Shown: one piece after another, positions 1 through 64,000 of the stretch | Layout of the letters: every line of letters starts with the position of its first letter | How positions within the stretch are numbered: position 1 is the first letter of the stretch | Source: Hymenobacter canadensis | Lineage (GTDB): Bacteria > Bacteroidota > Bacteroidia > Cytophagales > Hymenobacteraceae | Length of the DNA: 64,000 nucleotides | Direction: 5' to 3' | Assembly (NCBI RefSeq): GCF_027359925.1 | Contig: NZ_CP114767.1 | Span: 3,763,501-3,827,500 of the forward strand | The notes under the pieces: model-generated | Told to the model about the DNA's origin: nothing | The model's input: only the letters and a program-made list of their open reading frames with translations | The model's database searches: none | Translations under genes and position numbers: made by a program

Positions 1-240
1 GCTGCCGCGCAGGGCGCAAAGGAAAAACGCATACTATCAGAGGTTTGAAGGGCAGGGGGAAAGTTTTTCAGGCTATACGGCCGGTTGCGCCGGTGGTTGG
101 GAAACAGCGAGAATCAGGCCCTCAAAAAAAAGTTCCGCAGGCCGCTTAAACTATATAGTGCGTTGTGCTTCCAAGCAACGAAACCCCGGGAGTTTCACTA
201 CACGCCAACATCTTTTCTTCTTCCTAAGCCACTCGTCCCC

Positions 241-1095
241 ATGAAAGCCTCTTTCCGCTCCCTCAGTCTGGCTGCCCTCACGGGCGGCGTGCTCCTGTTC
301 AGCACCGCCTCCTGCAACAAAGACAACGACCCGGCCGCCCCCGAAAGCGTGGTATCGGCCGAGGATTCCGGTGCCGCTGAAGACGAAACCGGCAGCCTCA
401 ACGACCTGGTAGAAGCCGCCGCTCCCGCCGATGCCAGCCTACCGAACGGCGCCGTCGCCGAGCCTGCCGACCTGGCCCGCGTGCTTTCAGGCTGCGCCAC
501 CCGCACTTGGAACCCCGCCACCCGCACCCTTACCCTCGACTTCGGCACCACCAACTGCATCAGCCCCAACGGCGTGGCGCACCGCGGCAAAATCGTAGCC
601 GTCTTCACCGGCCCGTTCCGCCAGCAGGGCTCCACCGTCACCATCACGCTCGTCGACTACTTCCGCAACGACAACCAGCACACCGGCACCCGCGTCATCA
701 GCAACCTCGGCGACGGTTCCTACTCGCTCAACGTGCAGAACGCCAGCGTCATCAAAACGGATGGCACCCACTCCTGGACTTCGCAGCGCGTCTACACCCG
801 CCGCGCCGGCCAGGCCACCCGCACCATCCTCGACGACCAGTACTCGGTGACGGGCAGCGCCAGCGGCACCAACCGCAACAACGTGCAGTACACGGCCACC
901 ATTCAGCAGCCATTGCTCAAGGTGTTTACGGCTGGCTGCGCCCGGTTCTTCACGGCCGGCACCGTTAGCATCGAGAATTCGCGCGGCAAAAGCCTGCTCC
1001 TCAACTACGACCCCACCGGCACCCAGGCCTGCGACAATATTGCGTCCGTGACCTGCAACGGCCGCACGCGCACCATCCGGTTGGGCGGGCGCTAG
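241..1095 (+). CDS. Secreted lipoprotein, unknown function
   Basis: This 284-residue protein begins with a lipoprotein signal peptide: Lys/Arg n-region, hydrophobic core, then lipobox STASC with the acylated Cys at about residue 25. An acidic, Asn/Lys-containing segment (NKDND) follows, a pattern that in Bacteroidota can direct lipoproteins to the cell surface. An Ala/Glu/Pro-rich linker (about 30-80) precedes a Thr-rich region likely to be beta-structured, with several Cys that could form disulfides. The frame stays open upstream to base 85, but only the ATG at 241 places a proper signal peptide at the N-terminus. No catalytic motif or family is recognised. It stands alone and converges on ispD, with a hairpin terminator between them. 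The 240 bases upstream hold nothing I can support. Confidence 0.8.
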   Translation: MKASFRSLSLAALTGGVLLFSTASCNKDNDPAAPESVVSAEDSGAAEDETGSLNDLVEAAAPADASLPNGAVAEPADLARVLSGCATRTWNPATRTLTLDFGTTNCISPNGVAHRGKIVAVFTGPFRQQGSTVTITLVDYFRNDNQHTGTRVISNLGDGSYSLNVQNASVIKTDGTHSWTSQRVYTRRAGQATRTILDDQYSVTGSASGTNRNNVQYTATIQQPLLKVFTAGCARFFTAGTVSIENSRGKSLLLNYDPTGTQACDNIASVTCNGRTRTIRLGGR

Positions 1096-1121
1096 AATTC
1101 GGTTTCAACCTACACGAAATG

Positions 1122-1145
1122 GCCGCCCTGCAAGTGCAGGGCGGC
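1122..1145. terminator. Bidirectional hairpin terminator
   Basis: An 11-base inverted repeat (GCCGCCCTGCA and its complement) with a 2-base centre (in practice about a 10-bp stem and 4-base loop) lies between the convergent lipoprotein and ispD genes. It is followed by CTATTT on the plus strand. Position and structure fit a shared terminator. Confidence 0.6.
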
Positions 1146-1179
1146 TATTTCGTTGTCTGAGCCAGTCGGAGTAAAAAGC

Positions 1180-1884
1180 CTATAACTGCTGATTGCGCAG
1201 CAGCACCTCGGCCAGCAGCATATCCTCTGGCGTCGTGATTTTGAGGTTGCGGTAGTCGCCTTCCACGATATGAATGGCGTGCAGGTCCTCTACCACGCTG
1301 GCGTCGTCGGTGAAGGTGCTGAGCTCCGGCAACTGGTAGGCCCGGCGCAGCAGGTTGATTTCGAAGCACTGCGGCGTCTGTACCAGCCGCAGCCGGGCCC
1401 GGTTCAGGGCGTAGGAACCCTGCTGGCTCAGGTTGCGCACCGAGTCCTTGGGCACCACGGCCGCCACCGCCGCGCCGTGGTTGTACGCAGCCTCGAAGGT
1501 GCTTTCTATCACCCGGTTGGGCGTGAGGGGCCGCACGCCGTCGTGCACGGCCACGGTGCCGGCAGCCTCGTCGGCCAGCAAGACCAGGCCGCACTTCACC
1601 GAGGCCCAGCGCGTAGCACCGCCAACAACCAGCTCGTGCGGCGGCACCTGCGCGTGTTGGGCACACAGCGCCTGCCAGGTAGCCACCTGCTCGGCGGGCA
1701 GCACCACAATCAGCCGGCGCACACCCAGCGCGGCATCAGCAAAGCGGCGCAGCGTGTGCAGTAGCACCGGCTCACCGAGGAGCGGCAGAAATTGCTTGGG
1801 CTGCTCGGTGCCCATGCGCGAACCGCTGCCGCCGGCTACCAGAATGGCAAAGCGGTGATGTGGAGAAGAGGAAGCAGATGCCAC
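1180..1884 (-). CDS. ispD: 2-C-methyl-D-erythritol 4-phosphate cytidylyltransferase
   Basis: IspD transfers CMP from CTP to 2-C-methyl-D-erythritol 4-phosphate, the third step of the non-mevalonate isoprenoid pathway, in the cytoplasm. The 234-residue length is normal. Near the N-terminus is the nucleotide-binding signature LVAGGSGSRMG followed by PKQFLPL. Further on are HDGVRPL (the family HDxxRP motif) and the C-terminal DDASVVE segment. The start is GTG at 1884, because no in-frame ATG precedes the nucleotide-binding loop. It lies downstream of queA on the same strand but is separated from it by a strong hairpin, so it may be partly uncoupled. The pathway supplies precursors for quinones and for the carotenoids implied by the lycopene cyclase at 5787. 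Confidence 0.95.
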   Translation of the reverse strand: MASASSSPHHRFAILVAGGSGSRMGTEQPKQFLPLLGEPVLLHTLRRFADAALGVRRLIVVLPAEQVATWQALCAQHAQVPPHELVVGGATRWASVKCGLVLLADEAAGTVAVHDGVRPLTPNRVIESTFEAAYNHGAAVAAVVPKDSVRNLSQQGSYALNRARLRLVQTPQCFEINLLRRAYQLPELSTFTDDASVVEDLHAIHIVEGDYRNLKITTPEDMLLAEVLLRNQQL

Positions 1885-1922
1885 AGGCGAGAAAGAAAAG
1901 AAATCAGTTCGGCCGTAAAAGT

Positions 1923-1955
1923 AAACGCCCGGCCGCTGAAAGCGGCCGGGCGTTT
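1923..1955 (-). terminator. Hairpin terminator after queA
   Basis: A perfect 14-base inverted repeat (AAACGCCCGGCCGC and complement) with a 5-base loop lies downstream of queA and upstream of ispD on the minus strand. It is followed by a short T-rich stretch. Confidence 0.65.
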
Positions 1956-2006
1956 GTGCGTAGCGCAGAAACCCGGTGTCCGGGCGCTGCTATCTACGGC
2001 AACAAT

Positions 2007-3059
2007 CTACAGAATCAGCATGGCGTCGCCATAGCTGAAAAACTTGTATTTCTCCTTGATAGCCAGCTTATAAGCCTCAATCAGCAGCTCGTGGCCGGCG
2101 AAGGCCGAGGCCATCATCATCAGCGTGCTTTCTGGGGTGTGGAAGTTGGTGAGCAGGCAGTTGGCGATTTTGAAATCGTACGGCGGGAAGATAAACCGGT
2201 CTGTCCAACCCTCGTTGGCCTTCAGGCGCAGGTTAGCCGAAACCGACGACTCCATGGCGCGCATCGACGTGGTACCAACGGCGCACACGCGCTTCTTGGC
2301 ATCCAGCGCCTTATTCACCACCGTGGCTGTCGAGCCGGGCACGAAGAAGTTCTCCGAGTCCATTTTGTGCTTGGTCAGGTCTTCCACATCCACGGGGCGG
2401 AAGGTGCCGAGGCCTACGTGCAGCGTTACGGGTGCCACTTCCACTCCTTTGATTTCCAGGCGCTTCAGTACCTCACGGGTGAAGTGCAGGCCGGCCGAAG
2501 GCGCGGCTACGGCGCCGGTGTTCTTGGCGTAGATCGTCTGGTAGCGCTCTTTGTCGGCGGGCTCGGCTTCGCGGGTGATGCTCTCGCGGGGCAGCGGCGT
2601 TTCGCCGAGGTTGTGCAGGGCTTTGTAGAACTCCTCGTCGGTGCCATCAAACAGGAACTTGATGGTGCGGCCGCGGGAGGTGGTGTTGTCGATTACTTCG
2701 GCTACCACTTCGCCTTCCTCATCAAAGTACAGCTTGTTGCCGACGCGGATTTTGCGGGCCGGGTCTACCAACACGTCCCAAAGGTGAATTTCCTTGTTCA
2801 GTTCGCGCAACAGAAACACTTCAATCTTGGCGCCGGTCTTCTCCTTGTTGCCGTAGAGCCGGGCCGGAAACACCTTGGTGTCGTTGACCACGAATACGTC
2901 GCCTTCGCCGAAATACTCAATGATATCCTTGAACACGCGGTGCTCGATCTTGCCGGTGCTGCGATGCAGCACCATCAGGCGCGATTCGTCACGGTTCTTG
3001 GCCGGGTGCTGGGCAAGCAGGGCCTCGGGTAGTTCGAATTTGAATTCGGTGAGCTTCAT
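2007..3059 (-). CDS. queA: S-adenosylmethionine:tRNA ribosyltransferase-isomerase
   Basis: QueA transfers and isomerises the ribosyl group of SAM onto preQ1-modified tRNA to give epoxyqueuosine, in the cytoplasm. The 350-residue product matches the family length and shows its conserved segments: [13 protein letters not shown] near the N-terminus, [25 protein letters not shown], and the C-terminal [21 protein letters not shown]. The frame continues upstream to 3119, but the ATG at 3059 ([11 protein letters not shown]) aligns with the usual QueA N-terminus, so it is preferred. No other queuosine gene is nearby. Confidence 0.95.
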
Positions 3060-3160
3060 AGGGTCAGGAACGGCAATAGCTGGGGAAGCTAACGAAAATT
3101 TGAGCCGGCGAAAGTACATAGATTTGCCGGATTAATCGGTATTTTTCGGGCGAAAAGGTT

Positions 3161-3260
3161 AAAGGACGTCATGCTGAGCTTGTCGAAGCATCTCTACTGT
3201 GGGTAATCAGAATTACTTTGGCGGTAGAGATGCTTCGGCAGGCTCAGCATGACGTTCTTT
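3161..3260. repeat. REPIN-like palindrome, ATGCT type
   Basis: Two 37-base arms (3161-3197 and 3224-3260) are inverted repeats with three mismatches, separated by a 26-base spacer. Each arm also folds alone: ATGCT pairs with AGCAT around a loop of about 11 bases (GAGCTTGTCGA in the left arm). Other members are at 11710, 30455, 37068, 39000, 40777, 41181 and 42636. It lies between divergent genes (queA and the permease), so it is not a terminator here. Confidence 0.85.
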
Positions 3261-3297
3261 GTTTCATCAAAAAAGAAACCAATTCCAGCTCTCACTT

Positions 3298-4560
3298 ATG
3301 AAAGCATTGCGCCTGACTCTGGAAAGCTTCCGCTTCGCGTGGCAAGCCCTCAAAGCGAACCTTCTGCGCACAATCCTTTCGCTGCTGGGCGTCACGGTGG
3401 GCATTTTCGCCATCATTGCCGTGCTTACCGTCGTCGATTCGCTGGAGGCCAACGTGCGCCAGAGCATGAGCTTCGTTGGCGACAAGGTGATTTACGTGAT
3501 GAAAATGCCCTGGACCTTCGACCAGCCTGACTACCCGTGGTGGCGCTATTTCCAGCGGCCGGCGCCCACCGTGCGCGAGTTCCGCGAGCTGCAGCGCATG
3601 CTCTCCGACAACCAGCGGGGCGTGGCCCTGTATGCCGCTACCGGCGGCAACACCCTGCGCATGGGCTCCAACAGCATGGAAGGCTGCGCGCTGATGGGGG
3701 TCTCGTTTGAGTACCGCACCGTGTCGGATTTGCCGATTGCGGAGGGGCGCTACTTCACGCAGCAGGAGATTGACGCCGCCCGCAACGTGGCCATCGTGGG
3801 GGCCGATATTGCCACCAACCTGTTTCCGAACGGCTCGGCGCTGGGCAAGCAGTTCAAGGCCAAAGGGCTGTCTTTCACCATCATTGGGGTGGTGAAGAAG
3901 GAGGGCAAGAAGATCATCGACACGCCCAGCAACGACACCAACTGCATCATTCCGTTCGGGTCGTTCACCAAGATGTTTGCCCTGAGCACCAACGGCTTTA
4001 CGGGCGTGACGCCCACCATTGCCGTGAAGGGCCGCGAAGAAGACACCGGCCTGCTCGACCTGGAGTACGAAATGAAGGGCCTGCTGCGCAACATCCGCAC
4101 CCTCAAGCCCCGCGAGGAAGACAACTTCGCCCTCAACCGCCCCGAGATGATTGCCAACATGGTGGGCAAGCTCTTTTCCGTCATCGGGCTGGCCGGCTGG
4201 GTGATTGGGGGCTTTGCCATGGTGGTGGGCGGCTTCGGTATTGCCAACATCATGTTTGTGTCGGTGAAGGAGCGCACCAATATCATCGGCATTCAGAAGT
4301 CGCTGGGGGCCAAAAACTACTTTATTTTGTTCCAGTTTCTGTTTGAGGCCGTGTTCCTGTGTTTGCTGGGCGGCGCCACCGGCATCTTCCTGGTCTGGCT
4401 GATTACGCTGGTGCCGCAGGACGCCATGCCGCTCACGCTCTCGGCCTGGAACATCACGCTGGGCCTCACCGTGTCGGTGGTGATTGGTATGCTGGCCGGC
4501 ATCATTCCGGCCGTGCTGGCTGCCAACCTCGACCCCGTTATTGCCATCCGGAGCAAGTAG
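3298..4560 (+). CDS. MacB/FtsX-type ABC transporter permease
   Basis: This 420-residue integral membrane protein has the MacB layout: one N-terminal transmembrane helix (about 22-44), a large periplasmic MacB-PCD-like domain (about 45-280), and three C-terminal helices carrying the FtsX permease core. Recognisable family segments include NLLRTILSLLGVTVGIFAII at the N-terminus and NIMFVSVKERTNIIGIQKSLGA in shortened form near the C-terminal helices. Such permeases form mechanotransmission pumps with a MacB-type ATPase and usually a periplasmic adaptor. Neither is adjacent, so the ATPase partner must lie elsewhere. The ATG at 3298 is chosen because it puts the first helix near the N-terminus; upstream codons fall next to the palindrome. 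Confidence 0.88.
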   Translation: MKALRLTLESFRFAWQALKANLLRTILSLLGVTVGIFAIIAVLTVVDSLEANVRQSMSFVGDKVIYVMKMPWTFDQPDYPWWRYFQRPAPTVREFRELQRMLSDNQRGVALYAATGGNTLRMGSNSMEGCALMGVSFEYRTVSDLPIAEGRYFTQQEIDAARNVAIVGADIATNLFPNGSALGKQFKAKGLSFTIIGVVKKEGKKIIDTPSNDTNCIIPFGSFTKMFALSTNGFTGVTPTIAVKGREEDTGLLDLEYEMKGLLRNIRTLKPREEDNFALNRPEMIANMVGKLFSVIGLAGWVIGGFAMVVGGFGIANIMFVSVKERTNIIGIQKSLGAKNYFILFQFLFEAVFLCLLGGATGIFLVWLITLVPQDAMPLTLSAWNITLGLTVSVVIGMLAGIIPAVLAANLDPVIAIRSK

Positions 4561-4625
4561 GGCGTTTGGCGAAAGCGGCCTCCGCCCGGACCTGTCGCCA
4601 TTTCGTAATGATATGGCTATTTAGT

Positions 4626-4661
4626 GTTAACAAATCGTTAACTTGCCTGTCCGTACTTTTG
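4626..4661 (+). promoter_or_regulatory. Double GTTAAC site and TACTTTTG -7 box
   Basis: Two GTTAAC palindromes (4626-4631 and 4637-4642) are spaced exactly 11 bp apart, one helical turn. They are followed by TACTTTTG (4654-4661), a full match to the Bacteroidota -7 consensus TAnnTTTG. A clear -33 TTG at 20-bp spacing is missing, so promoter activity is uncertain. The box points at the LOG-family gene, but a terminator hairpin begins 3 bases after it. Confidence 0.4.
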
Positions 4662-4663
4662 GT

Positions 4664-4691
4664 CGCCCCGTTCTCGCGGGGCGGCTTTCTT
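4664..4691 (+). terminator. Terminator hairpin with T-run
   Basis: The stem CGCCCCG/CGGGGCG (4664-4670 and 4677-4683) has a 6-base loop and is followed by GGCTTTCTTTTTTT. It would end transcription from the permease gene. It could also act as a leader hairpin for the LOG-family gene, because a promoter-like box lies just upstream. Confidence 0.75.
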
Positions 4692-4767
4692 TTTTTCAAA
4701 TTCCCCCCTTTTCCTTTTTGGCCCTCGGCGCCCTGCCGGCCGCCATTAGTAAGTAGCGTACCAGATT

Positions 4768-5631
4768 ATGACCAAGCTTAAGAAGACCAGCCGCACCAAG
4801 GTGGCCGATGAAGTACTGAACGCCGGGAGCGGGCAGACCATCATGCAGCCCAACGTAAACGACAATAAAGTTAAGACCATCAGCGACATCCGCGAGCAGA
4901 CCCACGGCGAGCGGACGGTGCAGGTAGACGACGAGCAGCGCATCCGCAAGGCGTTTGTCGATAAAGACTGGAACGAAATCAAGATTGCCGACTCCTGGCA
5001 GATCTTCAAGGTGATGGCCGAGTTCGTGGAGGGCTTCGAGAAAATGTCCAAAATCGGCCCCTGCGTATCCATCTTCGGCTCGGCCCGCACCAAGGCCGAT
5101 AACCCGTACTACAAGATGGCCGAGGAAATTGCGGCCAAGCTGGTGCGCCACGGCTACGGCGTTATCACGGGCGGTGGCCCCGGCATCATGGAGGCCGGCA
5201 ACAAGGGCGCCCACTCGGAGGGCGGCCGCTCGGTGGGCCTCAACATTGAGCTGCCTTTCGAGCAGTTCAACAACATCTACATCGACCCCGACAAAATCAT
5301 CAACTTCGACTACTTCTTCGTGCGGAAGGTGATGTTTGTGAAGTACGCGCAGGGCTTCATCGGCATGCCCGGCGGCTTCGGGACGCTGGACGAGCTGTTT
5401 GAGGCCATCACGCTGATCCAGACCAAGAAAATCGGGCGTTTCCCCATCGTGCTGGTGGGCACCAAGTACTGGCAGGGCATGTTCGACTGGATTCAGCAGG
5501 TGATGCTGGAAGACGAGCAGAACATCTCGCCCGAGGACATGAACCTGGTGCAGCTGGTAGACGACGCCGAGTCGGCCGTGAAAATCATCGACGATTTCTA
5601 CAGCAAGTACCTGCTGTCGCCGAACTTCTAA
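4768..5631 (+). CDS. LOG-family nucleotide 5'-monophosphate phosphoribohydrolase
   Basis: This 287-residue protein belongs to the Rossmann-fold LOG family (TIGR00730), whose characterised members hydrolyse cytokinin riboside 5'-monophosphates or ordinary purine nucleotides to base plus ribose 5-phosphate. The defining motif PGGFGTLDELFE (PGGxGTxxE) is present near residue 200, and the nucleotide-binding segment GVITGGGPGIMEAGNKGA is near residue 130. About 90 N-terminal residues, rich in Lys and charged residues, precede the catalytic domain. Such an extension occurs in longer LOG proteins and may mediate oligomerisation. Old annotations as lysine decarboxylase are not supported by this motif. 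A strong terminator follows at 5713. Confidence 0.9.
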   Translation: MTKLKKTSRTKVADEVLNAGSGQTIMQPNVNDNKVKTISDIREQTHGERTVQVDDEQRIRKAFVDKDWNEIKIADSWQIFKVMAEFVEGFEKMSKIGPCVSIFGSARTKADNPYYKMAEEIAAKLVRHGYGVITGGGPGIMEAGNKGAHSEGGRSVGLNIELPFEQFNNIYIDPDKIINFDYFFVRKVMFVKYAQGFIGMPGGFGTLDELFEAITLIQTKKIGRFPIVLVGTKYWQGMFDWIQQVMLEDEQNISPEDMNLVQLVDDAESAVKIIDDFYSKYLLSPNF

Positions 5632-5632
5632 A

Positions 5633-5834
5633 TCACGGATTTAGCCGGATTTATCGGATTGCACGGATTCGTTTTGGGCAGTCTGATGACCAGGCCGGAT
5701 GCACGTAAGGAGAAGCCGCTTCCAACGAAGCGGCTTTTTCGTTGTTCTTTAGTGCCCGCATAACGCACCCATAGCCTGCTCCTTCCGTGTCTGCCTCCGT
5801 GAAATCCGACGAATCCGTGTCAACCCGTGAATTT
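5633..5834. repeat. Inverted word-repeat element (CGGATT word)
   Basis: The left arm 5633-5671 has four degenerate copies of a CGGATT word spaced 9-10 bases apart. The right arm 5795-5834 carries its complement (AATCCG, ATCCG) in similar spacing. The left arm starts just after the stop codon of the LOG-family gene, and the right arm forms the first codons of the lycopene cyclase gene. A terminator lies between the arms. The same architecture with different words occurs at 7871, 17048, 18699, 60375, 60927 and 62154. Confidence 0.6.
5713..5740 (+). terminator. Terminator after LOG-family gene
   Basis: The perfect stem AAGCCGCTT/AAGCGGCTT (5713-5721 and 5728-5736) has a 6-base loop and runs into TTTT, a classic intrinsic terminator on the plus strand. 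Confidence 0.85.
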
Positions 5835-6992
5835 GACTACCTGATTGTGGGTGGCGGGGCGGCGGGCCTGAGCCTGGCCTACCACATCAGCCAGGAGCCG
5901 CGCCTAGCCGGCAAGCGGGTGCTGCTGCTGGAACCCGAGGCCAAAGACCAGAACGACCGGACCTGGTCGTTTTGGACCGATGGGCCGATGCTGTTCGATG
6001 GTATTGTGGCGCACGAATGGGAGCAGCTGGCGTTCCGCAGCCCCGGTTTCGAGCAGGTATTTCCATTGAAGCGCCACCGCTACAAGATGATTCGGGGGCT
6101 GGATTTCTACCGGTTTGTGCGGGCGGCGCTGGCGGCTAATCCGCAGCAGTTCACGCTGGTGACGGCAGCAGTTGAGACGCTGGAAAACACGCCCGAGGGC
6201 GTGCGTGCCACCAGCCCGGCCGGCACCTACACCGCCCGCTACACCTTCGACAGCCGCCCGCCGCAGCTGCAGCCGCAGCCGCAGAAGCACCGCTACCTGC
6301 TGCAGCATTTTGTGGGCTGGGAGGTGGCAACCGACCACGACGCATTCGACCCTGCCACGGTGGAATTCATGGATTTCCGGGGCGAGCAGCACCAGGAGGC
6401 GCGCTTCATCTACGTGCTGCCGTTCAGCAAACGGCGGGCGCTGGTGGAGTACACGCTGTTTTCGGCGCAGGTGCTGCCGCAGGCGGAGTATGAGCACGCC
6501 ATGCGCGCCTATCTGGAGCAGCTGGGCATAACGGATTTCCGGATTGAGGCAGTGGAGATTGGCGCCATCCCGATGACCGACCATCCCATGCCTGCGTCGG
6601 CGGGGCCGAACATCATCAACCTGGGCACGCGGGCCGGGCGGGCCAAGCCCAGCACCGGCTACGCCTTCAAGCGCATCCAGGAGCACTCGGTGCGGCTGGT
6701 GGCCGCGCTGGCCGCCACCGGCCAGCCCCCGCACAACCTCACCGGCGACCGGTGGCAGTTTGGCATGTTCGATGCGTTGCTTCTGGATATCATGCAGCGG
6801 CGCGGCGAAACCACGCGCGACATCTTCACTGAACTGTTTCGCCACAACCCGGTGGAGCGCATCTTCGACTTCTTGGACGAGCGCACCTCGGCCCTGACCA
6901 ACCTGCGGGTGATGAACTCCGTGACGCCCTGGCCGTTTCTGCGCTCCATCGGGCACGTGCTGCGGGGCCGGCCCGGGCAGCGTAAGGCCTAA
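5787..6992 (+). CDS. crtY: Lycopene beta-cyclase, FAD-dependent
   Basis: This 401-residue flavoprotein of the CrtY/CrtL family cyclises the ends of lycopene to beta-rings, a membrane-associated step of carotenoid synthesis. The FAD dinucleotide-binding motif DYLIVGGGAAGLSLAYH is at about residues 18-34. The family segment NDRTWSFWTDG is near residue 53, and the conserved GTRAGRAKPSTGYAF is near residue 280. The GTG start at 5787 is the first usable codon, but the first 15 or so residues (MSASVKSDESVST) are encoded by a repeat arm and may not be ancestral. No other carotenoid gene is nearby. Substrate is inferred from family only. Confidence 0.88.
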   Translation: MSASVKSDESVSTREFDYLIVGGGAAGLSLAYHISQEPRLAGKRVLLLEPEAKDQNDRTWSFWTDGPMLFDGIVAHEWEQLAFRSPGFEQVFPLKRHRYKMIRGLDFYRFVRAALAANPQQFTLVTAAVETLENTPEGVRATSPAGTYTARYTFDSRPPQLQPQPQKHRYLLQHFVGWEVATDHDAFDPATVEFMDFRGEQHQEARFIYVLPFSKRRALVEYTLFSAQVLPQAEYEHAMRAYLEQLGITDFRIEAVEIGAIPMTDHPMPASAGPNIINLGTRAGRAKPSTGYAFKRIQEHSVRLVAALAATGQPPHNLTGDRWQFGMFDALLLDIMQRRGETTRDIFTELFRHNPVERIFDFLDERTSALTNLRVMNSVTPWPFLRSIGHVLRGRPGQRKA

Positions 6993-7008
6993 GAGGCTTT
7001 GGCGAACA

Positions 7009-7104
7009 ATGTAGAGACGCAATATTTTGCGTCTAGTCGTTGCTGAAGTTGTTTAAAGCAACCTTCCGTTCAACGACGATACGCAAAATATTGCGTCTCT
7101 ACAT
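7009..7104. repeat. GTAGAGACGC palindromic element
   Basis: Two 34-base arms (7009-7042 and 7071-7104) are near-perfect inverted repeats. Each arm also folds alone: AGACGCAA pairs with TTGCGTCT around TATT. The spacer is 28 bases. The two-hairpin layout matches the ATGCT/ATTCC elements, but the sequence differs. It lies between convergent genes (crtY and an ABC ATPase) and could also end transcription from either side, although it has no T-run. Confidence 0.8.
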
Positions 7105-7146
7105 CGTGCTGCATGCCAATAGACTAATTCAAAAAGCTTCTAAGCG

Positions 7147-7890
7147 CTACCTAACTGCCAACGATTCTTCGCTTTCCAGAAACGCGCGGGCGGCCTGCAC
7201 GGTGGCCGGCGTGAGCGGCTGTAGGGTAGGAACTGAGGCCGACAGGTTGAGCAGGTAGCCGCCGGGCAGCGCCAGCAGGTTGTCGAGGTCGTGGGTGATG
7301 CAGAGTACGGTGCGCTGCTGCTCCTGCACCCAGCTCAGCAGCAGATCGAACACGCGGCGGCGGTAGTATACATCAAGCTGCTGGGTGGGCTCGTCGAGCA
7401 GGTAGAGGGGCGCATCCTGCAAACTGAGCTGGGCCAGCCACACCAGCTGCTGCTCGCCGCCGGAGAGCAGCGAGAAGTCGCGCCCGGCGAGGTGGGCGCC
7501 GCCTACGTGGGCCAGAGCGGCATCGGCCAGCTGATAATCGGTAGTAGAGTAGGCGCTGAGCAGGCCGTGGTGGCGGTAACGGCCCATCACCACCAGTTCC
7601 CGCACCCGAATCGGGAAACCCACGGTGGTGCGCTGGGGCAGATAAGCCAGATGGCCATCGGCGGCCGGGCGGCGGAGCGTGCGCAGGTCGTGACCACCGA
7701 CCTCAATAGTGCCTTGGTAGGGAATCTGGCCGGTAAGGGCCCGGAACAGGGTGGTTTTGCCGCAGCCGTTGTGCCCCACAATGGCCACAAAAGCGGGCTC
7801 AGTCACGCACAAAAAAAGGTTGCGGAGCAGAACACGCTGTTCATACCCCGCAACCAGATTTTCGACAGAAAGTATTGAGTACTGAGACAT
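7147..7890 (-). CDS. ABC transporter ATP-binding protein, FecE/siderophore type
   Basis: This 247-residue single-domain ABC ATPase has Walker A GHNGCGKTT (about 38-46), Q-loop LAYLPQRTTVGF, signature LSGGEQQ, Walker B LYLLDEPTQQLD and switch His CITHD. The Q-loop region followed by VMGRYRHHG resembles ATPases that energise uptake of Fe-siderophore, haem or cobalamin (FecE/BtuD group). No permease or binding protein is adjacent, so the substrate is unknown. The first seven codons coincide with one arm of a word-repeat element (7871-7890), so the exact start could be later. Confidence 0.85.
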   Translation of the reverse strand: MSQYSILSVENLVAGYEQRVLLRNLFLCVTEPAFVAIVGHNGCGKTTLFRALTGQIPYQGTIEVGGHDLRTLRRPAADGHLAYLPQRTTVGFPIRVRELVVMGRYRHHGLLSAYSTTDYQLADAALAHVGGAHLAGRDFSLLSGGEQQLVWLAQLSLQDAPLYLLDEPTQQLDVYYRRRVFDLLLSWVQEQQRTVLCITHDLDNLLALPGGYLLNLSASVPTLQPLTPATVQAARAFLESEESLAVR

Positions 7891-7968
7891 GCGTATTTAG
7901 GCCATACCGCCTGAAAAACGGGCTTATGCCAATACTAATTACTCAGTACTGCATACTCAATACTACTG
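7871..7968. repeat. Inverted word-repeat element (AGTATTGAG word)
   Basis: Words of the form TATTGAG/TACTGAG occur at 7871-7886, and their complements (ACTCAGTACT, ACTCAATACT) at 7931-7964. The left arm forms the start of the ABC ATPase coding sequence, and the right arm ends about 5 bases short of the DUF2795 stop codon, so the whole 80-base gap is filled. The arms match as words, not as one continuous stem. Confidence 0.5.
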
Positions 7969-8190
7969 CTAGTATTCGTCTTCGTTGAACATGAAGTCTT
8001 CTTTGGTCGGATAGTCCGGCCAAACTTCCTCGATGTTTTCGTAAGGCTGGCCATCATCCTCCAGGGCCTGCAGGTTTTCCACTACCTCCATCGGGGCACC
8101 CGAGCGAATGGAATAGTCAATCAGTTCGTCCTTGGTGGCAGGCCAGGGAGCGTCTTCAAGGTACGAAGCGAGTTCCAGCGTCCAATACAT
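7969..8190 (-). CDS. DUF2795 domain protein
   Basis: This 73-residue acidic protein contains the WPATKDELIDYSIRSGAP segment typical of DUF2795, a short helical domain in which a WPATK-type motif is followed by a hydrophobic helix and a conserved Pro. The C-terminus (FMFNEDEY) is strongly acidic. The biochemical role is unknown; small acidic proteins of this family are widespread in Bacteroidota. It is transcribed toward the ABC ATPase gene, with a word-repeat element filling the gap. Confidence 0.85.
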   Translation of the reverse strand: MYWTLELASYLEDAPWPATKDELIDYSIRSGAPMEVVENLQALEDDGQPYENIEEVWPDYPTKEDFMFNEDEY

Positions 8191-8343
8191 AGTGGTGTGG
8201 GCTACTTAAAAAAGGTGGTCGAATGAAAAACTCCGGCTATCAAAAACCCGGCCGGGACGGATAAGCTGACAACGTGGCTTGGCCTGCGGCGAATCCGGCC
8301 GTCAGCTTTCGGCAGCCAACGTAAGATAACCGCTAAGGTTGTG

Positions 8344-9642
8344 CTACGCAACCAATCGTTGCCGCAATAGCGTAATCAGCTCGTTTTTAGTTCTGATTTT
8401 ACGGTCGAAGGCCCGGATTTTTCCCTGCAGCATCTGCCGGAACGCGTCGTTGGCGGGAGCCGCGCTCAGCTTGTCGAGGTTGTCTTGGAGCGTTTCCTTC
8501 TCTTGCTGGTCGTATTTGATGAAGTCGCGCAGGGCCTGCACCCGCAGATTCACCTGCTCTTCGGGGGCCGCGGCAGCGTTTTCGGGGCGCTTGCGGATGA
8601 AGTGCTCCAGGGCGCTCATCTCAAACACCTTGTCGCAGGCCAGAATAAACTGCTCCCACACCCGGTCCGACTCCTCGCCGCGCACCGGGCCCACCGTTTT
8701 CCAGGCGGCCTGCAGCTCTTTGGCGCGTGTCACGGCCTCGTGCATGGGCCGGCCCAGCAGGGCAGTGGCCTCCGTCACGAGGGCGCGCTTGCGGGTCAGG
8801 TTGTCGTCCATAAAGTTCTCCTTGGCATCGGTGCGCTTGCTGTCGATGTGCACCTTCAGGCGCTCAAAGAACAGGTTGTGCGCCGCCCGAAACTGCGTCC
8901 AGAGGTCGTTGGCCTGCTTGCGGGGCAAGGAGCCTCCTACTTCCTTCCAGGCCTGCTGCAGCTGCTTGAGCTTGGCCGTGGTGTTCTCAAAATCGTCGGA
9001 ATTCTGCAGTGCCTCGCTCTGCCGGATCAGCACTTTGTACTGGTCGGCGGCGTGGTTGGTCATGGCCTTCTTCTCGTTCTGGAAGGCCTTGCGCTTCTGG
9101 AAAAACTCGTCGACGGCCAGCCGGAAGCGGGTTTCCAGCTCGTCGGTGAGCTGCTTATCCACGGGGCCGGTCTTGATCCAGGCCTGGCGCAGTTCGTGCA
9201 CTTGCTCGCCGGCCGTGGCCCAGTCGAGGGTGTTGCGCATCTCTTCGGCCTGCTCGATGAGGCTGATTTTGGTGGCCAGGTTCTTTTCGCGGTTGCGGGC
9301 CACGGTCACCTTAACGGCTTCCTCGGCTTCGGTGAGGCGGCGGTGCAGGCTCTCGAAGTCGCCGAGGCCGTCGTAGCTGGCCACCTGGTCTTTCAGGTGT
9401 AGGGCCTTCATCAGGAAGGAGCCCTTATTTTCCGATTCCTCGATTTTCTCGAGCAGGTCTTCTACTTTGGCCCGGAACAGGCGGAAACGGTTGGCAAAAT
9501 ACAGTAAAGAGGCATCGGGGGATTCCTTAACCTGGCCGACCTGGCGGGCGGGCAGCTCCATAAACGGCCGGAGCCACACCTGGTCGCCTTCGACATAGCC
9601 ATAGAGGCGGGCATCGGCCAGCAAGTGGTCTTGTTGTTCCAT
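8344..9642 (-). CDS. DUF349 domain protein
   Basis: This 432-residue, mostly alpha-helical, highly charged protein has several tandem DUF349 units of about 70 residues, recognisable by repeated W-K-x-[VT]-G-[PS] turns: AWIKTGPVDKQL, AWKEVGGSLPRKQ and AWKTVGPVRGEE, each followed by [ADE]-x-x-[LV]-W-x-[QR]-F. The protein is likely cytoplasmic and coiled-coil rich. Its function is not established. The ATG at 9642 (MEQQDHLLADAR) is preferred over an upstream in-frame codon, because it lies below a good promoter at 9736-9767. Confidence 0.85.
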   Translation of the reverse strand: MEQQDHLLADARLYGYVEGDQVWLRPFMELPARQVGQVKESPDASLLYFANRFRLFRAKVEDLLEKIEESENKGSFLMKALHLKDQVASYDGLGDFESLHRRLTEAEEAVKVTVARNREKNLATKISLIEQAEEMRNTLDWATAGEQVHELRQAWIKTGPVDKQLTDELETRFRLAVDEFFQKRKAFQNEKKAMTNHAADQYKVLIRQSEALQNSDDFENTTAKLKQLQQAWKEVGGSLPRKQANDLWTQFRAAHNLFFERLKVHIDSKRTDAKENFMDDNLTRKRALVTEATALLGRPMHEAVTRAKELQAAWKTVGPVRGEESDRVWEQFILACDKVFEMSALEHFIRKRPENAAAAPEEQVNLRVQALRDFIKYDQQEKETLQDNLDKLSAAPANDAFRQMLQGKIRAFDRKIRTKNELITLLRQRLVA

Positions 9643-9955
9643 AATCTGATAACGCGAGAGCGAATAGGTGGTGTGATTGGAAAAGCGCGGCGGCAACACT
9701 CAGGGTGGAAAGATGGGCAAGTTTACGGCATGTTGCAACAATAGGCCCCGGCGGGCCGGGTAGCAAACTCCGTGGGCCCTGCCTACCTTTGGCGACTCCG
9801 GCGGGCAGTTGCGGCCTATCTGGCCGAACGTAGCCCTAAATCAGAAGGTTGGGCTACACGGGCCGGAGCAGACGGCTCAGCGGTTGAAAATAGCATTTTT
9901 CAGCCAAAGCGTCAGCCTGCCGGGTTTCAGTGCCACCGCTACACACTTCTTCTCT
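9643..9955. promoter_or_regulatory. Divergent intergenic region between DUF349 and EttA genes
   Basis: On the minus strand, TTTG (9764-9767) is followed after exactly 20 bases by TATTGTTG (9736-9743), one mismatch from the Bacteroidota -33/-7 consensus. This is a good promoter for the DUF349 gene. On the plus strand, TACCTTTG (9784-9791) matches the -7 consensus for ettA but lacks a clear -33 TTG, and would give a leader of about 160 bases. The rest of the 313 bases holds nothing else I can support. Confidence 0.5.
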
Positions 9956-11623
<1,668 letters not shown>

Positions 11624-11646
11624 GCGGCCTGTTCCTGCCCCATAGC

Positions 11647-11684
11647 AACGTCCTCTTCTGGCCTTGGCCGGGAGAGGACGTTTT
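11647..11684 (+). terminator. Terminator after ettA
   Basis: The perfect 10-base stem AACGTCCTCT/AGAGGACGTT (11647-11656 and 11673-11682), with a GC-rich loop, runs into TT shortly after the ettA stop codon. Confidence 0.7.
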
Positions 11685-11709
11685 GGTTTCTGGGGGAGAA
11701 TGGTGTTTG

Positions 11710-11838
11710 GGAAAACAGACGGTCATGCTGAGCGAAGGCGCAGCATCTCTACCGCTTCGTTGCAGTCGTAATCCAACGAAGCGGTAGAGAGGCTTCGACT
11801 ACGGCTGCGCCTTCGCTCAGCATGACCGTCTGTTTTCC
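11710..11838. repeat. REPIN-like palindrome, ATGCT type, asymmetric arms
   Basis: The left arm (11710-11762) and right arm (11774-11838) share outer (GGAAAACAGACGGTCATGCT) and inner (TCTCTACCGCTTCGTTG) inverted sequences. The right arm carries about 12 extra bases in its hairpin loop (CGTAGTCGAAGC in arm orientation). It lies between convergent ettA and the antiporter gene. Confidence 0.8.
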
Positions 11839-11851
11839 GACCTGCCCCACC

Positions 11852-13474
11852 TCAGTGCGGCATGTGGCTGATTTTGGCTTCGTCGAGGTCCAGCTGGGCT
11901 TCCTGGTGGCGGAGCATTTCTTCCTCGAACACGTCCTCGCGGCGCAGCACGAACAGCTCCTCGCGCTGCACGCGCAGCACGTCCAGCAGCACCTGGTGGT
12001 AGCGTTGCAGGGCCTGGCGCTTGGAGTCGTCGTAGTCGAGAGCTTCTAGCAGGTTGTTGGTGCGCTGGGCTTCGGCCTGCATGCGCTGCTGGAGGGCCCG
12101 GATCAGCTCATTTTCCTGCATATCAACTACGTAGTACTTCTGCATATGGGCCAGAGCCGCCTGGCGCAGGTGCAGCCGGATGCCGGCTTCCTGGGCATCG
12201 GTGGGCATACGCTCCTCCAGCTTTTCCACGCCGGTGGCGCGGATGAGCAGCGGCAGCGTGAGGCCCTGAAACACGAGCGTCACCAGAATAACCACGAAGG
12301 TGATGAACAGCATCAGGTTGCGCTGCGGAAATTCCTGCCCGTTGCTCAGCAGCAGTGGCACCGACAGCGCCGAGGCCAACGACACCACCCCGCGCATGCC
12401 GGCCCAGCCGATAATCAGCGGCCCCTGCCAGCCGGGGCTGGTTTCGTGGGTGCGGATGCTGCGAAACAGCCAGCGTGGTATAAATGCCGCCGGAAACATC
12501 CACAGCAGCCGAATGACGATGACAATGGCGCTGATAATCAAGCCGTACGTAATGGCCTGCCCCAGCGAGTACGTGCCCAGGCCCTCCACCGCCACCGGCA
12601 GCTCCAGCCCGATGAGGATGAACACCAGCCCGTTGAGGGCGAAGCCCACGCTGGCCCACACGCTGGTGGCCTGCAACCGGGTGTCGGCATCGAACACGCG
12701 GTGCGAGCGGAAGGAAAGCAGCAGCCCGCCGCTCACCACGGCCAGTACCCCCGAGAAGTGAAATTCCTCGGCCAGCAAATACATGCCGTAGGGCGCCAGA
12801 AACGTGAGTACCGTGTTGATGCTGGGCGTGGTGGGCAGGTACTTATGGATGAGGTAGAAGCCGTGCGCCACCACCAGGCCCACGGCCAGCCCCATCACGC
12901 TCACCAGCAGGAAGCTGGACGCCGCCTGCTGCCACACAAACGTACCCGACAGCACCGTGGCCAGCGCAAACCGGAACACAATCAAACTGCTGGCATCGTT
13001 GATCAAACTTTCGCCTTCCAGAATGCTGGTGATGCGGCGCGGCACCTGCACCCCCTTCAGCACGGAGGTGGCGGCCACGGCATCGGGCGGCGAGATGATG
13101 CCGCCCAGCAGAAACCCCAGCGGCAGCGTGAAGCCCGGAATCATGGCCCGGCTCACGTAGGCCACGATGGTGGAGGTGAAGACGACCAGCCCGAAGGCCA
13201 GCAGCGCAATGGGCCGCTTCCAGCGCCAGAAATCCTGCCAGGAGGTTTCCCAGGCGGCCTGGTAGAGCAGCGGCGGTAGGAAAATCAGGAAGATGAGGTC
13301 GGGGCTGATGACGATGCGCGGCAGCCCCGGCACGAAGCCCAGCACCAGCCCGGCCAGCACCAGAAAAATAGGGTAAGAGATGCGCAGCTTCTGGCCCAGC
13401 ATCACCAGCAGCAGCATGGCAAACAGCAGCCCCAACACCAGCAGGATACTTTCGTGGAGGGTGGTTGCGGGCAT
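11852..13474 (-). CDS. CPA1-family Na+/H+ antiporter
   Basis: This 540-residue membrane antiporter exchanges H+ for Na+ (or K+) across the inner membrane. About 12 hydrophobic segments span residues 8-420. The CPA1 signatures PPDAVAATSVLKG and GESLINDASSLIVFR (the ion-binding Asn-Asp pair) are in the middle. A helical, charged cytoplasmic tail of about 120 residues follows and may be regulatory, as in other NhaP/CPA1 proteins. Ion specificity cannot be read from sequence. No partner genes are adjacent. The 264 bases between its start and the next gene contain nothing I can support. Confidence 0.9.
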   Translation of the reverse strand: MPATTLHESILLVLGLLFAMLLLVMLGQKLRISYPIFLVLAGLVLGFVPGLPRIVISPDLIFLIFLPPLLYQAAWETSWQDFWRWKRPIALLAFGLVVFTSTIVAYVSRAMIPGFTLPLGFLLGGIISPPDAVAATSVLKGVQVPRRITSILEGESLINDASSLIVFRFALATVLSGTFVWQQAASSFLLVSVMGLAVGLVVAHGFYLIHKYLPTTPSINTVLTFLAPYGMYLLAEEFHFSGVLAVVSGGLLLSFRSHRVFDADTRLQATSVWASVGFALNGLVFILIGLELPVAVEGLGTYSLGQAITYGLIISAIVIVIRLLWMFPAAFIPRWLFRSIRTHETSPGWQGPLIIGWAGMRGVVSLASALSVPLLLSNGQEFPQRNLMLFITFVVILVTLVFQGLTLPLLIRATGVEKLEERMPTDAQEAGIRLHLRQAALAHMQKYYVVDMQENELIRALQQRMQAEAQRTNNLLEALDYDDSKRQALQRYHQVLLDVLRVQREELFVLRREDVFEEEMLRHQEAQLDLDEAKISHMPH

Positions 13475-13738
13475 GGCGGGAGCAGTTACGGTGGCAGCAG
13501 GCCAGGAAAGGCCCGGAGCCGGAAGGTAGCCGCTGCCAGCCAGAAACGCTACCGTAGCTCCCGTCCCGGCAGCACGCAGCCTAAGGATCGGGGGCGTAAT
13601 TATTCAGGCGGTGCAGGGGCACGGGCGTGCAGCGGCCCCTGGCAGGTTTCGGAAATCTTACGGATTTCATACTCACCCGTCACGAAGTGGGTATCCTGGT
13701 AGTCGCCGCCCCGCATGGCAGCGCTGTGGTAGCCGCGT

Positions 13739-14161
13739 CTACCTACGGCTGCGAGCCTTGCCACCGGTCGGGGCCAGCACCACCGTAACCGGCAGGAAGT
13801 TGCTGGCCGACAGCTCCTGGCCCTCGCAGCCTACGTAGTCGTAGCGAAGGGTGTTGATGCCGGCGGGTACCTGCAGCTCATAATGGCCGTTGGCGTCGGT
13901 GCTGGCGGCGGTGGTGGTGCCTTTCAGCAGCACGGTGGCGCCCCGCAGCGGCTGCTTCTGCCCATCCAGCACGTAGCCGGTAAGCGCTACTGTGGCGGGC
14001 GCCGGTGCTGCCTCGGGCGTAGCCCCGGTTTCGGGTAGAGGCGCCGGGGCAAACCGGGCTGTCAGGTCCTGCACCTGTAAGGTGTCAGCTTCCTGAGCGA
14101 AGGCGCTGGTGGCGGACAGGCAGGCCGCAAGCAGCAGAAGAGGGGCAGCAAAGTGTTTCAT
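13739..14161 (-). CDS. Secreted carboxypeptidase-regulatory-like domain protein
   Basis: This 140-residue protein has an N-terminal signal peptide ending in SAFAQ (about residues 1-23), a low-complexity Ala/Pro linker, and a single beta-sandwich resembling the CarboxypepD-reg domain: VALTGYVLDGQKQPLRGATV, GTTTAASTDANGHYEL, and TLRYDYVGCEGQEL. This is the domain found at the N-terminus of SusC proteins, here on its own without a barrel or plug. The ATG at 14161 gives the complete signal peptide. It probably acts in the periplasm or outside the cell; the role is unknown. Confidence 0.78.
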   Translation of the reverse strand: MKHFAAPLLLLAACLSATSAFAQEADTLQVQDLTARFAPAPLPETGATPEAAPAPATVALTGYVLDGQKQPLRGATVLLKGTTTAASTDANGHYELQVPAGINTLRYDYVGCEGQELSASNFLPVTVVLAPTGGKARSRR

Positions 14162-14188
14162 ACAACTGTCTGGTTGAAGTGGATGCAA

Positions 14189-14635
14189 AGAGACGTTGCA
14201 ACAGGTGGCAGCAGGTAGGGGAACAAGATAATATCCAAAGTACAGGATAATTGGATATGTTCAAAAATAGAAAGACGTGGCGCTTGGGCGATAAGGTAGC
14301 CCTCGGGGCCGACGAAGGCAGCGGTTTAGCCCTGAAAACGCGCTTATCTATAGTTTTAAGCTAAGTTTCAAGCTTCTGAGTTTGCATTATGAGGTTGACG
14401 ATAATTATTTATAGTGCTATCATTTTAATATAATAGTTATATTATAAAATTATGAAAGTGCAGGTTGGGAGCAGGCCAGACGCACAAAGGCCCGGCCCGC
14501 AATCATGCGGGCCGGGCCTTTCCGGTGCTGGTAGCCATGAAGCAGGCAGGCTCCCCGCTGTTGCGCGCGTAGTCGCCTGAAACGCGTCCGAGGCAGTAGC
14601 GCAAACTTTGTAGTTCGCGCTACTGGCCACGGTGT
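14189..14635. other. Intergenic region with AT-rich island
   Basis: These 447 bases between two minus-strand genes contain an AT-rich island at about 14385-14456 with a perfect hairpin (TAATATAA, TAG, TTATATTA; 14426-14444), and the terminator of the M61 gene at 14486-14521. A 35-codon open frame at 14257-14364 (plus) has no recognisable features. No better-supported gene is seen. Confidence 0.6.
14486..14525 (-). terminator. Terminator after M61 peptidase gene
   Basis: The perfect 15-base inverted repeat AAAGGCCCGGCCCGC/GCGGGCCGGGCCTTT (14486-14500 and 14507-14521) has a 6-base loop and lies about 115 bases downstream of the M61 stop codon. Confidence 0.65.
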
Positions 14636-16450
14636 TTACTGGTTCTTCAGCCACGCCTGGCGCTGCGCCAGCTGGGCAGGGGTGGGGTTGGGCATCACCG
14701 TCAGCTGGTAGCGCTTCACCTCGTCTTTGGCCTGCAGGCGGCAGCGGATTTTCTTCTCGGTGCCTGCGTGCCGGATGGTCAGCTCGCTTTCCTGGCCGAC
14801 GGGGCTGGCTTCGATGCGCTGGATGAGGGCGCGGGCGGTGGTGGGCTTCACGGTTTCACCCTGGTAGGCCACAAACTCGTCGCCGTTGGCCACGCCGCAG
14901 GCCTGCAGGGCCGGGCTCACCTGCTGAAACAGGAAGCGGCCCTCCGCATCGGGGCGGAAGCCGGTGCCGAGCGTGGCCAAGCGGCGGCCGGTGCGCTGCA
15001 GCGGCTCGTAGCGCACGCCCACGGTGGCGTAGTACTCGGCCAGCGGCAGCGGCTGGGCCTGCTGCACGTAGCGCGCAAAAAAGTCGCCGATTTCGGGGTA
15101 GGTGAGCTGGGTGAAGTCCTGGAAGAACGTCTTTTCCGAAAACGGCTTGTCGGGGCCGTAGCGTTTGGTGAGCCCCAGCACCACTTCGCGCAGCCCGCGC
15201 TTGCCCCCCGAGAGTTGCAGCAGCCGCAGGTCGAGCAGGGCGGCCGTGAGGGCGCCGCGCTGGTAGATGTTGCCGTACTGGCGCTGGCCTTCGTCGGAGA
15301 AGGAGTTCAGCCCCAGCTTACTCAGCGAGTAGGTGGTGTCGGTGCGCTGGCGGTCGTAGGCAATCTTGCCGCTCATTTCTTCTAGGTACTTTTCCAGCGG
15401 CAGCAAGCCACCGCGCAATTGCATCATGCCGGCGGCCCACTCGGTGGTCCCTTCATACAGCCACAAATGCTCGGAGCCGGTGGGCTGCACGAAGTTGAAC
15501 TGCTGGATGATTTCGGAGTGGATGTTGAGCGGGGTCACGACGTGGAAAAACTCGTGGGCGGCAATGCTGGTGATGCCCGCCGCCGACTCCGGCGTGAGCG
15601 GCTCTTCGCGCAGCACGTACTCCGAGCTGTAGGAATGCTCCCAGGCGCCGTTGCTCCGGTCGTCGAAGTGGTAGAGGAAGGTGTAGCGCTGCACCGGCAG
15701 CTGCACCAGAAACTGCTGGGCAGCGTTCAGCATCTGCTGCATCTCCCGGAGCAGCGGCTGGGCCTGCACCTGGTCGGTGCGGGAGTAGCAGAACAAATCT
15801 ATTTTGGTGGGGCCGAGCATAGTGCTGGCTTTGGTGAGGCGACCCAGCAGAAACGGCGAATCCACGGCTTGGTCGTAGCTTTTGGCGGTGTAGTAGCCCT
15901 GGGCATCAGCCGTCAGAGCCGTCCCGATTTTCCAGTCGGTGGGGTAGTTGAGCTTGATGCGCAGGGGCCGGGCCTGCCAGCCCTGGGGGAAGCCCAGCAG
16001 GGTCTGGCCGTTGAGCAGGGCGTGGTCGGTTTCCAATGACGAGCCGCACATGCGGTAGATGCTGTGCTCGGTCACGGGCGTGTCCCAGGTTTCGGCAATG
16101 GTATAGCGGATTTCGCGCGTTTTCTCGGGCTTCAGCAGCTGCCACTGGTTGGTGGAAAGCTGCTTGGAGGGCAGCAGGCGGCCCTTTTTGTCGAAGGCCT
16201 CGAACTTGCGCACAAACCGGCCGATGTCCATCACCTGATACGTGCCCGGCGCGGTGGCCGCAAACTGGTAGATGCCTTGCTCCTTGCTCAGCTTCGGCAA
16301 CGCCAGCTGCACCCGAAACTCGTCGCTGTTGGCAGCCGGGTCGATGGAAATGGTGTAGGTAAGCGGCTCCTGCGCCCGCGCCGCCGTGAGCGGCACCGAC
16401 AGCAAAGCAACAACAAGCAGGGAATGCGCCAGGCGCAACAGGTTTTTCAT
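14636..16450 (-). CDS. M61-family metallopeptidase with PDZ domain
   Basis: This 604-residue secreted zinc peptidase belongs to the M61 (glycyl aminopeptidase-like) family. A signal peptide occupies residues 1-27 (ends TAARAQ). The zinc motif HEFFH is at 299-303, followed by VVTPLNIHSE, and the third ligand is probably in LWLYEGTTEWAA. The C-terminal 100 residues (RPDAEGRFLFQQVSPALQAC, NGDEFVAYQGE) form a PDZ-like domain, as usual in the family. Location is periplasm or cell surface, where it would trim peptides. Substrates are unknown. The upstream gene is on the same strand but separated by a terminator. Confidence 0.9.
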   Translation of the reverse strand: MKNLLRLAHSLLVVALLSVPLTAARAQEPLTYTISIDPAANSDEFRVQLALPKLSKEQGIYQFAATAPGTYQVMDIGRFVRKFEAFDKKGRLLPSKQLSTNQWQLLKPEKTREIRYTIAETWDTPVTEHSIYRMCGSSLETDHALLNGQTLLGFPQGWQARPLRIKLNYPTDWKIGTALTADAQGYYTAKSYDQAVDSPFLLGRLTKASTMLGPTKIDLFCYSRTDQVQAQPLLREMQQMLNAAQQFLVQLPVQRYTFLYHFDDRSNGAWEHSYSSEYVLREEPLTPESAAGITSIAAHEFFHVVTPLNIHSEIIQQFNFVQPTGSEHLWLYEGTTEWAAGMMQLRGGLLPLEKYLEEMSGKIAYDRQRTDTTYSLSKLGLNSFSDEGQRQYGNIYQRGALTAALLDLRLLQLSGGKRGLREVVLGLTKRYGPDKPFSEKTFFQDFTQLTYPEIGDFFARYVQQAQPLPLAEYYATVGVRYEPLQRTGRRLATLGTGFRPDAEGRFLFQQVSPALQACGVANGDEFVAYQGETVKPTTARALIQRIEASPVGQESELTIRHAGTEKKIRCRLQAKDEVKRYQLTVMPNPTPAQLAQRQAWLKNQ

Positions 16451-16570
16451 GAGCAGAGGAAGGCAAAAGGAACGAACAGGCCAAGAGAAACGAAAAAAGC
16501 GGCACCGTTGCCTGCTGCGGTAGCGCCGACCGAAAATGACAGCTGTCGGCCACCGGCTGTGTATAGCACA

Positions 16571-16603
16571 AAGGCCCCGCTTCAGCAGAAACGGGGCCTT
16601 CGT
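16571..16603 (-). terminator. Terminator after small membrane protein gene
   Basis: The stem AAGGCCCCG/CGGGGCCTT (16571-16579 and 16592-16600) with a 12-base loop lies just downstream of the minus-strand gene ending at 16622. Confidence 0.7.
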
Positions 16604-16621
16604 GGGATAAGCAAAACAGCT

Positions 16622-16942
16622 TTAGGCAGTCTTGGCGCTGGTGTGCGCGGCATCCTTCTTGTGGCTGTCGTAGCTGGCCTCGTCGTCGTTGCTGGCAGCA
16701 TCGACGGCTTTCTTGGCAGCAATGATGGCAATAACCGCTACGCCGGCAATGCCCAGGATGAGCTGGGTAGTGGTGAAGCGTTGCGATGCTTTCTTGAGCA
16801 GCACGCCGCTGTGCTTGATCAGGTCGTCGAGCTGGTCGGCTTCGCCCTGAAACACTTTGTAGCCGCTTTGCAGGGCGTTGATAACGTCTTCGGGCAGGAT
16901 CTTTTCAAGCTCCTTTTCTACGTTCGAGAGTTGAGTGGCCAT
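16622..16942 (-). CDS. Small single-pass membrane protein, unknown
   Basis: This 106-residue protein has a charged amphipathic N-terminal half (QLSNVEKELEKILPEDVINA) and one hydrophobic helix at about 63-82 (LILGIAGVAVIAIIAAKKAV). A short Asp/Ser/His/Lys-rich hydrophilic tail follows. The layout suggests a membrane-anchored soluble helical domain. I do not recognise a family. The ATG at 16942 is chosen because the upstream in-frame residues are Cys/Phe-rich and fall in noncoding-looking sequence. Its own terminator suggests a single-gene unit. Confidence 0.7.
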   Translation of the reverse strand: MATQLSNVEKELEKILPEDVINALQSGYKVFQGEADQLDDLIKHSGVLLKKASQRFTTTQLILGIAGVAVIAIIAAKKAVDAASNDDEASYDSHKKDAAHTSAKTA

Positions 16943-17009
16943 ATAGTTGTAAAAGCAGAGAACAGTGAAACACAAGGCCGGTGGCGCGGCCCCGGAGGCG
17001 CTATACGTG

Positions 17010-17047
17010 AAAACCCGCCGCCGGGCTACACCGGCAACGGGTTTTTT
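17010..17047 (-). terminator. Terminator after DUF1501 gene
   Basis: The stem AAAACCCG/CGGGTTTT (17010-17017 and 17038-17045) encloses a smaller GCCGG/CCGGC hairpin, downstream of the DUF1501 gene on the minus strand. The A-run at the distal end would give U-rich RNA on either strand. Confidence 0.6.
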
Positions 17048-17112
17048 AGTTGTCAGTTGATAGTTGTTCGTTGTCAGTCAATTAGCGTATTCCTGACAAC
17101 GAACGATTAACT
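17048..17112. repeat. Inverted word-repeat element (TTGTCAGT word)
   Basis: The left arm (17048-17077) repeats GTTGTCAG-like words (AGTTGTCAGTTGATAGTTG). The right arm (17093-17112) holds CTGACAACGAACGATTAAC. The innermost 12 bases (GTTCGTTGTCAG) are perfectly inverted. The right arm contains the stop codon of the DUF1501 gene. Confidence 0.6.
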
Positions 17113-18690
17113 CACCACTACCAGCCGGGAGCTGATGCGGACGCCTTCGCGCACCTGGCAATGGTAGGAGCCGGCGGCCAGGCCCGTGGCAAACGGAATC
17201 TGGCGGCGGCCGCGGGGCTGCTCCCGGTCGAGCAGGCGCGCCACTTCGCGGCCCAGCGCGTCGAGCACCACCACCTGCACGTGCCCGCCTTCGCTCTCAA
17301 ACTCCACCGTGGCGTGGTCGCGCACAGGGTTCGGAAACACGCTGAAATTGGCCACATTGGTGGCGGCGGCCGTGCTGGTGCCGTTCACGATGCCGGGCCG
17401 GATAACCGGCACGTTCGGAAACTGCCCGAGGCTGGAAGGCAGCAGGGCGTTGAGCGTCGTCTGGGGCACGCGGAACCAGTCTTTGAGTAGATTGGCGTAG
17501 ATGGCCCGGAAATCAAACTGCATGGGCACCTGGTCGTTCACGCCGGCGTTGGCGGGCAGCACCGGGTTATTGCCGTGGATGATAGGGTTGACGCTGGTGC
17601 CGAACACGATAAGCGGCGCGGCCGCCCCGTGGTCAGTGCCCTTGCTGGAATTGGCCTTGATACGGCGCCCAAACTCCGAAAACGTCATGCCCACCACCCG
17701 GTCCTGCACCGCGAGGCGGCGCAAGTCGTCCTGGAAGGCTTCCAGCGCCTGCGAAATTCGGCCCAGCAGCGTGGCGTGCGTGCCCGTGGTGGTGCTGCCC
17801 GTAACAGGAACCTGCGCCGCGTGCGTATCAAAGCCGCCGAGGTTGCAGACGTACACCCGCGTCTGCAGGCCGCCGGCCACCAGCTGGGCTACAATCTTGA
17901 GCTGGTCGGCGAGGGAATTCTGGCCGGCTGCGGGGTAGAGCGGCGAGAGGTTGCGGGCCCGCGCCGCCGCCGCCTGAATGGCCGTGGTGTAAATCTGGGT
18001 CTGGGAAATTACCTGCCGGATAAACGTCAGCTCGTGGCCGGCCGGCGTGTTGGGCGCCGTATCGACCCCGCCTGACAGCAGCTGGTAGAACGACGTGGTG
18101 CTGGCAATGGCCATGCCCATGTTCACGGCGGGGCCCTGCACGCAGTTGCTCACCACCGAGCCGATGCTGATGGCCAGCGGATCGGGGTTCTGGGTGCTGG
18201 GGTAGCCGGTGGGGTAGTTGGCATACTCCGAGTCGAGGTAGCGCCCGGCCCAGCCCGAGGTGATGGTGACGTTGGAGTCCGACGCCGAAGTCCAGATGTC
18301 GGTGGCACGGAAGTGCGAGTAGTTGGGGTTGGGGTAGCTCACGCCCTGCACCACCCCAATCTTGCCATCGTCGAACAGGTTTTTCACGCCCGCCATGGCC
18401 GGATGAATGCCCGTGGCGGCGCGCAGCGGCAGCACCTGGTTTTGCGGAATGGCAATGTCGGCGCGGGCATTCATCAGGGCCGAGTACTGGTCGGTCGGGA
18501 TGATCATGTTCAGCCCGTCGTTGCCGCCGTTCAGCTGAATCAGCACCAGCACCCGGTCGGTCTGGGTGGCGCCGCCCGTAATCTCAAAAAGCTCCGGCGA
18601 AAAGCCGTAGGCCCCAATCGGCAGCCCGCCCAGTAGCGTGGGCAACACGGTGGCGGCCGTGGTAGTCTGGAGGAAATGTCTGCGTTTCAT
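17107..18690 (-). CDS. DUF1501 Tat-exported protein with T9SS sorting domain
   Basis: This 527-residue protein of the DUF1501 family is related to the alkaline phosphatase/sulfatase fold. It starts with a twin-arginine signal (MKRRHFLQTTTAATVLP). Family segments include LIQLNGGNDGLNMIIP, GVVQGVSYPNPNYSHFRATDIW, and GFDTHAAQVP. The last 80 residues (FSVFPNPVRDHATVEF through SSRLVVVS) form a type A C-terminal sorting domain of the type IX secretion system, so the protein is probably delivered to the cell surface. It is encoded directly after a DUF1800 gene, the usual pairing in Bacteroidota and Planctomycetota. The activity is not known. Confidence 0.9.
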   Translation of the reverse strand: MKRRHFLQTTTAATVLPTLLGGLPIGAYGFSPELFEITGGATQTDRVLVLIQLNGGNDGLNMIIPTDQYSALMNARADIAIPQNQVLPLRAATGIHPAMAGVKNLFDDGKIGVVQGVSYPNPNYSHFRATDIWTSASDSNVTITSGWAGRYLDSEYANYPTGYPSTQNPDPLAISIGSVVSNCVQGPAVNMGMAIASTTSFYQLLSGGVDTAPNTPAGHELTFIRQVISQTQIYTTAIQAAAARARNLSPLYPAAGQNSLADQLKIVAQLVAGGLQTRVYVCNLGGFDTHAAQVPVTGSTTTGTHATLLGRISQALEAFQDDLRRLAVQDRVVGMTFSEFGRRIKANSSKGTDHGAAAPLIVFGTSVNPIIHGNNPVLPANAGVNDQVPMQFDFRAIYANLLKDWFRVPQTTLNALLPSSLGQFPNVPVIRPGIVNGTSTAAATNVANFSVFPNPVRDHATVEFESEGGHVQVVVLDALGREVARLLDREQPRGRRQIPFATGLAAGSYHCQVREGVRISSRLVVVS

Positions 18691-18698
18691 ACTTCGTG

Positions 18699-18797
18699 TT
18701 AATGGTTAAATGGCTGATTGTTGAATTGCTGACAGCCAGATGGCCGCTGCCTGAGTGAGCAGCCGGCCAGTAAGCCATGCAGCCATTAAGCCATTAA
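18699..18797. repeat. Inverted word-repeat element (TTAATGG word)
   Basis: TTAATGGTTAAATGGCTG (18699-18716) and CAGCCATTAAGCCATTAA (18780-18797) are 18-base inverted repeats with two mismatches, each made of repeated TTAATGG/CCATTAA words. One arm lies 8 bases from the DUF1501 start codon and the other includes the DUF1800 stop codon, so the element fills the gap. Confidence 0.7.
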
Positions 18798-20527
18798 GAC
18801 AGATGATACTCGGCCAGGCCCATGAGCGTGCGCAGCAGCGACTGGAGCTTGGTTTGCACGGCAGCGCGCTTGGCGGCGTTGGTGGGCGCGGCCAGATACT
18901 CGTTCCACTCTATCGTCCACTCGAAGTCGGGCAGGCCCGGCAGCAGCGTGTCGTTGAGGTAGGTGAGCTGGGTGGGCGTCAGCTGGATGGGCGTCAGCAG
19001 CCGGGCCAGCTCCGCAATCAGCAGGTTGGGGTCGGCGGCAGTGGCGGCGGGCAGGGTCAGGACCAGCGCCACCGGGTCAATCCGGATGGTGACGCCGCCG
19101 GTGGTGTAGCCGTTGTTGCTGATGAGCAGGTCGGTGAGCTGGTTGCGGCGGGGCAGCGTCACGGCATTGATCCACATTTCGTAGAACTGCGGCGTCTGCC
19201 AGTAGGCCGGCCAGCCGGCCACGTTCGGCGGGTCGCCGAGCAGCTGCTGCTGCACGTTCGTGACGCCGTTGAGGTAGTTCCACATGGCGTATTGGGCCGT
19301 AGGGTTGGTGGCGGGCGGAAAGGCCACCTGCAGCTGCCGCGCCGTGCCCACCGTGAAATCGAGCGGGCTCTTAATCAGGCAGCCCATGTTCACGCTGTCA
19401 AAGAAATGCTGACTCGACAGCAGCGCGCGCAGCACCGGCGCCACTTCGTAGTTGCTTTGCAGCAGCAGCTGGGCCATGGGCTCAATCACCTGGGTTTCGG
19501 TGGTGGCGTCAATCACGTAGTACACAAACCAGCGGTAGAGCTTGCGGCACAGGAAGCGCGCCGTTTCCTGCTGCCGCAACACCAGCGCAATCAGGGCCTT
19601 GTACTCCTGGTCGGTCTGGTTGCTGATGGTAGCATTCTGGAAGGCGCTGCTGAACGTTTTGGTGGTGGTGTCGTGGCGCGAGGCCGTGAAGTAGCCGGCC
19701 TGGGTGGTGGCATTGTCGCGCCAGCCCGTGAGCACGCGTGCGGCGGCCTGCACGTCGTCTTCGGTATAGGTGGTGTAGTTGCCGGGGCCAATCTGCGGGC
19801 CCTTGCCCACCGTGAACAGCTCCAGCAGCTCGCGGCCGTAGTTTTCGTTGGGGGCGGTGGCAGTGCTCTGGTTGCCGTTGAGGTAGCGTAGCATGGCCGG
19901 GTTCACCGTCACGTCTTCGGCGAGGCGCTGGATGTTGCCCAGCGCGTGGCGGCGCAGCAGCGCGCAGTACTGGTAGCCGTAGCGGGCATCGTTGATGTCG
20001 CCCAGCTCCACCACAAAGTGGTTGTGCCAGAACAGCGTCATCTTCTCCACCAACGACGGGCCCTGGCCCAGCAACCGCCCCAGCCACCACGCCCGCAGCG
20101 AGGCGCGCCGCACGCCCTCGAAGTTCTGGTCGAAGGCTTGCGTCACCCAGGTCTGGCCCAGCGGCACGCTCGTATCGGTGGCCGACACGTTGAGCGGCGG
20201 CGCGGGCGCAGTCGGGGCCGTGAGCAGCGTATTCAGCACCTGCGTCAGACTCTGGCCGGCAGCCGCCAGAATTTCGGGGCGGGTGGGCCCGAACAGCGTG
20301 CGGCGCAGCAGATGCGCGGCCTGCGCATAGCCCCACGGCCCCGTGTAAGGGCCCAGGCCCGCCGTAGAGCGGGGCTCGGTGGGCAGGCGCGTGTTGGCAT
20401 AGCGGCTCACGGTTTCGTCGCCGGAGCCGGTGGGCGGGGCGGTGCCGAAGGCAGGCTGCGTCGGCACGGCGGCGGCCGGGGCCGCCAGGGCAGAAGCAGG
20501 TTTGCGGAGGAAAGCTCTACGGTCCAT
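18794..20527 (-). CDS. DUF1800 Tat-exported protein
   Basis: This 577-residue DUF1800-family protein has a twin-arginine N-terminus (MDRRAFLRKPASALAAPAAA). Family landmarks are AAHLLRRTLFGPTRPEI, FWHNHFVVE, NENYGRELLELFTVG, DDVQAARVLTGW-like (AAARVLTGWRDN), and DPPNVAGWPAYW near the C-terminus. It is likely exported folded to the periplasm and works with the downstream DUF1501 protein; the biochemical role of the pair is unknown. The ATG at 20527 is chosen over an upstream codon (MLLPPQPQP) because it puts the twin arginines at the N-terminus. Confidence 0.9.
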   Translation of the reverse strand: MDRRAFLRKPASALAAPAAAVPTQPAFGTAPPTGSGDETVSRYANTRLPTEPRSTAGLGPYTGPWGYAQAAHLLRRTLFGPTRPEILAAAGQSLTQVLNTLLTAPTAPAPPLNVSATDTSVPLGQTWVTQAFDQNFEGVRRASLRAWWLGRLLGQGPSLVEKMTLFWHNHFVVELGDINDARYGYQYCALLRRHALGNIQRLAEDVTVNPAMLRYLNGNQSTATAPNENYGRELLELFTVGKGPQIGPGNYTTYTEDDVQAAARVLTGWRDNATTQAGYFTASRHDTTTKTFSSAFQNATISNQTDQEYKALIALVLRQQETARFLCRKLYRWFVYYVIDATTETQVIEPMAQLLLQSNYEVAPVLRALLSSQHFFDSVNMGCLIKSPLDFTVGTARQLQVAFPPATNPTAQYAMWNYLNGVTNVQQQLLGDPPNVAGWPAYWQTPQFYEMWINAVTLPRRNQLTDLLISNNGYTTGGVTIRIDPVALVLTLPAATAADPNLLIAELARLLTPIQLTPTQLTYLNDTLLPGLPDFEWTIEWNEYLAAPTNAAKRAAVQTKLQSLLRTLMGLAEYHLS

Positions 20528-20768
20528 TGGTTGTGGTTGTGGTGGCAGGAGCAACAGCGGGTAAATGCCTTGAAAGGAAGAGGTTAATTCGCTCCTCTAC
20601 AAGCGTAGGTCCTATGGACTTATCAAAATAGTGAAAGTTTAATAGACGATTCTTTTCAGGGTGCTATGCTTTTCTTGGCAGGATGCTCAGCCGCAGAAAT
20701 AAAGTGCCTGTAACCCGATAAAATGGTGTTTCCGGCGGGCCATAAGCCGCCAAAAAATCACAAAAAAA

Positions 20769-20793
20769 AGCCCCGCCGGATGAGGGCGAGGCT
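20769..20793 (-). terminator. Terminator after protease/anti-sigma gene
   Basis: The stem AGCCCCGCC/GGCGAGGCT (one mismatch) at 20769-20777 and 20785-20793 is followed on the minus strand by eight T residues (20761-20768 region). It is an intrinsic terminator for the gene ending at 20819. Confidence 0.75.
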
Positions 20794-20818
20794 TGCTGAA
20801 AACCGGCGACGGCCGGGG

Positions 20819-21991
20819 CTATTCGTAGACTTTCACCACAAACACGTAATCCTGGAGCTTGCGGATCTGCTGGGGGCGCGAGGTGCCGGCCAGCTGGTTG
20901 GTGCGGGGCAGGTTGTAGGGCTGCGCATGCGTGGCGGCCGCGCTCAGCGAGTCCACCAGCCGCATCAGATACGACGACTTGGTGGCGAAGGCTGCACTCT
21001 GCGCGTCGGTCTGGCGGCCGCTGATAATGCCGATCAGGTTGCCCCGATCATCGAGTAGCGGGCCACCGGAGTTGCCGGGGTTCACCGGAATGCTGATCTG
21101 GTAGAAAGCCGAGTCGCCTTCGAAGCCCGAGCGGGCGCTCAGTGAGCCGTCGTTGAACACCAGGTCTTCCCGTGGGTAGCCCAGCGTGTACACCTTCTCG
21201 CCCAGGTCGGCGGTGCCGCGCTTAAAGGAGTAAGGTAGGCGGCCGAAGCCGTCGAATTTCTTGTCGTTGATGCGCAGAATGGCCAGGTCGTGGGCTACGT
21301 CGGTGAACACCGGCTCGGCGCGGTAGCTACGCCGGTCGCGGCCCTCAATCAGCAGCGAATCGGCCCCCTGAATAACGTGGTAGCTCGTGACTAGGTAGCC
21401 ATCGGCGGTGAGGGCGAAGCCCGTACCGCTGAACTTGCCGGGATTCACGGCTTCCGGCGTCGGCGCCTGGCCCCCGCGGATGGCGCGGTTCATGGCCAGC
21501 TGGGTGCGGCGGATACGCTCCACTTCCTTGCGCAGCACCGTGTAGCCGTACAGCGACGGTTTCTGCGAGGCGCGCCACCACTCAATGCCCAGCAGCGTGG
21601 TGAACACGGCTAGCACCGCCACCGAAGCCGCCACCATCATGGTGGCGCGGTGGCCCTGCCAGAACCGGCGCAGCTGCTGCTCGGTGCGTGAAATATGCAA
21701 CTGCGGCATCAGCGGATTGCCGGTTTCCAGCACTTCGCCGTCTTCGGCGTCGGTCAGCTTCACGGCTTGCTCGGCGTCCAGCTCGGCCTGGATGGCGCGC
21801 AGCTTGCGGCGCACACTCAGGCGCTGGCCGTAGCTGTGCAACGTGCCGGTCAGGGAGGTGAAATCGGCGTAGCGCTCGGCCAGCGCGGGGTCGGCGGACA
21901 GGCGGCGCTCCAGGTCGGTGCGCGCCGGCACCGCCAGCTCGCCACGCTGGTAGGCCTCAAATAAAGCGTAATAGTCGGCTTCGGTCATCAT
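20819..21991 (-). CDS. Membrane-anchored trypsin-like protease with anti-sigma-like N-terminus
   Basis: This 390-residue protein probably spans the inner membrane once (MMVAASVAVLAVFTTLLGI, about 117-135). The cytoplasmic N-terminal 110 residues look like the sigma-binding part of a Bacteroidota anti-sigma factor (YYALFEAYQRGEL, DLERRLSADPALAERYADF). The periplasmic part is a DegP/S1C-type serine protease: GTGFALTADGYLVTSYHVI (His), DVAHDLAILRI (Asp), and NPGNSGGPLLDDRGNLIGI (Ser), so the catalytic triad is intact. No PDZ domain is seen. It lies 106 bases after an ECF sigma factor gene, supporting a role in controlling it. Whether the protease cuts itself or another target is unknown. Confidence 0.85.
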   Translation of the reverse strand: MMTEADYYALFEAYQRGELAVPARTDLERRLSADPALAERYADFTSLTGTLHSYGQRLSVRRKLRAIQAELDAEQAVKLTDAEDGEVLETGNPLMPQLHISRTEQQLRRFWQGHRATMMVAASVAVLAVFTTLLGIEWWRASQKPSLYGYTVLRKEVERIRRTQLAMNRAIRGGQAPTPEAVNPGKFSGTGFALTADGYLVTSYHVIQGADSLLIEGRDRRSYRAEPVFTDVAHDLAILRINDKKFDGFGRLPYSFKRGTADLGEKVYTLGYPREDLVFNDGSLSARSGFEGDSAFYQISIPVNPGNSGGPLLDDRGNLIGIISGRQTDAQSAAFATKSSYLMRLVDSLSAAATHAQPYNLPRTNQLAGTSRPQQIRKLQDYVFVVKVYE

Positions 21992-22097
21992 AGGGCTGAG
22001 CGGGTGGGTGAAGTCCGCCGTTGTCTGGTAAAGTGCAGGCCGGAAAAAGGGGGGCTGCCGGTGGGCAGGCTTATTTCTTCACTGCGCTTCCTGGTGT

Positions 22098-22682
22098 TCA
22101 TGTTTCACTTTCCTGGTACTGCGTGAAAAAGAGCTTTTTCAGCCGGACCAGGCACTTGTACTTTTGGTTTTTGGCATTGTCGGCGTTGGTGTAGCCGAAG
22201 TCTGCCGTGAGTTGCTGCATCGATTTATCGAGCAGGTAAAAGCCTTCCAGCAACGAGCGACAGGGTTCGCCGAGGCGTTCCATGGCCTCGTTCATGGTGG
22301 CAAAGCGCCGGTCCCGCTCCTCGGCTTCCTCCAAGTCGGCCTCGGCCCCTGTTTCCAGGAAAGGCTCGTGGTCGTCGAGGCGGGTGCCGAAGCGGGTTTT
22401 CTCGGCGAGGCGTTTCAGCCAGAGGCGGCGGCACACGGCGTAGAGGTAGGTTTTGATCTGGCAGCTCAGCTCCAGGGAGTTGTCGCGCACCTTCTCGTAA
22501 AACACCATTACGCCTTCCTGGTACACGTCCCGGGCGTCGTCTTCGGTGCCGCTGTTCTGCAGCACGTAGTGCGACACCATGGGCAGATGCAGCCGGTAGA
22601 GCTGCGCCAGGGCGCGGTCGTCGCCGTGGCGGATAGCCGCCACGAACTCGTCGTCAGTATAAGAAGCAGTGGCCTTCGCCAT
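22098..22682 (-). CDS. ECF RNA polymerase sigma factor
   Basis: This 194-residue sigma-70 family protein is of the extracytoplasmic function type, with region 2 (DDRALAQLYRLHLPMVSHYV, DARDVYQEGVMVFYEKV, IKTYLYAVCRRLWLKRL) and region 4 (MEQL-like helix LGEPCRSLLEGFYLLDKSMQ followed by a DNA-recognition segment ending YKCLVRLKKLF). Region 3 is absent, as expected. The downstream gene encodes a probable anti-sigma/protease fusion. The divergent gap 22683-22814 contains two copies of a GGT(A/T)ACC-TTCCGG motif and may hold autoregulated promoters. Confidence 0.92.
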   Translation of the reverse strand: MAKATASYTDDEFVAAIRHGDDRALAQLYRLHLPMVSHYVLQNSGTEDDARDVYQEGVMVFYEKVRDNSLELSCQIKTYLYAVCRRLWLKRLAEKTRFGTRLDDHEPFLETGAEADLEEAEERDRRFATMNEAMERLGEPCRSLLEGFYLLDKSMQQLTADFGYTNADNAKNQKYKCLVRLKKLFFTQYQESET

Positions 22683-22713
22683 TCACTTTAGAAGTTAATA
22701 CCCTGAATGCACT

Positions 22714-22761
22714 GGGGTAACCCCTTCCGGAAATAATTTTCGGGGGCGGGTTACCTTCCGG
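22714..22761. promoter_or_regulatory. Repeated GGTWACC-TTCCGG motif in divergent region
   Basis: GGGGTAACCCC (22714-22724, a perfect palindrome) plus TTCCGG, and GGGTTACC (22748-22755) plus TTCCGG, form two similar sites about 33 bases apart. They lie between the sigma factor gene (minus) and a lipoprotein gene (plus). No TAnnTTTG box is present. These could be -35-type sites for the ECF factor or an operator; this is inference. Confidence 0.4.
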
Positions 22762-22814
22762 CTTATTCCGGATGAACGGGGTTTTCAGACAAATTTTTCA
22801 AACTTACCACAACG

Positions 22815-23066
22815 ATGAACAACCTCCTGAAGGTATCCGCTCTGTTCTGCGCCGTAGCCCTGGCTTCGTGCGAATCCAAGCCTGCCACCACCGAAGCTAC
22901 TACCACCACCGAAACCGGCACCGTAGAAACCACGGCTCCTGCCATGGACACCACGGCTATGGCTACGGACACGACGGCTATGGCTGCTCCGGCTACCACC
23001 GAGGTTCCGGCTACCACCACCGAGGCTTCGTCGACCACTACGACGACCACCACCGAGCAGAAGTAA
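22815..23066 (+). CDS. Small Thr-rich lipoprotein
   Basis: This 83-residue protein has a lipoprotein signal (MNNLLKVSALFCAVALASC, Cys about residue 19). The mature part is almost wholly low complexity: Thr, Ala, Glu, with repeated MDTTAMA units (MDTTAMATDTTAMA) and a poly-Thr run near the C-terminus. It is likely unstructured at the inner face of the outer membrane or on the surface. No family is recognised. It is divergent from the ECF sigma factor and may be in its regulon. A strong terminator follows. Confidence 0.75.
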   Translation: MNNLLKVSALFCAVALASCESKPATTEATTTTETGTVETTAPAMDTTAMATDTTAMAAPATTEVPATTTEASSTTTTTTTEQK

Positions 23067-23864
23067 TTTATACGGATCTGACACCCGTCAGGCTCCTGCA
23101 GAAGCCCGGCTTCCTTCGTGGAAGCCGGGCTTCCTGCTTTTTGGGCCCATTAGCGGCGGTTACTGGGCGGCATTCACTGGAATGTTTCCGTTTTATCGGT
23201 GGATCCTTCCCAGCGAAGCCGCCGGGATGGTTGATATAGTTTTGGTATGACAGAAACAGAGCTTCTATGAATTCCCAAACAGCCGATAAAGTGCGTGGCT
23301 GGAAATAATCTAAAAATATTCAAGTATTTGATATTTAAAATGCAAGCTTTGCGCTTTGGCTTGCAGAGTTGTTGACGCTGCCACAGAGCTTACCTAATTT
23401 TACCGTTGCCGTGCCGCGCGCCTCATTCCGTATTGCTTCCCCAAACGTATTTCTGGGTGCCACTCCGAACTCAGAGCCGGTAAGCTCAGACGCGCCTACC
23501 ACGCCAGCTGAGGAAGCTCCGGTAGCCAATTCCATATTCATGGTTGGCGATTATCTGGTGGGGGATGGGGAAGACGCCAAGCTGGGCGGCCATCCCGATA
23601 TCCGCTATTAACTGTCTCGTCCCTCTGGCAAACCCAGGTTGCGGAGTGGCCGCGTAGCAGCCCCAGGGGTGTAGTGAGGCAGTTGATACTAGGAAAAAGC
23701 CGCAGAGCAGCGCCAGATTCGGCCGCAAATCCGTCGCCGCTCCGTGGCTTTTAGCACCCAATAAATATTCTGCTACCTGCCTGCCGCTGCTACTCTGCAA
23801 CCTGGATTTGCCTGCATATTTTATTGGCATGAAGTAGCTGTCGAGCAGAAAGGATAACCGGGTT
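23067..23864. other. 800-base region without a supported gene
   Basis: Apart from the terminator at 23102-23137, I see no gene I can support here. Short open frames occur on both strands (for example 80 codons ending at 23611 on the plus strand), but they overlap one another and lack a signal peptide, motif or family resemblance. GC content dips around 23280-23345. The region could be a decayed gene. Confidence 0.5.
23102..23142 (+). terminator. Terminator after Thr-rich lipoprotein gene
   Basis: The perfect 13-base stem AAGCCCGGCTTCC/GGAAGCCGGGCTT (23102-23114 and 23120-23132) with a 5-base loop is followed by CCTGCTTTTT. Confidence 0.85.
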
Positions 23865-25643
23865 TTACAGCTTCTCCTCCAGCCACAGAAAGCCCGCCGC
23901 CAGTACAAACAGGGCCACAAACCAGCCGGCCGGCCATGCTACCTGCACCAGCGCCGCACCTGCAGCCTGTCTCGTCATAGACTGTGCCGACAGCACTGTC
24001 GCTCGGCGAAGCTGAGCTTCGGGCCCCTGCCAATCCTGCGCACCAAAGACGTATAGCCATTGCGCCGGCTGGCCTGGCCGCTCCAACTGCTGCCAACCAG
24101 CCCGGGCCGGCCAATAGGTAGCCGTGCTCCATTCCGGCAACAAGGCATCCTGGCGCAGCGCCAGCCGGGCCAGTGGCCCACCAGCGGCATCCGACACCAG
24201 CAGTGGCCGCTTAGGGGCTGCAGCTCCGGCCAGCTGCAACGCTACCGGCAGCCCAGCGCGGGGCCAGGGCTCCAGCGCCAGCCACTCGGTGGCGGCCGTT
24301 TCCGGGCGGGCGGCCGCAGACAGCAGCCGGCTCCAATAGGCGGCGTAAGTAGCCGTTTCGTTCTGCAGCAGCCACGGATACGTTTCCGGCAACACCGATA
24401 CTACCACGGTGCCCACTCCCAGGCGCTGGGCCGCCACCACCGGCCGGGCCGGGCTGGCCGTGCCCACCAGCAGCCGGGCCGGGGTACTCAGCTGCAAAGT
24501 AGCCGGCACCAGAGCTTTGGCCGCCGGCCACGCAAGGCGCTGCGGTCGGTCGGCGGCGGGCTGGGGCAGTACCCGTATGGTAGTGGTACCGCCCAGGCTG
24601 CGCAGGGGCGTAGCGGGTTCGGCCAGTACTATCAGGCCCAAGCCCGCCGTGCGCTGGGCCGTGCGCAGGGCCTGGGTTTCAGCCCCGGCAAGGCTGCCAA
24701 GCGCCGCGGCGTCGGCCACTACCACGTCGTAGCGGGCCAGCAGCGCCGGCGTCAGGCGGCTGAGGTCGGTAGCGGGCTGGTTGCTGAACTCGGTTTGGGT
24801 GAGGCCGCGGCTGATGCCGGTGCGCCAGGCCACGGCGTGCTGCCGCGCGGCCAGGTGGTTGCGCAGGAACTTCAGCTCAAACGAAGGCGTGGCCGCCAGC
24901 AGCAGCACCCGCAGCGGGCGGGTGGGCAGCACCTCGGCGGGTATCGGCTCGGCGGCCAGCGGGCGGCGCCGTGGCCCGGCTGAAACCGTGGCTACCAACC
25001 GGCCGGCGGCTTTGGGCGTGTAGCGCAGTTGAAACCTGCCACTGCCGCCTGGGAGCCGCACAGAGTCGTGGGTGGCGCCGACGGCCTGCAGCCGCACCCA
25101 CACCGGGCCGCTGACGGTGCCGCGGTAGCGGCCTTCCACCACCAGCGGCTGGCCCAGCTCCAAACGTCGGTTCCAGGCAGCGGCCTGAAAGCCAACTTTC
25201 GCGGGCGGTGTGTGCCAAAGCAGTCGAATGGAATCCAGCTCCGGCACTACGGCGGCAGGTAGCCCGGCGCCCAGCAGGTGAAGGTAGCGCAGATCCGGTA
25301 GTTGCTCCGGCACTGCACCCAGCCGCGCTACGGCCACCGTGCCGACGGGCCGGGCCGCGCCAGAATCAGGGGCGTAGAACCAGACGCGGGTGGCTGGCCC
25401 CAGGCGGCGCAGCAGGGTCCGTAGCGTGTCGGGCTGGTAGCCAGTAGTGAGCAGAATGGCTTCGGAACGCGCCACCGATACCGAGTGCCGGGGCGGGAAG
25501 GCCAGCAGCCAGAGTGCCGCCACGGCCACTATACCGGCCAGCACGCGGGCCAGCCGGCGGCGCGTATCGGGGCGGTAGAAAGCGGCCAGAGCTATGCCCA
25601 GGCCTGCCAGCAGGCAGGCGCTCAACAAAACGTAAAACATCAT
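23865..25643 (-). CDS. Membrane protein of MoxR/BatA cluster, amidotransferase-like fold
   Basis: This 592-residue protein has two N-terminal transmembrane helices (about 4-22 and 34-52), a long periplasmic part, and one C-terminal helix (WPAGWFVALFVLAAGFLWL) ending in a short charged tail. The central segment (LRVLLLAATPSFELKFLRNHL, then DVVVADAAALGSLAGAE) resembles the class I glutamine amidotransferase-like domain seen in BatA-associated membrane proteins, but I see no catalytic Cys. It is the last gene of a MoxR operon and its ATG overlaps the previous stop as ATGA, indicating coupling. The open frame continues far upstream in compositionally biased sequence that overlaps the preceding gene; that part is not coding. 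Confidence 0.72.
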   Translation of the reverse strand: MMFYVLLSACLLAGLGIALAAFYRPDTRRRLARVLAGIVAVAALWLLAFPPRHSVSVARSEAILLTTGYQPDTLRTLLRRLGPATRVWFYAPDSGAARPVGTVAVARLGAVPEQLPDLRYLHLLGAGLPAAVVPELDSIRLLWHTPPAKVGFQAAAWNRRLELGQPLVVEGRYRGTVSGPVWVRLQAVGATHDSVRLPGGSGRFQLRYTPKAAGRLVATVSAGPRRRPLAAEPIPAEVLPTRPLRVLLLAATPSFELKFLRNHLAARQHAVAWRTGISRGLTQTEFSNQPATDLSRLTPALLARYDVVVADAAALGSLAGAETQALRTAQRTAGLGLIVLAEPATPLRSLGGTTTIRVLPQPAADRPQRLAWPAAKALVPATLQLSTPARLLVGTASPARPVVAAQRLGVGTVVVSVLPETYPWLLQNETATYAAYWSRLLSAAARPETAATEWLALEPWPRAGLPVALQLAGAAAPKRPLLVSDAAGGPLARLALRQDALLPEWSTATYWPARAGWQQLERPGQPAQWLYVFGAQDWQGPEAQLRRATVLSAQSMTRQAAGAALVQVAWPAGWFVALFVLAAGFLWLEEKL

Positions 25644-27889
25644 AGCGCTTGCAGGTAGCGTTGGCCCAGGCGGTCGGGGCGGGGCGAGCGGGTAGGGGCG
25701 GCCGGTGGCGCCGGGAGCAGGGCGGCCAGGGCTTTTTCGGCGGGCGCGAAGCAGGGGGCGCAGGTGGGGCGGGTGGCGCGGGCATCGGCGGCCAGCTGGC
25801 GCAGGGCCCGCACGGCGGCCAGGTAGGCGCCGGGGCGCTGCAGCGCGGCCTGGGCTACGGCCTGCCCGGCGCGGTCCAGCAGCACGGCGTCGGCGGGGGT
25901 GGCGGGCTGGCCGGCGCGCAGGGCCGCAAGCAGGCGCACCGCCGCCCTGATTTCGGGCTGGGTGGCCGGGGCCGGCAGCTGCCGGGTGCGGCGGGGCGCG
26001 GCGGCGTTGCCCAGCTCGCCGGACAGGCGCAGGGTGGCTTCGGGAAGGGCGGGCGGGTTGTAGCCGGCGTTGCGCACGTAGGCGCGGGTTTGCTGCTGCA
26101 CCTGCTTGAGCAGGCGCAGGGCGCGGTACTCGTAGGGCAGGGCCTCGGCGGGCTTGGCCAGCCGCAGCCGCAGCTCGGCCTCCCACATCTGGCTGAGTAC
26201 CCCGCGCAACTTGGCCTTCACTTCGGGTTCCAGAAAGTCGGCGGTTTCAGAGTCGTCGTGCTTGTGGACGTAGGCGTCCATGAGGGCCGCGGCGCCGCTG
26301 GCGGCACTGGCCTCGCCCGCCGGCGAGTGGTCGGCGTGGCCGTGGTCGTCGTGCTCGGCGGGGTTTTCGGTGGCGTGGTCGGCTTCGCCGTCTTTATGGT
26401 CTTCGTCGTCTTTATCGGAAGCGGACGGGCCGGCGGTTTCGCCGATGCTGCCCTCGAACTCTTCGCCCAGAAACTTGCCGTAGCGCAGGCGCAGCACTTT
26501 CTGGTCGAAGCCCAGGTTGTTGCCGCGCTCCGCGAAGTCGGTAGCCGTCAGCTTGGGCTTTTCGGCCAGTAGCTTTTCGGTGTCGATGATGATCTGGCGC
26601 TGGCTGCGGAAGTAGGCCGGCACCACGTTCACGCTGAGGGAAATATCGGTGAGGCCGTCCTGCACGGTGGTGTCTTCCCACTGCACGAGGTAGGTATCGG
26701 ATCGGGTGAGCTGGCGGGCATTGTCGCGGGTCTGGACGTAGAAGTACACTTCGTCGCCGTAGGTGAGGCCCAGCGCCGGCAGGTTCAGCACCGAGGCCAG
26801 CGTGGCCTGCCGGGGCTGCCCGCGCAAAGCGGCGCTGAGGTTGGTTACTACCTCCTTGAACTTCACCGCCTCGCCCTGGCCCTGGGCCACGGTGGCTACC
26901 AGCCGGGCCTCACTCAGGCCGTAGTCGTCGCGCAGGGCCACGCGCACTGCCACTTGGGGGCGCTGGCCGAACTCGATGAGGGTGTAGGGCTTGGGCGTCT
27001 GGAGCTGCAGGGTGGGGGGGCGGTCGGGCTGCACGTCGAGGGCGTACTCTTCGGAGTTTTGCCCCGCGAAGCGCAGGTGATACAGCCCCGACGTCGTGGC
27101 CGGCAACTCCACCACAAACTGGGTAGGCTGGCCCGCCACGGCCCGAAACGGCCGCCGCAGCCGGCCCATTTCCAGCACGGGCGGCGCGCTGCCGGCCGCA
27201 CTCACCTGCACTGTCCAGCGCACTCGCGAGCCGGCCGGGCAGCTGAAGCTTAGGCCGGTGGGAGCGTAGGCGGCGCGGCGCGTATAGGCCGGCGGCTGCA
27301 CCCAGATGCGGGTGCCCAGCAGCCGGGGCAGCGCCGGTTGGTCCGGTTTAGCGGCGGCCGCTTTTGCTGCCGGAAAGCGCACGGCCAGCAGCGAGGCTGA
27401 TTTAGGTTGTGGGGCATGATAGAGCCAGCTGCCGGCGGCCAGCACCAGCAGCGCCCCCACGCCGCCCACTACCGGCTTCCAGGAAAACGGCAGCAGCTGC
27501 GGCTGGGCTTGCTGCAGCCCCATCAGCCGCTCATTGATGCGCTGCTGCTGCAGTTGCTCCAGCAGGTTCAATGGCCGCGTCGGATCAGAAGGCAATAGGA
27601 GGCCGGTGCTGTCTTCCAGTGCCGGATATAGGCGGTCGAGGCGGCGCGCCAGGGCCGGCAGTCGGGGCTGGTGCAGGCGGTAGAGCAGCAGCGTCACTAC
27701 GACCAGTAGCGCCACCATTAAGCCGATTAGCACCGGTGTAGCGGCCGGCCAGTGCCGAATCCAGGCCCACCCGGCCAGACCGGCCGCCGCCGTCAGCAGC
27801 AGCACGGCCACACTGGCGCGGCGGGCCTGGCGGCGGGCAATGCCGTGCAGCAGCGCCGGGCCGGAAAACGTATCGGTGGTAGTGGGCAT
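25640..27889 (-). CDS. DUF4175-like membrane protein of MoxR/BatA cluster
   Basis: This 749-residue protein has two N-terminal helices (about 24-46 and 50-70), a third near 155, then a large periplasmic region. The position in the cluster, the N-terminal membrane layout and the beta-rich middle (VRVALRDDYGLSEARLVA, GDEVYFYVQTRDNARQ) fit DUF4175-type proteins. An Asp/Glu/His-rich stretch near residues 500-530 (DEDHKDGEADHATE, HDDHGHADH) could bind metal ions. The C-terminal third is helical and Ala/Arg-rich. It overlaps both neighbours by ATGA. Family assignment rests partly on context. Confidence 0.7.
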   Translation of the reverse strand: MPTTTDTFSGPALLHGIARRQARRASVAVLLLTAAAGLAGWAWIRHWPAATPVLIGLMVALLVVVTLLLYRLHQPRLPALARRLDRLYPALEDSTGLLLPSDPTRPLNLLEQLQQQRINERLMGLQQAQPQLLPFSWKPVVGGVGALLVLAAGSWLYHAPQPKSASLLAVRFPAAKAAAAKPDQPALPRLLGTRIWVQPPAYTRRAAYAPTGLSFSCPAGSRVRWTVQVSAAGSAPPVLEMGRLRRPFRAVAGQPTQFVVELPATTSGLYHLRFAGQNSEEYALDVQPDRPPTLQLQTPKPYTLIEFGQRPQVAVRVALRDDYGLSEARLVATVAQGQGEAVKFKEVVTNLSAALRGQPRQATLASVLNLPALGLTYGDEVYFYVQTRDNARQLTRSDTYLVQWEDTTVQDGLTDISLSVNVVPAYFRSQRQIIIDTEKLLAEKPKLTATDFAERGNNLGFDQKVLRLRYGKFLGEEFEGSIGETAGPSASDKDDEDHKDGEADHATENPAEHDDHGHADHSPAGEASAASGAAALMDAYVHKHDDSETADFLEPEVKAKLRGVLSQMWEAELRLRLAKPAEALPYEYRALRLLKQVQQQTRAYVRNAGYNPPALPEATLRLSGELGNAAAPRRTRQLPAPATQPEIRAAVRLLAALRAGQPATPADAVLLDRAGQAVAQAALQRPGAYLAAVRALRQLAADARATRPTCAPCFAPAEKALAALLPAPPAAPTRSPRPDRLGQRYLQAL

Positions 27890-29493
27890 CAGGTGGCAGA
27901 AGATGAAAGCGAAATAGCCGCCCGGCGGTAGGCCAGGCCTCTTTCCAGGGCAAACAGCAGCAGCGCCGCCAGCACCACCCAGGCCCGCACATCCACCAGC
28001 AACGGCGGTGGCAGCTGCAATTTGCCCTGGGCGGGGAGGCGACTAACCGGCTGCCACGGCTCCGCGCCCAGCTGCCGGGCATCCAGCTGGCGGCGCTCGG
28101 CGAGGGCGGGCCGGGCGGCGAACAGCGGCGCGTCAGTGGACTCGGTGCGGAGCAGGTGCAGCAGCAGGGTGGGCAGGGCGGCGGTTTCGGGCAGGCTGGT
28201 CCAGGCGGGCTGCAGGCGGGTGCGCAGCAGGTAGCGGCTGCCGCGGCCGGCTGCTTCTCGCAGTAGCACCGGCTGGCCGGTGCCCGTCTGCCAGATTACA
28301 GTCTGGTTGGTCGGGGTGCGACTGGTGTCTAGCTGTAGCACGTCCACAGGGGCGGCGGCATCGGGCAGTAGGCCGGCGAGGTGAAGGCGGGTGGCGACGG
28401 ACGCACCAGCGGCGGCGGTTTCCTGCCAGAGGTGGCCGCCCTGCCGCGCCCGTGCCAGCCATGCGGCCGGAACCGGCTGGTCACTCAGCCAGAACAGCCA
28501 GTCAGGTGAGGTGGATAGGTCGGCGGCAGGCGTCATGGTGCGGATTTCCAGCGGCCGGGCTAAACCTGGAGCCACGGCCTGCAGCGCGGCGCGCAGGTAG
28601 CGGGCGGCGGCGGCGTGGCGGCCATCCGCGTACAGCACTACCCGCAGCGGCTCGGTTTGTACCGGCACGGCGGGCTGGCCGGCCTGCTGCAGTCTGGCCG
28701 GGCTACCGGCCTGGTAGCGTAGCCCGGGCAGGCCGGCTACCGCCAGCGACCCGCTGCTGCGCGGCCGGGCTAGGCGCACCATCCGGAATGTGGTACCTTC
28801 CTCCTGACTGCTGCCCACCAGCAGGCGCAGTGAATCGGTGGAAAGCTGCCCGGCCTGCGCCAGCCAGATGCTGGAGTCAGGCAGGGGTACGGTTTGCCAG
28901 GTGATGCGCGCCGGCAGGGCGGGGCGGGCGCCGCGGAAGTGCGGTAGCGCCGCGCCGCTCAGCACCCGCAGCGGCCGGCCCGGAAACGAGTCGGCGGCTT
29001 GGCGGGCGCGCAGCCAGTAATCATCGGGTAGGCCGCCGGCCGTCGGCCGAAGCAGCGCCAGCGAATCGGGCTGCTGCCAGGCGGTGGCGGAAATCGGGCG
29101 GAAGTTGGGCGCGAACTGCCGCAGCTCATAGCCGCGGCGGCGCAAGGAGTCGAGGGTGGGGCGCAAGCCGGGCAGCACCGCGGGGTGTAGTACTTCCGGC
29201 GCCAGCAGCACCAGGCCCCGCACCGGGCGGGCCGGGCGCTGTCGCTGCCATTGCGGCCCGGCTAGGGCCAGCGCCACCAGCCCCACAATGGCGGCGCGCA
29301 GCAGCAACAGCGCCAGCTGTTCCAGCCGCAGGTTGCGTAGGCGGCGGTTGGCGGCCGCCTGCAGCCAGCGCACACTGCCCACCTGCACCGTGCGCCCCGG
29401 CCGTCGGTTCCACAAATGAATAGCCACCGGAACCGCCAGCGCCAGCAGCGCCAGCCATCCGGCAGCAGCATCAGAGAGAAGAAGGTTGGGCAA
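27889..29493 (-). CDS. BatA-domain membrane protein
   Basis: This 534-residue protein starts with the BatA N-terminal domain (TIGR02226): hydrophobic helix LALLALAVPVAIHLWNRRPG, then LRLEQLALLLLRAAIVGLVA as a second helix. A long periplasmic region follows, and a C-terminal helix near 500-520 ends the chain. No MIDAS metal site is evident, unlike BatA/BatB proper. The start is TTG at 29493, the only codon that places the BatA domain at the N-terminus. It lies 63 bases after the DUF58 gene and overlaps the next gene by ATGA. The role is likely assembly or quality control of an envelope complex with the MoxR ATPase; the substrate is unknown. Confidence 0.8.
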   Translation of the reverse strand: MPNLLLSDAAAGWLALLALAVPVAIHLWNRRPGRTVQVGSVRWLQAAANRRLRNLRLEQLALLLLRAAIVGLVALALAGPQWQRQRPARPVRGLVLLAPEVLHPAVLPGLRPTLDSLRRRGYELRQFAPNFRPISATAWQQPDSLALLRPTAGGLPDDYWLRARQAADSFPGRPLRVLSGAALPHFRGARPALPARITWQTVPLPDSSIWLAQAGQLSTDSLRLLVGSSQEEGTTFRMVRLARPRSSGSLAVAGLPGLRYQAGSPARLQQAGQPAVPVQTEPLRVVLYADGRHAAAARYLRAALQAVAPGLARPLEIRTMTPAADLSTSPDWLFWLSDQPVPAAWLARARQGGHLWQETAAAGASVATRLHLAGLLPDAAAPVDVLQLDTSRTPTNQTVIWQTGTGQPVLLREAAGRGSRYLLRTRLQPAWTSLPETAALPTLLLHLLRTESTDAPLFAARPALAERRQLDARQLGAEPWQPVSRLPAQGKLQLPPPLLVDVRAWVVLAALLLFALERGLAYRRAAISLSSSAT

Positions 29494-29556
29494 AACGAAC
29501 GGCAGGTGAAGTGGCGGAAGAAAGGTCGGGAATTGGGGTGGCAGGCTGCTTGTTGG

Positions 29557-30432
29557 CTACCCCATAGCGTCGCGGCGGCGCAGAAACTCGCGCAGGGCCT
29601 GGGTGAGCGGTTCGGCGGTGCTGAGCTGGTGGTAGTCGAAGCCGTGGCGGCGGGCCTGCTGGGCAGTGGCGCGCAGCCACTCCTGCAGCTGTGGCTGCCA
29701 GGTGGCGCGCTGCTGGTCGGCGTTGAGCTGCAGGCGCTGGCCGGTTTCCAGGTCCTCGAACGTCACGGAGCCGCGGAAGCTGAAATTCAGCTCGTTGCCA
29801 GCCATCAGGTGCAGCAGCAGCACCTCACCGGAGGCGGCGCGCAGCCGCGTGAGCAGGCGCTCCATTTCGGCGTCCTGCTCATACATATCGGTGGCGCATA
29901 CCACCAGGGCGCGCTGGCGGCGGGCTGTGAGGGGCGCTAGGGTTTCCTGGGTTGGAAAGCTGCCGGCCGCTTCGGCGGTTTCGAGGGCGTGGTAGAGGCG
30001 CGGCAGCTGGCGGGCGTCGGCGCGGGGCGGCAGGTGGCGCAGGCCGGCCGGGTGCAGAATCGTGAGCCCCACGGCGTCGCCCTGCTGCTGGGCCAGGTAG
30101 GCCAGCGCGCCCAGCAGCAGCCGGGCGTAGTCGAGCTTGGTGAGTCCGTTGTCGTCGGGGTGATTCATGCTGGCGGTGGCGTCCAGCACGAGGTGCACGG
30201 TCAGACTGGTGTCCACGTCCGACTCGCGCAGGTAGTACCTATCGGAGCGGGCGGCCAGGCGCCAGTCGAGGCGGCGCAGGTCGTCGCCGGGCTGGTAGGG
30301 GCGGTACTGGCTGAACTCCATGCCCGCCCCCTTGCGCCGGCTCAGGTGGGCGCCGTGCAGAAAGCCCTCGGCCGCCCGCTTGGCCGCCAGCGGCAGGTTG
30401 TGTAAGGCGTGAAGGAGTTCGGGGGAAAGCAT
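29557..30432 (-). CDS. DUF58 / von Willebrand A-like protein
   Basis: This 291-residue cytoplasmic DUF58 protein is the usual partner of MoxR. It contains the family motif block YRPYQPGDDLRRLDWRLAARS and YYLRESDVDTSLTVHLVLD, followed by DATASMNH, a variant of the VWA MIDAS motif DxSxS in which the second position is T and A. Full-length for the short DUF58 form without N-terminal membrane helices. MoxR-type ATPases act as chaperones on such VWA proteins. A palindromic repeat lies between it and moxR, which may separate or modulate their transcription. Confidence 0.9.
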   Translation of the reverse strand: MLSPELLHALHNLPLAAKRAAEGFLHGAHLSRRKGAGMEFSQYRPYQPGDDLRRLDWRLAARSDRYYLRESDVDTSLTVHLVLDATASMNHPDDNGLTKLDYARLLLGALAYLAQQQGDAVGLTILHPAGLRHLPPRADARQLPRLYHALETAEAAGSFPTQETLAPLTARRQRALVVCATDMYEQDAEMERLLTRLRAASGEVLLLHLMAGNELNFSFRGSVTFEDLETGQRLQLNADQQRATWQPQLQEWLRATAQQARRHGFDYHQLSTAEPLTQALREFLRRRDAMG

Positions 30433-30454
30433 GTGGTTGGTTTCAATGAGTGAA

Positions 30455-30558
30455 CGTCATGCTGAGCTTGCCGAAGCATCTCTACCGCTTCGTTGGATTA
30501 CTGCTGTAACGAAGCGCTAGAGCTGCTTCGGCTACGCTCCGCTTCGCTCAGCATGACG
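30455..30558. repeat. REPIN-like palindrome between moxR and DUF58 gene
   Basis: The left arm 30455-30494 and right arm 30508-30558 share outer CGTCATGCTGAGC and inner CTCTA and CGCTTCGTT segments. The right arm is about 11 bases longer because its hairpin loop contains tandem AGCGN units (AGCGA, AGCGG, AGCGT, AGCCG in arm orientation). It lies inside an otherwise compact operon, between two genes on the same strand. Confidence 0.8.
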
Positions 30559-30591
30559 GGCTATTGGGCCTGCCTATTTCTTCCCTAAGCC

Positions 30592-31575
<984 letters not shown>

Positions 31576-31698
31576 AGAGAAAAACAGAAGGTAGAGGAAG
31601 GCTTATAAAGTCTGATGCAAGGTTGGCTTTTCGGCTCCCAAGCGGCCACAGAGCAGGAAGCGGATGGAAAGGTAAAGTCGGAGGAATGGCCCGAATGG

Positions 31699-31730
31699 TT
31701 TGCCCACTGGCTACCCTTCGCGCACTTTTG
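31699..31730 (+). promoter_or_regulatory. Bacteroidota-type promoter
   Basis: TTTG (31699-31702), exactly 20 bases, then CACTTTTG (31723-31730), one mismatch from TAnnTTTG. The start codon at 31767 is 36 bases downstream. Confidence 0.6.
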
Positions 31731-31766
31731 ATTCATCCTTATCCACCTCGCCATTTTCACAGTATT

Positions 31767-32633
31767 ATGAACACGATTCCTACTTTCCGGCAGTTCTTCT
31801 ATAAACGCGCTTTACTGCTGCTGGCTGCATCGGGCGTGGCCTTTACGGCCGCGGCGCAGCACCAGTACCTGGAAACGGCCAACCCGAGCGCCATCAGCGC
31901 ACACCAGCTACGCCAGCTGCTGGTAGGCTCGGCCGACGGTGTTGACCTGACGGCCAGTGTGCTCGCCAGCAACGACTCCACCCGTGCAACGTCGCCAAGA
32001 TACGAGCAGTCGGCAGATGCCCCTGTCCGGCCCGCCCACACAAGCACCCTGGCTCCGGTAGCCAACCCCACCGCCGCGGGCCGCAACGTGCTGCGCGTGG
32101 ATCTGGCCAATATGGTGTTCGAAAACGCGGTCAATTTCGAGCTGCTTCAATCGAAGCCCTGGGCGCTGCCCTTGTTGCTCAGCTACGAGCGGCAGCTGGG
32201 CAAACGCACCAGCGTGGGCCTGGAGGCGCTGCTGAACGGTGGCAACTCCGAGCAGCGCCGGGGTGGCGGCGGGCTGCAGCTGCGCTACTACGCCGTGCCC
32301 AGCCGTCGGGTGTCGCCGCTGGCGGGCTTCTATGTGGCCCCCACGGTGTCGTACCGCAAGATTGGCTTCCAGGATGAGCGTATTCTGGCGGGCAAGCCCT
32401 ACGCCACGGTGCGCGCCGCTGGGGCCGGTGTGTACGGCGGCTGGCAGGCTGGCACTCGCCCCAACGCTCACGGCCGGCGCCTGATTCTGGACGTAGCCGT
32501 GGGGGCCATGCACTGGATGCCCACCAGCACCACCTTCAATGGCGAGGCCGCCATGCCCAACACCTACGAATACCGTTGGACTCGCGCCCGCACCGCGCTG
32601 GATGCCCGCATTGGGCTGGGCGTGCAGTTCTAA
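31767..32633 (+). CDS. Secreted, probably outer membrane beta-barrel protein
   Basis: This 288-residue protein has a signal peptide (about 1-31, ending FTAAAQ) and a linker rich in Ser/Ala/Pro. From about residue 115 it shows alternating hydrophobic strands typical of small beta-barrels (LLLSYERQLGKRTSVGLEAL, GGLQLRYYAV, RLILDVAVGAMHWM) and ends ALDARIGLGVQF, a C-terminal aromatic typical of outer membrane proteins. No substrate can be inferred. It is on the opposite strand between moxR and the DUF4159 gene, with a good promoter of its own, and stops 4 bases from the convergent DUF4159 gene. Confidence 0.75.
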   Translation: MNTIPTFRQFFYKRALLLLAASGVAFTAAAQHQYLETANPSAISAHQLRQLLVGSADGVDLTASVLASNDSTRATSPRYEQSADAPVRPAHTSTLAPVANPTAAGRNVLRVDLANMVFENAVNFELLQSKPWALPLLLSYERQLGKRTSVGLEALLNGGNSEQRRGGGGLQLRYYAVPSRRVSPLAGFYVAPTVSYRKIGFQDERILAGKPYATVRAAGAGVYGGWQAGTRPNAHGRRLILDVAVGAMHWMPTSTTFNGEAAMPNTYEYRWTRARTALDARIGLGVQF

Positions 32634-32637
32634 GCCG

Positions 32638-33261
32638 CTACGCCGTAAGGGCATACAGCAGAATGTTCACCCCGAACTTGGTGTTGTCTTCGGCCAGGAA
32701 GCGCTTGTTGCGGAAGTCGTAGTCCCACTCGCAGCCGTAGTCTTTGTTGGAGTAGAGCACGCCCAGCCGGCCGTTGATTTCGATGCCTTTCAGGTAGTCG
32801 TGCACCAGGTCGTCGCCCCAGCCGTTGAGCTCGAAGGAGGTGGGCGGCGGACCCTCCGGGAACTGGAAAAACTGCGAGTAGATGGCGTGGGTTTTGGGGA
32901 TTTTCTTCAGCGCCCCGGCTCCGAAACACTGCCGCATCTGCTCCTCAAAGCTGCGGGCAAAAAGCCCGTCGATGTCGTGGTTGCAGTCATCCACGAACAC
33001 GAAGCCGCCGTTGCGCACGTACTGGGTGAAGTTCTTTTTCTCCGCGGCCGAGAACTGCACCAGCCGGTGCCCCGACAGATAGCAGAACGGGTAGCGAAAT
33101 AGCTCCGCCGAGTCGAGGGCCACTACTTTTTCCTTTTGCACCACCGGTACTTCGGTGTACTGAATCAGGGAGTGGAGCAGGTTGGTGGGCATCCGCTCGT
33201 CCACGCCGTTCCAGTCGCCGGAGCGGTATTGCAGGCGCACAAAGGTGAAGGGAGCGGGCAT
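32638..33261 (-). CDS. DUF4159 domain protein
   Basis: This 207-residue DUF4159 protein starts with FTFVRLQYRSGDWNGVDERMPTNL in shortened family form and continues with YPFCYLSGH and GGFVFVDDCNHDIDG, which is characteristic of the domain (an amidotransferase-like fold). There is no signal peptide, so it is cytoplasmic or membrane associated through partners. In related genomes DUF4159 genes sit with MoxR, DUF58, BatA and DUF4175 genes; here it lies upstream of that cluster on the same strand, separated by one opposite-strand gene. A run of GTGATGAG words lies immediately upstream (33270-33300). Confidence 0.88.
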   Translation of the reverse strand: MPAPFTFVRLQYRSGDWNGVDERMPTNLLHSLIQYTEVPVVQKEKVVALDSAELFRYPFCYLSGHRLVQFSAAEKKNFTQYVRNGGFVFVDDCNHDIDGLFARSFEEQMRQCFGAGALKKIPKTHAIYSQFFQFPEGPPPTSFELNGWGDDLVHDYLKGIEINGRLGVLYSNKDYGCEWDYDFRNKRFLAEDNTKFGVNILLYALTA

Positions 33262-33269
33262 TTATTGGG

Positions 33270-33300
33270 GGTGATGAGGTGATGAGGTGAAGGGTGACAG
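33270..33300. repeat. Tandem GTGATGAG words
   Basis: Four degenerate copies of an 8-base word (GTGATGAG, GTGATGAG, GTGAAGG, GTGACAGG) lie just upstream of the DUF4159 start. It resembles one arm of the inverted word-repeat elements, but I find no inverted partner arm. Confidence 0.5.
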
Positions 33301-33476
33301 GTTTTTCGGCTGACAACAGCTACAGACGCGGCAGCGGCCGGAAGGTGGCTTCGGCGGCAAAATACGGCTGGTGCGGCGCCGGAATGCTTTGCTGCGGAAA
33401 GTTATGCGCCCGGCACGTAGGCCTGGGGCACGCAATTTGCGTTAAAGGCTTCTGCACCAATAATCTGACCTGCGCT

Positions 33477-34094
33477 ATGAAAACATACTCCTTATTGCTC
33501 CTGCTCTCACTGCTGGCTGTCGCTACCACGGCCCAGGCCCAAATCGGTATCAAAGCCGGCGTCAACGGGGCCATCCTCGATGGCGAGAACATTGGCCTGG
33601 ACACGCGCTACAAAACCAGCTACCACGTAGGCGTGTTTGCGCGCATTCCGGTGCTGGGGCCGCTGTCCATTCAGCCCGAGGTGCTGTACTCGCTGCAGGG
33701 CTCTGAGTTCCGCTCCACGCTGGCCAACTACGACACCAAACTGCACTACCTCAACGTGCCTATCCTGGCCCACATAAAAGTTGGGCCGGTGTACGTGGAG
33801 GGCGGCCCACAATTTGGTCTGCTGCTGGGGGCTCGTGAAGATGGTACGCTGCGCATCAGCGCCGCTGACGGGTACGGCCCCGTAGAACGCGACGCCGCCA
33901 ACAACTACAAGAAAACCGATTTCAGCCTGGCTGCCGGGGCCGGCCTGGAGCTGGGGCCGTTCATCGTGGGGGCCCGCTACACGGCCGGCCTCAACGACGT
34001 AAATGACGTGGCCGACCTGAATGGCGCCAACGACCCGCGCCTGAAAAACCGCGTCATTCAGGTGTCGGTGGGCCTGAAGTTCGGCGGAGATTAA
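33477..34094 (+). CDS. Porin-family outer membrane beta-barrel protein
   Basis: This 205-residue protein has a signal peptide (1-21, ending TTAQAQ) and one small beta-barrel of the outer-membrane-protein-beta-barrel-2 kind: IGIKAGVNGAILDGENIG, FARIPVLGPLSIQPEVLYSL, LHYLNVPILAHIKVGPVYVEG, AAGAGLELGPFIVGARYTAG, ending VIQVSVGLKFGG. The ATG at 33477 gives the signal peptide. It is paralogous to the next gene with the same strand order. The transported substrate, if any, is unknown. Confidence 0.88.
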   Translation: MKTYSLLLLLSLLAVATTAQAQIGIKAGVNGAILDGENIGLDTRYKTSYHVGVFARIPVLGPLSIQPEVLYSLQGSEFRSTLANYDTKLHYLNVPILAHIKVGPVYVEGGPQFGLLLGAREDGTLRISAADGYGPVERDAANNYKKTDFSLAAGAGLELGPFIVGARYTAGLNDVNDVADLNGANDPRLKNRVIQVSVGLKFGGD

Positions 34095-34167
34095 GCCCCG
34101 GATGAGGGGGTAGGAGAAGGAGACGAAAAGGCGGTTATTTGCGCATATTTTCATCTTCTTCCCTTTT

Positions 34168-34833
34168 ATGAAATTACCTCTATTATCGGCGGCTTTGCTG
34201 CTGGCGGCCACCGGCAGCAGCCTGGGCCAGACCACCGGGACCCAATTTGGCCTGCAGGCCGGCGTCACGCAGTCCGTCCTCGACGGCACCATCAACAACA
34301 ACGCGCAGTTCAAGACGGGCTACGTGCTGGGTGGCTTCGTGCGGTTCCGGCCCAGTGCCCGCGTGGCGTTTCAGCCCGAGCTCAACCTTGCCCGGCAGGG
34401 CTCCCGCAACGAGCAGCAGGTGGGCTACGGCACCATCCTGCGCAATAGCACGCACCTGACGTATCTGAACGTGCCCCTGCTGCTGAAAGTGTACCTCGGC
34501 AACGTGGTGAACCTGCAGGCTGGCCCGCAGCTGGGTTTGCTGGTTAGCGGCCGTGAGAAAGGCCAGGTGGGCTACATTTCCAGCAGCAACGGCAGCGGCT
34601 ACGTGGAAGGCGACGAAGACGTGAAAGCTGACTACAAAAGCGACGTAGCAGTGTGCTTTGGCCTCGGCGCCGACCTCAAAAACGGCCTCTCCGTTGCCGC
34701 CCGCCTCAACTACGGCGTCACCGACATCGAAAACAACGACTTCCGAAAAGCTTTCCGCGAAGCGTACGATTTTGGCGGCCTGCACAACCGCACCCTGCAG
34801 TTTACGGTTGGCTACGCCTTCGGGTCGAAGTAA
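34168..34833 (+). CDS. Porin-family outer membrane beta-barrel protein
   Basis: This 221-residue paralogue of the preceding gene has a signal peptide (1-20, ending SSLGQ), then GTQFGLQAGVTQSVLDG, FVRFRPSARVAFQPELNLAR, LTYLNVPLLLKVYLGNVVNL, GLGADLKNGLSVAARLNYGV, ending LQFTVGYAFGSK. The gene pair is a tandem duplication with clear divergence. A 24-base perfect inverted repeat terminates it. Confidence 0.88.
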   Translation: MKLPLLSAALLLAATGSSLGQTTGTQFGLQAGVTQSVLDGTINNNAQFKTGYVLGGFVRFRPSARVAFQPELNLARQGSRNEQQVGYGTILRNSTHLTYLNVPLLLKVYLGNVVNLQAGPQLGLLVSGREKGQVGYISSSNGSGYVEGDEDVKADYKSDVAVCFGLGADLKNGLSVAARLNYGVTDIENNDFRKAFREAYDFGGLHNRTLQFTVGYAFGSK

Positions 34834-34846
34834 GCGCCTGGTACCC

Positions 34847-34900
34847 GCGCAACTGATAAGGCCCCGCCGGAAGGATCCGGCGGGGCCTTATCAGTTGCGC
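34847..34900. terminator. Bidirectional terminator, 24-base perfect stem
   Basis: Perfect 24-base arms (34847-34870 and 34877-34900; GCGCAACTGATAAGGCCCCG at the left end) have a 6-base loop. It lies between convergent genes. The stem is longer than needed for termination. Confidence 0.75.
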
Positions 34901-34930
34901 GGCAGCTGAAATACGGGCCTGCCGTGGCGG

Positions 34931-35596
34931 CTAGCGGGCGCTGGCGCCCGCCTGCTGGTTGTACTCGCCGATGATGCGCACCATGTCCTGGTACTGGTAG
35001 CCGTCGGCTTTGCCTTTGACTTTGGCGGCCAGCGCAGGCTGCGCGCTCAGGTACTGGCTGATCTGCTCCTCGAATTTGCCGCGCTTCACTTCCACCACCT
35101 CGCCGCCGCGGCGCAGGTACCAGTGGTTTTTGGTGTACGGAATGCCCACAATAGGTATCAGAACTGCGCCTGGTATCGGGATGGGGAGCGGCACCGATTT
35201 GGCTTCGGCGAAATTGAACAGCTCCACCGGGCCATCCACGAGGCGGGCCGCCAACAGGTGCAGGCTTTTACCGTTCAGAGCCAGCGTTTCGGAGTATTGG
35301 CCGCGCACCGTCATGGTCCGGATTTTATCGACGCTGATGAAGTGCGGTTTCGGAAATGGCCGCACTTCCGGGTGCGAGTAGTAGTAAGAAATGGTTTTCT
35401 CGAACCCATTTACGCTGATGGGAAAATAGGCTTTCACCAGCTTTCCGTCCGGCGTCACAACTTCGCCCGGGGCGTACTCACTTTTGCTGCTGGTTTCGGC
35501 AGAGCGTGTAGTGTCGGCGGGGGCGGTAGAGGGGCTCTGCTGGGCGTAGGAGGCGGTGGTGAGCAGCAGCAGGAAGCCGGGTAGCAATGCTTTCAT
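34931..35596 (-). CDS. Secreted protein of unknown function
   Basis: This 221-residue protein has a signal peptide (1-18, ending TTASYAQ). The mature part starts with a Ser/Thr linker and then a mixed alpha/beta domain (FISVDKIRTMTVRGQYSETL, SLHLLAARLVDGPVELFNF, YLRRGGEVVEVKRGKFEEQI), with a helical C-terminus. The LVDGPVELF segment resembles Bacteroidota proteins in which a surface-exposed domain is judged by gene context only. No catalytic motif is visible. It follows the TldE gene at 35711 on the same strand but behind its terminator. Confidence 0.72.
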   Translation of the reverse strand: MKALLPGFLLLLTTASYAQQSPSTAPADTTRSAETSSKSEYAPGEVVTPDGKLVKAYFPISVNGFEKTISYYYSHPEVRPFPKPHFISVDKIRTMTVRGQYSETLALNGKSLHLLAARLVDGPVELFNFAEAKSVPLPIPIPGAVLIPIVGIPYTKNHWYLRRGGEVVEVKRGKFEEQISQYLSAQPALAAKVKGKADGYQYQDMVRIIGEYNQQAGASAR

Positions 35597-35625
35597 CAGG
35601 CGAGGTAAATCGAGTAATACGCTAT

Positions 35626-35668
35626 AAAAAACGGCCTCTCGGTGCTGCTAAGCAACACAAAGAGGCCG
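35626..35668 (-). terminator. Terminator of the TldD/TldE cluster
   Basis: The stem CGGCCTCT/AGAGGCCG (35632-35639 and 35661-35668) encloses a smaller hairpin and, read on the minus strand, is followed by TTTTTT. It lies 43 bases after the stop codon of the last cluster gene. Confidence 0.85.
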
Positions 35669-35710
35669 AAAATACAAAGTAGCCGTCAGGTCTGACATAT
35701 CGGCATCACC

Positions 35711-37036
35711 CTACACCGCGTCCGACAAGCTGGTGAAGGTGAAGTCGCGGATTTTCAGTGGGGGCACCATGTTGCCGCCCAGCCGCTGGGGCTTCCCGAT
35801 GGCCTCGATGTTGTTGAGCATAATCACCGGGCTTTCGTTGAAGCGCATGTTTTTGATGGGGTGCTTGATCTTGCCGTTCTCGATGTAGAACGTACCGTCG
35901 CGCGTCAGGCCCGTAACGAGCAGCGTCTGCGGGTCCACGTCGCGGATGTACCACAGGCGCGTGACGAGGATGCCTTTGGCGGTGCCTTTGATGAGGTCTT
36001 CTACGCTTTGGGTGCCGCCTTCCATCACGAAGCCGCTCGGGAAAGCCGTGGCCTGCTTCTTGTTTTTCTCGGCCCAGAAGCGCGAGTAAAACAGGTTTTT
36101 TACCACGCCTTTTTCCACCCAGTTCATGCGCTTCACGGGCAGTCCGTCGCCGTCGAACACGCGGCCGGGGGCGGTGGCGTTCAGCGGGTCGGAGTAGATG
36201 GTAATGCGCGGGTCGAACATCTTTTCACCCAGCTTATTGCCGCCCCCCTTTTTGCTCAGAAACGAGCGACCCTCATCGGCCTCACGGGCGCCCAGCGCGT
36301 AAATCAGGCGGTTCAGCATACCCTCATCCGACACCAGCGCGGCTGGCTCCAGAATCACGGTGTACTTGCCCGGCTCAATGGCCTTGGCATTCACCGAGCC
36401 CGAGGCCTTGTCGGCGGCGCGCTTGGTGAGGGCCTTGGCGTCGAACTTGGTCACATCGGTGTAGTCGGCCACGGCGTAGCCCGAGCCGGTGCCGTCGGGC
36501 GTGCGCACCGTCACCGAGAAGTCGAGGTTGGTGAGCTGCTGGTAGCCTTCGAGGCCCTTGTTGTTGCGGATAGCCGTGAAGCTGGGGCCGTCTTCGAGGT
36601 AGCCGGCAGCCGTGAGCTTACGGCCTTCGCAGAGCGCAATGCTGTCCTGCGCTACCTGGGCGCGGAAGTCGGGCGTGATGCCGGCGGTGCTGGCGGCGTA
36701 GGTGGTGGGCGTCAGGTACTGCTGCGCCCCCAGCATGGGCATGTACTCGGGGTCTTCGGGGGCGAGGCGCGCAATTTCCTCGGCCCGCTGCACGCAGCGG
36801 CGCAGGGTGGCGTCGTCGAACTGATTGCAGGTGGCCACGCCGCTGCGCTTGCCGAAGCGCGCCTCCACAGCCAGGCTCACGTTGCTCGACGAGCCGGCCG
36901 TGCTGACGTTGTTGCGGGCGTAGCGGATGTTGCCGGTGGTGCGCCCATCAAGCTGGGCCGCGCACTCATCGGCGGTGGAAAAGCCAAGCACCTTTTTCAG
37001 GATGGCCTGGGCTTCGTCTTGGGAAAGAATTGCCAT
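35711..37036 (-). CDS. TldE/PmbA-type metalloprotease subunit
   Basis: This 441-residue protein belongs to the TldD/PmbA family, in the TldE-like (non-metal-binding) subgroup. In E. coli TldD and TldE form a heterodimeric protease that unfolds and degrades small substrates such as CcdA and matures microcin B17. It has no HExxxH motif and no signal peptide. Features include AILKKVLGFSTADECAAQL near the N-terminus and the glycine-rich SFLSKKGGGNKLGEKMF, LVTRLWYIRDVDPQ and GLTRDGTFYIENGKI C-terminal segments. The ATG at 37036 is preferred; the open frame runs upstream into a palindromic repeat. It is the last gene of the cluster and is close to the copy at 41264. Confidence 0.9.
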   Translation of the reverse strand: MAILSQDEAQAILKKVLGFSTADECAAQLDGRTTGNIRYARNNVSTAGSSSNVSLAVEARFGKRSGVATCNQFDDATLRRCVQRAEEIARLAPEDPEYMPMLGAQQYLTPTTYAASTAGITPDFRAQVAQDSIALCEGRKLTAAGYLEDGPSFTAIRNNKGLEGYQQLTNLDFSVTVRTPDGTGSGYAVADYTDVTKFDAKALTKRAADKASGSVNAKAIEPGKYTVILEPAALVSDEGMLNRLIYALGAREADEGRSFLSKKGGGNKLGEKMFDPRITIYSDPLNATAPGRVFDGDGLPVKRMNWVEKGVVKNLFYSRFWAEKNKKQATAFPSGFVMEGGTQSVEDLIKGTAKGILVTRLWYIRDVDPQTLLVTGLTRDGTFYIENGKIKHPIKNMRFNESPVIMLNNIEAIGKPQRLGGNMVPPLKIRDFTFTSLSDAV

Positions 37037-37067
37037 GTGGGTTGATGTCGTTTGGATGGGATGGTAT

Positions 37068-37185
37068 GCTGCCAACAGAACGTCATTCCGAGCTTGCCGA
37101 GGAATCTCGCGTGCTGACGTTGTGATGGTAATTACCACACTAGCGAGATTCCTCGGCAAGCTCGGAATGACGTTCTGTTGGCAGC
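37068..37185. repeat. REPIN-like palindrome, ATTCC type, perfect 43-base arms
   Basis: The arms 37068-37110 and 37143-37185 are exact reverse complements over 43 bases. The 32-base spacer contains a further palindrome (GGTAATTACC). Each arm folds alone with ATTCC/GGAAT around GAGCTTGCCGA. The right arm ends 4 bases from the stop codon of the upstream TldD gene. It lies between tldD and tldE on the same strand. Confidence 0.9.
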
Positions 37186-37189
37186 TCCA

Positions 37190-38836
37190 CTAGATTTTCC
37201 GGGCCGTGTTGATGACGTTGACGCCGTTGAAGCGGGTGGTGCTGGAGCCGTGGCTCACGGCCGACACCTGCGAGGGCTGGCCCTTGCCGTCGAAGAAGGT
37301 GCCCAGGAAACGGTAGTCGGAGGCGTCGCAGGAGCCGGCGCAGGAGTTCCAGAACTCCTGGGTGTTGGCTTGGTAAGCCACATCTTCGAGCATACCCGTG
37401 ATTTTGCCTTTCTCGATGGCGTAAAACACCTTGCCGCCGAACTGGAAGTTATAGCGCTGCTGGTCGATGGAGTAGGAACCCTCGCCGGCAATGTAGATGC
37501 CCTTGTCCACCTTACTGATCATCTCGTCCACGCTCAGCTTTTCGGTGCCGGGGCGGAGGCTCACGTTGGGCATGCGCTGAAACTGCACGCTGCTCCAGGA
37601 GTCGGCGTAGCAGCAGCCGTCGGACTCGGTCTGGCCCACGATGGCCGCTTGGTCGCGGATCTTTTGGTAGTTCACCAGCTTGCCTTCTTTGATCAAATCC
37701 CACTCCTTGGTCTTCACGCCTTCGTCATCATAGCCCACGGCGCCGAGGCTGCCCGGCTGCAGCTTGTCGGCTACGATATTGACCTGCTTGGAGCCGTACG
37801 GCAGGTTCTTGGCTTTCCACTCCAGCGTGGCGAAGGAGGTGCCGGCGTAGTTGGCCTCGTAGCCCAGCACGCGGTCCAGCTCCAACGGGTGTCCCACACT
37901 TTCGTGAATCGTGAGGCCCAGGTGCGAGGGGTCGAGCACGAGGTCGTATTTGCCCGGTGTTACTGATTTGCAGGTGAGCTTTTCCTTGGCCTGCTTGGCG
38001 GCCAGGGTGGCATCTTCCAGCATGTCGTAGCGCTGCTTGTAGCCGATGACGCTGGTGCCCTGGGGGCCGGCCATCTTGTCGGCGGCCCGTGGGGTCAGGT
38101 ACTCGTAGCCCAAACCCATCGGCGAGGCCATAGCGCCGCGTGAGCGGAACTTGCCGGTGGTGCGGTCCACCACCGTCACGTCGAACGTGGGCCAGATGCG
38201 GTGGATATCCTGGTCGATGTAAGAGCCGTCGGTGCTGGCGAAATACTTCTGCTCGTTCACCTGAAACAGGGCCGAGTTGACGTAGCTGGCGCCGTTGCTA
38301 AGGGCGGCGCCGTTGGCGGCCAGCAGCAGGTCCACTTTCTCTTTCACGGGCACCTCGGCGAAGTTGCGCTCAATGGGCGTCTTCCAGCTCACCTCGCCAA
38401 AGCCGCGCTGTGGGGCCAGCTGTACGGGCTGCTTCTGCACTTTCTGGTTGGCTTTGGCAATGGCCACGGCCGTGCGGGCGGCTTCGGCCAGGCCGGCCTC
38501 GGTCACGGTGTTGGTGGAGGCAAAACCCCAGGCCCCGTTCACCAGCGCCCGCACACCCGCTCCGAAGCTCTCGGTGCTCACGATGTTCTGCACCTGCTTT
38601 TCGCGCGTGAAAACGTACTGGTTGAGGTAGCGCCCGATGCGTACGTCGGTGTAGCTGGCGCCGGCGGCTTTGGCGGCGTTGAGGGCCGCATCGGCCAGCC
38701 GCTTTTTCAGGGCCGGGTCGATGACGTCGAGCAGCTGCTCAGGCTCGACGAAGATACCGCCCATGCCCGGCAGGCTGGGGAGCAGCAGACCGCCGGCCGC
38801 CAGGCCGGTGAGTCCCACAAAATCACGTCTTTTCAA
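37190..38836 (-). CDS. TldD-type metalloprotease with Tat signal, copy 1
   Basis: This 548-residue TldD-type protease carries the zinc motif HESVGH (311-316, HExxxH), while Cys residues in NSCAGSCDASDY near the C-terminus may give the additional metal ligand. It starts with a twin-arginine signal (KRRDFVGLTGLAAGG), so it is probably exported folded, unlike E. coli TldD. The start is TTG at 38836; the same residues begin the copy at 40763 with ATG, which supports the choice. C-terminal residues GVNVINTARKI are shared by all three copies. It is the catalytic partner of a TldE-type subunit, probably the adjacent gene. Confidence 0.9.
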   Translation of the reverse strand: MKRRDFVGLTGLAAGGLLLPSLPGMGGIFVEPEQLLDVIDPALKKRLADAALNAAKAAGASYTDVRIGRYLNQYVFTREKQVQNIVSTESFGAGVRALVNGAWGFASTNTVTEAGLAEAARTAVAIAKANQKVQKQPVQLAPQRGFGEVSWKTPIERNFAEVPVKEKVDLLLAANGAALSNGASYVNSALFQVNEQKYFASTDGSYIDQDIHRIWPTFDVTVVDRTTGKFRSRGAMASPMGLGYEYLTPRAADKMAGPQGTSVIGYKQRYDMLEDATLAAKQAKEKLTCKSVTPGKYDLVLDPSHLGLTIHESVGHPLELDRVLGYEANYAGTSFATLEWKAKNLPYGSKQVNIVADKLQPGSLGAVGYDDEGVKTKEWDLIKEGKLVNYQKIRDQAAIVGQTESDGCCYADSWSSVQFQRMPNVSLRPGTEKLSVDEMISKVDKGIYIAGEGSYSIDQQRYNFQFGGKVFYAIEKGKITGMLEDVAYQANTQEFWNSCAGSCDASDYRFLGTFFDGKGQPSQVSAVSHGSSTTRFNGVNVINTARKI

Positions 38837-38944
38837 AGTGCGGAAAGGTTAGGGGGAGAAGGAATACACACGTCAGGCAATAGATGCGGCAACCGGGAGC
38901 AGGGTTGTTTGGCGCCGCCGTAATATTTGGAAAAGCTAATAAAA

Positions 38945-38972
38945 AAACCGCCCGGAAATGTCCGGGCGGTTT
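38945..38972 (-). terminator. Terminator between TldD copies 1 and 2
   Basis: The perfect 12-base stem AAACCGCCCGGA/TCCGGGCGGTTT (38945-38956 and 38961-38972), with a 4-base loop, is followed on the minus strand by a T-run (38941-38947). It would end transcription from the copy at 39111-40763. Confidence 0.8.
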
Positions 38973-38999
38973 GGTGGGTCGGCCTGAAGCGTATAAGGC

Positions 39000-39093
39000 C
39001 GTCATGCTGAGCTTGCCGAAGCATCTCTACCGCTTCGTCTAAACGACTGAGTTAGACAGAGGTAGAGATGCTTCGACTTCGCTCAGCATGACG
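39000..39093. repeat. REPIN-like palindrome, ATGCT type
   Basis: The left arm 39000-39031 and right arm 39061-39093 share CGTCATGCTGAGC and GAAGCATCTCTACC. The hairpin loops differ (GAGCTTGCCGA against GAGCGAAGTCGA). It lies between two tldD copies, 17 bases from the stop codon of copy 2. Confidence 0.85.
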
Positions 39094-39110
39094 TTCTGTG
39101 AACTGCAGCC

Positions 39111-40763
39111 TTAAATCTTCCTTGCCGTGTTGATAACGTTGACGCCGTTGAAGCGGGTGGTGGCAGAGCCGTGGCTCACGGCCGAGCTTTGCGAAGGCTG
39201 GCCTTTGCCGTCGTTGAAGAAGCCTGCCAGCCGGTAGTCGGAGGCGTCGCAGGAGCCAGCGCAGCTGTTCCAGAACTCCAGCGTGTTGGTTTGGTAAGCC
39301 ACATCCTCGAGCATGCCCGTGATTTTGCCTTTCTCGATGGCATAAAACACTTGCCCGCCGAACTGTGAGTTGTAGCGCTGCTGGTCGATGCTGAACGAGC
39401 CGTTGCCGGCAATGTAGATGCCCTTGTCCACCTTGCTCACCATGTCGTCGACGCTCATCTTGGTGGGGCTGGGGCGCAGACTCACGTTGGGCATGCGCTG
39501 GAACTGCACATCGCGCCACGACTGCGAGTAGCAGCAGCCGTCGGACTCGGTCTGGCCGACCATAGCGGCCTGGTCGCGGATTTTCTCGTAGTCCACGAGC
39601 GTGCCTTCCTTGATCAGGTCCCACTCTTTGGTTTTCACGCCCTCGTCGTCATAGCCCACGGCGCCCAGCGAGCCGGGCTGCAGCTTATCGGCCACGATGT
39701 TGACCTGCTTGGAACCGTACGGCGTGCCTTTGGCTTTCCACTCCAGCGTGGCGAAGCTGGTGCCGGCGTAGTTGGCTTCGTAGCCCAGCACGCGGTCCAG
39801 CTCCAGCGGGTGACCTACGCTTTCGTGAATGGTCAGGCCGAGGTGATGCGGGTCGAGCACGAGGTCGTACTTGCCGGGCGTCACGCTCTTGGCGGTCAGC
39901 TTCTGCTTTACCTGCTTGGTGGCGCGTACCACGTCTTCCAGGATGTCGTAGGAGTTGCGGTAGCCGAACACGTCGGACCCTTCGGGGCCGGCAATCTTGT
40001 CTTCCGCTTTGGGCGTCAGGTACTCGTAGCCCAGGCCCATGGGCGCGCTCAACGACTGCCGCGAGCGGAACTTGCCCGAAGCCCGGTCGATGGCTGTGAC
40101 GCCGAACGTGGGCCAGATGCGGTGCACGTCCTGGTCGATATAGGAGCCGTCGGTGCTGGCGAAGTACTTCTGCTCGTTCACCTGAAACAGCACCGAATTC
40201 ACGAACGAAGCGCCGTTGTCGAGGGCCTTGGCGTTGGCGTTCAACAGCAGATCCACCTTGTCTTTGATGGGCACGGCGAAGGCGTTCTGCTGAATCGGGG
40301 CCTTCCAGCTCACCTCGCCAAACCCGCGCTGCGGCGCCAGCTGCACGGGCTGCTTCTGCACCTTGGAGTTGGCTTTGGCAATCTGCACGGCTAGCTGCGC
40401 GGCCTTGGCCATGCCGGTCTCGGTCACGATGTTCGTGGAGGCAAAGCCCCAGGTGCCGTTGGCAATGACGCGAATACCGGCGCCGTAGCTCTCGGAGCTG
40501 ACGATGTTCTGCACCTGCTTTTCGCGGGTAAACACGCCTTGGTTCAGATAGCGCCCGATGCGCACGTCGGCATACGTAGCCCCTGCCGATTTCGCGGCAT
40601 TCAGGGCCGCATCCGACAGCCGCTTCTTAATGGCCGGGTCGTCGGCCGCATCCAGCAAACGGAGCGGATCTACGGTCAGGCCTTCGCCGAAACCGGGAAT
40701 GGAAGGCAGCAGCAAACCGCCAGTAGCCAGGCCCGTAAGGCCTACAAAATCACGTCTTTTCAT
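39111..40763 (-). CDS. TldD-type metalloprotease with Tat signal, copy 2
   Basis: This 550-residue protein is very similar along its whole length to the copies at 37190 and 42744. Twin-arginine start MKRRDFVGLTGLATGGLLLP (ATG at 40763), metal motif HESVGH near residue 314, and NSCAGSCDASDYRLAGFF near the C-terminus. It differs from copy 1 mainly in the loop after the signal peptide (GEGLTVDPLRLLDAADDPA). It has no adjacent tldE of its own: the gene before it on the transcription path is a GIY-YIG gene on the opposite strand. Its partner subunit may be encoded at 41264 or 35711. Confidence 0.9.
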   Translation of the reverse strand: MKRRDFVGLTGLATGGLLLPSIPGFGEGLTVDPLRLLDAADDPAIKKRLSDAALNAAKSAGATYADVRIGRYLNQGVFTREKQVQNIVSSESYGAGIRVIANGTWGFASTNIVTETGMAKAAQLAVQIAKANSKVQKQPVQLAPQRGFGEVSWKAPIQQNAFAVPIKDKVDLLLNANAKALDNGASFVNSVLFQVNEQKYFASTDGSYIDQDVHRIWPTFGVTAIDRASGKFRSRQSLSAPMGLGYEYLTPKAEDKIAGPEGSDVFGYRNSYDILEDVVRATKQVKQKLTAKSVTPGKYDLVLDPHHLGLTIHESVGHPLELDRVLGYEANYAGTSFATLEWKAKGTPYGSKQVNIVADKLQPGSLGAVGYDDEGVKTKEWDLIKEGTLVDYEKIRDQAAMVGQTESDGCCYSQSWRDVQFQRMPNVSLRPSPTKMSVDDMVSKVDKGIYIAGNGSFSIDQQRYNSQFGGQVFYAIEKGKITGMLEDVAYQTNTLEFWNSCAGSCDASDYRLAGFFNDGKGQPSQSSAVSHGSATTRFNGVNVINTARKI

Positions 40764-40776
40764 GGGAGGAAGGATA

Positions 40777-40857
40777 CTGTCATTCCGACGAAGGAGGAAT
40801 CTGAGTTATACTTGGGAGTACGATTTTACCCAGATTCCTCCTCCGTCGGAAGAACAA
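40777..40857. repeat. REPIN-like palindrome, ATTCC type, upstream of GIY-YIG gene
   Basis: The left arm 40777-40806 (GTCATTCCGACGAAGGAGGA then ATCTGAGT) and right arm 40828-40857 (CCCAGATTCCTCCTCCGTCG then GAAGAACAAG) form an inverted pair; the outermost bases of the right arm have diverged. The right arm ends 19 bases before the GIY-YIG start codon. Confidence 0.85.
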
Positions 40858-40876
40858 GATTCGAAAGCAAAAATCG

Positions 40877-41179
40877 ATGCGCTACCACCACTATTTCGTT
40901 TACATCGTCACTAATCCCAAGCGTACCGTTCTTTACATCGGCGTCACCAACGACCTGGCCAGAAGACTGGAGCAGCACATCGAAAACGAAGGCCGGCAAC
41001 ACACTTTCGCCGGTCGCTACTTCTGCAATCTGCTGATGTATTGGGAAGCCTTCGGCGACATCAAACAGGCAATTGCGCGGGAGAAAGAAATCAAGGGGTG
41101 GCGACGCGAAAAAAAGGATGCGCTGATAGCTGCACATAACCCGGAGTGGCGGGATCTGCACTCCGATATCATCGGGTAA
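40877..41179 (+). CDS. Small GIY-YIG nuclease, bracketed by palindromes
   Basis: This 100-residue single-domain GIY-YIG endonuclease has VYI (GIY position) in YFVYIVTNPKRTVLYIGVTN, YIG in LYIGVTND, the catalytic Arg region LARRLEQH, and the metal-binding Glu in AIAREKEIKGWRR followed by HNPEWRDL. It is of the standalone type common in Bacteroidota, often in many copies per genome. The cellular role of this type is not established. Here it is on the opposite strand to its neighbours, between palindromic elements of one sequence type, starting 19 bases after one and ending 1 base before the other. It interrupts a TldE-TldD gene order. Confidence 0.92.
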   Translation: MRYHHYFVYIVTNPKRTVLYIGVTNDLARRLEQHIENEGRQHTFAGRYFCNLLMYWEAFGDIKQAIAREKEIKGWRREKKDALIAAHNPEWRDLHSDIIG

Positions 41180-41180
41180 T

Positions 41181-41259
41181 TGTCATTCCGACGAAGGAGG
41201 AATCTGAGTAAAAACGTTCAACAGTTTCACCCAGATTCCTCGCTCCGCTCGGAATGACA
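41181..41259. repeat. REPIN-like palindrome, ATTCC type, downstream of GIY-YIG gene
   Basis: The left arm 41181-41209 is identical to that of the element at 40777 over GTCATTCCGACGAAGGAGGA plus ATCTGAGT. The right arm 41229-41259 has a different hairpin loop (TCGCTCCGCTC). It starts 1 base after the GIY-YIG stop codon and ends 4 bases before the stop of the convergent TldE gene. Confidence 0.88.
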
Positions 41260-41263
41260 GTGC

Positions 41264-42598
41264 TTACACCGCGTCCGACAGGCTCGTGAACGTGAAGTCG
41301 CGGATTTTCAGCGGGGGCACGAGGTTGCCACCCACGCGGACGGGCTTGCCGATGGCTTCCAGGTTGTTGAGCATGATGATCGGCGACTCGTTGAAGCGGA
41401 AGTTCTTCACCGGGTGCTTGATGCGGCCGTTTTCGATGTAGAACGTTCCGTCGCGGGTGAGGCCGGTGTAGAGCAGTGTCTGTGGATCGACGGGGCGGAT
41501 GTACCACAGGCGCGTCACGAGGATGCCTTTGGCGGTGCCTTTGATCATGTCCTGCACGCTTTGGGTGCCGCCTTCCATCACCCAGCCATCGGGGCGGGGC
41601 AGGTCGGGAATGCCGGCTTTCTGGGCCCAGAACCGCGACGAGTACAGGTTTTTCACTACGCCCTTTTCAATCCAGGTGGTTTTCTTCTGGGCGCGGCCAT
41701 CGCCGGAGAAACCGAGGCTGGCAATTTCGGGGTTGCTCGGGTCGGAGTAGATGGTTACCCGCTCATCAAAGAGCTTTTCGCCCTTCTTGTTACCGCCACC
41801 TTTTTTGCTCAGAAACGAGCGGCCTTCGTCGGCGCTGCGGGCGTCCATGGCGCTCATCAGGGCCTGCAGCAGCGAGGCGTCGGTGTTGGCGACGAGAGCA
41901 GCCGGCTCCAGAATCACGGTGTATTTGCCGGGCTCCAGGGCCTTGGCATTGCGCGACATGGCGGCCTTGTCGGCGGCTACGCGGGTGAGGGCGGCGGCAT
42001 CGAACTTGCCAGAGTCGTTGTAGTCGGCGGTGGCGTAGCCCGAGCCGGTGCCGTCGGGCGTGCGCACCGTGATGCTGAACTCCAGGTTAGTGAGCTGCTG
42101 GTAGGCTTCCAGGCCCTTGCTGTTGCGCTTGGCAATGAAGGTGGCGCCGTCGTTGAGGAAGGCCGCCGACGAAAGCTTCTTCTCGTCGCAGATTTTCATG
42201 CTGGCTCCCACCTGCTGGGCGCGGTAGTCGGGCGTAATGCCGGCCGTGCTGGCCGCGTATGACTTGGGCGCGCCCACGTACTGCTGGGCACCCAGCAAAG
42301 GCATGTACTCGGGGCTTTCGGGGGCGAGGCGCGCAATTTCTTCGGCCCGCTGCACGCAACGGCGCAGGGTGGCATCGTCGAACTCGTTGCAGGTGGCCAC
42401 GCCGCTGCGCTTGCCGAAGCGCGCTTCCACGGCCAAGCTCACGTTATCCACGGCGCCGCTGGTGCTGATGGAATTGCGGGCCGAACGAACGTTGCCGCCG
42501 GTTTCGCCGGTGAGCGTGGCTTCACACTCGTCGGCGGTAGCAAAGCCCAGTACCTTTTTCAGGATAGCCTGCGCCTCGTCTTTGGAAAGAATTGCCAT
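41264..42598 (-). CDS. TldE/PmbA-type metalloprotease subunit, second copy
   Basis: This 444-residue paralogue of the gene at 35711 has the same start (MAILSKDEAQAILKKVLGF) and end (PPLKIRDFTFTSLSDAV). There is no HExxxH motif and no signal peptide. Compared with the first copy, the central part (about 230-330) is more divergent. It probably pairs with a TldD-type subunit, most likely the copy at 42744 that precedes it on the strand. The ATG at 42598 is chosen by similarity with the first copy; the open frame continues upstream into a palindrome. Confidence 0.9.
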   Translation of the reverse strand: MAILSKDEAQAILKKVLGFATADECEATLTGETGGNVRSARNSISTSGAVDNVSLAVEARFGKRSGVATCNEFDDATLRRCVQRAEEIARLAPESPEYMPLLGAQQYVGAPKSYAASTAGITPDYRAQQVGASMKICDEKKLSSAAFLNDGATFIAKRNSKGLEAYQQLTNLEFSITVRTPDGTGSGYATADYNDSGKFDAAALTRVAADKAAMSRNAKALEPGKYTVILEPAALVANTDASLLQALMSAMDARSADEGRSFLSKKGGGNKKGEKLFDERVTIYSDPSNPEIASLGFSGDGRAQKKTTWIEKGVVKNLYSSRFWAQKAGIPDLPRPDGWVMEGGTQSVQDMIKGTAKGILVTRLWYIRPVDPQTLLYTGLTRDGTFYIENGRIKHPVKNFRFNESPIIMLNNLEAIGKPVRVGGNLVPPLKIRDFTFTSLSDAV

Positions 42599-42635
42599 AT
42601 GGTTGATGTGCTGATGTTGGATGAGTGGATGGGCC

Positions 42636-42733
42636 AGCAGACCGTCATGCAGAGCGCAGCGAAGCATCTCGCCAGCGTAGTAATTCTACCACACTAGCGA
42701 GATTCCTCGCGCTGCTCGGAATGACGTTCTGCT
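42636..42733. repeat. Chimeric REPIN-like palindrome (ATGCA arm and ATTCC arm)
   Basis: The arms 42636-42672 and 42697-42733 pair over 37 bases with nine mismatches. The left arm stem is ATGC/GCAT, the right arm stem ATTCC/GGAAT, so each arm is self-complementary but the two arms mispair at the stem positions. It lies between the tldD copy 3 and the second tldE. Confidence 0.85.
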
Positions 42734-42743
42734 GAGAGTCGCA

Positions 42744-44390
42744 TTATACTTTCCGGGCCGTATTGATGACGTTGACGCCGTTGAAGCGGGTGGTGCTGGA
42801 GCCGTGGCTCACGGCCGACACCTGTGAGGGCTGGCCCTTGCCGTCGAAGAACGAGCCGAACAGCCGGTAGTCCGACTGGTCGCAGATGGCGTTACAGCTA
42901 TTCCAGAACTCCTGGGTGTTGGCCTGGTAGGCCACGTCCTCAATCATGCCGGCTATTTTGCCTTTCTCGATGGCGTAGAACACGGTGCCGCCGAACTGGA
43001 AGTTGTAGCGCTGCTGGTCGATGCTGAACGAGCCGCGGCCGGCAATGTAGATGCCTTTTTCCACCCCGCGTACCATGTCGTCCACGCTCATTTGCGAGGT
43101 GCCCGGCTTGAGGCTGATGTTGGCCATGCGCTGGAACTGCACATCCTGCCACGACTGCGCGTAGCAGCACCCGTCGGAGTGGTCCTGGCCGACGATGGCG
43201 GCCTGGTCGCGGATCTTTTGGTAGTCCACGAGCTTGCCTTCCTTGATGATGTCCCACTGGCCGGTTTTCACGCCCTCGTCGTCGTAGCCCACGGCGCCCA
43301 GCGAGCCGGGCTGCGTCTTGTCGGCCACGATATTGACCAGCTTGGAGCCGTACGGGGCGTTCTTAGCTTTCCACTCCAGCGTGGCGAAGCTGGTGCCGGC
43401 GTAGTTGGCTTCGTAGCCCAGCACGCGGTCCAGCTCGGTGGCGTGCCCGATGCTTTCGTGAATCGTGAGGCCCAGGTGGTTGGGGTCAAGCACGAGGTCG
43501 TACTTGCCGGGTGTCACGCTTTTGGCCGTGAGCTTTTCCTTGGCCTGCTTGGCGGCCAGGGCGGCATCTTCCAGGATGTCGTAGGAGTTGCGGTAGCCTA
43601 CCAGGCCGGTGCCGGCGGGGCCGTTGATGCGGTCAGCGGCCTTGGGCGTGAGGTACTCGTAGCCGAGGCCCATAGGCGCGCTCAGGGCCTCGCGGGTGCG
43701 AAACTTGCCGGTGCTGCGGTCGATGGCCGTGGCGCTGAACGTGGGCCAGATGCGGTGGATGTCCTGGTCGATGTAGGAGCCGTCGGTGCTGGCGAAATAC
43801 TTCTGCTCGTTGATCTGGAACAGCGACGAATTCACGAACGACGCGCCGTTGTCGAGGGCCTTGGCGTTGGCTGCCAGCAGCAATTCCACCTTCTCCTTTA
43901 CGGGCACCTCGAAAGAGTTCTTCTCGATGGGCGTCTTCCAGCTTACCTCGCCATAGCCGTTTTGCGGCGCCAGCTTCACCTGGTCTTTCTGCACCTTGGC
44001 ATTGGCTTTGGCAATCTGCACGGCCAGCTGTGCGGCCTTGGCCATACCGGCCTCGGTTACGGTGTTGGTGGAAGCAAAGCCCCAGGTGCCGTTGGCAATA
44101 ACCCGGATACCGGCCCCGTAGCTTTCCCCGCTGGCAATGTTCTGCACCTGCTTTTCGCGGGTGAAGATGCTCTGGTTGAGGTAGCGCCCGATGCGCACGT
44201 CGGCGTAGGTGGCGCCGGCCGATTTGGCCGCGTTCAGGGCCGCATCCGCCAGCCGCTTCTTGATGGCCGGGTCTACGGTTTCCAGCAGCCGCAGCGGATC
44301 AACGGGCGTGGCGCTCAAGCCCGGAATGGCAGGCAGAAACAGGGCGCCGGTTGCCAGGCCGGTGAGGCCCACAAATTCGCGTCTTTTCAA
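42744..44390 (-). CDS. TldD-type metalloprotease with Tat signal, copy 3
   Basis: This 548-residue third copy starts with LKRREFVGLTGLATGALFLP, again a twin-arginine signal. It uses TTG at 44390, judged by alignment with the copy at 40763. The metal motif is HESIGH, and the C-terminal Cys pair is in NSCNAICDQSDYRLFG. GVNVINTARKV ends the protein. An open frame upstream to 44555 is not supported because its residues have no counterpart in the other copies. It is the first gene of the cluster, followed by tldE copy 2. Confidence 0.9.
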   Translation of the reverse strand: MKRREFVGLTGLATGALFLPAIPGLSATPVDPLRLLETVDPAIKKRLADAALNAAKSAGATYADVRIGRYLNQSIFTREKQVQNIASGESYGAGIRVIANGTWGFASTNTVTEAGMAKAAQLAVQIAKANAKVQKDQVKLAPQNGYGEVSWKTPIEKNSFEVPVKEKVELLLAANAKALDNGASFVNSSLFQINEQKYFASTDGSYIDQDIHRIWPTFSATAIDRSTGKFRTREALSAPMGLGYEYLTPKAADRINGPAGTGLVGYRNSYDILEDAALAAKQAKEKLTAKSVTPGKYDLVLDPNHLGLTIHESIGHATELDRVLGYEANYAGTSFATLEWKAKNAPYGSKLVNIVADKTQPGSLGAVGYDDEGVKTGQWDIIKEGKLVDYQKIRDQAAIVGQDHSDGCCYAQSWQDVQFQRMANISLKPGTSQMSVDDMVRGVEKGIYIAGRGSFSIDQQRYNFQFGGTVFYAIEKGKIAGMIEDVAYQANTQEFWNSCNAICDQSDYRLFGSFFDGKGQPSQVSAVSHGSSTTRFNGVNVINTARKV

Positions 44391-44561
44391 AAGAGTAGAG
44401 GTTTGGTGATGGAGAGTGGGAAGGGCAGGATGAGCAGAACCTAGGATTATCTGCGACTTAAGGACGTTGATGATAGGTGGAGGCTGCACAGGCCCAAAAC
44501 CATCACTGGAGTTGTTGCGCTGCGGCGGCTGCCTGCCGGCATTCAGGCCTGACAATATTCA

Positions 44562-44599
44562 AAAAAAGAGGCTTCCTATCGGTAAGGAAGCCTCTTTTT
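44562..44599. terminator. Bidirectional terminator after susD
   Basis: AAAAAGAGGCTTCCT/AGGAAGCCTCTTTTT is a perfect 15-base inverted repeat with a 7-base or so loop and T-runs on both strands. On the minus strand it ends the susCD operon. Confidence 0.88.
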
Positions 44600-44618
44600 C
44601 AATCAAACCAAAGACTCA

Positions 44619-46118
44619 TTAGTAGCCGTCGTTTTGTACCATCAGACCGTTGGTCTGAATCTCTGCCGCCGGAATTGGCCATACGTAGCGTGGGTCGGAG
44701 GTGGGGATTGCCGGAACCGAGCTTTTGGCCGGAATAGGCAGGTAGAGCCGCATAATGTCGATGTTCCGGATGCCTTCCCCAACAAACTCAATCCGACGCT
44801 CCAGCAGAATAGCATTAATCAGTTCCTGCTGAGAAATGGTTGCCGGGTAGAGGCTGCCGTTGGAGCGGCCGCGTACTGCGTTCAACAAGGCCAGGGAGCG
44901 AGGAATATTCGCGGCACCTGTGCGCGCCAGGCCTTCAGCTAAATTGAGCAGTACCTCGGAGTAGCGAATCACCGGCGACTTATCGAGGTACGGAGTGCCG
45001 CTGGCGTACTTACGCAGGTAAGAGGCGCCGCCCGAAACAAACACGAAGCTCGTTCTGCGGGCATCAGTGGCTGCCCACGCGGCGTTGCCCAAGATGCCAC
45101 TGGTATTCAGGAAAAATTCGCCGTTGCCAACGGGCGTTGGCGTGAAATATCCAGCCAATTGGTTCTGAACACCAGGGGCGTTCTGCGCCGTGAATGGAAA
45201 GCTGAAGATGCTTTCCGACGTCTCTTGCGGAGAGGCGAATACGGTAGCAATAGAAGCATTCAACGCATGAGGTACACCAGTGGTGGCCGTGAAGGGTGCC
45301 GACGCCGAAACGATTTTGTTGGCTTCCGTCACTACATCAGCGTAACGCTGCATGCTCAGCAATACTCTCGTTTTGAGGGCAATGGCGGTGTTGCGGTGTG
45401 CCCGCGTCACGTTGGGGGCCGCTGCGGCGTTGCCGGTGTAGGTGAGAGGCAGGTTAGCTTCGGCAAACTGCAGATCAGCCAGAATCTGCGTGTACACTTC
45501 AGCTACAGTGCTACGGGCCAGTTCATTGCCCGCCAGGGTGGTTTCGGCCTGCAGGCGGAGCGGTAGGCCCAGCTTAGTGCCCCCGCCGTCGGCGTATGGG
45601 CGGGCGTAAAGTTGCAGCAACGAGTAGTAGCTCAGGGCGCGTAAGAGCCGCGCTTCGGCTTTGTACTGTTCGGCAGTGGTGGCGAAGGTGGCCGGGAAGA
45701 CTGGCGCCACGAACTTGGCCGTATTGGCCTCCAGACCGGCCAGAAACACATTGGCTTGGTTGATGGCCTGATACGCCGCCGACCACAAATTCACTACATC
45801 ATTCTGCGACGTGGGCGTCAGGGCGTGGGCCCATACGCCGAAGGCCGTTACGCTGTTGGTGGTCCGGTTGATGAAGTCATCGGCCCGAACGTCACCGTAC
45901 ACGATGTAGCGTCCGCCATAAAAGGCTCCGGTCTTGACGAAGCCGTACAGGTTATTTACCTGCAGTTCAATGCGTGCGGGTGTGTCGAATACAACCTGGT
46001 CGGAGATGAGCGTCTGGGGAATAGGGTCCAGATCAGCATCATTGCAGGCAGTTGTTCCAAGTCCTAGTAGGGCTGTGCAAAAAGCAGCCGCCAACTTATT
46101 TCTGAGTGTGATATTCAT
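44619..46118 (-). CDS. SusD/RagB-family outer membrane lipoprotein
   Basis: This 499-residue SusD-like protein is the surface lid of a TonB-dependent glycan or peptide importer. Its lipoprotein signal ends in LGTTAC (Cys 25). SusD family segments include YGDVRADDFINR, AEARLLRALSYYSLLQLYARPY (TPR helix region), and EFVGEGIRNIDIMRLYLPIP near the C-terminus. It lies 14 bases after the SusC gene, so the pair is co-transcribed. No glycoside hydrolase, sensor or peptidase gene is adjacent, so the ligand is unknown. Confidence 0.93.
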   Translation of the reverse strand: MNITLRNKLAAAFCTALLGLGTTACNDADLDPIPQTLISDQVVFDTPARIELQVNNLYGFVKTGAFYGGRYIVYGDVRADDFINRTTNSVTAFGVWAHALTPTSQNDVVNLWSAAYQAINQANVFLAGLEANTAKFVAPVFPATFATTAEQYKAEARLLRALSYYSLLQLYARPYADGGGTKLGLPLRLQAETTLAGNELARSTVAEVYTQILADLQFAEANLPLTYTGNAAAAPNVTRAHRNTAIALKTRVLLSMQRYADVVTEANKIVSASAPFTATTGVPHALNASIATVFASPQETSESIFSFPFTAQNAPGVQNQLAGYFTPTPVGNGEFFLNTSGILGNAAWAATDARRTSFVFVSGGASYLRKYASGTPYLDKSPVIRYSEVLLNLAEGLARTGAANIPRSLALLNAVRGRSNGSLYPATISQQELINAILLERRIEFVGEGIRNIDIMRLYLPIPAKSSVPAIPTSDPRYVWPIPAAEIQTNGLMVQNDGY

Positions 46119-46132
46119 CGAGGAGTACGATT

Positions 46133-49100
46133 TTAGAAACCAATGTTAAGACCCACGGTGTAGGTGCGCGCCTGCCCGATGGAATTGCGGTCAACGCCGG
46201 CTCCTGAGTTGCTGCCTCCATTGGTTGAAATCTCCGGGTCGATACCCGAGTAATTGGTCAGCAACGCCGCATTCTGAACCTGTGCGTAGAACCGGGCGCT
46301 GCTCATGCTGAAGCGCGATATCAGGTCTTTGTTCAGGGTGTAGCCGAGCGCTACGTTGCGTAAGCGGACAAAGTCACCCTTTTCCACGTTCGACGACATG
46401 ACCAAGGCCGACCCGTTGGAGACGTTGTCGTTGAATACCACCCGGGGCCATGATCCACCCGTGTTTTCCGGCGTCCAGCGGTCCATGATATCCGCTTCAT
46501 TGTTCCAGAAGCGCTGGTCATGCAGACCCGCCTTGGTACCGTTGTAGATGTAGTTACCGCCCGAATACTGAATGAAAACGCCCAGATCGAAATTTTTGAA
46601 GCGGAAGCTGTTGTCCAGGCCACCATACCATTTCGGTATCGTCGGGCCGTAGTACTCGCCGTCAGCCTGCTGGTTTGGTGCCGGAGCAGCCAAACCATCG
46701 TCTACGAAAGTCCAGCCAGTGCCGGCCCCCTGGTGGTTGTACTGCACCTCCCGCACGGCAGTAACTTGGCCATCGGCCCCGCGGATTTTCTTGAGGAATT
46801 TGCGCTGGCCATTGGCCGAGTTGATACCCGTGGTGGGAACTGCCAGAATGCGCCCAATAGAACCACCTACTTCCGTGAAGTTCACTGTTTCAAGGCCGGA
46901 GGTAGCCGTGCCGATGCGCTGGCCTTGCGTTACCAGGGTGAGCACCTCGTTTTTCTGAGTGGTGAGGTTGCCGCTCACGGTCCAGGAAAAATTGGTGCCC
47001 TGGATGGCGTTATAGCGCAGGTTAAGTTCAATACCAGTATTGCGCATCGAGCCAATGTTTGCCGCAATGGAGTTGATATTGGTGAGGTCACCCGGACCGG
47101 TTGAGCCAGCTGGAATACCGCGGGAAGGAGCAGTTGGCGCATCCAGAATCAGCCCGTCCACTAAGTTGCGGTAGTAAGAGAAGTCGCCTGTTATCTTGTC
47201 TTCCAGCAAACCGAAGGTCAGGCCTACATCGGTTTTCTTACTGGTTTCCCACGTCAGGTTGCGGTTGCCGGGGCGCGAGAAATACAAGGTAGGCGCTGCC
47301 GCATACAAGCCGGAGCCATACGTGGCCAACGAGACAAAATCGGAAATGCCGTTGGCATTGCCCACTTCCCCGTAGCTACCCGTAAATTTCAGGAAGCTAA
47401 CCGTGTTGGCGAAAGGCGCATCCTTCCAGAATTCCTCTTCCGAAATGATGTAGCCGGCGGAGGCACCGTAGAAGTTACCCCACTTCTTGGCCCAGGCGGA
47501 GTACCCGTCGCGGCGTACGTTCAGCGAAACCAGGTACTTCTTAGCGAAATCGTACGTGAAGCGGCCGAAGTAAGAGTTCAGGAAGTTCTCCCCCTGGAAA
47601 TTGCCTGATGCGGTAATGTTGGTGTAGTTGCCCTGGAACGTGTTGAAGAAGATGTCGGCCACCTGGGTCCGGTTAGCTCCCCAGCGCTGAATGTCCGTCT
47701 TCTGCTGTTCAGTGCCCACCAGCAAGCCGAAATTATGGTTCTCGCCCAGAGTTCGGTCGTATTGTACCGTGTTCTGCCAATTCCAGCGCTTGTTGGTGCG
47801 GTAGAAGTTGGAGGCCGAGCCGCCGGTAGAGAAACCGTCGCCCGCCAGTGAGGTGCTGAACGATTTGTCCTCGAAAGCCAGGTTGTTTATGCCGTAGTTG
47901 GTGCGCAGGTTCAGGCCCGGCAGCACTTCCCAGTTGGCGTACACACTGCCCTGGATTTCGTTGCCTTCGGACGTGAAGTAGTTGTTCTCCAGGTCTACAA
48001 TTGGGTTGTAGTAGCCCGGAATCAGCGGGGAGTAGGTCAGCGGGCTGGTGCTGGCTGGCAGCGGGTTCAGGTTGGCTCCGGCACCCACGTTGGCCGTGTT
48101 CGGCGTCAGGTTGGGCGTACCATCAGGGTTGCGGGCCGGAATGTTGGGCGGCAGCACGAGGGGCGCGCGTCCCAGGCCCGCTACGCTGAAGGCGGCATCA
48201 CCCACCGAACCGGAGTTTGGCGAGGAATTGCGGCTGTTGGAGTAGCTGACGCGGGTACCAACTGTGAAGTTTTTGTAGACGCGGTGGTCGATGTTCAGAC
48301 GCGCCGACATGCGCTTGAATTCGTTTTTCTCCAGCATGCCTTGCTGGCCGGTATAGCCCACGGAAGAGTAGAACGTGGTTTTTTCGGTGCCGCCGGAGAA
48401 GCCTACGTTGTTGGAGTGCGAGATGCCGGTGCGATACACTTCGTCGTACCAGCGGGTATCTATTGTGTTTCCACTGGCATCCAGAGAGGGCCGGAAAGCG
48501 CCTTCCAGGTTGTTGGCAACGCCCCCTACCGCCCGGCGGTTTTCGTTCAGGTTGCGGACGGCCTCATTCTTGATTTCAATGTACTGCTCGGCATTTAATA
48601 GGTCGTAAAGCCGTACGGGCCGCGATACGCCCACCCACGAATCCAGCGTGACCTTGCTCTGGCCGCGCCGGCCTTTCTTGGTAGTGATCTGAATAACGCC
48701 ACCCGCGGCACGGGAGCCGTAAATGGCGCTGGCCGCAGCATCTTTCAGGATTTCAACACTCTCAATATCATTAGGATTGAGATTGCTAAGCGGGTTGTTG
48801 GCCACGTTGGCTACTGCCGACTGGTTGCCACTGTAGGCCGGAATACCGTCGATGACATACAGCGGATCTGAACTCAGGTTGATAGAGTTCACGCCGCGGA
48901 TACGCACTACCGGCGGGTTGTTCAGTACCCCGTTTGGGGTAGTGATGTTCAGGCCGGGCGCTTGGCCTTGCAGGGCTTGTTCGAAGCTTTGCACTGGCTT
49001 TTGCGCCAGTACTGCACCTTTGACCGAAGAAATAGAGCCCGTTAATTCGCGTCGGTTTTGGCCACTTCCGTAGCCTACTACCACTACTTCATCGAGACCT

Positions 49101-49402
49101 GTGGAAGCCGTGCTTAGCGTCAGGTCAACGGCGGTGCGGGTGCCAATGGCTACTTCGCGCGCCTCATAACCAATAGACGAGAATACCAGCGTGCCGCTCG
49201 TAGCAGGCACCGACAAGCTGTAGTTGCCGTTAGCATCAGTAGCGGTGCCCTGCAAACTGCCCTTGACCACAACCGTAACGCCTGGCAGGCCCGTGCCATC
49301 GGCGCCGGTTACCTGGCCCGTAACAGTCCGAGCCTGAGCCAGTGCGTCGTGGCTGGTTAGAGCAATTATGGCAAGAGGTAGAGAAAGTAAGTGTTTTCTC
49401 AT
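46133..49402 (-). CDS. SusC/RagA-family TonB-dependent transporter
   Basis: This 1089-residue outer membrane transporter has a signal peptide (about 1-22), a CarboxypepD-reg-like domain (TVTGQVTGADGTGLPGVTVV, TDANGNYSLSVPA), and a plug domain with LDEVVVVGYGSGQNRRELTG (TonB-box-like region) and VIDGIPAYSGN, VEILKDAAASAIYGSRAAGG. A 22-strand barrel ends in RTYTVGLNIGF with C-terminal Phe. It imports oligomers with the SusD partner, using TonB energy. The ATG at 49402 gives the signal peptide. A good promoter lies upstream at 49430-49460. Confidence 0.95.
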   Translation of the reverse strand: MRKHLLSLPLAIIALTSHDALAQARTVTGQVTGADGTGLPGVTVVVKGSLQGTATDANGNYSLSVPATSGTLVFSSIGYEAREVAIGTRTAVDLTLSTASTGLDEVVVVGYGSGQNRRELTGSISSVKGAVLAQKPVQSFEQALQGQAPGLNITTPNGVLNNPPVVRIRGVNSINLSSDPLYVIDGIPAYSGNQSAVANVANNPLSNLNPNDIESVEILKDAAASAIYGSRAAGGVIQITTKKGRRGQSKVTLDSWVGVSRPVRLYDLLNAEQYIEIKNEAVRNLNENRRAVGGVANNLEGAFRPSLDASGNTIDTRWYDEVYRTGISHSNNVGFSGGTEKTTFYSSVGYTGQQGMLEKNEFKRMSARLNIDHRVYKNFTVGTRVSYSNSRNSSPNSGSVGDAAFSVAGLGRAPLVLPPNIPARNPDGTPNLTPNTANVGAGANLNPLPASTSPLTYSPLIPGYYNPIVDLENNYFTSEGNEIQGSVYANWEVLPGLNLRTNYGINNLAFEDKSFSTSLAGDGFSTGGSASNFYRTNKRWNWQNTVQYDRTLGENHNFGLLVGTEQQKTDIQRWGANRTQVADIFFNTFQGNYTNITASGNFQGENFLNSYFGRFTYDFAKKYLVSLNVRRDGYSAWAKKWGNFYGASAGYIISEEEFWKDAPFANTVSFLKFTGSYGEVGNANGISDFVSLATYGSGLYAAAPTLYFSRPGNRNLTWETSKKTDVGLTFGLLEDKITGDFSYYRNLVDGLILDAPTAPSRGIPAGSTGPGDLTNINSIAANIGSMRNTGIELNLRYNAIQGTNFSWTVSGNLTTQKNEVLTLVTQGQRIGTATSGLETVNFTEVGGSIGRILAVPTTGINSANGQRKFLKKIRGADGQVTAVREVQYNHQGAGTGWTFVDDGLAAPAPNQQADGEYYGPTIPKWYGGLDNSFRFKNFDLGVFIQYSGGNYIYNGTKAGLHDQRFWNNEADIMDRWTPENTGGSWPRVVFNDNVSNGSALVMSSNVEKGDFVRLRNVALGYTLNKDLISRFSMSSARFYAQVQNAALLTNYSGIDPEISTNGGSNSGAGVDRNSIGQARTYTVGLNIGF

Positions 49403-49804
49403 GCGAAAAAGGTAAGGAATGAAAAATGGCAAATAAAATGCCTTTGAAGAGAAATATCAATGGTTTTAGCAAGTATAAGTCATGAAATTGATAATACAAA
49501 CGGCAGTTGACAATAAAACCGAATGATTGTTATTTTAGAATACTGATAGAGAAAACTAACTAACTCACCTCCGGAGTATCGGAAACAGGTTGGGTTAAAG
49601 TGAATATATATTGCGCAAGCAGATAACAGTTTAATATTACTTGTGATAAAATAGTTAAAAATTAAGTTGATAAAATTATAATATAATGTCTGAAAAGTAG
49701 CTCGTAGCCGATAATAGCATTATGCTGGGGCTGTGGCTTAGGCAGTGTGGTATAAAGCAGAAGGTGTAAACTAATATATTGCCACCTAGATAGTGCAGGT
49801 TAGA
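49403..49804. promoter_or_regulatory. susC promoter and AT-rich upstream region
   Basis: On the minus strand, TTG (49458-49460), exactly 20 bases, then TTTATTTG (49430-49437), one mismatch from TAnnTTTG, form a promoter 28 bases from the susC start codon. The remaining bases to 49804 are AT-rich compared with the rest of the window. No gene or operator is recognised, but regulation of susCD could act here. Confidence 0.6.
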
Positions 49805-50860
49805 TCATAATGATTTGCACCCAGATGAGGGCTCCAAGAGCTCCAGAAGATCTGCTGCAATACCTTCCCACGGCTGGGCCAAGTCCAGCGTGACGACGCG
49901 CACCGGGTGGCCGCCGAGCGTATAGCGTACATCCAGGGTTTGGGCGGCGGCCGGATAGAGTAGAATACCTTCCAGCTGCTGGCCAGGCTGCGCGGGCTGG
50001 TTCTGCAAGTAGGCGTAGAGTTGGTAGAGGTGGGGCGAAATCAGCTTCTGCTGGTCGTAGCGCGGGCGTAGGGCGGCGGCGTAGTATTTGGTGTCGAGAA
50101 TGATTTTGCGTTCCGGGCTTTCCAGCGACGTGTCCGTAATCATGGCCGGCAGCAGGGCCAGCGCTTCGGCAGTTTCGGCCTCGGCCTGCCATGCAATAGT
50201 CTCCGACGACACCCGGAACTGCCGCTGCTCCAGGCGGTAGAAGTTGCGCACAAATTGCTCGAACAGTTGCGCCATCAGCCGCTCGTCGCGGCGGAAGTCG
50301 CGGAAGCGGGGACGGCCGGTGGCCTCGGGCGTGGGCAGGGCGCTGATATGAATCAGCTCACACACATTCAGTAGGAAGGCGGGCAGCCCGATGTGCCGCA
50401 GCCGGCGCACAGCCCGCAGGCTGGCAACCGAAAGCGGCAGCGGCTCTAAGGCTGCCGGAAACCGGCGCAGCGTCAGGCGCAGCTCGTGGCGGAGGGAAGC
50501 AGGCAGGGCCTGGGTGCGGGCCAGCTGCTGCAAGGTGCCCAGCAGCAGCTGGCTGAATGGGGTGGCGGTGTTCAGCTCGTCATAGGTACACACGGCGCGG
50601 CCCCGGGGCAGCAGGTTGCGCGCCAGGGTAGGAGCCAGCAGCAAACGCCCGCGCAGCTCGGTCAACTCTTCGGTGCGCTCGGAGTAGCTCACCGGCAGCC
50701 CCTGGCGCAGCAGCCGGCGCGCCCCCGTCAGGAGCACGTGCGCCAGCAGCTCCAGCGGCCTATGAAACGGCGTGGCCTCCACCGCCCGCATTTCGGCCGG
50801 TTCCGGCAGCCGGTTCCAGGCGTAGCAGAGTAGGTAGTAGAGGTTCTGAATCGGAATCAT
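49805..50860 (-). CDS. mcrC: McrC-family restriction nuclease subunit
   Basis: This 351-residue McrC protein is the nuclease partner of McrB in a modification-dependent (type IV) restriction system. The N-terminal half shows the McrBC-associated domain (NLYYLLCYAWNRL, and ELRGRLLLAPTLA). The C-terminal half has a PD-(D/E)xK nuclease site: MITDTSLESPERKIILDTKYY in shortened form, in which the D in MITDTSL and D-x-K in ILDTKYY are the likely catalytic residues. It starts 11 bases after the McrB stop codon, so the two are co-transcribed. The target modification cannot be read from sequence. Confidence 0.9.
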   Translation of the reverse strand: MIPIQNLYYLLCYAWNRLPEPAEMRAVEATPFHRPLELLAHVLLTGARRLLRQGLPVSYSERTEELTELRGRLLLAPTLARNLLPRGRAVCTYDELNTATPFSQLLLGTLQQLARTQALPASLRHELRLTLRRFPAALEPLPLSVASLRAVRRLRHIGLPAFLLNVCELIHISALPTPEATGRPRFRDFRRDERLMAQLFEQFVRNFYRLEQRQFRVSSETIAWQAEAETAEALALLPAMITDTSLESPERKIILDTKYYAAALRPRYDQQKLISPHLYQLYAYLQNQPAQPGQQLEGILLYPAAAQTLDVRYTLGGHPVRVVTLDLAQPWEGIAADLLELLEPSSGCKSL

Positions 50861-50871
50861 CCTGCTTCTTG

Positions 50872-52176
50872 TCAGGCCAGGAGCTTCTTTTTCTGGGCGG
50901 CAGCTTTAGCAGGTTGGTCCAGCCAGTAGTCGTCAAGTAGCGGCGCTATTTCCTGCTCCAGAATCAGCGTGAGCCAGGCGTCGGCGGTGGCTGGGTCGGT
51001 AGGAGGCAGGCAGAAGTAGCTGTGGCCGAGGCAAAATTCCGGGCCCAAGTCGGGGTCGTCGGTGATGGTCTGGTTGAGGGCCGTGAGGCGCTGGGTGAGG
51101 CGCTGCACCACGGCGGCCGGCACTCCCTGCGCCGCCAGAAACGTCTGCAGCGGCGCCCCGAACTCCGGCTCCAGCTCCACGAAGGCAAACCGCCGCCGCA
51201 GCGCGTAATCCAGCGGCGCGAGGCTGCGGTCGGCCAAGTTCATGGTGCCGATAAGAAAGACGTTTTCGGGCACGAAAAAGCGGGGCGAATCCGCCGGGCT
51301 GTAGGGTAGGCGCACGGCGTGGGCCGGGCCGCGCTTGTCGGCCTCCAGCAGCAGCAGCAGCTCGCCGAAAATGCGGCTCAGGTTGCCGCGGTTCAGCTCG
51401 TCAATCAGCAGGAAGTAAGGCCGCTCCGGGTCCTGGGCGGCGCGGCGGCAGAAATCGGGCAGTACGCCGTCCTGCAGCCGAAACACGCCTTGCGCATCGG
51501 GCCGGAAACCCTGCACGAAGTCCTCGTAGCTGTAGCTGGGATGAAACTGCACCAACTCCACGCGGGCGGCATCGGTGGCGCCTAGCTCCAGCCAAGCCAG
51601 GCGGCGCGCCAGAAAGGTTTTGCCGGTGCCAGGCGGACCCTGCAGAATCAGGTTGCGGCGGCGGCGCAGGCCGGCCAGCGCTGCCTCCAGCCGGTCTTCG
51701 GAAATAAACAGTTCCTGCAGGGCCTGCTCGCGGCCGTACGGCTCGGCAGGCAGCGTGTAGGTGGTTGTGGGCTCGTGGGCCAGCGTTGCCGGCTCGGCGG
51801 TGGCTACAGGCTTCGGCGGTTTCGGAGCGGCTTCGGGGCCTACGTACAGCGCCTGCATTTCCTGCTGGGCGGCCACGTCGCCATCTAATGGCGAGTTGGA
51901 TAGGGTGGGGCGTTTGGTGGCAATGGTGAAATCGAGGCGCTCCAGCACGCGGTTGGTGGGCGCGCCGGCTGCCAGCGGCCACGCGGCCTCGGGCTGCCCC
52001 AGTGCCAGCCGAAACGCCAGCTGCGCCACGGCCCGTGGAGCGTAGCGTCGGCCCCGGTACACCAGGTCGTAGACGGTGCTCAAGGGCATGCGCGGGCCTT
52101 CGCGGTCAAGCTGGCGCAGGGCGCGCAGCACCTGCTCGCGGGTGAGCTGCGTGGGGTCGGGGTGGGGAGTGGGCAT
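50872..52176 (-). CDS. mcrB: McrB-family AAA+ GTPase/ATPase with N-terminal recognition domain
   Basis: This 434-residue AAA+ protein is the motor of the McrBC pair. Walker A GPPGTGKT (180-187), Walker B FLLIDELNRGN, and McrB-type LIGTMNLADRSLAPLDYALR (sensor region) are present. McrB homologues use GTP; the GTP-specific signature MNxxDR appears here as MNLADR. The N-terminal 85 residues (VYDLVYRGRRYAPRAVAQLA, then GAPTNRVLERLDFTI) form a separate small domain, linked by a Pro/Glu-rich segment. It resembles the head domain of ScoMcrA-type restriction proteins and probably recognises modified DNA; this part is inference. Confidence 0.88.
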   Translation of the reverse strand: MPTPHPDPTQLTREQVLRALRQLDREGPRMPLSTVYDLVYRGRRYAPRAVAQLAFRLALGQPEAAWPLAAGAPTNRVLERLDFTIATKRPTLSNSPLDGDVAAQQEMQALYVGPEAAPKPPKPVATAEPATLAHEPTTTYTLPAEPYGREQALQELFISEDRLEAALAGLRRRRNLILQGPPGTGKTFLARRLAWLELGATDAARVELVQFHPSYSYEDFVQGFRPDAQGVFRLQDGVLPDFCRRAAQDPERPYFLLIDELNRGNLSRIFGELLLLLEADKRGPAHAVRLPYSPADSPRFFVPENVFLIGTMNLADRSLAPLDYALRRRFAFVELEPEFGAPLQTFLAAQGVPAAVVQRLTQRLTALNQTITDDPDLGPEFCLGHSYFCLPPTDPATADAWLTLILEQEIAPLLDDYWLDQPAKAAAQKKKLLA

Positions 52177-52249
52177 GCGGGTCTAAAGTACGGGCAAAAC
52201 AGCGGCGGGCCGAATTAAATGCGGTTGGCCGGGCGGTTGGGCACACAAA

Positions 52250-52278
52250 CGCCCGGCCTCCTGTATGGAAGCCGGGCG
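52250..52278 (-). terminator. Hairpin after small Lys-rich ORF
   Basis: The stem CGCCCGGC/GCCGGGCG (52250-52257 and 52271-52278) with a 13-base loop lies downstream of the 40-codon gene on the minus strand. Short T-run follows (weak). Confidence 0.65.
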
Positions 52279-52297
52279 TCCGGGAATGCGGGGCAGT

Positions 52298-52420
52298 TTA
52301 CTTCTGCTGCGTGGTTTTCTTCTTGCCGTCGGGCTTGTCCTTCACCGTCTCCTCGTTCTTCTTTTCGTCGCGCTTGGTTTCTGGATCGGTATGCTTGGGG
52401 GTGGTGGCAGTCTGGGCCAT
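52298..52420 (-). CDS. 40-residue Lys/Thr/Glu-rich protein
   Basis: ATG at 52420 to TAA at 52298 encodes 40 residues starting MAQTATTPKHTDPETKRDEK and ending KKKTTQQK. It is wholly hydrophilic, rich in Lys, Thr, Glu and Asp, and likely unstructured. No family is recognised. Support comes from its own downstream hairpin and its position as the only coherent frame in the gap between mcrB and the next plus-strand gene. It may be a small basic/acidic stress-type protein, but that is a guess. Confidence 0.5.
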   Translation of the reverse strand: MAQTATTPKHTDPETKRDEKKNEETVKDKPDGKKKTTQQK

Positions 52421-52575
52421 GGTGGTATAGCTTAAAGTGAGTGAATGCGCTGGTATACGCGGGTCGCCTCATCGGGGCTACCAAAAGCCGGGATTTTATG
52501 GCCCCACACGCCGCAGTTTCGGGCTTCTGTCTACCTTGAGGCCTCGTTGTATTCCTTTATCTTGATTTGCTCATT

Positions 52576-53979
52576 ATGATCGTAATTACCCGTTTCCTCT
52601 GCGTGCTGACCGCCTTGTTGCTCACGGCTGCCACCGCTACCGCGCAACAGCTGCGCCCTGAAACCGATTCGTTGGGCCAAGTGCTGCAGCGCGCCCGGCA
52701 GCTGCGCAAGCCGGTGTTCCTGTTTTTTTCGGCGGCGCCCGCGCCCGCGCCCGGCAAGCTCACGAAACAGCAGATAACCCAGCGCTACAACTCCGGCCTC
52801 GATGATGCGGCCGTGGTGCAAGTGCTGCAGCAGGAGTTTCTGGTGGTGAAGGCAAACATGAGCGAGCCCGTGGGCCAGCGCCTGGCCCGCCGCTACGCCG
52901 TCAGTACCTTTCCTACTTACCTCTACCTGCACCCCGACGGCACGGTGCTGCACCGCAGCTACAGCAACACTCCGGACGCCGCCCGCTACCTGCGCGACAT
53001 CGACACATTTCGGCAGAAGCTGGCCAGCCCTGACAACCTGAGTGCGCTGGAGCAGCGTTACGCGCAAGGAGAACGGGCCCCGGAATTTCTGCGCCAGTAC
53101 ATAGAGGCGCGGCGGAGTGTGGGCGCGCCCATCAGCCCGGAGCTGCTGGACCAATACGTGCGCGAGCTGCCCATCAAGGCGTTTGAGCGGTTGGAGCAGG
53201 TGATGTTCGTGTATGAATGCGGACCGCTGGTGGACAGCCGCGCCTACCGCCTGGCCCGTCTGAACCAGCGCCTCGTCGACAGCATGTATGCCACGCTGTC
53301 GTTGCCCCGGCGGGTGGCACTCAACAAAGCCATCATCTCCAATACCATGCTGGCGGCCATCAAGGCCAAAGACGACAAGCTGGCTGTGCAGGGCGCCAAC
53401 TTTGCGCAGGGCAGCTGGCAGGCGTCGCGCAACTACCAGATGGCGGCGCAGGCTTACAGCGGCAACATGCTGCACTACTACAGCGCCGTGAAAGACACCA
53501 CGCGCTATTTGCCCATGCTTACCAACTTCTACGAGCGGTTTTACATGAACACGCCCGCCGACACGGTGCGCAAGTGGCAGCAGCGCCAGCAGGCCGTGCG
53601 CAACCCGTTCCAGAACGATCTGCCGTACCCCAACCTGGCCCGGCCCGACTCAGGCGTGAAGGTGCACATGATGCCTCCCACTGTGCAGTTCGATCCGGTA
53701 GCCGCCGACCTCAACAATGGCGCGTGGGCTTTGTACAAGTCGGGAACCCGGCGCAACAGCTACCTGATGCAGGCGCTGCGCTGGAGCCAGCGTTCCGTAG
53801 CACTGGACCCCAGAGCCGCCTACTATGATACCATGGCGCATCTGCTCTACGCGCTGCGCTTTCCGGCCGAAGCAGTAGCCACGCAGCAGCGGGCTGTAGC
53901 GCAAGCCAGGCAGGCCAAAGAGCCAGTTGATGGGTTTGAGCAGACATTGCGCAAAATGAAGGCTGGCACGCTGGACTGA
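52576..53979 (+). CDS. Secreted thioredoxin-fold protein lacking the CxxC motif
   Basis: This 467-residue protein has a signal peptide (about 1-24, ending TATAQ), then a thioredoxin-like domain (about 30-140): LRKPVFLFFSAAPA, FLVVKANMSEPVG, YAVSTFPTYLYLHPDGTVLH, with the cis-Pro (TFPT). Where thioredoxins have CxxC there is AAPAPAPGK, so it is probably not a redox enzyme. The C-terminal 300 residues are helical and TPR-like (AYSGNMLHYYSAVKD, ALRWSQRSVALDPRAAYYD). Location is the periplasm. The ATG at 52576 is used; a TTG 9 bases earlier is also in frame. Confidence 0.8.
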   Translation: MIVITRFLCVLTALLLTAATATAQQLRPETDSLGQVLQRARQLRKPVFLFFSAAPAPAPGKLTKQQITQRYNSGLDDAAVVQVLQQEFLVVKANMSEPVGQRLARRYAVSTFPTYLYLHPDGTVLHRSYSNTPDAARYLRDIDTFRQKLASPDNLSALEQRYAQGERAPEFLRQYIEARRSVGAPISPELLDQYVRELPIKAFERLEQVMFVYECGPLVDSRAYRLARLNQRLVDSMYATLSLPRRVALNKAIISNTMLAAIKAKDDKLAVQGANFAQGSWQASRNYQMAAQAYSGNMLHYYSAVKDTTRYLPMLTNFYERFYMNTPADTVRKWQQRQQAVRNPFQNDLPYPNLARPDSGVKVHMMPPTVQFDPVAADLNNGAWALYKSGTRRNSYLMQALRWSQRSVALDPRAAYYDTMAHLLYALRFPAEAVATQQRAVAQARQAKEPVDGFEQTLRKMKAGTLD

Positions 53980-54039
53980 TTCTATAAGCCGGCGGAGTAA
54001 GTGAATATACGGTTCGTAAAATATTAATTGTATAGTACC

Positions 54040-54070
54040 TTGCTTTGCATACTACCGATTGATATGTTTG
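54040..54070 (+). promoter_or_regulatory. Bacteroidota-type promoter of the M1 peptidase gene
   Basis: TTG (54040-54042), exactly 20 bases, then TATGTTTG (54063-54070), a full match to TAnnTTTG. The M1 peptidase start codon is at 54166. Confidence 0.7.
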
Positions 54071-54165
54071 CAGCAGTAATCCCTGCTGCATAGCAAACCT
54101 AGCGGAAGCTGCAGCCTCCGCGCCAATGCGGTGCCCTTGCTTTCCCTTCCCATCCTTCCCCAATC

Positions 54166-56655
54166 ATGAAAAACCTGCTTACTGCTGCCGGCTGCGTGCT
54201 GGCTACCACTGCGGCCCTGGCCCAACAGGCTCCACCCACGCCGCCCGCCAACCCGGCCCTGCAGATCTACCGCGCCTCCGCCACCAAGGTCAACGACCTG
54301 GTGCACACCAAGCTCGATGTGCGCTTCGACTACGCCAAGCGCTACCTCTACGGCAAAGAGTGGGTGACGCTCAAGCCCCACGCCTACGCCACCGACTCGC
54401 TGCGGCTCGATGCCAAAGGCATGGACATCAAGCAGGTGGCGCTGGTGAACGGCCAGCAGCTGACGCCGCTGAAATTTGACTACACCGACCAGAACAACCT
54501 GCGCATCTACCTGGGCAAGGCCATGGCGCCCGGCACCAGCTACACCGTCTACATCGAGTACACGGCCAAGCCCGACGAGTTGAAGGTGCAGGGCAGCGCG
54601 GCTATTTCCGATGCCAAAGGCCTGTATTTCATCAACCCCGACAGCGCTGTAGCCGGCAAGCCCGTGCAGATCTGGACTCAGGGCGAGACGGAAGCTTCAT
54701 CGGCGTGGTTTCCGACCATCGACCGGCCCAACCAGAAAACCACCTCGGAAATCAGCCTGACGGTGCCCAGCAAGTACGTGACGCTCTCCAACGGCGCGCT
54801 GGTGAGCCAGACGCCCGCCGGCGCGGGCCTGCGCACCGACACCTGGAAGATGGATCTGCCCCACGCGCCCTACCTGTTTATGATGGCCGTCGGCGACTTC
54901 AAAATCTACAAGGAAACCTGGCGCGGCAAAGAGGTGAGCTACTACCTGGAGCCCAAGTACGCGCCCTTCGCCAAGCAGATTTTCGGCAACACGCCCGACA
55001 TGCTGGAGTTCTTCTCCAACCGCCTCGGCGTGGAATATCCGTGGAATAAATACGCCCAGGTGGTGGTGCGCGACTACGTGAGCGGGGCCATGGAAAACAC
55101 CTCGGCCACGCTGCACGGCGAGTTTGTGCAGATGACTGACAAGCAGCTGCTGGACCGCGAGTACGGCAATGAATCGGTTATTGCCCACGAGCTGTTCCAC
55201 CAATGGTTCGGCGACTACGTGACGGCCGAAAGCTGGAGCAACCTCACGGTGAACGAAAGCATGGCCGACTTCTCCGAAGGCCTCTACGCCGAGCATAAAT
55301 ACGGCGCCGACGCCGGCGACTCGCATAACCACCGCAACCTGCGCAACTATCTGCGCAGCGCCCCCGATGCCCAGAAAAACCTCGTCCGCTTCCACTACGC
55401 CGACAAAGAAGAGATGTTTGACCTGGTGAGCTACCAGAAGGGCGGTGCCATTCTGGACATGCTGCGCACCTACCTCGGCGACGACGTGTTTTTCGCCGGC
55501 CTGCAGAAATACCTGCAGGACAATAAGTTCGGCAACGGCGAGGCCCACCAGCAGCGCCTGGCCATGGAGGCCGTGTCGGGCCAGGATCTGAACTGGTTCT
55601 ACAACCAGTGGTACTTCGGCACCGGCCACCCCATCGTGACTATCGACTACGCTTGGGATGCTGCCCAGAAGGTGCAGTCCGTGACCGTGAAGCAGACCCA
55701 GCCCGGCACGCCGTTTCAGCTGCCCTTCGCCATTGATTATTACGTGAACGGCCAGCCCCAGCGCCAGCGCGTGATGATGACCCAGGCCACCCAGACCTTC
55801 ACGATGCCGCTTTCGGCCAAGCCGAACCTGGTGGACGTGGACGCCGAGAAAACGCTGGTGTGGCAGCAAACCGACAACAAGCCCGTGGCCGAGTTTGCCT
55901 ACCAGTATGCCCATGCCCCGCTCTACGTGGCGCGCCGTGAGGCCCTACTGGCCGCCGCCGCCAAGCAGGACACCGACGCTGCCGCCCGCAAGCTGCTACT
56001 GGCCGGCCTCAACGACCCGTTCAACAACTTGCGCATGGTGGCCGCCGAGCGCCTGAAGCTCGATAACAAGGCCATTGCCAAGGAAGCCGCGCCGGCGCTG
56101 CGCAAGCGGGTAGCCACCGAAAAAGACCCGCACGCCCTGGCTACGGAACTCACGGCGCTGGCCAAGATCAAGGATAAGAAGGACGAGAAGCTGTTCACCC
56201 GGCAGCTCAGCGCGCCGTCGTACACGGTGCAGTCTGCGGCGCTGCAGGCGCTGGGTGAGGTGCAGCCCGCACTGGCCCTGACCAAAGCGCAGGCGTTGGA
56301 AAACAGCGAAGAGGCGGGCATCAGCCAGGCCGTAGCCAGCGTGTACAGCCAGCACGGCGGCGACGCCCAGTGGGCCTACGTCCGCAACCGGTTCGATGCC
56401 GCCGAAGGTCAGGGCAAGTTCGGGTACTTTGAGGGCATGGGCGCTATGCTAACGCGCCTCAACGACCCCAAGGCCTTCGCCGAAGACGTGGAGCGCCTGC
56501 GCGACTTGGCCATCAAGTACAAGCGCTACGGCGCCGATGAGCCCGTAATTGCCGCTTTGCAGGCTGGTGCCAAAGCCCAGGCCGGCAAGCCCGCCGCCGC
56601 CGCCAACCAGGCCGCCGCCGAAAAGGCCATTACCGACATTCAGGCTGCCAAGTAA
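54166..56655 (+). CDS. M1-family aminopeptidase with HEAT-like C-terminus
   Basis: This 829-residue secreted zinc aminopeptidase of family M1 has a signal peptide (1-20, ending AALAQQ), the substrate-binding motif GAMEN, and the zinc motif HELFH (341-345) followed 18 residues later by Glu in NLTVNESMADF. After the catalytic domain there is a C-terminal helical region (about 600-800) with repeats like HEAT units (RKLLLAGLNDPFNNLRMVAA, LFTRQLSAPSYTVQSAALQA). It releases N-terminal amino acids from peptides in the periplasm or outside. A strong terminator follows. Confidence 0.93.
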   Translation: MKNLLTAAGCVLATTAALAQQAPPTPPANPALQIYRASATKVNDLVHTKLDVRFDYAKRYLYGKEWVTLKPHAYATDSLRLDAKGMDIKQVALVNGQQLTPLKFDYTDQNNLRIYLGKAMAPGTSYTVYIEYTAKPDELKVQGSAAISDAKGLYFINPDSAVAGKPVQIWTQGETEASSAWFPTIDRPNQKTTSEISLTVPSKYVTLSNGALVSQTPAGAGLRTDTWKMDLPHAPYLFMMAVGDFKIYKETWRGKEVSYYLEPKYAPFAKQIFGNTPDMLEFFSNRLGVEYPWNKYAQVVVRDYVSGAMENTSATLHGEFVQMTDKQLLDREYGNESVIAHELFHQWFGDYVTAESWSNLTVNESMADFSEGLYAEHKYGADAGDSHNHRNLRNYLRSAPDAQKNLVRFHYADKEEMFDLVSYQKGGAILDMLRTYLGDDVFFAGLQKYLQDNKFGNGEAHQQRLAMEAVSGQDLNWFYNQWYFGTGHPIVTIDYAWDAAQKVQSVTVKQTQPGTPFQLPFAIDYYVNGQPQRQRVMMTQATQTFTMPLSAKPNLVDVDAEKTLVWQQTDNKPVAEFAYQYAHAPLYVARREALLAAAAKQDTDAAARKLLLAGLNDPFNNLRMVAAERLKLDNKAIAKEAAPALRKRVATEKDPHALATELTALAKIKDKKDEKLFTRQLSAPSYTVQSAALQALGEVQPALALTKAQALENSEEAGISQAVASVYSQHGGDAQWAYVRNRFDAAEGQGKFGYFEGMGAMLTRLNDPKAFAEDVERLRDLAIKYKRYGADEPVIAALQAGAKAQAGKPAAAANQAAAEKAITDIQAAK

Positions 56656-56674
56656 AGCAGCCGGTACGAAAACG

Positions 56675-56709
56675 AAAAGGCCGCCCTGCGCAAGCAGAGC
56701 GGCCTTTTT
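56675..56709 (+). terminator. Terminator after M1 peptidase gene
   Basis: The perfect stem AAAAGGCCGC/GCGGCCTTTT (56675-56684 and 56699-56708) contains CCTG/CAG pairing inside and ends in T residues. It also faces the convergent sigma-54 activator gene and may serve both. Confidence 0.88.
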
Positions 56710-56737
56710 GCATTTACTGTAATGAACTGGATTGAGC

Positions 56738-58825
56738 TCACTCACCCGCTTCCACCGTGCGCCGGATACCCAACTTTTTCATGCGGGCTTCAAGGGTTTT
56801 GGGGTTGATGTCGAGCAGGACGGCGGCGCCGTTGGGGCCGCTGACCCGGCCGCCGGTGCGGTGCAGCGCCGCTAGGATATGGTCGCGCTCCTGCTCGCGC
56901 AGGGTTTTGAGTGGGCCGCCGGCTTCGGATGCGGCGGGCGCGGCCTGGGTGGCCGCTGCAAAGCCCTGAAACTCCAGAAACGGCCCCTGGCTGACTATCA
57001 CGGCCTGTTCCAGCACGTGCTCCAGTTCGCGCACGTTGCCGGGCCAACCGTACTGCTGCAGAGCGCGCAGGTCCCGCTCACGCAGGCCGCGCACGGGCTT
57101 ACCCATCTGCTTGGTGAACCGCTCCAAAAAATGCCTCATCAGGGGCTCAATGTCTTCGGTTCGCTCGCGCAAAGCCGGCAGCCGGATCGGAAACACGTTG
57201 AGGCGGTAGTAGAGGTCGGCGCGGAAATGCCCGGCGGCCACTTCCTCTTCCAGCACGCGGTTAGTAGCTGCAATGACGCGCACATCAGCCCGGATGACGC
57301 GCCGCCCGCCGATGCGCTCAAACTCCTTTTCCTGCAGCACCCGCAGCAGCTTAGCTTGCAAATCAAGCGGTAGCTCGCCCACTTCATCCAGGAAAATGGT
57401 GCCGCCATCGGCCAGCTCAAACTTACCGATGCGCCGGTCGTGGGCTCCCGTAAACGCACCTTTCTCGTGCCCAAATAGCTCGCTTTCGATGAGCTGGGCC
57501 GGCAGTGCGGCGCAGTTGAGTTTGATGAGGGCGCGCTCCTTGCGCGGCGACAGGTTGTGCAGGGCCCGCGCTACCAGCTCCTTGCCGGTGCCGGTTTCAC
57601 CCTGAATAAGCACCGTAGTATCGGTAGGCGCCACCTGTCGGATGCGGGTCTGCACCAGCTGCATCACCGGGCTGGTCCCGATGAAGTCCTCAAACTTGGC
57701 CGTGGTGTTGATTTCGTCGAGCAGGTAGGTTTTTTCGCGTTCCAGCTGGGCGCGCAGGGCCTCAATCTGCTCAAAGGCAAACAGGTTGCGCATGGCCAGC
57801 GTGATTTGCGGCGCTAGGCCCGCCACCAGGTCCAGGTCGGCGGTGGTGAAGGCATCGGGGCGGCGGCTGGCCAGCACCAGTACGGCGGCCTGGGTGTCGT
57901 CGGTCCAGAGCGGCACGCCCAGCATGGCGCGGGTGCCGTTTTTCTCCATCGTGTACTGCAGCATGCGGTAGCGGCGGGCGGCCAGCTCGTAGTCGGGGCC
58001 GGTAAGCAGCAGCGGCTGCGAGAAGATGCCGAAGGTTTCGCGCTGCATCTGCTCGCGGTCGGCTACCCCGTCCCAGCGGCTTTCGGCCAGTGGCGCAAAC
58101 GTGCCGTCGGGCTGCTTGGCAAACTCCGCGAAGCCCTCCGTGGCCGTTTCCCGCCGCTGAATGCGCAGCCCGAAGTAGTCGAGCGGCACGATGCGGTTGA
58201 TTTCCTCCGCCACCGTCTGAAACAACGCCTGCCGGTCTTTGCTGCTCAGCAGCACGTTGGTCACCGACAGCTGCACTGATTTTTCCCGCTCGCGCCAGGC
58301 TATTTCCTCGAAGGCCAGGGCATTGTTCACGGCCACTGCCACCAGGCTCCCGATTTTTTCCAGCAGCGCCAGGTCGGCAGGCAGTAGGGCCGGGGGGCGC
58401 CGCGCCGCCATGCACAGCAGCCCGATCAGCTGGCCGCCGGTGCGCAGCGGCACGACCGTCAGGTAGTGCACCTTGCGCTGCCCCAGCAGTACAAACGGCA
58501 TAAAATCCGGGTAGTCCGCCGTCAGCTCCCGGATGTCGATCTGCTGCACCCGTGGGTCGCGCACGAACAGCTCAGTCGGGGAGTTTTCCACCGGCATCAT
58601 GCCGGCTGCATTTTGCGGCATCGGGTAGGGTACCTCGCCCAGGTAGTCACGCATGAACAGCCGCTTGTAGCGCTGGGCGCTGTCGAGCGTGATGATGGCA
58701 ATCATGTCGAACGGAAAAATCAGCCGCAGCTTCTCCGTTACCAACTGAAAGAGCTTGTCTTTGCTGCGCGTGGTAGCAATGGCCTCGTTGAGGTACAGCA
58801 GCAGCGACTCTTCTGATTGGGGCAT
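56738..58825 (-). CDS. Sigma-54-dependent activator with two GAF domains
   Basis: This 695-residue bacterial enhancer-binding protein has two N-terminal GAF-like domains (about 15-170 and 190-340), a coiled linker, and the AAA+ central domain with Walker A GETGTGKE (about 409), the sigma-54 contact motif GAFTGA, Walker [13 protein letters not shown] and [14 protein letters not shown]-terminal Fis-type HTH ends the protein ([20 protein letters not shown]). The GAF domains suggest a small-molecule signal. It is divergent from the TolC-Usp-EmrAB operon, and the gap contains a sigma-54-like promoter, so it probably regulates that operon. Confidence 0.93.
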
Positions 58826-58843
58826 GGGATTTTGCTGAAATAG

Positions 58844-58868
58844 CAGGAATTATTTTCAGGTAATCCTG
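58844..58868. promoter_or_regulatory. Inverted repeat, possible activator site
   Basis: CAGGAATTA and TAATCCTG are inverted over a spacer of 8 bases just upstream of the sigma-54 activator gene, next to repeated ATAGCAGGAA words (58840 and 58870 regions). It could be an upstream activator site for the divergent efflux operon, or for autoregulation. Confidence 0.35.
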
Positions 58869-58964
58869 ATATAGCAGGAAAACGCACTGCCGGGGAAATA
58901 GTTTTTACTGTCGGATGAAAAAAATAATAGGCATTTAAAGCGCTCGGAAGGAGTATTGTGATAG

Positions 58965-58999
58965 ATTAAAACTGTTTTAATGATTTGGCACTGGATTGG
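58965..58999 (+). promoter_or_regulatory. Palindrome plus sigma-54-like promoter for tolC operon
   Basis: ATTAAAAC-T-GTTTTAAT (58965-58981) is a perfect 8-base inverted repeat. Four bases on is TGGCAC (58986-58991), a full -24 element, with TTGG (58996-58999) near the -12 position instead of TTGC. The spacing is one base short when TTGG is used. The tolC start codon is at 59032. The activator is encoded divergently. Promoter call is inference. Confidence 0.45.
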
Positions 59000-59031
59000 G
59001 TAAGGGCTGCGTACCATCAAGCTGTAACCCG

Positions 59032-60372
59032 ATGCTTTCCCGACCTCAATTTGCTGCTTCACTCCTGACGCTAGGCCTGCTCACTGCCGCTGGCACCGCG
59101 CAGGCCCAGGTACTGTCCGATTCGCTGACCTTGGATGGCACCATCCGGTCGGTGCTGGAGGCCAACCCGGCCATCACCACGCTGGAAGAAGAAGTGAATG
59201 CCGCTACCAGCCGCGTGACGCAAAGCCGCGGCGGCTTCCTGCCCCAGATTACGGGCACCGCCACCTACACCCGCATCGATCCGGTGGTGCAGGTGCAGCT
59301 CAGCCCCGACGCGCCGGCATTTCAGCTGGCGCCCAACAACAACTACGACGCCCACATCACGCTGCAATACGGCCTGCTGGATTTCGGCAAGAAGGACGCC
59401 ACCTACAACTTGGCCGAAAGTCGCCGCCTGACCGCCGTTGACCAGATCAACGTCACCCGCCGCGACCTGGCGTATTCTGCTGCGCAGTCCTACTATAACA
59501 TTCTGTTTGTGCGCGAAAGCATCAAGGTGCAGAACGCCCAGATTGCCTCGCTGCAGCAGCACAAGCGCGAAATGGAGAAGCGGGTGGAAGGCGGCGTGAG
59601 CACGCGCTTCGACGTGACGACCACCGATGTGCGCATCACCCAGGCCCAGAACACCAAAATCGACCTCGAAAACCAGCTCCGCAACCAGCAGGTACAGCTG
59701 GCCCGCCTGCTGCACAAGCCCGAGTACGCCGACGTGCCGGTACGCGGCACCTTCGCCTACCAGCCCACGGCCATCGACCTGAACCAGGCGCTGACGCAGG
59801 CCAACGAAAACCGCCCGGAAGTGAAGCTGGCCCGCGACGCTGAGCAGACCGCCAACCTCAACCTCAAGCTGATTGAGCGCGCCAACACGCCCACGCTGGG
59901 AGTAGGGGCGCAGTTGGGCGGCAAAAACGGCTACCTGCCCAACCTGGAGAAGTTCCGGCCCAACTCGGTGGGCGTGGTGCAGTTCTCGATGCCGATATAT
60001 GATGGGGGCAAAAACAAAAACCAGCGGGTAGAGGCCCTGGCCAACATTCGCGGCTCCCAGGCCCGCATCCAGGACACGCAGGAGCAGATCCGCGCCGACG
60101 TGCGGCAGGCGGTAAATAACCTGCAGTCGAGCACGGCCCGCTACGACAACGCCCAGCTGCAGATCAGCCAGGCCACCGACGCCCTGACCCGCGCCAAGGC
60201 CCGCTACCGCTACGACGTAGGCACCAACCTCGACGTGCTGGACGCCGAAACCTCGCTGGCGCAGGCCCGCCTGGCGCGGCTGCAGGCCATCTACAACTAC
60301 ACGCTGGGCCAATACCAGCTCAAGCGCGCCACCGGCGAGCAAATCTGGGCCGGTACGGCACCTGCCAAGTAG
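59032..60372 (+). CDS. TolC-family outer membrane efflux protein
   Basis: This 446-residue TolC-type protein has a signal peptide (about 1-23, ending AGTAQAQ) and two repeats of the outer membrane efflux domain with long helices (NAQIASLQQHKREMEKRVEGG, ATDALTRAKARYRYDVGTNL). VSTRFDVTTTDVRITQAQ and GTNLDVLDAETSLAQARL are the repeat hallmarks. It forms the outer membrane exit duct for the downstream EmrA-EmrB pair. The ATG at 59032 gives the signal peptide. It is the first gene of the operon. Confidence 0.92.
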   Translation: MLSRPQFAASLLTLGLLTAAGTAQAQVLSDSLTLDGTIRSVLEANPAITTLEEEVNAATSRVTQSRGGFLPQITGTATYTRIDPVVQVQLSPDAPAFQLAPNNNYDAHITLQYGLLDFGKKDATYNLAESRRLTAVDQINVTRRDLAYSAAQSYYNILFVRESIKVQNAQIASLQQHKREMEKRVEGGVSTRFDVTTTDVRITQAQNTKIDLENQLRNQQVQLARLLHKPEYADVPVRGTFAYQPTAIDLNQALTQANENRPEVKLARDAEQTANLNLKLIERANTPTLGVGAQLGGKNGYLPNLEKFRPNSVGVVQFSMPIYDGGKNKNQRVEALANIRGSQARIQDTQEQIRADVRQAVNNLQSSTARYDNAQLQISQATDALTRAKARYRYDVGTNLDVLDAETSLAQARLARLQAIYNYTLGQYQLKRATGEQIWAGTAPAK

Positions 60373-60374
60373 AC

Positions 60375-60492
60375 GAGTAACTGAGTAATGGAGTAACTGA
60401 GTAGAGGCTTTTTGCTGAATCAGAACGGCCTGCTCATCTATTCAATACTCTGCTAATCAATTGCTCAGTTACTCCATTACTCAGCTACTCTC
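60375..60492. repeat. Inverted word-repeat element (GAGTAACT word)
   Basis: The left arm (60375-60404) is four 8-base words: GAGTAACT, GAGTAATG, GAGTAACT, GAGTAG. The right arm (60464-60492) has the complement: CTCAGTTA, CTCCATTA, CTCAGCTA, CTCTC. It lies 3 bases after the tolC stop codon and ends 3 bases before the Usp start codon, filling the gap. Confidence 0.75.
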
Positions 60493-60494
60493 TG

Positions 60495-60926
60495 ATGACC
60501 ATTGCCACCGTTCTTTGCCCGGTTGACTTTTCGGAAGCTACGGCTCCGCTGGTAGCCTATGCGGCGGCCCTGGCCGCCGGCACCCACGCCGAGCTGCGCC
60601 TGCTGCACGTGCTGGAACCGCAACCCGTGCTGGAAAACCTGCCCGATGTGGCGCTGGCCCAGCAGTTGGCCCATTATCATGCGCTGGCCACGGCCGCCGG
60701 GGCGCGCGTCAGCACCGCCGTGGTGCACGCCCCCGATGTGGCCCAGGCCATTGTGGCCGAAGCCCGCCAGCATCCCGCCGACCTCATTGTTATCGGGGCG
60801 CACGGCCGCACCGGCCTGAACCGGTTTCTGATGGGCAGCACCGCCGAAACGGTGGTGCGTACTGCCGTCTGTGTTACGCTGCTGGTGAAGTCGCCGGCCG
60901 CCACTCCTTACCGGGCCTCGGCTTAG
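60495..60926 (+). CDS. Universal stress protein UspA family
   Basis: This 143-residue Usp-fold protein has the start TIATVLCPVDFSEATAPLVA and the nucleotide-binding C-terminal motif VIGAHGRTGLNRFLMGSTAE (GxHGRxG-x9-GS). It probably binds ATP. It sits between tolC and emrA on the same strand, filled on both sides by word-repeat elements, an unusual place for a Usp gene. It may adjust or sense the efflux state; no evidence beyond position. Confidence 0.9.
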   Translation: MTIATVLCPVDFSEATAPLVAYAAALAAGTHAELRLLHVLEPQPVLENLPDVALAQQLAHYHALATAAGARVSTAVVHAPDVAQAIVAEARQHPADLIVIGAHGRTGLNRFLMGSTAETVVRTAVCVTLLVKSPAATPYRASA

Positions 60927-61020
60927 TTGTTAGGTGTCAGGTTGTGGGTTGTCGTTTTGAACCCTGACAACTGACAACCAGCAACTGACAACTTTGCCGG
61001 CAACCAACCACTGACAACTT
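60927..61020. repeat. Inverted word-repeat element (TGACAAC word)
   Basis: The left arm (60927-60957) contains GTTAGGTGTCAGGTTGTGGG-type words. The right arm has 7-base units TGACAAC (60965, 60972), CAGCAAC (60979), TGACAAC (60986), and further CAACCAACCA-CTGACAAC to 61020. It begins directly after the Usp stop codon and ends 25 bases before emrA. Confidence 0.7.
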
Positions 61021-61044
61021 CAAAAAACCTCCTTTCTATTCCAA

Positions 61045-62157
61045 ATGGCAACTCCCGTTCAACAAGATCCGGCCGTAGCTACTCCCCGCCCCGCTGCTCC
61101 CGCTTATGAGCCCGCCGTGGACGAACAGCCGACCGGCCGCTCCAAGCGTCCCATCATCCTCATTATTGTGGCCCTGGTGCTGCTGGTTGGCGGCTATTTT
61201 GGCTGGCAGCAATATCAGTTCGGCCTCAGCCACGAAGAAACCGACGACGCGCAGGTGGAAGGTGACGTGTACCCGATTCTGCCGCGCATCGGTGGTCCGG
61301 TGGTAGAGGTGAAGGTGCAGGACAACCAGGCCGTGAAAAAAGGCGACGTGCTCGTGACCCTCGACCCCGCCGACTACCAGCAGCGCGTGAATGCCGCCGA
61401 GGCCGCCCTGGCCGCCGCCCGCGCCAACGTAGTGGCCGCGCAGGCTGGCGTAGGCACGGCCCAGGCCAACGTAGGTAGCGCCCAGTCGGCCATCGGCGTC
61501 AGCGACGCCAGCCGCTCTCGCCTCGAAAAAGACCTGAAGCGGAGTGCCTTCCTGCGCAAAGAAGACATCATCCCGCAGAGTGAGTACGACGCCGTGCAGG
61601 CCAACCTGAAATCGACCAGCGCCCAGCGTTCCACGGCCCAGCAGCAGGTGCGCGTAGCCCAGCAGCAGGTAGCGGCCGCCCGCCAGCAGATTGCCGTGGC
61701 CGAAGCCGTGGTGAAGCAGCGCCAGGCCGACCTTGATAATGCCAAGCTGCAGTTGAGCTACACCACCATCACGGCCCCCGGCAACGGGGTGGTCAGCAAA
61801 AAGGGCGTGCAGCCCGGCCAAGTAGTAAGCCCCGGCCAGCAGATGATGGGCCTGGTATCCTCCGAGCAGACCTGGATCATCGCCAACTTCAAGGAAACCC
61901 AGCTGGGAGATATGAAAGTAGGCCAGCCCGTGAACGTGGAAGTAGACGCCTACCCCAATCAGGAGTTTCAGGGCCACATCGAGTCGCTGTCGGCCGCTAC
62001 CGGCGCCCGCTTCGCCCTGCTGCCCCCCGATAACGCCTCCGGCAACTTCGTGAAAGTAACCCAGCGCGTGCCCGTCAAAATCGTGCTCGACAAACCAGAC
62101 CCCGAACACCCCCTCCGCGCCGGCATGAGCGTGGTAGCCACGGTGAAGGTAAAATAG
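61045..62157 (+). CDS. emrA: EmrA/HlyD-family membrane fusion protein
   Basis: This 370-residue periplasmic adaptor has one N-terminal membrane helix (PIILIIVALVLLVGGYFGW, about 36-54), biotinyl-lipoyl-like halves (EGDVYPILPRIGGPVVEVKV and TITAPGNGVVSKKGVQPGQV), and a long Ala/Gln-rich coiled coil (about 110-230). EmrA links the inner membrane pump EmrB to a TolC channel; both are encoded next to it. The ATG at 61045 is the only sensible start. Confidence 0.93.
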   Translation: MATPVQQDPAVATPRPAAPAYEPAVDEQPTGRSKRPIILIIVALVLLVGGYFGWQQYQFGLSHEETDDAQVEGDVYPILPRIGGPVVEVKVQDNQAVKKGDVLVTLDPADYQQRVNAAEAALAAARANVVAAQAGVGTAQANVGSAQSAIGVSDASRSRLEKDLKRSAFLRKEDIIPQSEYDAVQANLKSTSAQRSTAQQQVRVAQQQVAAARQQIAVAEAVVKQRQADLDNAKLQLSYTTITAPGNGVVSKKGVQPGQVVSPGQQMMGLVSSEQTWIIANFKETQLGDMKVGQPVNVEVDAYPNQEFQGHIESLSAATGARFALLPPDNASGNFVKVTQRVPVKIVLDKPDPEHPLRAGMSVVATVKVK

Positions 62158-62227
62158 TGCCTGACGTTTGGGTGGTATAAAATCAGCCCGACCGAAGCAC
62201 TAAGCACCAACAACTAAGCACTATTAG
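62154..62227. repeat. Inverted word-repeat element (AAGCACT word)
   Basis: The right arm 62194-62227 has 7-base units AAGCACT, AAGCACC, AACAACT, AAGCACT. The left arm starts within the emrA stop codon (ATAGTGCCTGACGTTTGGG) and matches the complement of the right arm with several differences. The element ends at the emrB start codon. Confidence 0.55.
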
Positions 62228-63799
62228 ATGGAAACCGGATTAACGAAATGGATCATCGTGGCGACGGTGGTGCTGTGTACGCTGCTGGAGCTTATCGATA
62301 CCAGCATCGTGAACGTGGCCCTGACGCAGATGATGGGCAACCTCTCGGCCACCCAGCAGGAAGTGAGCTGGGTGGTGGCCTCCTACGGCATTGCCAACGT
62401 CATCGTCATCCCGATGACGGGCTTTCTGGCTGAGCAGTTCGGCCGCCGCAACTACTACCTCTTCTCCGTGATTCTGTTCACGCTGGCCTCTATGGCTTGC
62501 GGGCAGAGCACCAACATCTGGGAGCTGGTGGCGTTCCGCTTCATCCAGGGCATTGGCGGCGGTGCCCTCATGGCCACCTCGCAGGCTATTCTCATTGATA
62601 CGTTTCCGCCCAAGCAGCTGGCCCTCGGGCAGGCGCTGTTCGGCATGGGCGTCATCATTGGTCCCACCATCGGCCCCACGCTCGGTGGCTACATCGTCGA
62701 TAACTACTCCTGGCCCTGGATTTTCTACGTCAACGTGCCCGTGGGTATTGTGGCCGCCTTCTGCACCGTGCTCTTCATTCGTGACCCGGAGCGCATCAAA
62801 AATGCCATTCCCCGGCCCCTGCGCGACATCGACTGGGCCGGCATCTTCCTGCTTATCCTGGGTGTAGGCTCCTTGCAGCTGGTGTTGGAGCAGGGCGAAC
62901 GGGAAGAGTGGTTTGAAAGCGCCTACATTCTGGCCTTCACGGCCGCCTCTATTATAGGAGTGGTCGGCTTCATCTGGCGCGAGCTAACCGCCGAACAGCC
63001 TATCGTGGATCTGCGCGTGCTCACCAAAAGCCGTAATCTGGCTGTAGGCGCGTTCCTGTCGTTCATTCTCGGGTTCGGCCTGTTCGCCTCCGTCTTCGTG
63101 TTCCCGATCTTCTGCCAGCGCATCCTCGGGTTCACCGCCGCCCAAACCGGCCTTCTGCTGTTGCCCGGCGCCCTGCTGTCGGGCTTCATGATGCCCATTG
63201 TAGGCAAGATGATCCAGAAAGGAGTGCCCCAGAAGTTTATGCTGCCCATCGGCTTTGGCGTCTTCTTCATCTTCTCCTATTGGATGAGCCGGCGCATTAC
63301 GCCCTTGGCCGGCGAGAGTGACTTCTTCTGGCCCCTGATGCTGCGCGGCTTCGGTCTGGCCTTGCTGTTCCTGCCCATCACTACCATGTCGCTATCGGGC
63401 ATCAGCGGCAAAGATGCCGGCCAGGCCGCCGGCCTCACCGGCATGATCCGGCAGTTGGGCGGCTCGTTTGGCGTCGCTTTGGTCGGTACTTATATAGAGC
63501 GCACCTCCTTCCACAACCGCGTAGCCCTGCTGCCCAACATCTCCCTCTACGACCCCGAAACCCAGCAGCGGGTACAAGGCCTCACCGCCAGCTTCGTGGC
63601 CAAAGGCGCCTCCCTGATGCAGGCCCAGCAGCAGGCCTACGCCGCCCTGGAAGGCATGCTGATGAAACAGACCGCCATCATCACCTACGGCCAGACCTTC
63701 CTGCTGATCGGGCTGTTCTTCCTGGCCTGCCTGCCGCTGGTGCTCATCGTCAAGCGCGCCCGCCCCGGCGAAAAGGTCGACTTGAACGCAGCCCACTGA
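62228..63799 (+). CDS. emrB: EmrB-type drug transporter, MFS DHA2 family
   Basis: This 523-residue inner membrane transporter has 14 hydrophobic segments, as in the DHA2 (14-helix) drug:H+ antiporters. Family motifs are LLELIDTSIVNVALTQMMGN (motif D1), GFLAEQFGRRN (motif A), and GALFGMGVIIGPTIGPTLGG-like motif C (ALFGMGVIIGPTIGPTLGG). With EmrA and TolC it forms a tripartite pump. It is the last gene of the operon. Substrates are not known from sequence. Nothing further is seen in the last 200 bases. Confidence 0.95.
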   Translation: METGLTKWIIVATVVLCTLLELIDTSIVNVALTQMMGNLSATQQEVSWVVASYGIANVIVIPMTGFLAEQFGRRNYYLFSVILFTLASMACGQSTNIWELVAFRFIQGIGGGALMATSQAILIDTFPPKQLALGQALFGMGVIIGPTIGPTLGGYIVDNYSWPWIFYVNVPVGIVAAFCTVLFIRDPERIKNAIPRPLRDIDWAGIFLLILGVGSLQLVLEQGEREEWFESAYILAFTAASIIGVVGFIWRELTAEQPIVDLRVLTKSRNLAVGAFLSFILGFGLFASVFVFPIFCQRILGFTAAQTGLLLLPGALLSGFMMPIVGKMIQKGVPQKFMLPIGFGVFFIFSYWMSRRITPLAGESDFFWPLMLRGFGLALLFLPITTMSLSGISGKDAGQAAGLTGMIRQLGGSFGVALVGTYIERTSFHNRVALLPNISLYDPETQQRVQGLTASFVAKGASLMQAQQQAYAALEGMLMKQTAIITYGQTFLLIGLFFLACLPLVLIVKRARPGEKVDLNAAH

Positions 63800-64000
63800 G
63801 CCCACGACATACCATTAGTATAGAGTAGCGTGTTTGGGCCGGCGGTATCGCCTGACTCTATCCGCCCAGTCACAGACCTGCTCAGCACAGTTTGCGGCAA
63901 TGTGCGGTAATGTTTGCTAACAGGTAAGAGTCGTTACTGAGGCTGTGCCAGACAGCCGGTCAAGTTTTTAAGTACGAAGCCTCATAGCCATTCCTAAGCC

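Follow-up and report, generated by a model that had tools for sequence, protein, structure and literature searches.

Small GIY-YIG nuclease genes flanked by type-matched CGTC-like REP palindromes in Hymenobacter canadensis and other bacteria

A GIY-YIG gene between two REPINs at the tldE-tldD locus

Between a tldE-like and a tldD-like gene of Hymenobacter canadensis lies a short unit in which a gene for a 100-residue GIY-YIG protein is placed between two palindromic elements. It was found in a stretch of 64,000 nucleotides (positions 3,763,501 to 3,827,500 of the forward strand of contig NZ_CP114767.1, assembly GCF_027359925.1), which is called the window below and whose own numbering is used throughout. 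The original prediction had described the gene and its palindromes, and both the coordinates and the description hold. The features are as follows.

40778..41259, + strand: whole unit, REPIN - GIY-YIG gene - REPIN, with outward TGTC tags at both ends
40778..40857, no strand: left REPIN-like inverted pair, with REP halves at 40780-40802 (+) and 40832-40854 (-); fold z -6.1
40877..41179, + strand: gene of the small GIY-YIG nuclease (100 aa), with its catalytic-type residues intact
41181..41259, no strand: right REPIN-like inverted pair, with REP halves at 41183-41205 (+) and 41233-41257 (-); fold z -7.5
39111..40763, - strand: flanking tldD-like gene with a PmbA/TldD domain (context, outside the unit)
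41264..42592, - strand: flanking tldE/pmbA-like gene with a PmbA/TldD domain, extending to 42667 in the list of open reading frames (context, outside the unit)

The gene starts about 20 nt past the left pair and stops 1 nt short of the right pair. It is read on the positive strand and both neighbors on the negative strand, so that the unit is inverted relative to its surroundings and splits the tldE-tldD order, as had been proposed. The two pairs have left arms (40778-40806 and 41181-41209) that agree in all 29 nt, where at least 28 had been claimed.

The 100-aa protein scores 60.7 bits with the Pfam GIY-YIG model (PF01541), for which the cut-off is 22.6. Seven residues (Y9, Y20, G22, R30, H34, E69, and N88) are invariant across a 40-sequence alignment; we take them to have the catalytic roles assigned to the conserved Tyr, Tyr-Gly, Arg, His, Glu, and Asn of the superfamily. 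By its sequence, the protein is a member of the GIY-YIG nuclease superfamily, with DNA cleavage as its predicted activity. NCBIfam gave no match to it above a curated cut-off. In a fold search, no family stood out beyond the known GIY-YIG structures, and the closest folds included Slx1, a branched-DNA nuclease.

Each palindrome half of the unit follows the plan TGTC-AT-TCC-GA...GGA-AT: after the tag comes a stem that starts with AT, then the three bases of the core, GA, and the bases that pair with the core. When folded as single-stranded DNA, both pairs were far more stable than their shuffled versions. The palindromes are real: for a 23-nt core, with up to three mismatches allowed, the genome has 23 matches and the reversed control none. 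One part of the predicted structure is imperfect, in that the inner (right) half of the left pair carries a degenerate tag, AAGAACA for AATGACA. Genome-wide, there are 150 halves of this ATTCC type (77 on the positive and 73 on the negative strand, with 0 for the reversed pattern), many of them arranged as inverted pairs. The window palindromes are thus REPINs, inverted pairs of REPs dispersed in many copies.

The unit is embedded in a series of paralogous genes for TldE- and TldD-like proteins (approximately 35714-44447). A further ATTCC-type REPIN (37083-37170) and a single half (42700-42724) both lie between neighboring tldD/tldE-like genes of this cluster. Most of the 45 genomes of the genus that we searched had two or three matches to the TldE protein, fragments counted. 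The longest reading of tldE and of some other open reading frames begins within REP sequence (MLRCALHD..), so their start codons are doubtful.

Association with REPs and its specificity

We inspected the flanks of 32 related genes first; most of the genes had palindromes next to them, which followed a common plan, GTCAT-xyz-GA...x'y'z'-A(T/C), with varying cores. The scan motif was drawn from these flanks, and the 32 remain within the set of 92 family loci to which it was applied. That set combines 66 rows from the same genus (among the matches listed, own genome included) with 26 from other genera taken by rank; GIY-YIG copies with internal stops were kept in the counts, and matches weaker than those listed were left out. 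A REP half was found within 250 bp of 79 of the 92 genes, and on both sides of 54, as opposed to 50 and 4, respectively, of 335 control open reading frames from the same stretches. The enrichment predicted for GIY-YIG genes of this clade was therefore observed. For REPs on both sides, Fisher tests gave 2e-27 within the genus and 5e-12 in other genera. Among control frames matched for length (100 to 200 aa), 6/99 had a REP. A second draw of 45 genomes of the genus, which overlaps the first, yielded similar counts (65/79 genes with a REP, 39/79 with REPs on both sides).

The motif itself was specific. It hit REP halves 283 times versus 2 in reversed sequence (831 kb), 327 versus 4 (462 kb), and, in a wider form, 84 versus 5 (222 kb). 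The typical unit measured 465 bp from outer tag to outer tag (median; range, 375 to 725; n = 46), the nearest REP being a median of 42 bp upstream of the start and 28 bp downstream of the stop. In 67 of 102 two-sided loci, the tags pointed outward (+ .. -).

The association extends well beyond the genus. Among the best 80 of at least 571 loci in named genomes, a REP on any side was found at 13/15 loci of Hymenobacteraceae, all 15 of which overlap the family set (controls, 3/16), at 39/48 loci of other Bacteroidota-like genomes, with which one unclassified locus was grouped (L191; controls, 14/79), and at 15/17 loci outside Bacteroidota (controls, 0/29). The last group came from Alphaproteobacteria (5 loci), Verrucomicrobia, Clostridia, Chloroflexi, Syntrophales, and Magasanikbacteria, and one of its loci (L197) is the same as one of the 30 alphaproteobacterial loci described below. 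Twelve named replicons were also examined, and the motif found a REP beside the gene in nine. Sinorhizobium meliloti and Novosphingobium had tag-variant palindromes that were recognized by eye only and scored as misses, and R. tumorigenes had no palindrome beside the gene. In Neisseria gonorrhoeae, one of the nine, the GIY-YIG gene lies beside ATTCCCGCG..CGGGAAT repeats, which we take to be dRS3. Azospirillum lipoferum is another of the nine.

In Alphaproteobacteria, the family alignment matched 88 of 192 genomes, with divergent small GIY-YIG genes counted in. The best match was taken from each of 30 of the 88, and 24 of these 30 loci had a CGTC-type REP, 12 of them on both sides. Longer stretches were available for 20 loci, chosen before their flanks were viewed (19 of the 30 plus another row of genome G230); all 20 had a REP and 10 had REPs on both sides, compared to 15/114 and 0/114 control genes. 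These alphaproteobacterial counts are less blind than the others because the scan was extended by a further, long-stem motif once the flanks had been viewed; the controls were scanned with the same motif. Many of the REPs beside the gene have the textbook CGTC...ATCCA form.

Two observations were made in passing. On plasmid p1 of Planktothrix agardhii (L423), a REP-flanked GIY-YIG gene lies in a defense region, with a type IIL restriction-modification gene on one side and drmA of DISARM on the other. Three records labeled as plasmids (NZ_CP119140.1, NZ_CP119142.1, and NZ_AP026896.1) are chromosome-sized (N. gonorrhoeae, 2.17 Mb; Aeromonas caviae, 4.94 Mb) and probably mislabeled.

The link is not shared by GIY-YIG genes in general. 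REPs flanked 1 of 17 divergent small GIY-YIG genes of Alphaproteobacteria (from 16 chosen stretches, with four genes from genome G223), which we read as UPF0213-type, and 1 of 6 genes for long GIY-YIG proteins. None of the 12 Y1_Tnp (Y1/RAYT-type) genes of the genus was flanked by such REPs. The REP link is a property of one GIY-YIG subfamily.

Within this subfamily, the palindrome type follows the protein. The same core was found on both flanks at 52 of the 54 two-sided family loci and at 41 of the 48 two-sided loci among the best 80 named ones. In a phylogeny of 205 proteins, of which 175 were labeled, the core changed 44 times, as opposed to a mean of 118 (minimum, 108) when labels were shuffled. 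When each genomic context was represented by one row (74 in all), there were 29 changes versus 53 (minimum, 48; 200 shuffles), and with named-genome rows alone (60), 30 versus 39 (minimum, 35). The underlying alignment is short, at 94 columns, and many forks of the tree are open. A single clade holds all 18 ATTGC-flanked proteins in the tree, one of which is from Chloroflexi. Thus, palindrome type tracks protein clade, even across unrelated genomic sites. Two or more GIY-YIG genes with different flank types were present in 13 of 40 gene-bearing genomes, and each type usually had a single gene per genome (one in 53 and two in 6 of 59 type-genome cases). Taking these results together, we have hardly any doubt that the pairing of GIY-YIG genes and REPs is real, widespread, and specific.

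Unoccupied sites and REP copy number

The comparison of the tldE-tldD site among relatives, which the original prediction had suggested, covered 30 genomes including that of H. canadensis. On the 3' side of tldE, the unit was present in 5 genomes, with 500 to 535 bp to tldD, and absent from 25. The strict motif found an ATTCC palindrome at this position in 0 of the 25; three had ATGCT-type REPs, and two more had a related palindrome recognized by eye. In seven of the genomes without the unit (G067, G143, G126, G128, G123, G131, and G129), tldE and tldD were separated by only 35 to 92 bp.

Sites with and without the unit were also found in Azospirillum, Sphingobium, and Shinella. In Azospirillum lipoferum, a REPIN - gene - REPIN unit separates sufB from sufC; in Azospirillum oryzae, A. 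ramasamyi, and strain B510 (94 to 95% identical), sufB and sufC occur without it. No palindrome was detected by motif at the unoccupied site in these three relatives or in Shinella H4-D48. In the gene-less Sphingobium TomTYG64, the very position occupied by REP - gene - REP in others has a lone complete palindrome, GTCACCCCGGG..CCCGGGGTGAC. A related imperfect palindrome was seen by eye at the site in TomTYG74, and none in TomTYG72. The TomTYG64 element (approximately 1180-1215 of locus L435, compared with locus L419) consists of one fused palindrome that is tagged at either end, which fits either recombination between the two terminal REPs or a target that has not been invaded.

No target-site duplication was recognizable by eye at three sites, and the Rhizobium CIAT894 neighborhood offered no clean unoccupied site among the matches listed (25 of 59). 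Of the best 60 of 338 blastn comparisons between loci, the L133/L161 pair had both ends 0 to 1 nt from the outward tags and most of the listed pairs did not. The conservation of the REPs alone could set such ends.

The number of REPs of a given type was related to the presence of the cognate enzyme. For 45 genomes of the genus, the enzyme clade was assigned by hand from flank type and protein sequence, and broken genes were taken as present (ATTGC in G134; ATTCC in G144; ATCCT in G101, G135, and G138). The median number of ATTGC halves was 56 in genomes with an ATTGC-clade gene (n = 10) and 2 in those without (n = 35; P = 6e-5). The corresponding values were 50 (n = 6) and 4 (n = 39; P = 1e-3) for ATTCC and 91 (n = 13) and 12 (n = 32; P = 3e-3) for ATCCT, whereas all six noncognate combinations of type and gene gave P values of at least 0.1. 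When broken genes were instead treated as absent, the cognate P values became 1e-4 (ATTGC), 2e-3 (ATTCC), and 6e-3 (ATCCT), and one noncognate combination, ATTCC repeats with an ATCCT-clade gene, reached 0.02. A kinship-corrected version of the test on a TldE species tree (41 genomes) had too few independent contrasts and was underpowered.

Arguing against a close coupling of the two, several genomes (G123, G026, and G128) are rich in REPs of some types and lack the gene; REPs evidently outlive their enzyme. G123 has many REPs of three types, with no match to a small GIY-YIG gene of the subfamily or to a Y1 transposase. By eye, inverted pairs of one type were nearly constant in length in G026 and G107 (approximately 150 to 160 bp for ATTGC and 85 to 97 bp for ATCCT), which suggests that the REP pair rather than the half is the spreading unit.

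Interpretation and rival explanations

RAYT (TnpA_REP, of the HUH/Y1 family) is the enzyme of GTAG-tagged REPs and REPINs, with which it forms REPtrons. The arrangement described here is REPtron-like: the gene of the window type is flanked by cognate palindromes that are abundant elsewhere in the same genome. Further points in common are the cospecificity of enzyme and REP, the occurrence of REPs as inverted pairs, and the coexistence of several types, each with its own gene (for RAYT, partly after PMC3733652). The two systems differ in that the enzyme here is of the GIY-YIG (PF01541) and not the HUH/Y1 (PF01797) family, the tag is (C/T)GTC and not GTAG, and the Y1_Tnp loci checked in the genus have no such REPs.

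The tag recalls the CGTC superfamily of REPs, defined by Di Nocera et al. (2013; PMC3733652) by an unpaired CGTC, TGTC, or CCTC tag, a stem of 8 to 9 bp starting with AT, a loop of 4 to 5 nt, and a CCA tail, with families 1 to 4. The same authors equate dRS3 of Neisseria with CGTC-1, include RPE-4 and RPE-6 of Rickettsia, and state that these elements "apparently lack a dedicated transposase." The window palindromes share with them the TGTC tag, the AT start of the stem, the arrangement in inverted dimers, and the high copy number; they differ in having an outer stem of about 5 bp, an asymmetric middle, and CTGA after the stem. Because the 8- to 9-bp stem and the CCA tail are missing, we filed them as CGTC-like rather than as members of the families. 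The three types compared for copy number (ATTGC, ATTCC, and ATCCT) all belong to the CGTC-tagged REPs or are closely related to them. The published form itself is found in many alphaproteobacterial copies (e.g., in A. lipoferum) and Neisseria copies beside genes of the same subfamily. The string "GIY" is absent from PMC3733652, as it is from PMC12306157 and PMC6006769. In the passages of PMC9465073 that concern Moraxella, RayT and a GIY-YIG gene are given merely as separate clade-specific genes. In searches of the open-access literature, no paper among those listed connected GIY-YIG with REPs or REPINs in its title or abstract.

Among other GIY-YIG proteins, those of the UPF0213/YhbQ type (1zg2 and 1ywl) have the solved structures that most resemble the window protein in sequence and are some of the closest to it in fold, and they too consist of a single GIY-YIG domain; they differ in that the divergent small genes sampled in Alphaproteobacteria were almost never flanked by REPs. 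Slx1, which acts on branched DNA, I-TevI, and the N-terminal domain of UvrC have the fold in common with the window protein. They are larger proteins with other substrates, and similarity of fold alone is no proof of function.

The original prediction regarded the unit as a candidate minimal mobile unit whose nuclease may act on the hairpins. For mobility speak the outward tags that bound most two-sided loci, the many genomic places occupied, and the carrier and noncarrier sites of three genera. Against a self-copying element, 5 of the 30 genomes compared (H. canadensis included) have the window unit in the same position beside tldE, and most palindrome types have a single gene per genome. For these reasons, the small GIY-YIG protein looks like a resident enzyme that works on REPs in trans, as RAYT does. 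Its functional pairing with the hairpins is supported by the enrichment; cleavage and movement we infer.

We think it probable that the gene product is a dedicated, palindrome-type-specific processor or mover of CGTC-like REP and REPIN elements, a functional counterpart of RAYT whose catalytic domain is of the GIY-YIG and not the HUH/Y1 type. An inverted REP pair would fold into a hairpin or cruciform when the DNA is single-stranded during replication or when it is extruded. The enzyme would recognize the hairpin core, made up of the three bases that follow GTCAT and the bases paired with them, and may nick the DNA at the unpaired (C/T)GTC tag or close to it. Host replication and repair could then copy the nicked or released hairpin or reinsert it at another place. 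In this scheme, the form that bears the gene would be the REP - gene - REP unit, of which a genome usually has one for each type and which selection apparently maintains; REPINs would be its nonautonomous derivatives.

The main rival is a free-standing homing endonuclease, a parasite of REPINs that cuts an existing type and is repaired into its loop, with no part in REP spreading. It would readily explain why the gene sits inside an outward-tagged pair, as if in a REPIN loop, at most two-sided loci and why a lone complete palindrome occupies precisely the corresponding site in gene-less Sphingobium TomTYG64. GIY-YIG is a known fold of homing endonucleases (I-TevI), and cospecificity and the copy-number correlation are expected of a homing enzyme too. 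However, tens to hundreds of target REPs are empty while the gene occurs mostly once per type, and some genes, including those of the window and of A. lipoferum, lie between two complete REPINs and not inside one. We regard homing as unlikely, though as the strongest of the competitors.

Less likely still, in our view, is a passive association, in which REPs either mark insertion-tolerant intergenic sites where small genes acquired by horizontal transfer land, or gather at this gene as terminators or dampers of expression. Such REPs are indeed common in intergenic space, as the control genes show, but they were infrequent beside length-matched control frames, and neither the divergent small GIY-YIG genes nor the Y1_Tnp genes share the association. 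Nor does passive landing predict that type tracks protein clade across sites or that one genome holds genes with different types.

That the nuclease limits hairpins, cutting extruded cruciforms or aiding repair or excision, and is kept next to them by the host as a guard and not as a propagator, we consider very improbable. Its low copy number, its resemblance to the structure-selective Slx1, and limited evidence of purifying selection (dN/dS of 0.03 to 0.15 in the 5 computable of 27 pairs, the others being saturated) agree with such a role, but the presence of the enzyme goes with more REPs of its type, not fewer. Chance or terminator hairpins were rejected given the low reversed-sequence controls and two terminator-like matches in the region that miss the palindromes; a search for known RNA families gave just three sub-threshold matches to microRNA precursors; and RAYT is disfavored as the mover of these REPs, since 13 of the 45 genomes of the genus, REP-rich ones among them, have no Y1_Tnp match and the Y1_Tnp loci have no such REPs.

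Extending the preferred reading, that of a REP processor or mover, to bacteria at large is more tentative, and we hold the following to be possible, at a little under even chances. Small GIY-YIG nucleases may drive a pan-bacterial class of mobile palindromes, in which hairpin DNA would spread without HUH transposases and with a specificity drawn from a few core bases of the hairpin. REP - giy - REP units would then be the parents, and CGTC-like REPs and REPINs, such as dRS3 of Neisseria and those of Alphaproteobacteria and Bacteroidota, the derivatives.

REPs are widespread repeats of bacterial genomes. For the CGTC-like ones, an enzyme of spreading or processing has been missing, and the GIY-YIG gene is a strong candidate for it. 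Its product is a nuclease of roughly 100 aa with one domain, occurs one to a few times in a genome, and has palindromes that match its clade, which makes the question of the CGTC transposase directly testable. If the proposal is true, it would account for the position between palindromes of many genes annotated "GIY-YIG nuclease family protein," and it would provide a family of small nucleases with natural hairpin specificities.
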